From Christensenellaceae bacterium (lineage in GTDB: Bacteria; Bacillota; Clostridia; Christensenellales; Aristaeellaceae): a stretch of 36,640 nt of DNA. The notes beneath the pieces were generated by a model. That model ran no database searches, had not been told where the DNA came from, and worked only from the letters and a program-made list of their open reading frames with translations. The DNA is taken from positions 1 through 36,640 of the forward strand of contig JAAZPT010000191.1 of assembly GCA_012797085.1 (NCBI GenBank), read 5' to 3'. A program made the translations under genes and the position numbers. Positions 1 to 36,640 of this stretch are shown here, one piece after another (the stretch's first letter is position 1; each line of letters starts with the position of its first letter).

Positions 1-90
1 GCTGTGCTGACAATTTTGCCCATATTAATAGTTTATATTGCATCACAAAAATATGTGGACAAGGGCATATCTGTTGGTGGCTTGAAATAG
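1..90 (+). CDS. Sugar ABC transporter permease, C-terminal end (partial)
   Basis: An open frame runs from the left edge to a TAG stop and encodes the last 29 residues of a protein. It has a hydrophobic stretch (LTILPILIVYIASQ) followed by QKYVDKGISVGGLK. This matches the end of MalG-type carbohydrate ABC permeases, where the last membrane helix is followed by a short Q-K-Y/F-x3-G-I-x2-G tail. The next gene encodes a sugar-type solute-binding protein on the same strand, which supports the call. The rest of the gene lies outside the window, so the substrate cannot be judged. Confidence 0.75.
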   Translation, partial: AVLTILPILIVYIASQKYVDKGISVGGLK

Positions 91-137
91 TTAACAAGCA
101 TGCCAAGGCATGTTTGAAATATAAGGAGGAAAAGAAT

Positions 138-1370
138 ATGAAAAAATTTATTGCTCTACTTTTAACCTTAGTAATGATGATATCCATAACAGCTGTTTAT
201 GCTGAGGATACAACAATTACTTATGCCTGCTTCTCAGCATCAGGCGCGCAGGAAGAAACACTAAAAAAGATGATAGAGGTTTTTGAAAGCAAAAACCCGG
301 GAATCAAGGTTGATGTACAACTAACAGGCTATAATGACTACTTTACAAAGCTTGCTACACAAATTGGCGGCGGTAATCCACCTGATGTTTTTGAAGTAAA
401 CATGGAAAACTTTCTTGCCTACATGCTTAGAGATGCTTGTGCTGACCTAAGTGAACTTGGCATAAATACAGCTAATTACTCTGAAGGAACATTAGAGGCT
501 GTTAAAAATGATGGTAAACTTTATGCTGTGCCTATGAGCTTTTCAACTTGCTTATTAATTTATAATAAAGACTTGTTTGATAAAGAGGGCGTAGCTTATC
601 CCACAGATGAATGGACCTGGGACGATATGCAAGCCGCAGCTGAAAAAATTACTGATAAAGATAATGATATATGGGGCGTTTTTCAACCGATATCATATCA
701 CGAGTTGTATAAATCCGTTGGAACAAATGGCGGCAGCTTGCTAAATGACGACTTTACCGAGTTCACGGTAAACTCTCCTGAAAACGTTGAAGTGCTTGAT
801 AAAATGCTAAAAAGAGTTCGTGGTGAAAACAGAGTTCAACCCACACAAGAGGATATGGCAGGTAGAGGAGATTGGGATTTGTTTACAGAAGGCAAACTGG
901 CAATGATTATTACAGGTATTTGGGCATTCCCAACATTTACAGAAAAATGCTCTTTCCCTTGGGATGTTGTAGTTGAGCCGGGCAATACACAAAAAAGCAC
1001 ATTCTTTTTTGCAAATGTAAACAGCATTTCTTCAGCATCACAAAATAAAGAGGCTGCTGCTAAGTTTATTGATGCTATGGGATCCGATCCTGATATTGTT
1101 AAATTAAGGTTGGATGCAAGTTGGGAACTTCCTACAATTGCAGATCAAAGCCAGCTTACACAATACTTGGAAATTTCACCTCCGGATAATAGAAAGGCAG
1201 TTTTTGACAGCATGAATTATGCTGCAGCTCCGCCGGCATTGCTTGAACAAGGTGCAGTTAGTGAAATTATTGCTAATGTACTAAGCACCCTTGAAACAAA
1301 TGAGCTTACAGCACAAGAAGCTCTTGATGAAATTCAGGCACAACTTGTAGATGCAGATTTACTAAAATAA
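138..1370 (+). CDS. Extracellular sugar-type ABC solute-binding protein
   Basis: This is a 410-residue protein of the cluster-B/family 1 carbohydrate-binding type. An N-terminal signal peptide (KK, then a hydrophobic core, then an AVYA-ED cleavage-like site near residue 22) is followed by the typical start of the mature domain: a YACFSASGAQEE strand, the segment VFESKNPGIKV, and GGGNPPDVFEVN. The start was placed at the ATG at 138 because AAGGAGG ends about 7 nt upstream; an in-frame ATG at 114 lies upstream of that site and has no site of its own. The partial permease just upstream suggests one importer operon with the binding protein last. Oddity: no lipobox cysteine is visible, although Gram-positive binding proteins are usually lipoproteins. 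The sugar is unknown. Confidence 0.85.
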   Translation: MKKFIALLLTLVMMISITAVYAEDTTITYACFSASGAQEETLKKMIEVFESKNPGIKVDVQLTGYNDYFTKLATQIGGGNPPDVFEVNMENFLAYMLRDACADLSELGINTANYSEGTLEAVKNDGKLYAVPMSFSTCLLIYNKDLFDKEGVAYPTDEWTWDDMQAAAEKITDKDNDIWGVFQPISYHELYKSVGTNGGSLLNDDFTEFTVNSPENVEVLDKMLKRVRGENRVQPTQEDMAGRGDWDLFTEGKLAMIITGIWAFPTFTEKCSFPWDVVVEPGNTQKSTFFFANVNSISSASQNKEAAAKFIDAMGSDPDIVKLRLDASWELPTIADQSQLTQYLEISPPDNRKAVFDSMNYAAAPPALLEQGAVSEIIANVLSTLETNELTAQEALDEIQAQLVDADLLK

Positions 1371-1382
1371 ATAACTAAAATC

Positions 1383-1424
1383 AAGCCCTTCACAATAAAT
1401 AAAATGTGAAGGGCTTATTTTATT
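1383..1424 (+). terminator. Rho-independent terminator after the ABC operon
   Basis: A perfect 12-bp inverted repeat (AAGCCCTTCACA / TGTGAAGGGCTT) with a 10-nt loop is followed by ATTTTATT. It lies 12 nt after the stop of the binding-protein gene. Confidence 0.85.
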
Positions 1425-1431
1425 GCTCTTA

Positions 1432-1440
1432 TGTTATAAT
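1432..1440 (+). promoter_or_regulatory. Extended -10 promoter for the GT-C-like gene
   Basis: TGTTATAAT is an extended -10 element about 25 nt before the start codon. No good -35 is visible, which is common for extended -10 promoters. The upstream terminator ends just before it, so the downstream gene needs its own promoter. Confidence 0.45.
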
Positions 1441-1465
1441 ATTTTAACAAGCATTTGGAGGATAT

Positions 1466-2890
1466 ATGGTAAAGCTGTTTAAAAATTTGTTAAAAACATA
1501 TTCCATATTGTTATTTATAGCAATTGTTGCAGGTATATTTGTGTCGGCTTTTAAACTCAAGGCTAATATTGCTTTATATATTGCTGCAACCCTTTTTATT
1601 TTAATTATGCTTGGTATTTCAAAGCTTATAAAAAACAATATCAGCTTAATAATAGTAAGTCTTTTTGCTTTGCTTGTAATGCTTTATATTATTTTCACAA
1701 TAAAGAATGTACAAATATCGGATTTTGAGCTTTTTTATAATGCTGGCTTGGATATTAAATATGGCAGACGGGATTATTTAGCTTTTGACAAGTTCTTTTT
1801 TTGGCCCTTTCAAGTGGGTTATTCAAGTTATATAGCTTTGCTTTTAAACATTTGGGAAAACGAAATGATTATTAAATTATCCAATGTTTTTTGGGCTATG
1901 TTTGCAAGCTTCAGTATTTACGGACTAACTTTAGAAACAACTAAAAACTTTAAAATGGCCAATTTGGCTTTTGTAATACATTTGTTTTTTCCGGCACGTT
2001 TAGTAATGCTGCCGGTTATAACAAATCAGTTTTTGGCCAGTGCTTTAATATACTTTGCCTTATATCTTTGGTTAAAATTAGATACTAACAATTTTTTAAA
2101 TATATTGCTTATAGCCTTTATATTAGCCCTCGCAAATGCAGCAAGGAGCATAGCCATTGTTAGCTTAGGGGCAATATGCCTTTTCGGTTTATTGAATGCT
2201 ATCAAGCTTAAAAGCTACAATCAGGAAATTTCAAAAATCCTAAAACTATGCTTGTGTTATGTTATTATTTTTACTTGTATATCATCAAGTTTTGCATGGA
2301 CGGGTTTAAGTCCTAGGGGCTTAAAAAATGATGCCCTGCTTTGGAAGTTTGCCACAGGTACAAACTACGAATACAATGGAGCATATAACCCTGCTTTATA
2401 CCAAAAAATATATGGCGATGAAGGAATGACGGAAGAGGAAAGAGAGTACCTAACAAAACAAGCCATAAAGGATAACTTATCTCAAACTGATAAAATGCTT
2501 GTTTTGCCCTATAAAAAAATAGAGAGCCATTTTTTAGGTGTGCAACCAACGGAGTATACATTTAATAACATAAAAAACAATACAATAAACCTGTTCGGTA
2601 AAAATTATAATACTTCGCAATTAATTGCAAACTATGTTTTGTTTGAAAGAATATTTTTCTTTATAATTTTAATTTTTACAATGATAACTTTAGTTAGTTT
2701 TAATAAATGCATTACCGATAAAATGTGGATATTTATAATAGTTTTTGCAGAATATACATTTATACATTTAATAATTGAAATGCAATCAAGGTATATGTTT
2801 TTCCTGTTCGGTTTTATGGCAGTGTTTGCAGCTGTGTTTATTATAAATTTGGAGAGTACTTTAAAAACCAAATTAAAAAGGATGCAATAA
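1466..2890 (+). CDS. Polytopic membrane protein, possible GT-C glycosyltransferase
   Basis: The 474-residue protein is very hydrophobic, with roughly ten to twelve membrane helices along its whole length. After the first helices an extracytoplasmic loop carries an acidic pair (SDFELFYNAG, about residues 83-92), followed by WPFQVGYSSYIALLLN. Acidic residues in the first outer loop followed by a P-x-G-Y-like segment are typical of ArnT/PMT-type GT-C enzymes, which move sugars from polyprenyl carriers. That similarity is my reading from memory of the family. A charged loop of about 90 residues (roughly 280-370) separates the N-terminal helices from the last four. GGAGG precedes the ATG. The gene is monocistronic between two terminators. 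It could instead be an O-antigen-ligase-like or unclassified membrane protein. Confidence 0.6.
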   Translation: MVKLFKNLLKTYSILLFIAIVAGIFVSAFKLKANIALYIAATLFILIMLGISKLIKNNISLIIVSLFALLVMLYIIFTIKNVQISDFELFYNAGLDIKYGRRDYLAFDKFFFWPFQVGYSSYIALLLNIWENEMIIKLSNVFWAMFASFSIYGLTLETTKNFKMANLAFVIHLFFPARLVMLPVITNQFLASALIYFALYLWLKLDTNNFLNILLIAFILALANAARSIAIVSLGAICLFGLLNAIKLKSYNQEISKILKLCLCYVIIFTCISSSFAWTGLSPRGLKNDALLWKFATGTNYEYNGAYNPALYQKIYGDEGMTEEEREYLTKQAIKDNLSQTDKMLVLPYKKIESHFLGVQPTEYTFNNIKNNTINLFGKNYNTSQLIANYVLFERIFFFIILIFTMITLVSFNKCITDKMWIFIIVFAEYTFIHLIIEMQSRYMFFLFGFMAVFAAVFIINLESTLKTKLKRMQ

Positions 2891-2902
2891 GCATCCTTTT
2901 TT
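2875..2902. terminator. Bidirectional terminator between convergent genes
   Basis: The hairpin AAAAAGGATGC - AATAA - GCATCCTTTTTT has A and T tracts on both sides, so it can work on either strand. The TAA stop of the plus-strand gene lies in the loop, and the stop of the minus-strand paaK begins at the T tract. Confidence 0.85.
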
Positions 2903-4121
2903 AATATCTGTTGTCAAATATTCTTGTTGATTTCTTTTCGCTTCTTGGCAGTTCGCCTATACCAACAATTTTTACTATTACACTTATGCCGATTTTGTTT
3001 TTAAATCCTTGGTTAATTTCCCTTTCAAGGCTTGTAATATCTACATCTTTTTTAGCCTCAACAAATAGGGTACAAATATCCTTGCCATAAAGGTGATCAA
3101 GCATAAACTGGTACTCGCTGGAAGCGTCCGGTATCTGTGATATCATTTCGTCAATTTGGCTTGGGAATATATTTACACCCTTTACCTTAACCATATCATC
3201 AGTTCTGCCAAGTATTGTATCTATTAAGGGATAATTCAGGCCGCAACTACAAGGTTTTGCAATTTTTCTTGTTAAGTCGTGGGTTCTATAACGTATTAAG
3301 GGAGCCCCTTCCTTTGCAAGCGTAGTTATTACCAGCTCGCCTGTTTCGCCATCGGGCAGCACTTCACCGGTTTTAGGGTTAATTATTTCTATGTAAATAT
3401 AGTCGGTCCACATATGTATGCCCTCTTGTTTAGCACAACTTACACCAATACCCGGGCCATATACTTCAGTTAGGCCATAAATATCGTATAGCTCAACACC
3501 AAGCTCATTTGCTATACGTTTTCTCATTTTTTCGCCCCAACGTTCACTGCCTATAAGCCCTTTTGTTAGCTTAAGCTCATCGCGTATACCGCGTTTTTCA
3601 ATTTCTTCGGCTAATAATAATGCATAGGATGATGTGGCACAAAGCACCGTTGAGCCTAAGTCTTTCATCATTTTTAATTGCTTATCCGTGTTGCCCGGGC
3701 CCATAGGTATTGCCATGGCACCAAGCTTCTCCGCTCCGGCTTGAAAACCTATTCCTGCAGTCCATAAGCCGTAGCCGGGTGTTATATGTATCCTATCCTT
3801 GCTTGTTACACCTATAACTTCATAACAGCGGGCAAACATTTCAGCCCAGTCATCAACATCTTTTTGAGTATAGGGTATTATTACCGGTGTGCCTGTTGTG
3901 CCGGATGAAGAGTGTATTCTTACAATCTTATCCTCATCCACTGCTTGTAAGCCTAAGGGATAGGCATTCCTTAAATCCGCCTTTTCTGTAAAGGGTAATG
4001 CTAAAAAGTCTTCAAAGCTTTCAAGCTTTTCAACATCCTTAAACTTTTGAGAGTAAAAACCATTACCGGCTTTAAGCTTATAAAATTGTTCTTGAATTAT
4101 TTTAAATTGATTATCTTCCAT
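2901..4121 (-). CDS. paaK: Phenylacetate/arylacetate-CoA ligase (PaaK family)
   Basis: This ANL-superfamily ligase (about 406 residues; PaaK enzymes are about 430) activates an arylacetate to the CoA thioester through an acyl-adenylate. Visible motifs are the phosphate-binding loop SSSGTTGTP near residues 71-79, the adenylate motif YDIYGLTEVYGPG, the YRTHDL segment, a CSCG motif before LGRTDDMVKVKG, and the C-terminal lid domain with the PaaK pattern VKIVGIGELPRSEKKSTR. It is the last gene of the iorA-iorB-paaK operon, 17 nt after iorB. In this context indoleacetate and related aryl acids are the likely substrates (inference). The ATG at 4121 was chosen; a TTG at 4133 is also in frame, and neither has a good ribosome-binding site, so translation may be coupled to iorB. 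Confidence 0.88.
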   Translation of the reverse strand: MEDNQFKIIQEQFYKLKAGNGFYSQKFKDVEKLESFEDFLALPFTEKADLRNAYPLGLQAVDEDKIVRIHSSSGTTGTPVIIPYTQKDVDDWAEMFARCYEVIGVTSKDRIHITPGYGLWTAGIGFQAGAEKLGAMAIPMGPGNTDKQLKMMKDLGSTVLCATSSYALLLAEEIEKRGIRDELKLTKGLIGSERWGEKMRKRIANELGVELYDIYGLTEVYGPGIGVSCAKQEGIHMWTDYIYIEIINPKTGEVLPDGETGELVITTLAKEGAPLIRYRTHDLTRKIAKPCSCGLNYPLIDTILGRTDDMVKVKGVNIFPSQIDEMISQIPDASSEYQFMLDHLYGKDICTLFVEAKKDVDITSLEREINQGFKNKIGISVIVKIVGIGELPRSEKKSTRIFDNRY

Positions 4122-4138
4122 ATTATTGTCCAACTTTC

Positions 4139-4708
4139 TTAATTGTTTATAACCATATCAATGGCTTTAATATTTAAATCTACAAACTTTGGTTTTACGA
4201 TGTTTTTTACAGCATTTTTTAAGCTGTCAACACTATAATTTATTAATTTATATTTTATGGCATAGGCCACCAATGCAACATTTCTAATTTTGCTGTTATT
4301 AAGTTCCTTTGCAATTTTGTCCGTATTAACACTAATAATTTTAAAACCTTTGTTATCTAAATAATTAAAATAGTCCTTAAAAAGCATATCCTTTGTATTA
4401 TCAAGGCTGAAGGGTTTAATTATTTTTTCATTTATTAAAAACTTTGTATTTTCATTGCAATAGGGTAAGGTCCTTATGGCTTCTATCACTTCAAAGGCTA
4501 TTACTAAATCTGCTTTACCCTTTGGCATAAGAGGGCTGCATACACCTTTATTTATGCGTATATGGCTTACAACGCTTCCGCCTTTTTGTGCCATGCCTAT
4601 TGTTTCAGCGGTGTCAATGTCATCACCATTTAACATGGCCATTTGGGCAATAAGTTTACTTGCTAAAACTGTGCCTTGCCCACCAACGCCTACACATAGT
4701 ATATTCAT
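4139..4708 (-). CDS. iorB: Indolepyruvate:ferredoxin oxidoreductase, beta subunit
   Basis: The protein (about 189 residues) is the gamma-domain-type small subunit of the 2-oxoacid oxidoreductase family. It opens with ILCVGVGGQGTVLASKLI, the glycine-rich signature of this subunit, followed by the AETIGMAQKGGSVVSHIR segment conserved in IorB, and SPLMPKGKADLVIAFE. It forms an (alpha-beta)2 enzyme with IorA. The ATG at 4708 was chosen because GGAGG, inside the last codons of iorA, ends 8 nt upstream; a GTG one codon earlier (4711) is possible. The gene begins 3-6 nt after the iorA stop, so the two are translationally coupled. Confidence 0.93.
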   Translation of the reverse strand: MNILCVGVGGQGTVLASKLIAQMAMLNGDDIDTAETIGMAQKGGSVVSHIRINKGVCSPLMPKGKADLVIAFEVIEAIRTLPYCNENTKFLINEKIIKPFSLDNTKDMLFKDYFNYLDNKGFKIISVNTDKIAKELNNSKIRNVALVAYAIKYKLINYSVDSLKNAVKNIVKPKFVDLNIKAIDMVINN

Positions 4709-4711
4709 CAC

Positions 4712-6490
4712 TTACACCTCCCTTTGATTTATGGCTTTTACAGGGCAAAGACCCTTACACAAACCACAACCGTTACACATATCCTCATCAATTACAACTT
4801 TATCGTTTTTAAAAGCTATGGCAGGGCAACCTATTTCCCTTATACATTTGTTACATTTTATACACTTCTCGTTAATATAATAAGGAGCTTTTGCCTTACT
4901 TAGAAAAACACAGGGAGCTTTAAAAATTATTGCTTTAACCCCTTGTTTCGCAGAAATTTCCTTTACGGCTTCAATGGCTTTATCCTGCTCAAATGGGCTT
5001 AAAGTAATAACTTCATCCAAGCCTACAGCTTCTAAAACCTTAGGTATAGATATTGCTTTTGCTACATCACCGCTCAATGTAAAGGGTATTCCCGGGTGGG
5101 GTTGATTGCCTGTCATTGCTGTGGTTGAATTATCAAGCACTATTATTGTAATATTAGCCTTGTTATAAACTGCATTTACAATACCTGTTAATCCGGAAGC
5201 AAAAAATGTAGAGTCACCTATAAAGGAAAAACATATTGCACTCTCGTCAACTTTGTTTATACCTTGGGCAAGGGTAATATCTGCACCCATGCAAAGGCAG
5301 GTATCAACCATGTTTAATGGCATGGCATTACCCAATGTATAGCAACCTATATCCCCGTTAAATATGGCATTTTTACCCTTCATTGCCTGTTTTACGGCAT
5401 AGAAGCTTGCCCTATGGGGGCAACCGCTACATAGGCTTGGTGGACGAACCGGCAAGGGTATATCTATACTCAAACCGTTACTTGTTTCAGCTATATTAAG
5501 GAATTTTGCAATGTTTTCCGGAGTGTTTTCTCCGGCTAAGCTGTTTGTTTTGTCAAGCTTACCGTGTATTTTTACATTTAAATTATATTTGCCGGCAATT
5601 ATTAATAATTCTCGCTCAATATAAGGATCCAGCTCTTCAAAAATAAAAACCTCGCTTACATTGCTTAAAAATTCAATGGCCAACTTTTCAGGAAAGGGGT
5701 AAGGTGTGCCTATTTTTAATAAATTATAAGCGTTGCTGCCGTTGAGTGCTTCATTTACATAGGCATAACTTATACCGTTTGTGGCGATGCCGATTTTTTG
5801 ATTATTATTTATATGTTTATTAAAGGAACTTTTGCTAAACTCATCACTTAAGCTAAAGCGAAGTTCTTCCAAAGCGATATGGTTTAAGTAGGATGCTTTT
5901 GGGAATATCACCCAACGGGCAGTATCCTTAACAAAAGTACCTTTTTTGATTGTATTGTTATAATCAAATACATCAAAGCTTTTATAAGCATGGCAAACCC
6001 TTGTTGTAGGGCGCAATATTACGGGCCTTTTTATTTTTTCTGATAACTCAAAGGCAAATATTGTCATATGGTATGCTTCTTCAGGGCTTGAGGGATCAAG
6101 TACGGGAAGCTTGCTATAGGCTCCAAATGTGCGAGTATCCTGCTCTGTTTGTGAAGATATGGGGCCGGGGTCATCGGCAACAACTATGCACATGCCACCT
6201 TCTACTCCTACATAGGCAAGGCTCATCAGCGGATCACTTGCAACATTTAACCCAACCTGCTTCATTGTTACAATTGTTCTTGCACCGCAATAAGAGGCAC
6301 CGGCTGCAATTTCCAGGGCTGCCTTTTCGTTTGTACTCCACTCCACATACAAACCATTAGGTTTGTTATTAGCTATTGCCTCCATAATCTCGGTTGATGG
6401 AGTACCGGGATAACCGCTTGCCAAGGCTATGCCGGAATGTATGGCGGCTAAGGCTATGGCTTCGTTGCCAAGTAAAAATCTTTTTTCCAT
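4712..6490 (-). CDS. iorA: Indolepyruvate:ferredoxin oxidoreductase, alpha subunit
   Basis: The 592-residue catalytic subunit uses thiamine pyrophosphate to interconvert arylpyruvate and aryl-acetyl-CoA with ferredoxin. The domain order is: an N-terminal pyrimidine-binding domain (GNEAIALAAIHSG, YPGTPSTEI, then a WSTNEKAALEIAAGAS segment with the TPP-activating glutamate), a central swivel domain, a PP domain with GDIGCYTLG and GDSTFFASG...LDNSTTAMTG (Mg/TPP site), and a C-terminal 2[4Fe-4S] ferredoxin domain with CIKCNKC...GCP and CNGCGLCKGLCP. Length and order are as usual for IorA. It is the first gene after the T-box leader, with an AGGATG-type ribosome-binding site. Control by tRNA-Trp charging suggests a biosynthetic role (inference). 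Confidence 0.95.
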   Translation of the reverse strand: MEKRFLLGNEAIALAAIHSGIALASGYPGTPSTEIMEAIANNKPNGLYVEWSTNEKAALEIAAGASYCGARTIVTMKQVGLNVASDPLMSLAYVGVEGGMCIVVADDPGPISSQTEQDTRTFGAYSKLPVLDPSSPEEAYHMTIFAFELSEKIKRPVILRPTTRVCHAYKSFDVFDYNNTIKKGTFVKDTARWVIFPKASYLNHIALEELRFSLSDEFSKSSFNKHINNNQKIGIATNGISYAYVNEALNGSNAYNLLKIGTPYPFPEKLAIEFLSNVSEVFIFEELDPYIERELLIIAGKYNLNVKIHGKLDKTNSLAGENTPENIAKFLNIAETSNGLSIDIPLPVRPPSLCSGCPHRASFYAVKQAMKGKNAIFNGDIGCYTLGNAMPLNMVDTCLCMGADITLAQGINKVDESAICFSFIGDSTFFASGLTGIVNAVYNKANITIIVLDNSTTAMTGNQPHPGIPFTLSGDVAKAISIPKVLEAVGLDEVITLSPFEQDKAIEAVKEISAKQGVKAIIFKAPCVFLSKAKAPYYINEKCIKCNKCIREIGCPAIAFKNDKVVIDEDMCNGCGLCKGLCPVKAINQREV

Positions 6491-6512
6491 TAATTCACAT
6501 CCTTTTTAAAAT

Positions 6513-6552
6513 AAAAAAACACCCATCAACATAGGACAGTGTTGCTGCGGTG
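6513..6552 (-). terminator. Regulated terminator of the T-box leader
   Basis: On the minus strand CACC-G-CA-G-CAACA pairs with TGTTG-A-TG-GGTG (one bulge, one mismatch, loop CTGTCCTA) and is followed by seven T residues. Its 5' arm includes the CACCGC of the T-box sequence, so terminator and antiterminator are mutually exclusive. Confidence 0.88.
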
Positions 6553-6742
6553 CCACCTAAATTCATTATAAATAATGCTCTTTATCGTATACTACATATA
6601 CGTTTGCTGTATCGGGCAAACCCGTTCATTATAGAATACCTCATAGGCCCATTCAATGCTTTAAAGCCGCTTTCTTGCATCAACCGAAAGCTTTCTAAAG
6701 GTTTTTTAGCATTTACTATTTCTAATCATCGGCTATATTTAT
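6513..6742 (-). promoter_or_regulatory. T-box riboswitch leader, predicted tRNA-Trp specific
   Basis: Read on the minus strand, the leader contains the T-box sequence AGGTGGCACCGC (6558-6547). Upstream is a long Stem I with an AGTA element (6717-6714), the AATGCT/AGCATT pairing, a distal loop GGTTGATGCAAG (6685-6674), and a specifier loop in the context GAA-TGG-GCC. The specifier triplet TGG is at 6651-6649 and codes for Trp. Two small hairpins (CGGG-TTTG-CCCG and CGTATA-TGTAG-TATACG) sit between Stem I and the antiterminator. The base after UGG in the antiterminator bulge is C, which would pair with discriminator G73; tRNA-Trp has G73, while tRNA-Tyr and tRNA-Phe have A73. Uncharged tRNA-Trp should stabilise the antiterminator and turn on iorAB-paaK. 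Confidence 0.92.
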
Positions 6743-6748
6743 AGGGTA

Positions 6749-6777
6749 ATATTAACACAAAAACCAAACTCAATCAA
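6749..6777 (-). promoter_or_regulatory. Promoter of the iorAB-paaK operon
   Basis: On the minus strand the -35 is TTGATT (6777-6772) and the -10 is TAATAT (6754-6749), with a 17-nt spacer and a TG extension. Transcription would start near 6742, giving a leader of about 250 nt before iorA. Confidence 0.65.
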
Positions 6778-6790
6778 ACAAAAAAATAAA

Positions 6791-6820
6791 AAAAGCCTTG
6801 TTTTAAACAAGGCTTTTTTT
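6791..6820 (-). terminator. Terminator of ftsH
   Basis: The inverted repeat AAAAGCCTTG / CAAGGCTTTT, flanked by an A run and a T run, lies directly after the ftsH stop. The T tract in the minus-strand direction fits termination of ftsH. Confidence 0.85.
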
Positions 6821-8643
6821 TATTTATTTAATATTTGCATAAACTCATCACCGGTGATGGTTTCCTTTTCAAGTAGATAATTGGATAGTTCGTGCAATTT
6901 ATCGATGTTTTCCTCAAGGGATTTTTTTGCATTTTCATGGGATGTTTTTATTATGTTCAACACTTCTTCATCGATAAGCTTGCTTGTTTCGGAGGAGCAT
7001 GTTAATGTGCTGTCGCCACCAAGGTAACGGTTTTGAGAAGTTTCTAATGCCATCATGTTAAATCTTTCGCTCATACCGTATTTTGTAACCATTTGTCTTG
7101 ATATTTGTGTAGCTCTTTCTATATCGTTTGAGGCTCCCGTTGTAATTTGGTTGAATACTACTTCTTCAGCGGCTCTACCTCCACATAAAACCTCTATCTT
7201 CTGTAAAAGTTTTTCCTTTGTTAACAAGTAAGTATCGGCTTCTTCAACCTGCATTGTATAACCTAATGCACCGGAAGTTCTTGGAATTATTGTGATTTTT
7301 TGTACAGGGGCAGCATTTTTTTGCTTTGCAGCAACCAATGCGTGGCCAATTTCATGATAGGCAACAATACGTTTTTCTTCATCACTCAGTATGGCGTTCT
7401 TCTTTTGTTGTCCGGCTATAACAGTTTCAATTGATTCTTCAAGATCATGGGTTGAAACGGTATCACGATTCATCCTTACAGCACGCAAGGCTGCCTCGTT
7501 TACTATATTTGCAACCTCCGCTCCGGATACGCCGGCAGTCATCCTTGCAATAAGATGGTGGTCTATATTACCATCGGTTTTTACGCCTCTTAAATGAACC
7601 TTTAGTATATCTATTCTACCTTGTAAATCCGGTAATTCCATTCTAACTTGCCTGTCAAACCTACCGGGACGTAATAATGCGGGGTCTAATATTTCCGGCC
7701 TGTTTGTAGCTGCAAGTATTATAACACCTTTATTGCTTTCAAAACCGTCCATCTCGGTTAGCAATTGGTTTAATGTTTGCTCGCGCTCATCGTTTGATGT
7801 CATTGAGCCATCACGCTTTTTACCTATTGTATCAATCTCGTCTATAAACACTATACAAGGAGCATGTTTTGAGGCTTGGTCAAATAACTCTCTAACCTTT
7901 GCGGCACCACGGCCAACAAACATTTCTACGAATTCACTGCCTGATATTGCAAAAAACGGAACATCGGCTTCACCGGCAACAGCCTTTGCTATAAGGGTTT
8001 TACCTGTTCCCGGAGGGCCAACTAACAGCACACCCTTAGGGCATTTAGCACCAATTTCTTCGTATTTTTTGGGGTTTTTTAAGAAATCAATAATCTCAAT
8101 TAAAGATTCTTTGGCTTCCTCTTGACCGGCCACATCATCAAAGGTTTTTTTGCCTTCTTCAGGTTTATATACACGGGCAACCTTTTGACCGCCAATATTT
8201 AAACCTGCGCCGCCCATTCTTTTTTGAAAGTTTTTTGCCAAAAACCTTCCCATTAGCATGAACAAAACTATTGGGAATATATAGCTCATTAAAAAGCTTA
8301 AAAAGATGTTGGGACGCTCGGGAATAGCTTTACCGAAAGGTATATCCTTTTCGTGTAATTTTTCTATCAGTGTGGGGTCATCAACTACGCCGGTTTTAAA
8401 ATATAAATTTCGCTCCCCTTCCTTAACTACATAAGAAATTTGCGCATCTTCTATTTCAACGGCAACTACTTTGTTATCATCTAATGCATTTAAAAAGTCG
8501 CTGTAAGTTGATGTAACTTGTTTTTGGTATGCTATCATTGGAAATACTACCCAGTTTAATACAAAAATAACAATTAAAACTATGGCATAGTACGCTAATA
8601 GTCTTTTCCTTACTTCTTTATCATTGTTTGGCTTTATGTTCAT
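6820..8643 (-). CDS. ftsH: ATP-dependent zinc metalloprotease FtsH
   Basis: This is a membrane-anchored AAA+ protease of about 607 residues that degrades misfolded membrane proteins and short-lived regulators. A first membrane helix lies near residues 15-37, a small extracytoplasmic domain follows, and a second helix is near 103-123. The AAA module has Walker A GPPGTGKT (199-206), Walker B CIVFIDEID, and the second region of homology ATNRPEILDPALLRPGRFDR. The M41 zinc motif is HEIGH (420-424), with the distal acidic ligand region TTGASNDIERAT. The start was set at the ATG at 8643, 11 nt after GGAGG; the in-frame ATG at 8655 directly abuts GGAGG and is unlikely. HEIGH replaces the common HEAGH. 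A divergent TetR gene suggests this copy is specially regulated. Confidence 0.95.
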   Translation of the reverse strand: MNIKPNNDKEVRKRLLAYYAIVLIVIFVLNWVVFPMIAYQKQVTSTYSDFLNALDDNKVVAVEIEDAQISYVVKEGERNLYFKTGVVDDPTLIEKLHEKDIPFGKAIPERPNIFLSFLMSYIFPIVLFMLMGRFLAKNFQKRMGGAGLNIGGQKVARVYKPEEGKKTFDDVAGQEEAKESLIEIIDFLKNPKKYEEIGAKCPKGVLLVGPPGTGKTLIAKAVAGEADVPFFAISGSEFVEMFVGRGAAKVRELFDQASKHAPCIVFIDEIDTIGKKRDGSMTSNDEREQTLNQLLTEMDGFESNKGVIILAATNRPEILDPALLRPGRFDRQVRMELPDLQGRIDILKVHLRGVKTDGNIDHHLIARMTAGVSGAEVANIVNEAALRAVRMNRDTVSTHDLEESIETVIAGQQKKNAILSDEEKRIVAYHEIGHALVAAKQKNAAPVQKITIIPRTSGALGYTMQVEEADTYLLTKEKLLQKIEVLCGGRAAEEVVFNQITTGASNDIERATQISRQMVTKYGMSERFNMMALETSQNRYLGGDSTLTCSSETSKLIDEEVLNIIKTSHENAKKSLEENIDKLHELSNYLLEKETITGDEFMQILNK

Positions 8644-8670
8644 ATTTCTACCCATCCTCCTTATTTTTTA

Positions 8671-8733
8671 TGTTGACTTAACAACATGCTATGATATAAT
8701 TATAACAACACGTTGTTGTATTTAGAACAACAT
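8671..8733. promoter_or_regulatory. Putative TetR operator array between ftsH and tetR
   Basis: The region has several ACAACA/TGTTGT inverted repeats: TGTTG-ACTTAA-CAACA at 8671-8686, the perfect ACAACA-CGT-TGTTGT at 8705-8719, and a further half-site ACAACA near 8727. The first overlaps the -35 of the TetR promoter and the second lies about where transcription starts. This layout fits repression of the TetR gene by its own product and possibly of the divergent ftsH. Binding is inferred. Confidence 0.6.
8673..8700 (+). promoter_or_regulatory. Promoter of the TetR gene
   Basis: TTGACT (8673-8678), a 16-nt spacer, and TATAAT (8695-8700) with a TGA extension. It is a strong sigma-A-type promoter embedded in the inverted repeats. 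Confidence 0.7.
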
Positions 8734-8742
8734 TTCTTTAAA

Positions 8743-8776
8743 ATAGTGTAGTATTTTTAATAGTGTAGTATTTTTA
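8743..8776 (+). repeat. Perfect 17-bp tandem duplication in the tetR leader
   Basis: Two identical head-to-tail copies of ATAGTGTAGTATTTTTA (8743-8759 and 8760-8776) lie between the promoter and the ribosome-binding site of the TetR gene. The duplication creates no new gene. Confidence 0.9.
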
Positions 8777-8787
8777 TGGAGGATATT

Positions 8788-9372
8788 ATGAGATTAATTA
8801 AGGAATCAAGAATTAAAAATCAAACTAAACATAACTTTATGCAAGCTTTTTTGGACTTGTATCTTGAAAATAGCAAACAAAAAATATCTGTAAAAAGTAT
8901 TACTGAAAAAGCGGGATATAATAGAGGTACATTTTACAATTACTTTAATGATGTTGAAGATTTAAGAACTGCTATAGAAAATGAACTTATACCGGATGAG
9001 AAGGATTTTGAACTGATTCGCGATTTAATAAAGAATGATCCAAAAAAATCCTTAGATCATATGTTTACGCTGCTTAAAGCAAAAAGTGATGCTTTGCTTT
9101 ATATGATTAATAAAGAAGGCAACATGGAACTTTTTAATAAAATTTTAAACAATATAAAGCCGCAGCTTAAAAAAACTATAAGTCCTGATAAAAGCCTAAG
9201 TGAAAAAGAGATAGACTTTATTTTAGAAATCTATATTATAATATTGATTACATCATTAAAATTTGTAAATATTCATGCTAAAAATGATATAGAAAAACTA
9301 AGAACACCGGTTTGTAATATACTTGAAAACGGTGTGTTAAGGTATTTATATACCAATGAATACGATAATTAA
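8788..9372 (+). CDS. TetR/AcrR-family transcriptional regulator
   Basis: The 194-residue protein has a TetR DNA-binding domain in its first 55 residues: a helix (NQTKHNFMQAFLDLYLE), then the helix-turn-helix ISVKSITEKAGYNRGTFYNYF followed by DLRTAI. The C-terminal half is helical and would bind an unknown ligand. The ATG at 8788 is preceded by GGAGG at 7-nt spacing; the upstream in-frame ATG at 8776 overlaps that site. The gene is divergent from ftsH and the shared spacer holds palindromes, so its likely targets are itself and ftsH (inference). Confidence 0.88.
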   Translation: MRLIKESRIKNQTKHNFMQAFLDLYLENSKQKISVKSITEKAGYNRGTFYNYFNDVEDLRTAIENELIPDEKDFELIRDLIKNDPKKSLDHMFTLLKAKSDALLYMINKEGNMELFNKILNNIKPQLKKTISPDKSLSEKEIDFILEIYIIILITSLKFVNIHAKNDIEKLRTPVCNILENGVLRYLYTNEYDN

Positions 9373-9385
9373 TTTTTTAAAGCAA

Positions 9386-9408
9386 AAACATCCCATTTGG
9401 GATGTTTT
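9386..9408. terminator. Bidirectional terminator
   Basis: AAACATCCC - ATTT - GGGATGTTTT lies between the convergent TetR gene and the small minus-strand gene. A and T tracts flank both sides. Confidence 0.8.
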
Positions 9409-9409
9409 G

Positions 9410-9697
9410 TTAATTATTGTTTAAGTATTTTTCAAGATGCTCTTTACGTTCAGCAAGCTCCATTTTTTCCAAGGAATAGGGGTCAAGGAGTATAAAGTGA
9501 ATTACATTGCCTTTTTTATCATAGCCCACAATGGCTTCGCCATCTAAACTGTCGGCATGTTCTCGACGTACAATATAGCTGTCATTGCTATATAGCTCTA
9601 TTGCTATTTGTGCAAAATATTCTCTTTTTTTAATATATTCCTTTAGCTTATTGTTTGATATGTAATAAACATCAACTAAGGTCATATTGGGTACCAT
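9410..9697 (-). CDS. Small protein of unknown function
   Basis: This 95-residue soluble protein is not one I recognise. It has a predicted strand/helix pattern (TLVDVYYISNNKLKEYI, EGE-like acidic patches, HFILLDPYSLEKMEL) and no membrane segment or cysteine motif. The start was set at the ATG at 9697, because GGAGG sits about 7 nt upstream within the last codons of the phosphatase gene; a longer in-frame reading to 9733 would overlap the phosphatase and has no such site. It begins 1 nt after the phosphatase stop, so the two are one operon and translationally coupled. Confidence 0.7.
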   Translation of the reverse strand: MVPNMTLVDVYYISNNKLKEYIKKREYFAQIAIELYSNDSYIVRREHADSLDGEAIVGYDKKGNVIHFILLDPYSLEKMELAERKEHLEKYLNNN

Positions 9698-9698
9698 A

Positions 9699-10394
9699 TC
9701 AGCCCTCCATTTGCGCAATGGAAACAGCATCAAAAATATTTTTTACGGTATATGTGGCCTTTTCACTCGGCTCTGAAGAGTAAGGGGAAATATAAACGGA
9801 ATCTACTCCGGCATTATTTGCCGCTGCAATATCGGATGTTAAGCGATCTCCAATAACAAGTACTTTGCTTTTATCTGTAATTCCAGCATCTTTCATTGCA
9901 TCAAAAATCATTTTAGGGTCAGGCTTATGGGCTCCTACTTCTTCGCTGATGTAAGACTTATGTATATACGCATATAAGGGATTGCTCTCATTCATACGGG
10001 AATGTTGTACTTGAGCAATACCGTTTGTAATTATACAAATTTTATGGCTTTTGCTAACAGCTTTTACAAAATCAAGGGCACCGTCCAACAAAAAACGGCC
10101 TTGCATAAGCTCTTTTATAAAATGGTCCGCCATGTCCTTTGCTAAAGAGCCATCTTTACCAAGCTCTACTAAAAGCAATCTAAAACGCTCTATTTTTAAA
10201 GCCTCTTGTGTAATTTCCTTTCTTTCCAGAGCTTCCCAAAGGCTTAAATTTATTTCTGCATACCTTGTAACAGTTTTTTCATCCGAGGGTAAACCGAAAC
10301 TTTTTAATGTATTGCTTATTGCCACATGTTCGCTTTTATCAAAGTCTAAAAGAGTTCCGTCAGCATCCACCAATATCAGGGAGTATTTAAACAA
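9699..10394 (-). CDS. HAD-superfamily nucleotidase, YjjG-like
   Basis: The 231-residue HAD hydrolase has motif I DADGTLLDFDKSE (nucleophile and acid/base aspartates at residues 10 and 12), motif II IITNG, the lysine-containing segment SEEVGAHKPDPKMIF (motif III), and motif IV VIGDRLTSDIAAANNAG. The alpha-helical cap between motifs I and II and the length fit the YjjG/YfnB nucleotidase group, which removes phosphate from nucleoside monophosphates, including unusual pyrimidines. The start is a TTG about 9 nt after GGAGG. It shares an operon with the small unknown gene downstream. Confidence 0.85.
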   Translation of the reverse strand: MFKYSLILVDADGTLLDFDKSEHVAISNTLKSFGLPSDEKTVTRYAEINLSLWEALERKEITQEALKIERFRLLLVELGKDGSLAKDMADHFIKELMQGRFLLDGALDFVKAVSKSHKICIITNGIAQVQHSRMNESNPLYAYIHKSYISEEVGAHKPDPKMIFDAMKDAGITDKSKVLVIGDRLTSDIAAANNAGVDSVYISPYSSEPSEKATYTVKNIFDAVSIAQMEG

Positions 10395-10422
10395 AATGGC
10401 ACCTCCAATATTTTGTATTAAA

Positions 10423-10431
10423 ATTATAACA
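10423..10431 (-). promoter_or_regulatory. Extended -10 promoter for the HAD phosphatase gene
   Basis: On the minus strand TGTTATAAT forms an extended -10 about 30 nt before the start codon. The -35 is weak (TGGTTA at 10451-10446). Confidence 0.45.
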
Positions 10432-10484
10432 GAATAATGTTAAAATAACCATATCAAACACTCATTAAGCAGTTATGATGTAAT

Positions 10485-10513
10485 TTGTTAAGGAATAAAT
10501 ATTATGTTATAAT
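10485..10513 (+). promoter_or_regulatory. Promoter of the DUF624-to-zinc-ribbon operon
   Basis: TTGTTA (10485-10490), a 17-nt spacer, and TATAAT (10508-10513) with a TG extension. It lies 28 nt before the first gene of the operon. Confidence 0.7.
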
Positions 10514-10541
10514 ATATTATTATTTTTAAGGGAGTTATTGT

Positions 10542-11564
10542 ATGTTTTCAAAATTAGTGAATCGCTTTTATTATGGTAAAAGTGGTAAAGGTGATTATAC
10601 AAGGGGCGATATGCCTAAAAATAGAATAGAATTATTTTTTACAACATTAAAGGTAAGGTTTTCTGCTCTTATAAGGCTTAATTTAATATATTTTGTTGTT
10701 TGGCTGCCTATGATATTAGTGTTAATGAATGCTGTTACATTATGGATAGGCGGGCTAAGTACATTAAATGAGATGGCAGCAAACTTAAGTGTTGATGAAA
10801 TTGCCATAAGAACAGCGGAATTCAAGGTATTTCAACATAGTTTAATTTTAAGAACACTATTGTATTTAGTGCCTTGTATTTTAATAACCGGTCCTGTTAC
10901 TGCCGGAGTATCCTATGATGTTCGTAATTGGGCAAGGGATCAACATGCTTTTCTTTGGAGTGACTTTAAAGATGCCTTGAAGGAAAACTGGAAACAAGCC
11001 CTTGGAATTTCTGCAATAACATCTGTATTACCCTTATTATCCTACCTTTGCTATTATTTTTACGGCCAAATGGCGCGGAATAATATTGTGTTTTATGTTC
11101 CTCTTATTTTAGCTTTACTTGCAGCTCTTATGTGGTGGCTTGCTTTAACATATTTTTACTTTTTAATTATAGGCTATAAGCTTAAATTTAAGGATGTAAT
11201 TCGCAACGGTTTTCTTTTGGCAATTGCTCGCTTTCCTCAAACGTTGATTATAAAGCTTATGAGCCTTATACCAATAGCTATAGGTGTAATAATTGCTACA
11301 TTTGTTGGCATACAATGGGGTATGTTAGTACCGATAGCCTTTTACTTTATTATAGGTTTCAGCCTTATGCGCTTTATATATGCCAGCTATGCTGTAGCCG
11401 TATTTGATAAGCTGCTTAACCCAAGAATCGAAGGAGCACCTATAAATATGGGCCTTAGGGATGATAAATATAATGAAATTGAAGAAGAAATCAAGGCCGG
11501 CATGAAAGAAGAAAATGCCGTTTATATAGAAGTTGAAGATGATGAGCCTAAGGTGGATTTGTAA
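10542..11564 (+). CDS. YesL-like DUF624 membrane protein
   Basis: The 340-residue membrane protein has about five or six helices. The start of the first helix region (FFTTLKVRFSALIRLNLIYFVVWLP) and the later pattern TGPVTAGVSYDVRNWARDQHAFLWSDF match my memory of DUF624 (YesL) proteins, which are often encoded near sugar uptake genes. The last 50 residues are charged and acidic (IEEEIKAGMKEE, VEVEDDEP-like) and probably cytoplasmic. GGGAG precedes the ATG. Its TAA overlaps the ATG of the next gene by one base (TAATG), so the methyltransferase is translationally coupled. No reaction can be assigned. Confidence 0.72.
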   Translation: MFSKLVNRFYYGKSGKGDYTRGDMPKNRIELFFTTLKVRFSALIRLNLIYFVVWLPMILVLMNAVTLWIGGLSTLNEMAANLSVDEIAIRTAEFKVFQHSLILRTLLYLVPCILITGPVTAGVSYDVRNWARDQHAFLWSDFKDALKENWKQALGISAITSVLPLLSYLCYYFYGQMARNNIVFYVPLILALLAALMWWLALTYFYFLIIGYKLKFKDVIRNGFLLAIARFPQTLIIKLMSLIPIAIGVIIATFVGIQWGMLVPIAFYFIIGFSLMRFIYASYAVAVFDKLLNPRIEGAPINMGLRDDKYNEIEEEIKAGMKEENAVYIEVEDDEPKVDL

Positions 11565-12301
11565 TGTATACGGATTTTGCAAGTGTTTATGACTCCTTGA
11601 TGCAAGATGTGGATTATGAAGCCTGGTCAAATTATTATATCTCTATAATGGACGGCATAAACAAAAATGCTAAAACTATTGTGGAATGTGCCTGTGGTAC
11701 CGGTAATTTAAGCCTATATTTTGCTCAAAGATATGAGCTTATAGCCCTTGACAGCTCCACACAAATGCTTGATATTGCCAGTCGAAAAGCAAGGGAGCAA
11801 GCTCTTGATATACGGTTTGTAAAACAAAAAATGCAAAATTTAAGCCTACATAAACCCGTTGATTTTGTACTTGCTACCTGTGATGGAGTAAACTATATTA
11901 CAAACAAAGATGATGCAATTTCTTTTTTTAAAAGAGCATTTAATTCTTTAAAGGCAGGCGGAGCATTGATATTTGATGTTTCATCAAAGTATAAGCTCAG
12001 CACAATATTGCCCTCTCAACTTTGGTTTGAAGACAGGGAGGATATAAGCTATTTTTGGATAAATGAGTATGATAAAAAGGAAAACCTGTTGCATTTAAAC
12101 CTCAGCATATTTGTAAAACAAAAGCTGGATTTGTATAAACGCATTGATGAATACCAAAAACAAAAGGCTTTTGATATTGATGAGTATAAACAAATGCTAA
12201 ATGTTTCAGGCTTTAGCAAAGTAAATATATATGGTGATAAAAACTTTAACTACCCGAAAGACAATGAAGAAAGGTTGCATATTATTGCAATACGCGAATA
12301 A
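11564..12301 (+). CDS. Class I SAM-dependent methyltransferase
   Basis: The 245-residue protein has the Rossmann-type methyltransferase pattern. Motif I is VECACGTGNLSLYFA (SAM binding, about residues 42-56), the acidic end of strand 2 is IALDSST, and motif IV is VDFVLATCDGVNYI, followed by SLKAGGALIFDVSS. The N-terminal YTDFASVYDSLMQDVDY is typical of Firmicute YqeM/YbaJ-like small-molecule methyltransferases. The substrate is unknown. It overlaps the preceding gene by one base, and hslO begins at the next base after its stop. Confidence 0.85.
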   Translation: MYTDFASVYDSLMQDVDYEAWSNYYISIMDGINKNAKTIVECACGTGNLSLYFAQRYELIALDSSTQMLDIASRKAREQALDIRFVKQKMQNLSLHKPVDFVLATCDGVNYITNKDDAISFFKRAFNSLKAGGALIFDVSSKYKLSTILPSQLWFEDREDISYFWINEYDKKENLLHLNLSIFVKQKLDLYKRIDEYQKQKAFDIDEYKQMLNVSGFSKVNIYGDKNFNYPKDNEERLHIIAIRE

Positions 12302-13210
12302 ATGAGTAATACAATAAAATTTCCCTATAAAAACAACAAAGAAGATAGAATAGTTCATGCTACTATTGCCGATGGCCAAGCCTCTATATTAATTATAGAA
12401 GCAAAAAACACAATAGCAAAGGCGGCATCAATACACAATACAAGCCCGGTTTGCACAGCCGCCTTCGGCAGAACATTAATTGCCACAGCCATGTTGGGTG
12501 TAAGGTTAAAAAGCGATAAATCGTCAGTAACGGTAACTGTTGACGGTGGAGGACCCATAGGTAAAATTACTGCCGTATCAAACGGTAAAACATTAAAGGG
12601 TTACCTTAGTGTACCCAATATAATTGTGCCTAACAGAACGGACGGAAAGCTTGATGTGGCTGCAGTAGTCGGCACGGATGGCCTTATTACCGTTGTAAAG
12701 GATATGGGTATGAAAGCTCCCTATATTGGTCAAACGGAAATGGTCAGTGGCGAAATAGGGGAGGATTTTGCTCTTTACTTTATGAAAAGCGAGCAACAGC
12801 CTTCAATTGTATCCCTTGGTGTGCTTGTAAGCGGCGACCATGTTTTATCGGCGGGCGGTGTGCTTGTTGCTCCTTTACCCGGCTGCAGTGATGAGGTTTT
12901 AGATGCCCTGGAAGTCAGAACAATGCTTATGAGTGACATTAGCCATGACCTTTTGGATAATGATGGTGAAACACTTATAGAAAAATGGTTTGGTGGATTA
13001 GACCCTATAATTTTAGGTGTAAGCCCATTAGACTATGTTTGCGATTGCTCAAAGGAGAGAATGGAAAAAGCGCTTATTTCCCTTGGTAAAAAAGAATTAC
13101 AGGAAATTGCCGATGATGATCAAGAGGGTGTGGAAATGATTTGCCATTTCTGCCATAAAAATCACTATTTTAATAATGAAGAAATACTACAACTAATTAA
13201 AAAAATATAG
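12302..13210 (+). CDS. hslO: Redox-regulated chaperone Hsp33
   Basis: The 302-residue chaperone is activated by oxidation of a zinc-bound cysteine switch. The switch is complete: CDC at residues 247-249 and CHFC at 281-284, spaced 31 residues apart (family range about 27-32). The N-terminal domain has the family segments CTAAFGRTLIATAMLG and VTVDGGGPIGKI, and GYLSVPN follows. The start ATG directly follows the TAA of the methyltransferase gene, so translation is probably coupled. Hsp33 protects unfolding proteins during oxidative stress, which fits an anaerobe facing oxygen exposure. Confidence 0.96.
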   Translation: MSNTIKFPYKNNKEDRIVHATIADGQASILIIEAKNTIAKAASIHNTSPVCTAAFGRTLIATAMLGVRLKSDKSSVTVTVDGGGPIGKITAVSNGKTLKGYLSVPNIIVPNRTDGKLDVAAVVGTDGLITVVKDMGMKAPYIGQTEMVSGEIGEDFALYFMKSEQQPSIVSLGVLVSGDHVLSAGGVLVAPLPGCSDEVLDALEVRTMLMSDISHDLLDNDGETLIEKWFGGLDPIILGVSPLDYVCDCSKERMEKALISLGKKELQEIADDDQEGVEMICHFCHKNHYFNNEEILQLIKKI

Positions 13211-13220
13211 GGTGATAAAC

Positions 13221-14042
13221 ATGAAACTAATTGATTTTGATGCAAAGCTTACTACATATATAGAAGAAAATGCAAATTATGATGCCCTTGAAGGTTTAAG
13301 TGAGGAAAAAATGGCCGAAGTGCTTGATGAAATGTCTTTCACATTGTATGAGACCTTTATGAATGAGCCTAAGTCTTGGTTATCCGGAAAAAGACCGAAT
13401 GAATACTTTGATTCCTTCAGTAATGAAGAAATTATTGATATGTATTTAGAGTATTTTAAACAATTTGGCAGCCCACCGGATTTGCTTATTTCAAAAATGG
13501 TACAAATAGGCTTGGCTATTGAAAAGAATGTGTTTGATATTATTAATAATGGAAACAATTCCGAAAACATTAAAATGACAAGTATGGGTATATTAGAGGA
13601 TATGGGCAGTACTTTGCCTATGGATACCTATATAAAAATGCAGGTGAACAGAAGAAAACATGATGATATAGCCGACTTGGCCATGGAAATTTTAAAATAC
13701 ATGCCCAATGATGATGTTAAAAATAAAATGATTGAAGTATTTGAAATATCAAACGAATATGGCAAAGATGCCATGTTGGATATTTTAGCAAAACCCAACT
13801 GTGATGACATGGTTTTTAAATATGTTTTAAATACTTTTTCAATTGCTGAAGATAAGGAATTATATGCACATTATCTAAATAATATTGGCGACGACAGAGC
13901 TTTACCTACCTTGCTTGAAGCCGCCGAGTTTGCAAATTATGTAGACTGGCTTGAAATAAGGCTTGCAATTGAAAGTCTTGGAGGAACATGCCCTGAAAGG
14001 GATTTTAAAAACGATCCTATGTTTAGGGAGTTACATAAGTAG
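13221..14042 (+). CDS. All-helical protein of unknown function, HEAT-like
   Basis: The 273-residue cytoplasmic protein is not in a family I recognise. Its sequence is a run of amphipathic helices with short loops and Asp/Asn-rich turns, such as DIADLAMEILKYMPNDDVKNKMIEVF and, near the C-terminus, DDRALPTLLEAAEFANYVDWL, which resemble HEAT/armadillo-type repeats. There is no signal, membrane segment or catalytic motif. The ATG at 13221 follows GGGTGAT at suitable spacing; a GTG at 13212 is in frame but overlaps that site. It sits in the hslO operon just after hslO, which could suggest a proteostasis or scaffolding role, but this is only context. Confidence 0.7.
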   Translation: MKLIDFDAKLTTYIEENANYDALEGLSEEKMAEVLDEMSFTLYETFMNEPKSWLSGKRPNEYFDSFSNEEIIDMYLEYFKQFGSPPDLLISKMVQIGLAIEKNVFDIINNGNNSENIKMTSMGILEDMGSTLPMDTYIKMQVNRRKHDDIADLAMEILKYMPNDDVKNKMIEVFEISNEYGKDAMLDILAKPNCDDMVFKYVLNTFSIAEDKELYAHYLNNIGDDRALPTLLEAAEFANYVDWLEIRLAIESLGGTCPERDFKNDPMFRELHK

Positions 14043-14063
14043 AATAAAGAAACAGGTGATTAT

Positions 14064-14753
14064 TTGATAACATTAAAAGAAGTAAAAAAGAACAGCAGTA
14101 TAAAAACCCTTGTAGAAGCCGGCAATCATTACCTTGATATGCTGGGTTATACTGACCATGGGCCAAGGCATTTGGGCTATGTAAGCAAGGTTGCAAGCTA
14201 TATTCTAAAAACCCTCGAATATTCTGACAGGGAAGCTGAATTGGCTAAAATAGCCGGTTGGGTACATGATGTCGGCAATGCTATAAATAGGGAAAACCAT
14301 GGATCCCTTGGTGCGACATTGCTTTTTCCCATATTAAAGGAAATGGAAATGCCTTTGGAAGATGCTGTTGCGGTTATAACTGCAGTGGGTAACCATGAAG
14401 AACAAAACGGTTCTGTAACTGATACCATAAGTGCAGCCCTTGTAATAGGCGATAAAAGTGATGCTCATAAGTCGAGGGTTAGAAGAAAACAGCCGGATTT
14501 AAGCGATATTCATGATAGAGTGAATTATTCCATACAAAAAAATGAGGTATTAGTTTTAAAGGAAGAAAGAGTAATAAGGCAAAACCTTGTTATGGATGAT
14601 GAGATTTCCAGTGTTTTTGAATATTGTAAAATTTATACTGATAGAATATCCATGTGCCAGGATGCAGCGGAATTCCTTGGTTGCAACTTTGAGTTGTTTA
14701 TTAATGAAAGGCCGGTGCATAGGCTAAGCAGGCACATAAAAACAACGCTCTAA
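14064..14753 (+). CDS. HD-domain phosphohydrolase
   Basis: The 229-residue metal-dependent HD protein shows the pattern H...HD...H...D: DHGPRHLGYVSKVASYI (first His), GWVHDVGNAINRENHG (the HD doublet), AVGNHEEQ (helix with His), and VIGDKSDAHKSR (last Asp). Proteins of this kind in Clostridia are annotated as HD phosphohydrolases, and the substrate is unknown. The start is a TTG about 6 nt after AGGTGAT. The next gene begins 15 nt downstream. Confidence 0.85.
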   Translation: MITLKEVKKNSSIKTLVEAGNHYLDMLGYTDHGPRHLGYVSKVASYILKTLEYSDREAELAKIAGWVHDVGNAINRENHGSLGATLLFPILKEMEMPLEDAVAVITAVGNHEEQNGSVTDTISAALVIGDKSDAHKSRVRRKQPDLSDIHDRVNYSIQKNEVLVLKEERVIRQNLVMDDEISSVFEYCKIYTDRISMCQDAAEFLGCNFELFINERPVHRLSRHIKTTL

Positions 14754-14768
14754 ACCAGAGGTGATTTA

Positions 14769-16544
14769 ATGGTATGTCCTGAATGTGGAACTTTTTTAGA
14801 TGATGAAAAAACTGTTGTTTGTACAGTTTGCGGTACTCCCCTTAACAAAGGTCCTCAAATAATTGACAGCGTTGAGGCTATCAGAGAGGGCAGAGAGGCT
14901 TATCCTGTTACAAAAAAGCATATTGAAGAACAGAAGGATAGCCCAAGCAGAGCTTATGCAAATGATGAGCTTTGGGATAGAGGGGGTTATTTGCCGTCAA
15001 AAATAAGCTCGCCCACAGTAAAAAGTGTTGAATATGACCCTAAAGAAGCTAAAAAACGATCCGTAAACTGGGTACACAGGGGTATAATTTTAAGTGTTGT
15101 ATTTATAATAATTGTGGCAGGTGTTTATTTGTTTTTTAAACAAACGGAACCGGGACAATTAATACTTGCAAGGTCTTTTAAAGCGGATAAGGCCCAAGCT
15201 TATTGGATGGTGGGGGATGAATTTGCCGATAAAGGTGATATTGTAAACGCAATAAGGGCTTATACTTTGGCGGATAGTAAGGACCCCAATAATGCGGACG
15301 GTTTGCTGTCTTTAGCCTCAATCTATGAGGCGGGTAATTTTTTAAGCCAGGCAGAGGCTATATACATGCGCATTATTAATGAAATAAGCCCTAACAGGCC
15401 TGAGCCTTACAGAGCCCTTTCCCGTATGCTAGTTGTGCAAAACAGAGATCCCGAGGCGGCTAATATACTTAAACTTGCTGCCGAAAATACCGGAATTAAG
15501 TCTTTTATGGATCAACGTACCGAGATGCTTCCCTCAACCCCTGCGGTTGATTTGCCCGGTGGTAGGTACAATAGCGAAAAAAGTATAAACTTAAGCTCAT
15601 CAGAAGGCTATGAAATTTATTATGTTATAAACAACGATGCTGCTACGTTGCCGCAAGATGGTGTTTTATATGACGGAAAACCTATAAAAATTCCGGAAGG
15701 CAACATAAAAATAAGGGCGGTAAGCACAAGTATAAACTTAGTTAGCGACCCCCTTGTTGTAAGTTATATTATAATTTACCCATCGCCGGCAGCGCCTTAT
15801 GTGCATTTGGCTCCGGGAACATATAGCAAGCCCAAAACAGTGGCCTTAAGCCCGGGAGACGATAACAAAGATGTAGTAATATACTACACAATAGACGGCT
15901 CAATACCTACTGAAAACTCGCCCATATATGACGGTACACCCATTAAATTGCCAAGTGGCAGGGTCTCTATAAAGGCTTTCTCAAAAAACGATAGAGGTAA
16001 AACAAGCAGTACAAGGGAAGTCGGGTATAAAATTGATGTAAAACCCTATCTTCAAAAACTATATAATAGTGAAGATTTATTCAATGGTATTAAACTATAC
16101 AGTACAACATCCGATGAATTTTTTACTCAATTTGGTCGTGCCGAATCAAGCCAGGATATAGATTACAGTACACTTATAAAAACAAGCGCAAAGCGCTATA
16201 ATTACCCTTGGGGCTATGCGGATTTTATTCTTGTAAGTAATAAATGGGTGCTTGCAGCCCTTGAAATGAACTCAAAAATAACGGCTGAGCCAAGGGGAGT
16301 AGGGTTCGGAGCAACAGAGGAAGAGATTGTTGCTCAGTTTAAGGATATGGGGCAGGCTCCTAATTTAGATGGAACGCGCGGCTTGTATTATAACTTGCCT
16401 GATGTAGGAAGGATACTTTTTGATGATAAGGGTACAAGGTATATACAGTATGCTTGTAGTTCCCCGGATAACAGTGTATGGGTGCTTGAGTATTATTTAA
16501 AGGATGGAGTAGTTAATAGAATTAAGCATTACTATTTACCTTAA
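14769..16544 (+). CDS. Membrane-anchored zinc-ribbon/TPR/CHB_HEX-repeat protein
   Basis: This is a 591-residue mosaic protein. An N-terminal zinc ribbon (C3, C6, C18, C21) is followed by a charged linker, one membrane helix (about 104-123), a TPR-like helical block (about 143-243, with EFADKGDIVNAIRAYTLADS and two more units), and two tandem beta-sandwich repeats (about 256-335 and 342-422). These repeats carry the chitobiase/hexosaminidase C-terminal signature: LPGGRYNSEKSINL and YYVINND in the first, APGTYSKPKTVAL and YYTIDGSIPTENSPIYDG in the second. A unique domain of about 170 residues ends the protein. The topology suggests an inside zinc ribbon and outside repeats that may bind cell-wall glycan (inference). 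It is the last gene of its operon. Confidence 0.8.
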   Translation: MVCPECGTFLDDEKTVVCTVCGTPLNKGPQIIDSVEAIREGREAYPVTKKHIEEQKDSPSRAYANDELWDRGGYLPSKISSPTVKSVEYDPKEAKKRSVNWVHRGIILSVVFIIIVAGVYLFFKQTEPGQLILARSFKADKAQAYWMVGDEFADKGDIVNAIRAYTLADSKDPNNADGLLSLASIYEAGNFLSQAEAIYMRIINEISPNRPEPYRALSRMLVVQNRDPEAANILKLAAENTGIKSFMDQRTEMLPSTPAVDLPGGRYNSEKSINLSSSEGYEIYYVINNDAATLPQDGVLYDGKPIKIPEGNIKIRAVSTSINLVSDPLVVSYIIIYPSPAAPYVHLAPGTYSKPKTVALSPGDDNKDVVIYYTIDGSIPTENSPIYDGTPIKLPSGRVSIKAFSKNDRGKTSSTREVGYKIDVKPYLQKLYNSEDLFNGIKLYSTTSDEFFTQFGRAESSQDIDYSTLIKTSAKRYNYPWGYADFILVSNKWVLAALEMNSKITAEPRGVGFGATEEEIVAQFKDMGQAPNLDGTRGLYYNLPDVGRILFDDKGTRYIQYACSSPDNSVWVLEYYLKDGVVNRIKHYYLP

Positions 16545-16556
16545 TTAATTTATTAT

Positions 16557-16590
16557 TAAAAAAGTAGGAAATTGATTTCCTACTTTTTAA
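16557..16590 (+). terminator. Terminator of the hslO operon
   Basis: AAAAAGTAGGAAAT - TG - ATTTCCTACTTTTT is a long perfect hairpin with a T tract, 13 nt after the stop of the zinc-ribbon gene. Confidence 0.88.
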
Positions 16591-16599
16591 AACAAGAGC

Positions 16600-16613
16600 A
16601 TCAAAACACACGG
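16600..16613 (+). repeat. 14-nt direct repeat, copy 1 (upstream of the S10 promoter)
   Basis: ATCAAAACACACGG occurs here and again at 16865-16878 inside the S10 leader, 265 nt away. Flanking similarity (GG-ATAAGTTGAC against GG-CAGAGTGTAC) suggests a longer decayed duplication. Confidence 0.6.
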
Positions 16614-16704
16614 ATAAGTTGACGATATTATATGCTGTAATATGCTTAAGATAATACTTTAAAAACAAAATTTTTAAAAAATACAAATTATTTTCAAAAA
16701 AGTC

Positions 16705-16733
16705 TTGTATTTATTTTTAGTATGTAGTATACT
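16705..16733 (+). promoter_or_regulatory. Main promoter of the S10-spc supercluster
   Basis: TTGTAT (16705-16710), a 17-nt spacer, and TATACT (16728-16733) make a good sigma-A promoter. Transcription would start near 16740, about 178 nt before rpsJ. The stretch 16591-16704 upstream is AT-rich with no gene. Confidence 0.75.
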
Positions 16734-16740
16734 AATCAAG

Positions 16741-16905
16741 CTGTCTGTTTAAGGATGAAGTGATAAGTTGCCGCGGGCCATACGGGTAATTATCATGGAC
16801 TAGCCCGTAAAATCGGGCGACAGGATAAGGCACCGGCCAGTGTGGCGATTCAACCTGCGATGAAATCAAAACACACGGCAGAGTGTACTAAAGACCTATT
16901 TATAA
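16741..16905 (+). promoter_or_regulatory. Structured 5' leader of the S10 operon, possible autoregulatory RNA
   Basis: This GC-richer island sits in an AT-rich region between promoter and rpsJ. It can form a closing pair CTGTC (16741-16745) with GACAG (16819-16823), a hairpin TACGGG / CCCGTA with an alternative AGCCCG / CGGGC, and GTGTG pairing with CACAC further on. It holds no open frame that looks like a gene. S10 operon leaders in other bacteria bind a ribosomal protein such as L4 to give feedback control; applying that here is inference. Confidence 0.5.
16865..16878 (+). repeat. 14-nt direct repeat, copy 2 (inside the S10 leader)
   Basis: This second copy of ATCAAAACACACGG lies near the 3' end of the structured leader. 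Its ACACAC can pair with the GTGTG upstream in the leader. Confidence 0.6.
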
Positions 16906-16917
16906 GGAGGAATAATA

Positions 16918-17226
16918 ATGGCCAGTTCCAAAATTCGCATTAAATTAAAAGCGTATGAACACACTCTAATTGACCAAGCTGCAGAACGTATTGTAGAATC
17001 TGCAAAAAGAACTGGAGCTCGTGTTTCTGGGCCAATCCCACTTCCCACCGAGAAGGAAGTAGTAACAATTTTGCGCGCAGTTCATAAGTACAAAGATAGT
17101 CGTGAACAGTTCGAAAAGCGCACACACAAAAGGCTTATAGATATATTAAATCCAAGCCCTCGTACAGTTGACGCTATGATGAAGTTAGACCTTCCAGCAG
17201 GCGTTGAAATCGAAATTAAGCTTTAA
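16918..17226 (+). CDS. rpsJ: 30S ribosomal protein S10
   Basis: The 102-residue S10, first gene of the supercluster, has the family's usual length. It contains [15 protein letters not shown] at the N-terminus, the [17 protein letters not shown] loop that enters the 30S head, and the RTHKRLIDI and [12 protein letters not shown] segments. Besides 30S assembly, S10 (NusE) takes part in transcription antitermination. A strong AAGGAGG precedes the ATG at 6-7 nt. Confidence 0.98.
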
Positions 17227-17241
17227 TACGGAGGTGTTAAA

Positions 17242-17886
17242 ATGAAAAAAGCTATTTTGGGTACAAAATTGGGTATGACCCAAATATTTACCGAAAACGG
17301 ACACCTCGTACCTGTAACGGTTGTTGAGGCTGGTCCTTGTACAGTAGTGCAAGTTAAGACCATCGAAAAGGATGGCTATGAAGCGGTTCAAATAGGGTAT
17401 AAAGAATATCCGGAAAACCGTGCAAAAAAATTGGTAACAAAGCCACTTCAAGGTAAGTTTGCTAAAGCAGGTGTTGCTCCTACCCGTTTCTTGAGAGAGT
17501 TCAAACTTGAAAACTCAGCTGATTATAAAGTTGGCGATGTTATAAAGGCAGATACTTTCCAAGCTGATGATATTGTTGATGTAACAGGCATATCAAAAGG
17601 TCATGGATTTTCAGGAGTTATAAAACGTTGGAATTATAGCAGAGGGCCAATGTCTCACGGTTCCAAATACCGCCGTGGTGGAGGTTCATTAGGTTCAGGA
17701 TCAACCCCTTCACGTGTTTTCAAAAACAAACCTATGGCAGGTCACTATGGTGTAGACAAAGTAACAATTCAAAACTTAACAGTTGTTAAAGTTGATGCAG
17801 AGCGTAACCTAATATTGGTTAAGGGTTCTTTGCCAGGTGCTAATGGTTCTTTAGTTCAAATCAAAAGCGCCGTTAAAGCACAGTAA
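17242..17886 (+). CDS. rplC: 50S ribosomal protein L3
   Basis: The 214-residue L3 has the start [15 protein letters not shown] and the central extension [21 protein letters not shown]-like segment that reaches toward the peptidyl-transferase centre, then [21 protein letters not shown]3 is one of the two proteins that initiate 50S assembly. It begins 15 nt after rpsJ with GGAGGTG as ribosome-binding site. Confidence 0.98.
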
Positions 17887-17914
17887 AAGTAAATTCTAAA
17901 AGGAGGAAGAAACC

Positions 17915-18538
17915 ATGCCAAAAACTGCGCTGTATAATATGGAAGGCAAAACAGTTGGCGAAATCGAACTTAGCGATGATATTTTTGCAAGCAAAATAAG
18001 CAAATCCGCTATGCATATCGTTGTTCGCTCAATACTTGCTAATAAACGCCGTGGCACACAAAGCGCAAAAACACGTAGTGAAGTACGTGGCGGCGGTCGC
18101 AAAATATATCGTCAAAAGGGCACAGGTAATGCTCGTCATCATGGCAATCGCGCACCTCAATTTGCACACGGTGGTGTAGTGTTCGCGCCAAAGCCTCGTG
18201 ATTATGTTGTTAAGGTTAACAAAAAAGTTCGTCGTTTAGCATTTAAGAGCGCTTTAACAAGCAAACTCAATAATGGCGAAATTATAATCTTGGACGAGTT
18301 AAAACTTGCAGCACCAAAAACAAAACTTATGGCTGAAGTTCTTAAAAACTTAAATGCCGATAAAAGAACATTGCTTGTAACATCAAGTGAAGATACAGAT
18401 GTTCGTCGTGCAGGCCAAAATATTGAAAAGTTGGAATATAACTTTGTTAATACAATTAATACATACGATGTATTAAAAGCAAATAAAGTTATCATAACAA
18501 AAGATGCTGTTAAACAAATCGAGGAGGTGTATGCATAA
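17915..18538 (+). CDS. rplD: 50S ribosomal protein L4
   Basis: The 207-residue L4 has the basic tunnel loop AKTRSEVRGGGRKIYRQKGTGNARHH followed by RAPQFAHGGVVFAPKPRDY (about residues 48-95), which lines the exit tunnel and is the usual site of macrolide-resistance changes. L4 is the common feedback regulator of S10 operons, which bears on the structured leader upstream. Its TAA overlaps the rplW ATG by one base. Confidence 0.98.
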   Translation: MPKTALYNMEGKTVGEIELSDDIFASKISKSAMHIVVRSILANKRRGTQSAKTRSEVRGGGRKIYRQKGTGNARHHGNRAPQFAHGGVVFAPKPRDYVVKVNKKVRRLAFKSALTSKLNNGEIIILDELKLAAPKTKLMAEVLKNLNADKRTLLVTSSEDTDVRRAGQNIEKLEYNFVNTINTYDVLKANKVIITKDAVKQIEEVYA

Positions 18539-18843
18539 TGAAATTTTCACATGATATTATCATACGCCCGGTATTAACCGAGAAAGCCTATGATGGCATA
18601 GCCGATAAAAGATATGTTTTTGAAGTTGCTAAAACTGCTACAAAAACAGAAATTAAAAACGCATTGCAACAAATTTTTCCCAATATTAAAATTGAAAAAG
18701 TTAATACATTGCGTACAATAGGCAAAATTAAGCGCCAGGGTAAATACTCCGGTCGCAGGCCAGAAGTTAAAAAAGCTTATGTTCAACTTTCCAAGGATTC
18801 AAAAGGAATAGAATTCTTTGAAGGTATGGCAGAAGAAGAATAA
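18538..18843 (+). CDS. rplW: 50S ribosomal protein L23
   Basis: The 101-residue L23 opens with DIIIRPVLTEKAYD and has YVFEVAKTATKTEIKNALQQ and the RRPEVKKAYVQL tail. L23 sits at the tunnel exit and docks trigger factor, SRP and SecY. It overlaps rplD by one base (TAATG), with the ribosome-binding site GGAGGTG inside rplD. Confidence 0.97.
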   Translation: MKFSHDIIIRPVLTEKAYDGIADKRYVFEVAKTATKTEIKNALQQIFPNIKIEKVNTLRTIGKIKRQGKYSGRRPEVKKAYVQLSKDSKGIEFFEGMAEEE

Positions 18844-18864
18844 TAGCAGGGAGGAAAAGCAATC

Positions 18865-19704
18865 ATGGCGATTCGTCAATATAAGCCAACCTCGCCCGGC
18901 CGTCGTTTCATGTCGGTGCTCACATATGATGAAATTACAACAAATAAACCGGAAAAATCATTGCTTGAGCCGTTAAAGAAACATGCAGGCCGCAATAAGC
19001 AAGGTAAAATAACAGTTCGTCACCGTGGCGGTGGCAATAAAGTTAAATATCGTATTATAGACTTTAAACGCGATAAAAAAGAAATTCCAGCTCGTGTAGC
19101 TTCAATAGAGTATGATCCTAACCGTTCTGCATTTATTGCATTGCTAAACTACCTTGATGGTGAAAAACGCTACATCCTTTGCCCCTTAGGCCTAAAGGTT
19201 GGAGATGAAATTATCTCGAGTGAAGCGGATCACGTTGATATTAAGCCCGGCAACGCGTTACCTCTTAAAAATATTCCAACAGGTACTTTAATTCATAACA
19301 TTGAATTAAAAGTTGGTAGAGGCGGGCAATTAGTTCGTTCCGCAGGCAACAGTGCTCAGCTTTTAGCTAAAGAAGGTTCAAAGGCTCAAGTACGTTTACC
19401 CAGTGGTGAAGTTCGTTTAATTCCACTTAATGCAATGGCAACAATCGGCTCAGTAAGCAATCCGGATCATAGCAATGTAAGGATTGGTAAAGCAGGCCGT
19501 ATACGTCATTTAGGGTTCCGCCCGGCAGTTCGTGGTGTTGTAATGAACCCGGTAGATCACCCTCATGGTGGTGGTGAAGGTAAATCACCCGTTGGTATGC
19601 CGGCACCTCTTACTCCTTGGGGTAAGGTTGCACTCGGCCTTAAAACACGTAAGCGCAAAAAATATAGTAATAAAGATATTATCAGACGTGCAGGTAAACG
19701 TTAA
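18865..19704 (+). CDS. rplB: 50S ribosomal protein L2
   Basis: The 279-residue L2 has the N-terminal [16 protein letters not shown], the RNA-binding core with [18 protein letters not shown], and the highly conserved C-terminal [16 protein letters not shown], whose histidine lies near the peptidyl-transferase centre. Length is normal. Confidence 0.99.
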
Positions 19705-19730
19705 GCGAGTAAGGAAGGAGGCAAGCATAA

Positions 19731-20012
19731 ATGAGTCGTTCTGTAAAGAAAGGACCTTATGTCCAAGCAGCATTGTTAAAGCGTGTTGAAGAAATGACAG
19801 AAAAAGGTCAAAAAAGTCCTATCAAAACATGGTCACGCGCTTCTACAATTTTCCCAACATTTGTTGGTCACACTATAGCCGTTCATGATGGCCGTAAACA
19901 TGTACCGGTATATATTACTGAAGATATGGTAGGTCACAAATTAGGTGAATTTGCCCCCACTCGTCTGTTCCGTGGACATGCAGGGGATAAAAAGACCGGT
20001 GGCAAAAAATAG
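19731..20012 (+). CDS. rpsS: 30S ribosomal protein S19
   Basis: The 93-residue S19 has the signature start [23 protein letters not shown], the [16 protein letters not shown] strand, and [17 protein letters not shown]. It binds 16S rRNA in the 30S head together with S13. Confidence 0.98.
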
Positions 20013-20025
20013 GAGGAAATAAATA

Positions 20026-20415
20026 ATGGCAACTAATACACGTAAAAAAGGCGAAAAACGTCTCGCCAATAGAGACAGACGCCCAAAGGCCCATGTCACA
20101 AACGTGCGTATCTCCTCCAGAAAAGTTAGGATAGTAATAAACCTAATACGTGGCAAAAAGGTAGATGAAGCACGTGCAATTCTTAAGTTTACACCCAAGG
20201 CTGCAAGCCCGATAGTGTTAAAACTACTTGATAGCGCAATTGCAAATGCAGTTAATAATAACGAATTAAATCGTCAAAATTTGTATATAGCTGAAATATA
20301 TGCAAATGAAGGTCCAACACTTAAAAGATTTATTGCACGCTCTCGCGGCAGTGCATCACCAATCTTAAAGCGTACAAGCCACATTTCTGTAGTACTTGAC
20401 GAGAAAGTAGACTAG
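20026..20415 (+). CDS. rplV: 50S ribosomal protein L22
   Basis: The 129-residue L22 has [21 protein letters not shown] and, near the C-terminus, the beta-hairpin region [18 protein letters not shown] that reaches into the exit tunnel. The N-terminus has a basic run ([17 protein letters not shown]) of about 20 residues before the core, making it slightly longer than the usual 110-115 residues. Confidence 0.97.
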
Positions 20416-20427
20416 GGAGGTTATCTA

Positions 20428-21096
20428 ATGGGTCAGAAAGTAAATCCGCACGGTGCTCGTGTAGGCATAATATTGCCATGGAGTACCCGCTGGTATGCTA
20501 ATAAAAAAGATTTTGCGAAGAACCTCGCCGAGGATTACAAAATTCGTGAATTCTTAAAAGAAAAATGCTTTAATGCTGGCATTAGTCATATAGATATTGA
20601 ACGTACAGCAAGCAGAATTACAGTTTTTCTACACGCTGCCAAACCCGGTTTAATTGCACGCAGCGGTGAAGAAATTGTTAAATTAAACGGTCTTGTAGCT
20701 GAAAAAATCGGCTCACCCGTTCAAATAAACATTATTGAAATTAAAAAGCCCGAAACAAATGCACAACTTGTTGCAGAAAGCATTGCACAACAGCTTGAAA
20801 AACGTATAAGCTTCCGTCGTGCTATGAAACAAGCTATACAACGCTCCATGCGTGCAGGCGTTAAAGGTATAAAAGTTAGTTTATCCGGCCGTGTTGGTGG
20901 TGCTGATATAGCTCGTACGGAGCACTACCATGAAGGTTCAATACCACTACAAACACTAAGGGCAAACATCAATTACGGTTTTGCTGAAGCTGAAACAACA
21001 TATGGTCGTTTAGGCGTAAAGGTTTGGATCTACAAAGGTCAAAAACTTCCAGCTGCAAGGCGTAATCCTGAAAAGAAAGAACAAGGAGGGAAATAA
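20428..21096 (+). CDS. rpsC: 30S ribosomal protein S3
   Basis: The 222-residue S3 has [13 protein letters not shown] at the start, a KH domain (about 40-110), and the C-terminal domain with [20 protein letters not shown] and [28 protein letters not shown]. The KH and C-terminal domains form part of the mRNA entry channel and its helicase. Confidence 0.98.
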
Positions 21097-21099
21097 GCC

Positions 21100-21651
21100 A
21101 TGTTAATGCCAAAAAGAGTAAAACGTCGTCGCCAATTTCGCGGACGTATGAAAGGTAAGGCAAGCCGCGGTAATTTCCTAGCCTATGGAGATTTTGGTTT
21201 GCAGGCACAGGCACCCGCATGGGTTACCAGCCAACAAATCGAGGCTGCGCGTATTGCGTTAACACGTTATATCAGGCGTGGTGGCCAAGTATGGATAAAG
21301 ATATTCCCCGACAAACCGGTTACAGAAAAACCTGCTGAAACTCGTATGGGTTCCGGTAAAGGTTCACCGGAGTACTGGGTAGCAGTAGTTAAGCCCGGCA
21401 GAGTATTATTTGAAATTAAGGGTGTTACAGAGGCAGTTGCTCGTGAAGCATTGCGTCTTGCATCACACAAATTACCCTTAAAATGTAAAATAATAAAGCG
21501 CGAAGGTTTAACGGATGCAGATATTGCTGCAGCAGCACAAAGGGCTGCTAAAAATAGGGCTGCTATTATAGATGCTGAAGAAGCAGCAGAAGTAGCAGAC
21601 GAAACCGCTGAAGTTGCGGAAAATAACGAAGAATCGGGTGGTGAAGCATAA
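21100..21651 (+). CDS. rplP: 50S ribosomal protein L16 with an acidic C-terminal extension
   Basis: The first 135 residues are a normal L16 ([67 protein letters not shown]). L16 shapes the A-site tRNA and antibiotic-binding region. Most L16 proteins end near residue 140. This one continues to 183 with an Ala/Glu-rich, probably helical and then disordered tail ([18 protein letters not shown]). The reading frame is open with no frameshift, and the TAA overlaps the rpmC ATG by one base, so the tail is real coding sequence. Confidence 0.97.
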
Positions 21652-21842
21652 TGAAGGCTAAAGAATTTGCTGCAATGAACCCCGCCGAAATTCAGGAAAA
21701 GGTCAAGGAGCTTAAGAGCGAACTGTTCAACCTTCGTTTCCAGCTTGCGACCGGTCAGTTGCAAAACACAATGGTTATTACTAACGTAAAACGCGATATA
21801 GCACGTGCTAAAACGGTTTTACGCCAAAAACAAACAAAATAA
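21651..21842 (+). CDS. rpmC: 50S ribosomal protein L29
   Basis: The 63-residue L29 is a two-helix protein at the tunnel exit. It has [38 protein letters not shown], and the basic [12 protein letters not shown]. It overlaps rplP by one base. Confidence 0.97.
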
Positions 21843-21892
21843 GCAGCACAAAGCAAGCTAAAGGAAATAAATAAAAGGAGGCAACAGCTTCA

Positions 21893-22153
21893 ATGACTGA
21901 AACAAGAGGCATTCGTAAGTCCAGAGTAGGCATGGTAGTAAGCGACAAAATGGATAAAACCGTGGTTGTTGAAATTAAAACTCGTGTAAGCCATCCCTTA
22001 TATGGAAAAATTATGAATAGAACAACAAAATTCAAAGCTCATGATGAACTAAATCAATGTGGTATTGGCGATAAGGTTCGTATTATGGAAACCCGCCCAA
22101 TAAGCCGTGACAAAAACTGGCGCATTGTTGAGATTCTTGAAAAGGCAAAATAA
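21893..22153 (+). CDS. rpsQ: 30S ribosomal protein S17
   Basis: The 86-residue S17 has [33 protein letters not shown] and the C-terminal [20 protein letters not shown], characteristic of this OB-fold protein. A 50-nt gap separates it from rpmC and a 95-nt gap follows, where the S10 and spc halves join. Confidence 0.97.
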
Positions 22154-22200
22154 TAAAACTAAGCTTAATTGCTTCGTTTTGTCAATGTTAATCCAAGGAT

Positions 22201-22224
22201 CGATGCTGTACATATAGGGCATCG
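22201..22224 (+). other. Hairpin in the rpsQ-rplN gap
   Basis: CGATGC (22201-22206) pairs with GCATCG (22219-22224) around a 12-nt loop. There is no T tract, so it is not a terminator. It lies in the largest gap inside the supercluster (95 nt) and could be an RNA processing or regulatory element, but nothing more can be shown. Confidence 0.4.
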
Positions 22225-22248
22225 AACCCGAAAAAGGAGGAGAAACTT

Positions 22249-22620
22249 ATGATTCAGCCGCAAACACGGCTTAAAGTTGCCGATAATTCCGGTGCTAAAG
22301 AAATCATGTGCATACGTGTTTTAGGTGGTTCTTTCCGCCGTCACGGTTCAATTGGCGATATTATAGTAGCCAGTGTTAAAAGCGCACAGCCCGGTGGCAC
22401 TGTTAAAAAAGGTGATGTTGTAAAAGCTGTTATCGTACGTCAATGCAAAAGCATACGTAGGGTAGATGGCAGCTATATCAAATTTGATGATAATGCTGCA
22501 GTGCTTATAGACAACGCCAAAATGCCTCGCGGTACCCGTATATTCGGGCCGGTGGCACGTGAACTTCGTTCAGATAAAGATTTTATGAAAATAGTATCCC
22601 TTGCTCCAGAAGTATTATAA
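22249..22620 (+). CDS. rplN: 50S ribosomal protein L14
   Basis: The 123-residue L14 has [28 protein letters not shown], the [15 protein letters not shown] segment, and [20 protein letters not shown] at the end. It is the first spc gene, at the subunit interface. Length is normal. Confidence 0.98.
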
Positions 22621-22635
22621 TGCGGAGGTATGATA

Positions 22636-22995
22636 ATGAGCTCTAAAATACATGTAAAAACGGGTGATCGTGTAGTTGTCATAACCGGTAGTGAAAACAT
22701 CCGCGGAAAAATGGGCAAAGTACTAAGCGTTAACCCTAAAAACCATCGCCTTATAGTTGAAGGCGTAGCTATGGTTACAAAACATCAAAAGCCTCGTCAT
22801 CAAGGCGAGCCCGGTGGAACATTCCAAAAGGAACGCTCCATAGATTCATCAAATGTTATGTTGGTTTGCCCCAAATGCAATAAACCCACCAAAATCGGTC
22901 GCCGTGAGGTAGAGGTTGAAAACCAAGATGGCAAAAAAATAAAAAAACGCGTTCGTGTTTGTAAAAACAAGGAATGTGGCAAAGAAATTGACTAA
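22636..22995 (+). CDS. rplX: 50S ribosomal protein L24, four-cysteine form
   Basis: The 119-residue L24 has an N-terminal KOW domain ([25 protein letters not shown]) and the conserved IDSSNVMLV. Unlike the B. subtilis form it carries four cysteines, C78-x2-C81 and C109-x4-C114, in a pattern that could bind zinc. The ATG at 22636 was chosen because GGAGG ends 7 nt upstream; the in-frame ATG at 22630 is only 1 nt from that site. Confidence 0.96.
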
Positions 22996-23009
22996 AGGAG
23001 GGAACTTAA

Positions 23010-23552
23010 ATGGCAACAAGAATTAGTGAATTATATAAAGCCGAAGTAGTTCCTGCCTTAATGCAGAAATTCGGCTATAAAAACATCATGCAAGTACCTA
23101 AACTTCATAAAATTGTTTTAAACATGGGCTTGGGCGATTGTAAAGACAACAGCAAAGCATTAAACAACGCTGTTGAAGAACTTGCTTTAATATCAAGCCA
23201 AGCACCTGTAGTAACAAAGGCTCGTAAAAGCGTTGCTAACTTTAAGCTTCGTCAAGGTATGAGCGTTGGTGCAAAGGTTACACTTCGTGGCAAACGTATG
23301 GAAGAATTCTATGACAAATTGGTAAATGTAGCTCTTCCTCGTGTTCGTGACTTCCGTGGCGTAAGCACAAAGGCCTTTGACGGCCGTGGCAACTACGCAT
23401 TAGGTATTCGTGAACAACTACTATTCCCCGAAATTAACTACGATAAAGTAGAAACTATTCGCGGTATGGAAATCATCTTTGTTACAAGTGCACAAACAGA
23501 TGAAGAATGTAGAGAATTGCTTGCCCTATTAGGCATGCCTTTCGCAAGGTAA
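23010..23552 (+). CDS. rplE: 50S ribosomal protein L5
   Basis: The 180-residue L5 has [61 protein letters not shown], and [20 protein letters not shown]. It binds 5S rRNA in the central protuberance. Length is normal. Confidence 0.98.
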
Positions 23553-23562
23553 GGAGAGAATT

Positions 23563-23748
23563 ATGGCTAAAAAAAGTTTAATAGTTAAGGCATCCCGTCC
23601 TGCTAAGTTCTCTACAAGAGCTTACACACGTTGCAACATTTGTGGTCGCCCCCATTCAGTGTTGCGCAAGTACGGAATTTGCCGTATCTGTTTCAGAGAA
23701 CTGGCCTATAAAGGTCAAATACCCGGTGTCCGCAAGGCCAGTTGGTAA
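23563..23748 (+). CDS. rpsN: 30S ribosomal protein S14, zinc-binding type
   Basis: The 61-residue S14 type Z has two CxxC pairs (C24, C27, C40, C43) that hold zinc, and ends in GVRKASW as usual. The short zinc form is typical of Firmicutes and is the primary S14. Confidence 0.98.
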
Positions 23749-23777
23749 GCGGCATTTAATGCAAAGGAGGTCAAAGC

Positions 23778-24179
23778 ATGATTGTTAACGATCCCATCGC
23801 AGATATGCTTACACGTATTCGTAATGCACAAATAGCAAAGCATGATGCTGTGGTTGTACCTGCCAGCAATACAAAAAAGGCTATCGCCAAAATTTTGCTG
23901 GATGAAGGTTACGTCAAAAATGTTGAATTTATAAATGATGGTCCTCAAGGTTCAATAAAAATAACATTGAAATATGTTGACGGCAAAAATCAGCCGGTAA
24001 TAGGAGGACTAAGGCGTATTAGCAAACCCGGTTTGCGTATATATGCACAAAGCAGTGAACTGCCCCAAGTACTTGGTGGCTTAGGTATAGCTATTATAAG
24101 TACATCCAAGGGCGTTATGACAAGCCGTCAAGCTCGTAAAGAGAATGTGGGCGGCGAAGTATTAGCTTATATTTGGTAA
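23778..24179 (+). CDS. rpsH: 30S ribosomal protein S8
   Basis: The 133-residue S8 has [18 protein letters not shown] at the N-terminus and the C-terminal rRNA-binding segment [27 protein letters not shown]8 binds helix 21 of 16S rRNA and in enteric bacteria represses the spc operon; such control is not visible here. Confidence 0.98.
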
Positions 24180-24210
24180 TAAACCTGACACGTCAAAGGA
24201 GGAGTGAATT

Positions 24211-24750
24211 ATGTCACGTATCGGTAAACTTCCGATTACAATTCCCGCGGGCGTGACGGTTACGGTGGATGATAAAAACATCGTAAAAGTGAAAGGACCT
24301 AAAGGTGAGCTTTCTCAGGCTGTCAACCGCGATATAAAACTTGATCAAAAGGATGGCGTTTTAACATTAACTCGTCCATCAGATGCAAAGCCACATAAAG
24401 CTATGCACGGTTTATACCGTAGCCTAGTTAATAATATGGTAATAGGTGTTAGTGAAGGTTATAGCAAAACACTAATTTTAGTTGGTACAGGTTATCGTGC
24501 CGAAGCAAAAGGTACAACCTTAACAATAAACCTTGGTTTCTCTCACCCTGTAGTTTTTGAGGCTCCAAAGGATATTACATTTACAACACCTGATCCTGCA
24601 AAAATTATTATAAGTGGTATTTCAAAACAACAAGTTGGCAACTTAGCAGCGGATATTCGTGCTCTACGTAAACCCGAACCATATCTTGGTAAAGGCGTTA
24701 AGTATGAAAATGAACACATTCGCCGTAAAGTTGGTAAAACAGGCAAATAA
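24211..24750 (+). CDS. rplF: 50S ribosomal protein L6
   Basis: The 179-residue L6 has SRIGKLPITIPAGV, VKGPKGEL, the mid-region GYRAEAKGTTLTINLGFSHPV, and the C-terminal signature PEPYLGKGVKYENEHIRRKVGKT. It is made of two similar alpha/beta domains and sits near the factor-binding site. Confidence 0.98.
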   Translation: MSRIGKLPITIPAGVTVTVDDKNIVKVKGPKGELSQAVNRDIKLDQKDGVLTLTRPSDAKPHKAMHGLYRSLVNNMVIGVSEGYSKTLILVGTGYRAEAKGTTLTINLGFSHPVVFEAPKDITFTTPDPAKIIISGISKQQVGNLAADIRALRKPEPYLGKGVKYENEHIRRKVGKTGK

Positions 24751-24768
24751 AGTAAGGAGTGAACGCAA

Positions 24769-25137
24769 ATGTTTTCAAGACGTGATAGAAATGCAGATCG
24801 TATCATTCGTCATGCACGAGTACGTAAAAAAGTTAGCGGCACACCTGAAATGCCAAGACTTTGCGTATACCGTAGCTTGAACCATATTTATGCTCAAGTT
24901 ATAGATGATACAAAGGGTTGCACATTGGTAAGTGCATCAACCATGGAAAAAGAAATTAAAAGCCAAATAGCAGAAGTTTCAAAAACGGAAGCTGCTAAAA
25001 TTGTAGGTAAAATTATAGGCGAGCGTGCAGCTGAAGCCGGTATCGAAAAAGTTGTTTTCGACCGTGGCGGTTATGTATACACAGGTCGTGTACAAGCTGT
25101 TGCCGATGGTGCTCGTGAGGCCGGTCTTAAATTTTAA
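24769..25137 (+). CDS. rplR: 50S ribosomal protein L18
   Basis: The 122-residue L18, a 5S rRNA-binding protein, has [31 protein letters not shown] and the end [26 protein letters not shown]. Length is normal. Confidence 0.97.
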
Positions 25138-25155
25138 TAAAGGAGGAACACGTAC

Positions 25156-25668
25156 ATGCAAAGAGGTAATCGCATGAATCGCAGAGAACCAAGCGAGTTT
25201 AAAGAAAAGCTGGTTTCACTCAACCGTGTTACCAAGGTTGTTAAGGGCGGCCGTAATATGCGCTTTGCCGCATTGGTTGTTGTTGGCGATGAAAAGGGCC
25301 GTGTAGGCGCCGGTATCGGTAAATCAACAGAAATATCCGATGCTATCCGTAAAGGTGCAGCAATAGCCAAGAAAAACCTTATTACAGTTCCAATGGCTAA
25401 CACAACAATACCCCATGAAGTAATTGGTAGATTTAGTACAGCTAAAGTTGTTTTACTACCTGCTGAAGAGGGTGCCGGTGTTATAGCCGGTGGCGCTGCG
25501 CGTGCAGTATTGGAGCTTAGTGGTATTAAGGATATTAGAACAAAGTCCTTTGGTACAAGCAACAGGATAAACATGGTAAAGGCAACCTTGGAAGGTTTAA
25601 AAAATCTTCGTTCTCCGGAAATGGTTGCACAACTTCGCGGAAAGACCGTAGAAGAAATATTGGGCTAG
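25156..25668 (+). CDS. rpsE: 30S ribosomal protein S5
   Basis: The 170-residue S5 has a double-stranded RNA-binding-like domain ([31 protein letters not shown]) and the glycine-rich [13 protein letters not shown], then [26 protein letters not shown]. It contributes to decoding fidelity. GGAGG lies 9 nt before the ATG. Confidence 0.98.
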
Positions 25669-25678
25669 GAGGATAAAA

Positions 25679-25861
25679 ATGAAATTAAGAATTACATTAA
25701 TAAAATCCCCAATAGCTTGTAAGCAAAAACAAATTAAAACCGTTAAGGCATTAGGGCTAAGAAAAGTGGGCTACTCAGTAGAACAACCCGATAACCCATG
25801 CATTCGCGGTATGATCTTCCGTGTTAAACACATGGTAGAAGTAGCAGAGATTGAAGAATAG
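25679..25861 (+). CDS. rpmD: 50S ribosomal protein L30
   Basis: The 60-residue L30 has LRITLIKSPIACKQKQIKTVKALGL and the VEQPDNPCIRGMIFRVKHMVEV pattern. Size is typical for bacterial L30. Confidence 0.97.
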   Translation: MKLRITLIKSPIACKQKQIKTVKALGLRKVGYSVEQPDNPCIRGMIFRVKHMVEVAEIEE

Positions 25862-25876
25862 GAGGGAGTACAAATT

Positions 25877-26317
25877 ATGAGATTACATGATTTGAAACCC
25901 GCCGAGGGTTCAAGAACTGCACCTAAGCGCCTTGGTAGAGGCTCAGGCAGCGGTCTTGGTAAAACCTCAGGTAAGGGCCACAAGGGTGCAAAGGCTCGTA
26001 GTGGCGGCGGTAAAGGTCCTGGATTTGAAGGCGGACAAATGCCATTAATCCGTCGTGTTCCTAAGAGTGGTTTTACTAATATATTTAAAAAAGTTTACGC
26101 AATAGTTAACGTAGGTAGCTTGGAAATCTTTGAAAACGGCACAGTTGTGGATGTTGATGCACTAAAAGAAGCCGGTCTTATTAAAAAGACATACGACGGT
26201 ATTAAAATACTGGCAAAAGGCGATTTAACACGCAAACTCACTGTAAAGGCAGATAAATTCTCAGCTGCTGCAAAGGAAAAGATTGAGGCATCCGGCGGGA
26301 AAGCCGAGGTGAATTAA
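25877..26317 (+). CDS. rplO: 50S ribosomal protein L15
   Basis: The 146-residue L15 has [12 protein letters not shown], the glycine-rich basic [34 protein letters not shown], and a helical C-terminal domain. The end overlaps the ribosome-binding region for secY, which starts 2 nt downstream. Confidence 0.97.
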
Positions 26318-26319
26318 TT

Positions 26320-27582
26320 ATGTTTGAAACCATACGTAATGCATTTAAAGTTAAAGAAATAAGGCAAAAATTAATTTACACATTCTTTATGTTGTTAATT
26401 TACCGCCTTGTAAGCGTTATACCTGCACCCGGTGTAAACATTGCGGCTGTTAAAGCCAGCACTGGTTCAGGCCTGGATATGCTTGATATGATTAATATGA
26501 TGACAGGTAATGCCTTCCAACAGATGACAATTATGGCTATGGGTATTACTCCGTATATTAACTCAAGCATTATAATGCAACTTTTAACAATTGCAATACC
26601 TGCCCTTGAACGTCTTCAAAAAGAGGGCGAAGAAGGCAGGAAGAAAATTGCAAGAATTACACGCTATGTAACTATCGGCTTAGCTTTATTCCAGGCTATC
26701 GGTTTGGTATCAAGCCTCGGTTATATTAAACCCGGTTGGTTTAACAGCGTTTTAGTCGGTGTAAGCATGTCAGCCGGTACAGCCTTATGTATGTGGATGG
26801 GTGAAAGAATTACCGAAAAAGGCATTGGTAACGGTATATCCTTACTGATATTTGCAGGTATTATTTCAAACTTGTTCAACGGAACATTAAATCTAATCCG
26901 TACAGCAATTTCCAGAGGCTTATTAAGCGATTGGATTTCTGTATTTGCAGTTTTAATACTACTTGTTGTTATGATAGTATTAGTTACATTTGTTAACTTA
27001 GGCGAGCGCCGTATACCCGTTAACTATGCAAAAAGGGTTAGGGGTCGCAAAATGTATGGCGGCCAAAGCACTTATATGCCTATGAAGGTTGACGCAAGTG
27101 GCGTTCTACCTATGATATTTGCTTATTCCTTTATGGCATTCCCCAGCACAATTATTCAACTTACAGCACCTAATAGCGGTTTTGCACTTTGGTGGAATAC
27201 GTATATGAACCAAGGTTCTCCTGCTTATTTGTTAATTACAGCCTTATTAATATTCGGCTTTACATTCTTCTATTCATCCATTTCATATGATCCCGTAGAA
27301 ATTTCAAAAAATCTACAGGAAAATGGTGGCATGATACCCGGAATTCGCTCAGGTAAAGCAACAGTAAACTTTATTAACCGTGTTAAAAACCGTTTAACAA
27401 TGTTTAACGCTTTCTTCCTTGCAGTTGTAGCTACAATACCGACTGTGGCAACAATACAATTGCGAACAGCAATTCCCTTTGCAGCATCATCAATTTTAAT
27501 TGGTGTTAGCGTTGCTTTAGAAACAATGCGTCAGCTTGAAGGCCAACTTACAACCCGTAACTACGAAGGCTTTCTTAGATAG
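26320..27582 (+). CDS. secY: Preprotein translocase subunit SecY
   Basis: The 420-residue SecY is the channel for Sec-dependent export and membrane insertion. About ten membrane helices are visible. Family signatures include LLIYRLVSVIPAPGV in the first helix, MGITPYINSSIIMQLL, GIGNGISLLIFAGI, ERRIPVNYAKR with the basic cytosolic loop, and the C-terminal QLEGQLTTRNYEGFLR. Its ATG lies 2 nt after the rplO stop, so translation is coupled. Confidence 0.98.
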   Translation: MFETIRNAFKVKEIRQKLIYTFFMLLIYRLVSVIPAPGVNIAAVKASTGSGLDMLDMINMMTGNAFQQMTIMAMGITPYINSSIIMQLLTIAIPALERLQKEGEEGRKKIARITRYVTIGLALFQAIGLVSSLGYIKPGWFNSVLVGVSMSAGTALCMWMGERITEKGIGNGISLLIFAGIISNLFNGTLNLIRTAISRGLLSDWISVFAVLILLVVMIVLVTFVNLGERRIPVNYAKRVRGRKMYGGQSTYMPMKVDASGVLPMIFAYSFMAFPSTIIQLTAPNSGFALWWNTYMNQGSPAYLLITALLIFGFTFFYSSISYDPVEISKNLQENGGMIPGIRSGKATVNFINRVKNRLTMFNAFFLAVVATIPTVATIQLRTAIPFAASSILIGVSVALETMRQLEGQLTTRNYEGFLR

Positions 27583-27588
27583 TGCTAT

Positions 27589-27619
27589 ACCGGCGGGAAC
27601 TTTATGTTCCGCCGGTTTT
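27589..27619 (+). other. GC-rich hairpin between secY and adk
   Basis: ACCGGCGGGAAC (27589-27600) pairs with GTTCCGCCGGT (27606-27616), with loop TTTAT and only a TTT tail. It could weaken transcription or protect a processed end after secY, but it is not a full terminator because the T tract is short. Confidence 0.55.
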
Positions 27620-27645
27620 GGAACAAATTATTAGGAGGTAATTGT

Positions 27646-28269
27646 ATGAATGTAATCTTTTTAGGACCTCCGGGCGCAGGTAAAGGCACCCATGCTCAAA
27701 AAATTAGCCAAGAGTTTAGCATTCCTCAAATTTCCACAGGCGACATACTTCGTCAAGCCATAAAAGATGGCACGGAGGTCGGTTTAAAAGCCAAGGAATA
27801 TATGGATGCAGGTAAGCTTGTTCCTGACAGTGTAGTTATTGCTATTGCAGAGCAGCGTTTAAAGGCTGATGATTGCAAAAAAGGCTATATACTAGACGGG
27901 TTTCCACGCACAGTAGCTCAAGCTGAAGCCCTTGACAAAATAGCTGATATTGACTTTGTTGTTGATATAGATGTTGATGATGAAGTTATTGTTAAACGTT
28001 TAAGTGGCAGAAGGGTTTGCCCTGACTGCCAAACAGTTTATCATGTAGACTTTGAAGGATATTCACCGATTTGTGCTAAATGCGGTGGCAATGTAATTCA
28101 ACGTAAAGATGATAACGAAGATACTATCCGTGAACGCCTAAGCGTATACGCACAGCAAACAGCTCCCCTTATTGACTATTATAAAAAGGCTGGTAAACTT
28201 ATAGTAGTAGATGGTGCAAAACCGGTTAGCGAAGTTTTTGCTGATGTAAAAAAGGCTTTTGAGGCATAA
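27646..28269 (+). CDS. adk: Adenylate kinase, zinc-lid type
   Basis: The 207-residue enzyme interconverts ATP+AMP and 2 ADP. The P-loop GPPGAGKGT is at residues 7-15, STGDILR at 30-36, and DGFPRT near 84-89. The LID carries C125, C128, C143 and C146, the structural zinc site of many Gram-positive adenylate kinases. The ATG at 27646 was chosen because AGGAGGT lies 7 nt upstream; a longer in-frame reading from 27604 would run through the hairpin and lacks such a site. map starts 1 nt downstream. Confidence 0.98.
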   Translation: MNVIFLGPPGAGKGTHAQKISQEFSIPQISTGDILRQAIKDGTEVGLKAKEYMDAGKLVPDSVVIAIAEQRLKADDCKKGYILDGFPRTVAQAEALDKIADIDFVVDIDVDDEVIVKRLSGRRVCPDCQTVYHVDFEGYSPICAKCGGNVIQRKDDNEDTIRERLSVYAQQTAPLIDYYKKAGKLIVVDGAKPVSEVFADVKKAFEA

Positions 28270-28270
28270 A

Positions 28271-29044
28271 ATGATATTCATTAAAAACCCGGTACAAATA
28301 CAAAAAATGCGTGATGCCGGCAAGGTTTTATACGAGGTTTTGCAAAGGATAGTAAGCCAAGTTAAACCGGGCATTACAACTAAAGAGCTGGATATTTTTG
28401 CAGAAAATTTAATTAGGAAAGCAAATGCTATACCGAGCTTTTTAGGCTATATGGGTTTTCCGGCAAGCATATGTACAAGCATTAATCAACAGGTTGTACA
28501 TGGTATACCGAGTCATGATGTAGTGTTAAATGAAGGCGATATCATCAGTATAGATTGCGGAGTTATATTGGATGGCTGGCAATCGGATAGTGCCATTACC
28601 GTAGGTGTCGGGAAAATATCTGCTGAGGCTGAAAAGCTTATAAAAGTTACGGAAGAATGTTTTTTTGCCGGTGTAAGGCAGGCGGTTTTAGGTAAACGTT
28701 TAGGTGACTTGGGCGAGGCAATACAAAACCACGCCGAAAAAAACGGTTTTTATGTTATTAAAAACTATACCGGCCACGGTATAGGTAAGGATATGCATGA
28801 AGAGCCATCAGTTTACAATTATCGCACCAATCGCCGCGGCATACGTTTTATGAAAAACATGACCTTGGCAGTTGAGCCTATGATAGCCATCGGCACTTCG
28901 GAAACTAAAGTTTTAAATGATGAATGGACCGTAGAAACAACAGATGGATCCCTTTGCTCTCATTACGAACATACTATCTTAATAAATGATGGTTTGCCTG
29001 AATTATTATCTTACCCCGGCTTTACTTGGAAGGAGGACGCTTAA
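28271..29044 (+). CDS. map: Methionine aminopeptidase, type I
   Basis: The 257-residue dinuclear metallopeptidase removes initiator methionine. Metal and catalytic positions are visible: VHGIP (His), SIDCGVILDGWQSDSAIT (two Asp), GHGIGKDMHEEP (His), AVEPMI (Glu), and SHYEHTILI (region of the last Glu/His). The ATG at 28271 is right after the adk stop; a TTG at 28259 is in frame but would overlap adk. Confidence 0.97.
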   Translation: MIFIKNPVQIQKMRDAGKVLYEVLQRIVSQVKPGITTKELDIFAENLIRKANAIPSFLGYMGFPASICTSINQQVVHGIPSHDVVLNEGDIISIDCGVILDGWQSDSAITVGVGKISAEAEKLIKVTEECFFAGVRQAVLGKRLGDLGEAIQNHAEKNGFYVIKNYTGHGIGKDMHEEPSVYNYRTNRRGIRFMKNMTLAVEPMIAIGTSETKVLNDEWTVETTDGSLCSHYEHTILINDGLPELLSYPGFTWKEDA

Positions 29045-29046
29045 TT

Positions 29047-29334
29047 TTGAACGATACACCGTTTAATGTTGGGCGCATAGTTCTATCTACACAAGGTAGG
29101 GATAAGGGTCGCTTTTTTATAATTGTTGAAGTAGTAAACGATAATTTTGTTTTATTAGCCGATGGAGATTTAAGAAAACTTGAAAAACCCAAGCTAAAAA
29201 AAATAAAGCACTTGCGTGCAACAAAGTTTATAGCAAATAATTTTATTGATAAGCTCAATAATAAAGTTTTAGTTTTAAATAGCGATTTAAGAAAAGAGAT
29301 TAAACACTACACTGATGTTAAGGAGGTATGCTAA
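29047..29334 (+). CDS. KOW-domain RNA-binding protein
   Basis: The 95-residue protein has an N-terminal KOW-like motif ([37 protein letters not shown]) and a basic segment [13 protein letters not shown], similar to L14e/L27e-like KOW proteins that Firmicutes encode between map and infA. The likely role is RNA or ribosome binding. The start is a TTG about 10 nt after AGGAGG, which lies in the end of map; a longer TTG start at 29026 would place the ribosome-binding site inside the gene. It overlaps infA by one base. Confidence 0.85.
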
Positions 29335-29555
29335 TGGCAAAAAGTGATGTAATCGAAATGGAAGGCACGGTGGTTGAAACACTGCCCAATGCCATGTTCA
29401 ATGTGGAATTACCCAACGGTCATCGTATTTTAGCCCATATATCAGGCAAAATGCGAATGAATTATATAAGAATATATCCCGGTGATAAAGTAACCGTTGA
29501 AATGTCGCCCTATGATTTAACAAGGGGAAGAATCACCTGGAGAAGCAAGGGCTAA
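29334..29555 (+). CDS. infA: Translation initiation factor IF-1
   Basis: The 73-residue OB-fold factor blocks the A site during initiation. It has [43 protein letters not shown] and [21 protein letters not shown]. The ATG at 29334 has GGAGG 7 nt upstream and overlaps the previous stop (TAATG); an in-frame ATG at 29328 is too close to that site. Confidence 0.98.
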
Positions 29556-29572
29556 AATATAAATCAAACTAA

Positions 29573-29700
<128 letters not shown>

Positions 29701-29701
<1 letters not shown>

Positions 29702-29727
29702 AAAAAGCTCCTATCAGGAGCTTTTTT
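29701..29727 (+). terminator. Terminator ending the S10-spc supercluster
   Basis: AAAAAAGCTCCT - ATC - AGGAGCTTTTTT is a perfect hairpin with T tract directly after rpmJ. Confidence 0.9.
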
Positions 29728-29755
29728 AATATTAATCAGCTTGATAAAATTCAAA

Positions 29756-29819
29756 AACTATATTAAACTAAATATAGTTAAAATCCAAAATTATGTATTA
29801 AACTAACAATAGATTAAAT
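29756..29819 (+). repeat. Inverted and direct repeats upstream of the TM2 gene
   Basis: A perfect 9-6-9 inverted repeat (AACTATATT / AATATAGTT, 29756-29779) overlaps a 24-nt imperfect direct repeat. The copies begin TATTAAACTAA at 29761 and 29796, 35 nt apart. They are AT-rich and lie in the promoter region of the TM2 gene, so a regulatory role is possible. Confidence 0.5.
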
Positions 29820-29836
29820 GATTTTTAGGAGGCAAT

Positions 29837-30022
29837 ATGGCTAAAAACAAATGGGTAGCATTCTTTTTATGTTTATTCTTTGGGTTTATAGGTGCCCATA
29901 AGTTTTATGAGGGCAAGGTAATGTTAGGCATATTATACTGTTGCACAGCAGGTTTATTCGGTATAGGTATTGTAATAGATCTAATTAGTTTGTTTTTCAA
30001 ACCCAATCCATATTATCCATAA
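29837..30022 (+). CDS. TM2-domain mini membrane protein
   Basis: The 61-residue protein is almost entirely a TM2 domain: KNKWVAFFLCLFFGFIGAHKFYEGK (helix 1 with the G-x-H-K/R-F-Y motif), a short loop, and LGILYCCTAGLFGIGIVIDLI (helix 2 with a conserved Asp). TM2 proteins are small inner membrane proteins of unclear function. It has AGGAGG before the ATG and its own terminator, so it is a single-gene unit. Confidence 0.88.
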   Translation: MAKNKWVAFFLCLFFGFIGAHKFYEGKVMLGILYCCTAGLFGIGIVIDLISLFFKPNPYYP

Positions 30023-30047
30023 AAAGCTCGAAATACGGAGCTTTTTT
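30021..30047 (+). terminator. Terminator after the TM2 gene
   Basis: AAAAAGCTC - GAAATACG - GAGCTTTTTT begins inside the stop codon of the TM2 gene. Confidence 0.8.
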
Positions 30048-30139
30048 ATTGCTTGAAATTTTTAACGATTTATATTTAGTTTTACTGAGTTATGTATTAT
30101 TTATGCTCAGTTTATTAATTTTTAATTAAATGAACAGGG

Positions 30140-31084
30140 TTAATAATAATTATATAAAAAGTTATCAAGTGCTTCATTTATTTCTTGCTCATGCCCTGCC
30201 ATCATGTGCCCGCCATCCTCAAAAGCAATAAATGTGCAGTTGGGAAAACGGGGAGCAGCAAGCTTTGTTTTATCGAAGCTTGCTACAGAATCATCCTTGG
30301 CATGAAGTATTAATACAGGCATTTTTAGAGATTCTATAGGATATTCATCAAAATTCCTTTCCATATCAGGATTGGTTTTTTCGCCATCTAAAATTGCACC
30401 GACTTTCCTTTCCCTGATGGGTTGAATGTCCGCTACTGTAGATGGAGGCAGACCCATCAACGGCTCAAACAAAGGGCTGATAATATACATGGCAAAATCC
30501 GATATAAGAGGCTTGGGTGGTGCTTGGTATTGCAGGTAGCTTTCCGGCTTTTGAGACGGTGGCATTGCCGAGCAAAAGAGAATTAAGCCTTTAACACGCT
30601 CAGGATAATCAAGGGCGAAACGTATTGCAGGTGTGCCGCCTGCCGATGTTGCAAATACAAATACACTGTCTATATCCAAAAAATCGAGAAGCTCGTTAAA
30701 GGCATCAGCTTGTTCTTTTGGGGACCCGTCGCCTTTAATATCCGACCCCAAATAGCCAAAACGAGAGGGCGCTATAATACGGTTTGTTGATTTTCGAGCC
30801 TTTACACTCTCATAGGCTTGATCATAGCCGCCGAAAATTCCATGCACCGATAATATAGTTTCACCGCTGCCCTCATCAATGTAAGTTACATTGCCATAGG
30901 AGAGTGTTGCTGTTTGTACATCATAGTTAGATAGACGTTTATATGCTTTCTCAATGCCTTTTGATGAGCGAACACCTTGAACAGCAGCATAAAGCAAAAA
31001 TAGCAGTAGAATACCCAGTATTATCCAAATCATAAATGTTTTCTTTCTTTTTTGTTTAGTTATTTTAAAATTGTTTCCTCGCAA
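30140..31084 (-). CDS. Membrane-anchored alpha/beta hydrolase
   Basis: The protein (about 314 residues) has an N-terminal basic segment (KQKRKK) and one membrane helix (about 17-35), then an alpha/beta-hydrolase domain facing outward. The oxyanion segment is SVHGIFGG, the nucleophile elbow is FATSAGG (Ser about 147; a variant of G-x-S-x-G with Ala first), the acid is likely in HAKDDS, and the base is His in DGGHMMAGH. The substrate is unknown. The TTG at 31084 has GGAGG 8 nt upstream; a GTG at 31093 abuts that site. It is downstream of a TetR gene in the same operon, so its substrate or product may be the TetR ligand (inference). Confidence 0.82.
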   Translation of the reverse strand: MRGNNFKITKQKRKKTFMIWIILGILLLFLLYAAVQGVRSSKGIEKAYKRLSNYDVQTATLSYGNVTYIDEGSGETILSVHGIFGGYDQAYESVKARKSTNRIIAPSRFGYLGSDIKGDGSPKEQADAFNELLDFLDIDSVFVFATSAGGTPAIRFALDYPERVKGLILFCSAMPPSQKPESYLQYQAPPKPLISDFAMYIISPLFEPLMGLPPSTVADIQPIRERKVGAILDGEKTNPDMERNFDEYPIESLKMPVLILHAKDDSVASFDKTKLAAPRFPNCTFIAFEDGGHMMAGHEQEINEALDNFLYNYY

Positions 31085-31101
31085 GACATTCACCTCCGTG
31101 T

Positions 31102-31704
31102 CTAATCAGTTAGTAAATCAGGAGCAAAAAGCAGGTCGATTACATATTGAAAAAATGATTGAATACCCTCATCGGTATAAAGGTCAAAATCAAGCAAATC
31201 TTTTGTAACATTGCGAAGTAAGAATGCTGATTGAATTGTGGATAGCAACATAAAAGCTACGACATTTTTTTTATCTTTGGGAAAGCTGTCCGGTAGTGCA
31301 TTTATAATTCCTTTGAAACTGGTAACTGAATTGGTATTCATATTCGGGGAAGAGAGATCGCTTAGAATGGAAACCTTAACAATCTCCGGATTTTCCTTTA
31401 GAAATTTGAACACGCTGATTGTTCCGGAAAGAAGTTTGTCTTTCGGTTTGTCGTTTATTTCCTGATTGAACTTGAAGGAGAAAATGATTTGTTTAATAAT
31501 GCGTTCAACGCATATTTCAATAAGTTTTTTCTTTGACTCAAAATAATAGTTGATTAAGCCGATACTCACGCCGGCTTTATTGGCAATATTGCGTATTGTA
31601 ACCTGATCAAGGTTGCCGTTTGATTTTTGAATCAGTTCAGTTGTTGCATCAATGATGTTTTCTTTTACATCCACATCTGTATTTTGATTAAAATCCTTAT
31701 TCAT
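31102..31704 (-). CDS. TetR/AcrR-family transcriptional regulator
   Basis: The 200-residue regulator has its TetR helix-turn-helix in the first 60 residues (ENIIDATTELIQKS, then VTIRNIANKAGVSIGLINYYF and SKKKLIEI). The ligand domain is helical. AGGAGGAG precedes the ATG. Its promoter carries a perfect palindrome of TTTGAAC/GTTCAAA, and the hydrolase gene follows in the same operon, so self-repression of a two-gene detoxification or export-type unit is likely. Confidence 0.9.
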   Translation of the reverse strand: MNKDFNQNTDVDVKENIIDATTELIQKSNGNLDQVTIRNIANKAGVSIGLINYYFESKKKLIEICVERIIKQIIFSFKFNQEINDKPKDKLLSGTISVFKFLKENPEIVKVSILSDLSSPNMNTNSVTSFKGIINALPDSFPKDKKNVVAFMLLSTIQSAFLLRNVTKDLLDFDLYTDEGIQSFFQYVIDLLFAPDLLTD

Positions 31705-31728
31705 ATATTCTCCTCCTATTTGAACGCA

Positions 31729-31747
31729 GTTTGAACGATGTTCAAAC
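31729..31747 (-). promoter_or_regulatory. TetR operator (perfect palindrome)
   Basis: GTTTGAAC - GAT - GTTCAAAC is an 8-3-8 perfect palindrome just downstream of the -10. Additional half-sites (TTTGAAC at about 31719 and GTTCAAA at about 31765) flank it, the second within the promoter spacer. Confidence 0.8.
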
Positions 31748-31749
31748 TA

Positions 31750-31778
31750 ATTATATTAAACAGTGTTCAAATTGTCAA
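31750..31778 (-). promoter_or_regulatory. Consensus sigma-A promoter of the tetR-hydrolase operon
   Basis: On the minus strand, TTGACA (31778-31773), a 17-nt spacer, and TATAAT (31755-31750): both hexamers are perfect consensus. Such a strong promoter fits tight repression by the adjoining operator. Confidence 0.85.
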
Positions 31779-31851
31779 TAGACAGATTTATAATTAGGAA
31801 CATAGAAAACAAACTATTTAATTCGGTTTAAAACCTCAAGTTTAAAAAGCA

Positions 31852-31876
31852 TTATAAAACCGCAGAGAACTGCGGC
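31852..31876 (-). terminator. Terminator after the PHP phosphatase gene
   Basis: On the minus strand GCCGCAG - TTCT - CTGCGGTTTTATAA forms a compact GC hairpin with a short T tract, 55 nt after the stop of the PHP gene. The 226-nt gap 31705-31930 otherwise holds only the divergent TetR promoter. Confidence 0.65.
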
Positions 31877-31930
31877 TTCAAATACAAATATTGTTAGTTT
31901 TTATGAAAAAAAGTGATTTTTGAGGAGCTT

Positions 31931-32659
31931 TTATAATTTATAACTGCTTGCTTTTAAAATATGTTTGTTAATTTTATCAATATCATTATTTAAAATAAGT
32001 TCTTCGTTAAAATTCATATCCTTTATAAGTTCCATTGCATAATTCCATTCTGCAAGGTGGCTTGCCTCGTGGGCATCGGAGCTTACAACAACGTTTACAT
32101 TATATTCCATACACAAGCCCAATATTGTTTTGTAGTTTTCAACACAGTTTAGGCGCTTATGTTGTTTTATAAAGGAACTGTTGTTGATTTCCAAGGCCAC
32201 ATCGTATTTTTTGGCAGCCTCTATCAACATTTTGTAGTTAAGGGGGGTATTGTCATCATCCGGGTGGCTTATAAATGCGACTTTAGGGTTTTGCATGCAA
32301 GCTATAAGGTTTTTTGTGTTGCCGTCGGCTCCTGCATCGGTGTAACAGAGCCCATGTATTCCTATTATTGCATAATCCAAATGGTTTATATATTTATCCT
32401 CTAAAGAGAGTGTTCCGTCATTTAATACATTTATTTCGCAGGAATGCAATAATTTAACACCATATATCTCTCTGGGCACAACATACAGGTTTGCATAATA
32501 TATGGGGTGTACAGTGCCCGGAATACCCGGCGCATGCTCGCTTATACCAAGTATTTTTAAACCTTTCTCTTGGGCGGAAAAGGCCATTTCCCTTATTGTG
32601 TTATAGGCATGGCCGCTAACTAAAGTATGGGTGTGTAAATCAGCAATTAAATCAATCAT
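31931..32659 (-). CDS. PHP-domain phosphatase, YcdX-like
   Basis: The 242-residue PHP hydrolase has the metal motifs of the family: DLHTHT (H9, H11), GISEHAPG (His), HSCEINVL (Glu), HGLCY, FISHPDD (His), and VSSDAHEASH (Asp-x-His). The order and spacing match trinuclear zinc phosphatases such as YcdX. The substrate is unknown. It begins 18 nt after the isochorismatase-like gene and probably shares its transcript. Confidence 0.87.
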   Translation of the reverse strand: MIDLIADLHTHTLVSGHAYNTIREMAFSAQEKGLKILGISEHAPGIPGTVHPIYYANLYVVPREIYGVKLLHSCEINVLNDGTLSLEDKYINHLDYAIIGIHGLCYTDAGADGNTKNLIACMQNPKVAFISHPDDDNTPLNYKMLIEAAKKYDVALEINNSSFIKQHKRLNCVENYKTILGLCMEYNVNVVVSSDAHEASHLAEWNYAMELIKDMNFNEELILNNDIDKINKHILKASSYKL

Positions 32660-32677
32660 TTAAATTTCCTTTATATT

Positions 32678-33340
32678 TTACATTCTATATAATTTTATTC
32701 CGTTCATTTGCATGTTGTATAGTGCAAATGTGTTCATAAGCTCTCCGTTGTGGTTTGTTTCATCTATTGTATATGTTTCAACAGCCTCTATGGGTACTAT
32801 AATTTTTGCAATGCCGTTTAATTCGTCAAAATAGCTCTTTAAAGTCAATGCAAACTGCATTACACATATATCTGTAACCAAGCCCACAACTATAAAATTA
32901 ACTATGTTTTTGTTGTTTTTAAGCCACTCTTTAAACTTTAGGGCATGAAAACCGTTTGTGGAGTTCTTTTCCACCAATGTATCAACGTCTTTATTAAAGG
33001 CCAACTCTTTAACTAAAGCGGGCTCATTTGTTGTGTTTATGCAATGGGGCGGGTAACTGTTAAATTCGCTGGCATCTGCCGGATGGCAATCGGCAAAGTA
33101 CAGCTTTTTAAAGCCCTCGGCCTTGCTTAGCTGCTCAACATAGGGCAATATGTTTAAAGCTCTGGGGGAGCTTAATGCACCCTCGTTTACAAAGCCCTCT
33201 ATAACGTCAACAAATATTATAGCGGTATCTTCTTTTTTAAAACTATCCAAGTTGAGATTGGGCAATGCTTTAAAGCTTTCCTCAATATTTAGCAAGGACT
33301 CAACGGCTTTTTCCATATTTTTATAAAGTTCTAATTTCAT
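32678..33340 (-). CDS. Cysteine hydrolase, nicotinamidase-like (isochorismatase family)
   Basis: The 220-residue protein has the catalytic triad D45 (FVDVIEGF), K125 (VEKNSTNGF) and C159 (VTDICVMQFA). The metal-binding pattern D84-x-H86 with a later H99 (ADCHPADASEF, YPPHC) is the mark of nicotinamidases (PncA type), which turn nicotinamide into nicotinate for NAD salvage. Sequence around these sites is divergent, so another amide could be the substrate. AGGAGG lies 7 nt before the ATG. It is followed by the PHP gene. Confidence 0.78.
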   Translation of the reverse strand: MKLELYKNMEKAVESLLNIEESFKALPNLNLDSFKKEDTAIIFVDVIEGFVNEGALSSPRALNILPYVEQLSKAEGFKKLYFADCHPADASEFNSYPPHCINTTNEPALVKELAFNKDVDTLVEKNSTNGFHALKFKEWLKNNKNIVNFIVVGLVTDICVMQFALTLKSYFDELNGIAKIIVPIEAVETYTIDETNHNGELMNTFALYNMQMNGIKLYRM

Positions 33341-33355
33341 AATTACCTCCTAAAT

Positions 33356-33385
33356 AAAAAAACAGGCTTGTATTCCTACAAGCCT
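33356..33385 (-). terminator. Terminator after the LytTR-DUF3021 operon
   Basis: On the minus strand AGGCTTGT - AGGAAT - ACAAGCCT is followed by GTTTTTTT. It lies 30-60 nt after the DUF3021 stop and directly before the nicotinamidase-like gene. Confidence 0.8.
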
Positions 33386-33413
33386 ATTATACTATATTTT
33401 TTGCTTATTTACA

Positions 33414-33869
33414 TTATTTTTGCTTATTAACGTGTTTATTAATCTTTTTCAACTTAGCCTTTAAGGCATAATACTGAGTTACCCATATAATTATAAATAT
33501 GGCTGTAAATATGGTAAAGTACTGTATAAAACCCTTTAAGCTGTGCTCCATCCAATGGGCAAAATAAGCTGTAGGCAACATAATAAGGGCATTAATAGCA
33601 AAGTAAGTAGCTGTTTGTTTTGCTATGCTCCATTCGTCAATTTCCCAAATTACAGAGGTGGCGGCAAAGCCGAAACCTATCAATGCACTCATCAATGTTT
33701 GAAAAACTACAGCATTAATTTCATTGCCGAACTGTTTAACAAGGGAGGGCATAACTGCGGAATAATGGCCGTTTGCCACTGTAAGTGAAGCTGCTATTGT
33801 AATTAAATAGCCAATTGTAATACCAAGTGGTATACCTGATAATCCTCTTAAAATAATTTTCTTTTTCAT
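33414..33869 (-). CDS. DUF3021-family membrane protein
   Basis: The 151-residue protein has four membrane helices: an N-terminal one (GIPLGITIGYLITIAASL), one near residues 55-75, and two later, ending in a basic cytosolic tail. The length and the pairing with a LytTR gene match DUF3021 proteins, which are thought to act with their LytTR partner as a membrane anti-activator or sensor. The ATG at 33869 has GAGGTG 6 nt upstream; a GTG at 33878 is in frame. It begins 10 nt after the LytTR gene. Confidence 0.85.
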   Translation of the reverse strand: MKKKIILRGLSGIPLGITIGYLITIAASLTVANGHYSAVMPSLVKQFGNEINAVVFQTLMSALIGFGFAATSVIWEIDEWSIAKQTATYFAINALIMLPTAYFAHWMEHSLKGFIQYFTIFTAIFIIIWVTQYYALKAKLKKINKHVNKQK

Positions 33870-33879
33870 ATAAAACACC

Positions 33880-34320
33880 TCATATCCCTAATACTTCTTT
33901 AATTTTGCTAACGTAACGCCTGCTAGCAAATGCGTTTTCACCGTTTTTAAGCTCTAAACATAATGTACCTACAAAACTCAAATCAATGTTTTTAATAAAA
34001 TTCAAGTTTACAATTTCAGAGTTGGATATTCTTACAAACATTTTGTTGTTTAATCTTTCCTCTAACTCATAAAGCCTTAAACGTATTAAATACTTATCCT
34101 CGTTTGTTTGAGCGTAAACCTTTTGATTTTCCGTGTAAAACCTTATTATGTTGCTTGTATTTAATACCTGTAACTTGTCTTTACTAAAACCTGCAACTAT
34201 GGTTTTGTTGGTAATGTTCAGCTTTTGAACCAGCTCCATAATTTCTTCGTCAACATTTTTACATCTCACCAATACCTCGGTCTCATTTAAGTTGGGGTCA
34301 ACCTCCACTTTCACCAGCAT
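33880..34320 (-). CDS. LytTR-family DNA-binding regulator
   Basis: The 146-residue protein is a stand-alone LytTR regulator. About 45 N-terminal residues precede the LytTR domain: IRFYTENQKVYAQTNEDKYLIRLRLYELEERL, FVRISNSEIVNLNFIKNIDL and NAFASRRYVSKIKEVL are typical, with the RISNS element that contacts DNA. There is no receiver domain, so activity is probably set by the co-transcribed DUF3021 partner. AGGAGGTGA precedes the ATG. Confidence 0.93.
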   Translation of the reverse strand: MLVKVEVDPNLNETEVLVRCKNVDEEIMELVQKLNITNKTIVAGFSKDKLQVLNTSNIIRFYTENQKVYAQTNEDKYLIRLRLYELEERLNNKMFVRISNSEIVNLNFIKNIDLSFVGTLCLELKNGENAFASRRYVSKIKEVLGI

Positions 34321-34341
34321 TTCGTCACCTCCTTAGCTAAT

Positions 34342-34370
34342 AGTATAGGGATTATTTGTTTTATATCATC
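34342..34370 (-). promoter_or_regulatory. Promoter of the LytTR-DUF3021 operon
   Basis: On the minus strand the -10 TATACT (34347-34342) is good, but the -35 region 17 nt upstream (GATGAT, 34370-34365) is poor. A weak -35 next to activator-like repeats fits positive control. Confidence 0.5.
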
Positions 34371-34380
34371 TGTATTTATA

Positions 34381-34408
34381 TAAGTGGTTGTTTTTTAATT
34401 GTAAGTGG
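34381..34408 (-). promoter_or_regulatory. Tandem LytTR-type binding sites
   Basis: On the minus strand CCACTTA occurs twice (34408-34402 and 34387-34381) as direct repeats 21 nt apart, two helical turns. LytTR proteins bind direct repeats with about this period, and these lie just upstream of the weak -35. Confidence 0.6.
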
Positions 34409-34435
34409 CAAAATTACTAAAAAATCAAAGCCTTA

Positions 34436-35671
34436 TTACATTATTTTTCTGCATTCCACATAATAACGTTTTTCATTAGCGGAGCCCATACTGAATGTTT
34501 TCCTGGGCAAAACGCCAAGTTTATGCACCGTATCAAACAGGCTGCTTTTATCTATATCTGGCAAAATAAAGCCTATATTGCTTTTACTTAATTGTTTAAT
34601 TTCCTCAAGGCCATGTATATAATCTATTTTAAGAGCCCTGGAAGTTGATAAAATCTGGTCTAAAACCCTTTGTAACACGGCAACGGGCAACAGCCTGCTT
34701 GCATAATCATAGGGGATATAAAGTTGCTTATCGGCAAATTTTATTATTATATCATCTTCACCGCTCTGTTTTAGACTTATAGGCAAATATTTTGAAAGCT
34801 CATTTATAAATCTTTCCGGCTCGGCATTATAAATAACCCTGTATATAGGCTCAAAAACAAGGGCATCATCATGTATATTGCATAGCTCTATTGTTGCAAA
34901 ACGGGCAGGATGATTTTCCCTTTGCTCAGGGCTTAAATTTGCCTTAATATTATTCCAATGGGCCTGGGCAACCTTCAAGCTGTGGTTGCCGTCGCCGACA
35001 CCATATAAAAAACCTCTTTTATTGCTGTTTTTTAAAGCGGTTAGGGAATTGTATATATGTTCCAAATCTTCCGTTTTATCCACTTTAAAAGCCTTAATAT
35101 GGCCGCCGTTTTTGTTTAAGCCATAGTCGTAAAGCACATCTAAACTGTCGGCTTTTGCATTTAAGGGCTCAATTACGGTTTTGTTTTTATCATCAAACAG
35201 CACCATAACATGAGATAGCTCTAAAGGAGCCTTTTCCCTTATTTCAAGTCTGGGGGGAATTCTTTCAAGAACAACTTCCTCGGTAGACTGTATAAGGGGC
35301 TTGTCCTCAGCGGCGCCATATTGCTCCAAATCGCAAACGCAAAGAAGACCGAGTTTAACTTTATTTTTAACCTGCCTTTGCAACAATATAAAGCTGTTGT
35401 TTATTTCCTTGCTCAATATGCCGTTGTTTAAGTAGTTTTCCATATTGCGCCAAATTTGCTCTTTATAATCTTTTCTTTTATTCAAGTAAACCTCGGGCAA
35501 TATCAAGTTTAATGTGGAGGGATTATCACCTACAAATTCCTTTAAACTTTCCCAATAGTTCAAATCCTGAGTATATTGATCGCAGGCAACAACTGCCCAT
35601 TTTTCCATGTTTATATTATCCTTTGGCAACAAAAAGTTAGCAGGGTAAATTCCTAACTTGTTCCAGTCCAT
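34436..35671 (-). CDS. DUF1015-family protein
   Basis: The protein (about 411 residues) matches the DUF1015 pattern I remember: an N-terminal VVACDQYTQDLNYWE (near residue 25), the central GLLCVCDLEQYGAAEDKPLIQSTEE, and GVGDGNHSLKVAQAHW with a conserved Asp/His pair. The family is widespread in anaerobes and its role is not well established; I assign no reaction. The ATG at 35671 was chosen, with AGGTAGGTG upstream; a GTG at 35680 is also in frame. It appears to be a single-gene unit. Confidence 0.78.
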   Translation of the reverse strand: MDWNKLGIYPANFLLPKDNINMEKWAVVACDQYTQDLNYWESLKEFVGDNPSTLNLILPEVYLNKRKDYKEQIWRNMENYLNNGILSKEINNSFILLQRQVKNKVKLGLLCVCDLEQYGAAEDKPLIQSTEEVVLERIPPRLEIREKAPLELSHVMVLFDDKNKTVIEPLNAKADSLDVLYDYGLNKNGGHIKAFKVDKTEDLEHIYNSLTALKNSNKRGFLYGVGDGNHSLKVAQAHWNNIKANLSPEQRENHPARFATIELCNIHDDALVFEPIYRVIYNAEPERFINELSKYLPISLKQSGEDDIIIKFADKQLYIPYDYASRLLPVAVLQRVLDQILSTSRALKIDYIHGLEEIKQLSKSNIGFILPDIDKSSLFDTVHKLGVLPRKTFSMGSANEKRYYVECRKIM

Positions 35672-35800
35672 AAAAAGCACCTACCTTTCCAATAATGTAA
35701 TAATTTTATATCAGAAACCATTTAATGTAAAGATAGGAATAACGCTATTAAACAAGGTTTTTAAAAATATTTACTTAAAAATTACAAAATAATTACATGC

Positions 35801-35831
35801 TGAAAAACAGCTGTAGAATATATATTGATTT
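35801..35831 (+). repeat. 31-nt intergenic repeat, copy 1
   Basis: This copy starts TGAAAAACAGCTG and ends TATATTGATTT. It matches copy 2 at 35945-35975 at 28 of 31 positions. The rest of the 306-nt gap 35681-35986 is AT-rich with two TGTTATAAT elements and no gene. Confidence 0.75.
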
Positions 35832-35931
35832 TTAGTGTGTTATTTGATTTAATATGTTATAATAATAAAAAGTAGTAATGAAAACAAAGTAAATTGTATT
35901 TTTATGTTCAGCCTGATGTTCAAGGTGTTTT

Positions 35932-35940
35932 TGTTATAAT
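35932..35940 (+). promoter_or_regulatory. Extended -10 promoter for the AAA ATPase gene
   Basis: TGTTATAAT is an extended -10, 46 nt before the start codon. An identical element lies at 35855-35863. Neither has a clear -35. Confidence 0.4.
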
Positions 35941-35944
35941 AAAA

Positions 35945-35975
35945 TGAAAAACAGCTGCAAAATGTATATTGATTT
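35945..35975 (+). repeat. 31-nt intergenic repeat, copy 2
   Basis: This copy lies just after the proposed promoter, so it would be in the mRNA leader of the ATPase gene. It differs from copy 1 at three positions. Confidence 0.75.
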
Positions 35976-35986
35976 GGGGTGATTTA

Positions 35987-36640
35987 ATGAATATACATAG
36001 GGACAAATATTTACAAAAGCTTATAAACCGTATGAACAACGGTTTAATTAAGCTTGTAACGGGAATAAGGCACAGCGGGAAATCCTACTTGATATTTAAT
36101 ATTTTTAAAAACTATCTGTTAAAAAATAAGGTGGATGAGGATCATATTATTACAGTTGAGCTGGATAGGGTAGAATATGTTCATTATAGGGAGCCTCTGG
36201 TAATTTTGGACTATATAAAAAGCCAAATAAAAGATGATAAGAACTATTACATTTTATTGGACGAAGTGCAGATGTTAAAACAGTTGGAGGCTGTTTTAGA
36301 TTCCTTATGGAGTATAAACAATGTTGATATATACCTTACCCTAAGCAATACAAATTATTTATCCGGCGATATATTAAGGGATTTTATGGGTCGTTGTGAT
36401 GAAATACATGTCTATCCCCTCACTTTTAAGGAGTTCAGCAATGTATATAATGGCGAGCGAGTTTGGAAAAATTATTATACCTATGGCGGCCTGCCTTTAG
36501 TTTGTACTATGGAAACCGAAGAAGAAAAAACGGAATACCTTACTAATTTGTTTGAAGAAAGCTATATAAAGGATATACTGGAAAGGAACAGCATAGAAAA
36601 AACTGAAGAATTAAACGATTTAATCAATATACTCGCCTCA
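35987..36640 (+). CDS. AAA ATPase, DUF4143-type (partial, runs off the right edge)
   Basis: The first 218 codons are present and open to the window end. The P-loop is VTGIRHSGKSYLIFN (residues 24-38), where TGxRxxGKS is typical of AAA_14 ATPases; Walker B is YILLDEVQML; a sensor-like segment IYLTLSNTNYL and the MGRCDEIHVYPLTFKEF motif follow, which is the hallmark of this ATP-binding/DUF4143 group. These proteins are common in anaerobes and their substrates are unknown. GGGGTGAT precedes the ATG at 6 nt. Confidence 0.85.
   Translation, partial: MNIHRDKYLQKLINRMNNGLIKLVTGIRHSGKSYLIFNIFKNYLLKNKVDEDHIITVELDRVEYVHYREPLVILDYIKSQIKDDKNYYILLDEVQMLKQLEAVLDSLWSINNVDIYLTLSNTNYLSGDILRDFMGRCDEIHVYPLTFKEFSNVYNGERVWKNYYTYGGLPLVCTMETEEEKTEYLTNLFEESYIKDILERNSIEKTEELNDLINILAS

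Follow-up and report, generated by a model that had tools for sequence, protein, structure and literature searches.

An iorA-iorB-paaK operon is preceded by a T-box leader

The window, which is the whole stretch of 36,640 nucleotides that was analysed, corresponds to contig C32 in a metagenome bin of 2.06 Mb (441 contigs, 80.2% complete, 2.5% contaminated). It carries a three-gene operon and its leader, with ftsH and a solute-binding protein as neighbours. The features, in the direction of transcription, are as follows.

6788-6820: bidirectional terminator between the operon and ftsH (terminator scan)
6529-6738, minus strand: T-box leader, putative tRNA-Trp sensor (Rfam RF00230, full length, 113.4 bits against a cut-off of 93, E 1.5e-24)
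6649-6651, minus strand: specifier codon UGG (Trp) in the specifier loop GAA-UGG-G (Rfam alignment and sequence)
6546-6558, minus strand: T-box core AGGUGGCACCGCA with the tRNA acceptor-end bulge UGGC (Rfam alignment and sequence)
6518-6554, minus strand: leader terminator hairpin, -12.9 kcal/mol; 6507-6554 with its U run (folding and sequence)
4712-6490, minus strand: iorA, indolepyruvate:ferredoxin oxidoreductase (IOR) alpha, 592 aa (NCBIfam IOR_alpha TIGR03336, 727 bits against a cut-off of 651)
4139-4711, minus strand: iorB, indolepyruvate:ferredoxin oxidoreductase beta (POR domain PF01558; the best NCBIfam models are all IOR beta, under their cut-offs)
2901-4133, minus strand: PaaK-type AMP-forming arylacetate-CoA ligase (part of PF00501, and PF14535; TIGR02155, 389 bits)
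2875-2901, minus strand: intrinsic terminator closing the operon (terminator scan)

IorAB was identified by the alpha subunit scoring above the TIGR03336 cut-off, by its TPP site and two 4Fe-4S motifs, which a motif check found to be retained, and by the adjoining beta subunit. PaaK, the start of which is probably the ATG at 4121, retains SSSGTTGTP and the C-terminal lysine region in the same kind of check. Its closest solved chains (4r1l, 2y27 and 2y4o) are phenylacetate-CoA ligases. Since its score with the phenylacetate-CoA ligase equivalog TIGR02155 lies below the cut-off of 646 bits, PaaK was treated as a family member without an assigned substrate.

The original prediction took the genes to be switched on by uncharged tRNA-Trp, and a full-length RF00230 match with a UGG specifier does lie upstream of them. 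The interval that it gave, 2901-6490, covers the genes and leaves the T-box outside. The leader has Stem I with the specifier loop, the T-box antiterminator and a competing terminator. The 5' arm of this terminator is the T-box core, and a U run follows the hairpin. Because the core doubles as the terminator arm, the antiterminator and the terminator are mutually exclusive, which is as expected for transcription attenuation. The hairpin energy was ordinary compared with shuffled sequences (z -0.9), and the weight therefore rests on the antiterminator overlap and the U run. This terminator was overlooked by the plain terminator scan and recovered by direct folding. From the UGG specifier, the leader is predicted to respond to uncharged tRNA-Trp. 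A pattern search of the approximately 80% complete bin recovered no tRNA-Trp gene.

The Trp specifier is conserved on operons of the same type across Clostridia

Operons of the iorA-iorB-paaK type (type A) were gathered from named genomes (L loci) and from relatives (G loci). T-boxes of iorA were labelled by motif and nhmmer searches of the available flanks; the label "none" may be wrong for several loci since their upstream flanks are short. The specifier was UGG in all 13 T-boxes that control a type-A operon, at the same position in the 12 beyond the window. In ten cases, the T-box lies directly before iorA: the window, L051, L064 (a Sporobacter termitidis bin), L066 (Caproiciproducens galactitolivorans YR-4), L067 (Clostridium thermopalmarium DSM 5974), L072, L093, L112 (Desulfosporosinus acididurans), G007 and G057. 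In L081 and G020, the T-box is placed between iorB and paaK and would thus drive paaK alone. In the remaining case, L068 (Clostridium sp. MCC353), the T-box precedes an ECF transporter whose S component is of the TrpP type (PF17099), and this trpP-ECF set runs into iorA-iorB-paaK.

When the label "T-box directly before iorA" was placed on the IorA tree, it changed eight times, and at least five of these changes were forced by well-supported branches. The iorA T-box has therefore been gained or lost more than once and does not go back to a single copying. The carriers include Oscillospiraceae, Acutalibacteraceae, Clostridiaceae and Desulfitobacteriaceae. On many type-A operons no T-box was detected in the flanks searched, and trpC is present in most of those genomes. 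We did not adopt the rule that a missing T-box means catabolic use, as many such loci belong to trpC genomes and are perhaps regulated otherwise. Two further arrangements were seen: at L060 a trpP-ECF gene set driven by a Trp T-box lies nearby, and at L086 paaK-iorA-iorB adjoins a trp operon under a Trp T-box.

Trp pathway genes and other T-boxes in the genome

The original prediction had proposed looking for an incomplete trp pathway and for other Trp T-boxes. Both turned up: trpC (IGPS) and trpB were not found in the approximately 80% complete bin, and a second Trp T-box precedes trpX, which encodes a TrpX-type transporter subunit. The genes aroC (chorismate synthase), pheA (prephenate dehydratase) and tyrA (prephenate dehydrogenase) were also not found in the bin. 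These absences are weak when taken alone, because the bin is about 80% complete and aroC, pheA and tyrA, or trpB and trpC, can be clustered. The absence of trpC is firmer than the others, given that IGPS was absent in 33 of 35 other family members searched and present in 9 of 60 genomes of the whole group.

We also compared 50 genomes reached through the named loci. Here trpC was missing in 5/9 genomes with a T-box on ior or paaK, against 5/41 without one (Fisher p 0.010, uncorrected for kinship). All ten genomes lacking trpC, among them the isolates C. thermopalmarium DSM 5974, C. galactitolivorans YR-4 and Clostridium sp. MCC353, also had no trpB above the cut-off. As four of the nine T-box carriers possess trpC, the route can also work alongside an ordinary trp pathway.

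Seven T-boxes were found in the genome of the window. Besides the two Trp T-boxes, a Tyr T-box (GAA-UAC-A) precedes a class I/II aminotransferase on contig C361, which ends directly after this gene; the other four precede ileS, serS, pheS and thrS, as assigned by eye from sequence. The best solved relatives of the C361 enzyme include an aminotransferase II homologue, a "multiple substrate aminotransferase" and an aminoadipate aminotransferase. It had been stated correctly that the operon holds no aminotransferase, and the C361 gene, with a putative use in Trp formation, is a candidate for the missing transamination step. PaaK, IorAB and this candidate are thus encoded in the same genome.

Tyr and Phe T-boxes on a sister system in relatives

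A second IOR group, approximately 40% identical, forms a separate clade on the IorA tree. The associated T-boxes have the specifier UAC (Tyr) in G001, G003, G016, G017, G020 and G023 and UUC (Phe) in G032, and they precede an AMP-forming acyl-CoA ligase (PF00501 and PF13193). The run continues to iorA in G001, G003, G023 and G032. A sodium:solute symporter is part of the run in G023 and G032, and in G020 it follows the ligase. In G003, iorB and an aminotransferase come next, the latter seen in this one case; the C361 aminotransferase is 43% identical to it. Judged from gene order, this is the layout expected if arylacetates were imported, activated, carboxylated and aminated upon shortage of the matching amino acid.

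Proposed route and alternative explanations

We infer that in this gut-type anaerobe, which seems to have lost the usual trp pathway, the operon under the tRNA-Trp T-box rebuilds Trp reductively from indoleacetate, and we put the probability of this reading, including its substrate and direction, at roughly three in four. The T-box would act as a transcription attenuator of iorA-iorB-paaK. The CCA end of uncharged tRNA-Trp would stabilise the antiterminator, and the operon would be read. Imported indoleacetate, presumably a waste product of neighbouring organisms, would be converted to indoleacetyl-CoA by PaaK, with ATP going to AMP. IorAB, with reduced ferredoxin and CO2, would then form indolepyruvate, from which an aminotransferase encoded elsewhere, possibly that of C361, would give Trp. 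The enzymes may also accept phenylacetate and 4-hydroxyphenylacetate.

A T-box turns its genes on with uncharged tRNA, and breakdown of Trp would then be senseless, which speaks for the biosynthetic direction. The AMP-forming ligase, together with control by tRNA starvation, likewise points to the reductive direction. Clusters that are read as oxidative carry a phosphotransacylase and a kinase, or ADP-forming ligases, and gain ATP (PMC13285125). In Bacteroides, an IOR with an AMP-forming ligase has been interpreted as probably biosynthetic, such ligases favouring acyl-CoA formation (PMC13285125). An IOR of Bacteroides thetaiotaomicron has been tied to phenylalanine breakdown in work cited in the same paper. 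Reductive Trp salvage had been the original reading of the operon, and the finding that 13/13 T-boxes are Trp-specific supports it. On the other side, the Trp uptake genes (trpX) could cover the need. The T-box of the candidate aminotransferase is specific for Tyr, not for Trp.

The IOR is customarily read in fermenters as an oxidative enzyme, and gut acetogens make indoleacetate via an OFOR (PMC13290082). The operon might accordingly break Trp down to indoleacetyl-CoA and indoleacetate, as amino acid fermenters do. We consider this very unlikely, since an operon induced by Trp starvation would then use up the very amino acid that is short. In addition, PaaK is AMP-forming rather than ADP-forming, and no phosphotransacylase, acyl kinase or ADP-forming ligase adjoins the operon in the window, unlike in the clusters that are read as oxidative (PMC13285125). 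The argument from regulation would lose its force if the T-box were decayed or misread, with another specifier frame or no function. The energy of the terminator fold, no stronger than that of shuffles, would agree with such decay; the full-length 113-bit match and the identical position and codon of the specifier in 12 further T-boxes on type-A operons make it highly improbable.

A general arylacetate salvage, in which mainly Phe and Tyr, or all three amino acids, are made and the Trp T-box is merely a convenient sensor, is unlikely but deserves more weight. IORs are reversible and take phenyl-, hydroxyphenyl- and indolepyruvate (PMC13285125), and the bin yielded no aroC, pheA or tyrA. In the relatives, by contrast, Tyr and Phe T-boxes control a distinct IOR group that comes with an AMP ligase of its own, whereas every T-box on a type-A operon is Trp-specific, two of them on paaK alone and one joined to trpP.

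Trp salvage from indoleacetate, taken together with the sister system, leads to a broader picture, which we hold to be slightly favoured. Clostridia would run tRNA-controlled reverse aromatic pathways, with a Trp T-box module for indoleacetate and a Tyr/Phe T-box module for hydroxyphenylacetate or phenylacetate that is equipped with a separate ligase, symporter, IOR and aminotransferase. Lineages that have lost trp genes would live on the arylacetates shed by their neighbours. Indoleacetate in the gut would in that case be a currency that is consumed, beyond a mere end product.

Relation to known systems

The enzymes are ordinary and so is the RNA class; it is their combination that probably assigns the IOR of Clostridia a role and a direction that were not expected. 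The chemistry itself is not new. Allison, Robinson and Baetz reportedly found in 1974 that rumen anaerobes form Trp from indoleacetate. The title of the Allison 1974 paper, in the reference list of PMC11014993, names rumen bacteria as making Trp from indoleacetate, and that of a 1965 paper listed in PMC7356843 names Phe from phenylacetate. Reverse use of IOR was proposed for a methanogen in work cited in PMC13285125. The original prediction knew the route from methanogens, which is right as far as it goes; the rumen bacteria (1974) and, as an idea, Bacteroides (2026, PMC13285125) belong beside them.

In the methanogen (Methanobacterium thermoautotrophicum IOR) and in the rumen anaerobes, the inferred sequence is the same: acyl activation, ferredoxin-dependent carboxylation and transamination. 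Here, the genes are found in Clostridia, in a single operon and under a tRNA-Trp T-box. In Bacteroides, the IOR likewise adjoins an AMP-forming arylacetate-CoA ligase, and a biosynthetic role was suggested (Jiang et al. 2026, PMC13285125). A T-box is not mentioned there, whereas in our case Trp-specific sensing indicates the direction. The HpdDEFG-HpdJ-HpdK system of Clostridium scatologenes, an oxidative Stickland pathway, also uses a 2-oxoacid:ferredoxin oxidoreductase on arylpyruvates; its phosphotransacylase and kinase gain ATP, in contrast to the AMP ligase here, which spends it.

Known Trp T-box regulons (the trp operon, trpX or trpXYZ, and TrpP) share the RNA class and the specifier, and the genome of the window has such a T-box on trpX. 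IOR and PaaK targets are not mentioned in the main texts of two surveys (PMC2494555 and PMC3766115). No link between IOR and a T-box was found in the literature searched. Both the control by a T-box and the assignment of these genes in Clostridia thus appear to be new in the searchable literature, with priority not certain. The rumen observation of 1974 gains candidate genes, an RNA switch that indicates direction, and named isolates.

In gut genomes, iorA is commonly read as a sign that Trp is broken down and indoleacetate produced. This reading would change if the proposed salvage is true. Prediction of auxotrophy would also be helped, as predicted Trp auxotrophs may require just indoleacetate.

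Possible Tyr/Phe arylacetate module and related genes in the host genome

In relatives, an AMP-forming ligase gene was found behind a Tyr or Phe T-box at seven of the collected loci (L166, L182, L185, L194 and L221-L223). Several of these loci run on into a sodium:solute symporter family (SSF) symporter and the second IOR group, and an aminotransferase occurs once. Their gene content suggests an arylacetate module parallel to the Trp one. Two related genes were found in the metagenome bin that contains the window:

L121:7-1224 (contig C361), class I/II aminotransferase behind a Tyr-specific T-box
L220:5449-7098 (C251:25484-27094), AMP-forming ligase of the Tyr/Phe-module type

C361 stops right 3' of the aminotransferase. 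The C251 ligase is approximately 69% identical to that of the Tyr/Phe module and is without a T-box. It adjoins genes resembling fumarate hydratase subunits.

In a rumen Ruminococcus bin, an SSF symporter (L059:1470-2996) lies directly 5' of iorA of the window's operon type. It resembles the symporter of the Tyr/Phe module and is a candidate arylacetate importer.

Stand-alone trpB under a T-box

Relative G004 has no trpC, and its trpB was found under a Trp T-box:

C46:4152-4383 (L132), Trp T-box (specifier UGG), directly 5' of trpB
C46:4555-5697, stand-alone trpB

This arrangement looks like indole salvage, and the group of relatives may have two alternative modes of Trp salvage. A T-box occupies the equivalent position 5' of trpB in relative G046; the UGG assignment applies to G004.

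Spread and location of iorA-iorB-paaK

The window contig is chromosomal, because it carries the usual large ribosomal protein operon:

16918-28269, S10, L3, L24, SecY and adenylate kinase genes

In Monoglobus pectinilyticus and Selenomonas ruminantium TAM6421, iorA-iorB-paaK was found on large replicons that carry a plasmid label (L226, L227; pSRC1 in S. ruminantium). The same genes also occur on a contig titled Methanomassiliicoccus, an archaeon (L069). The IorA of this contig falls inside the clostridial IorA sequences, and either inter-domain transfer or a mis-binned contig would explain this locus.
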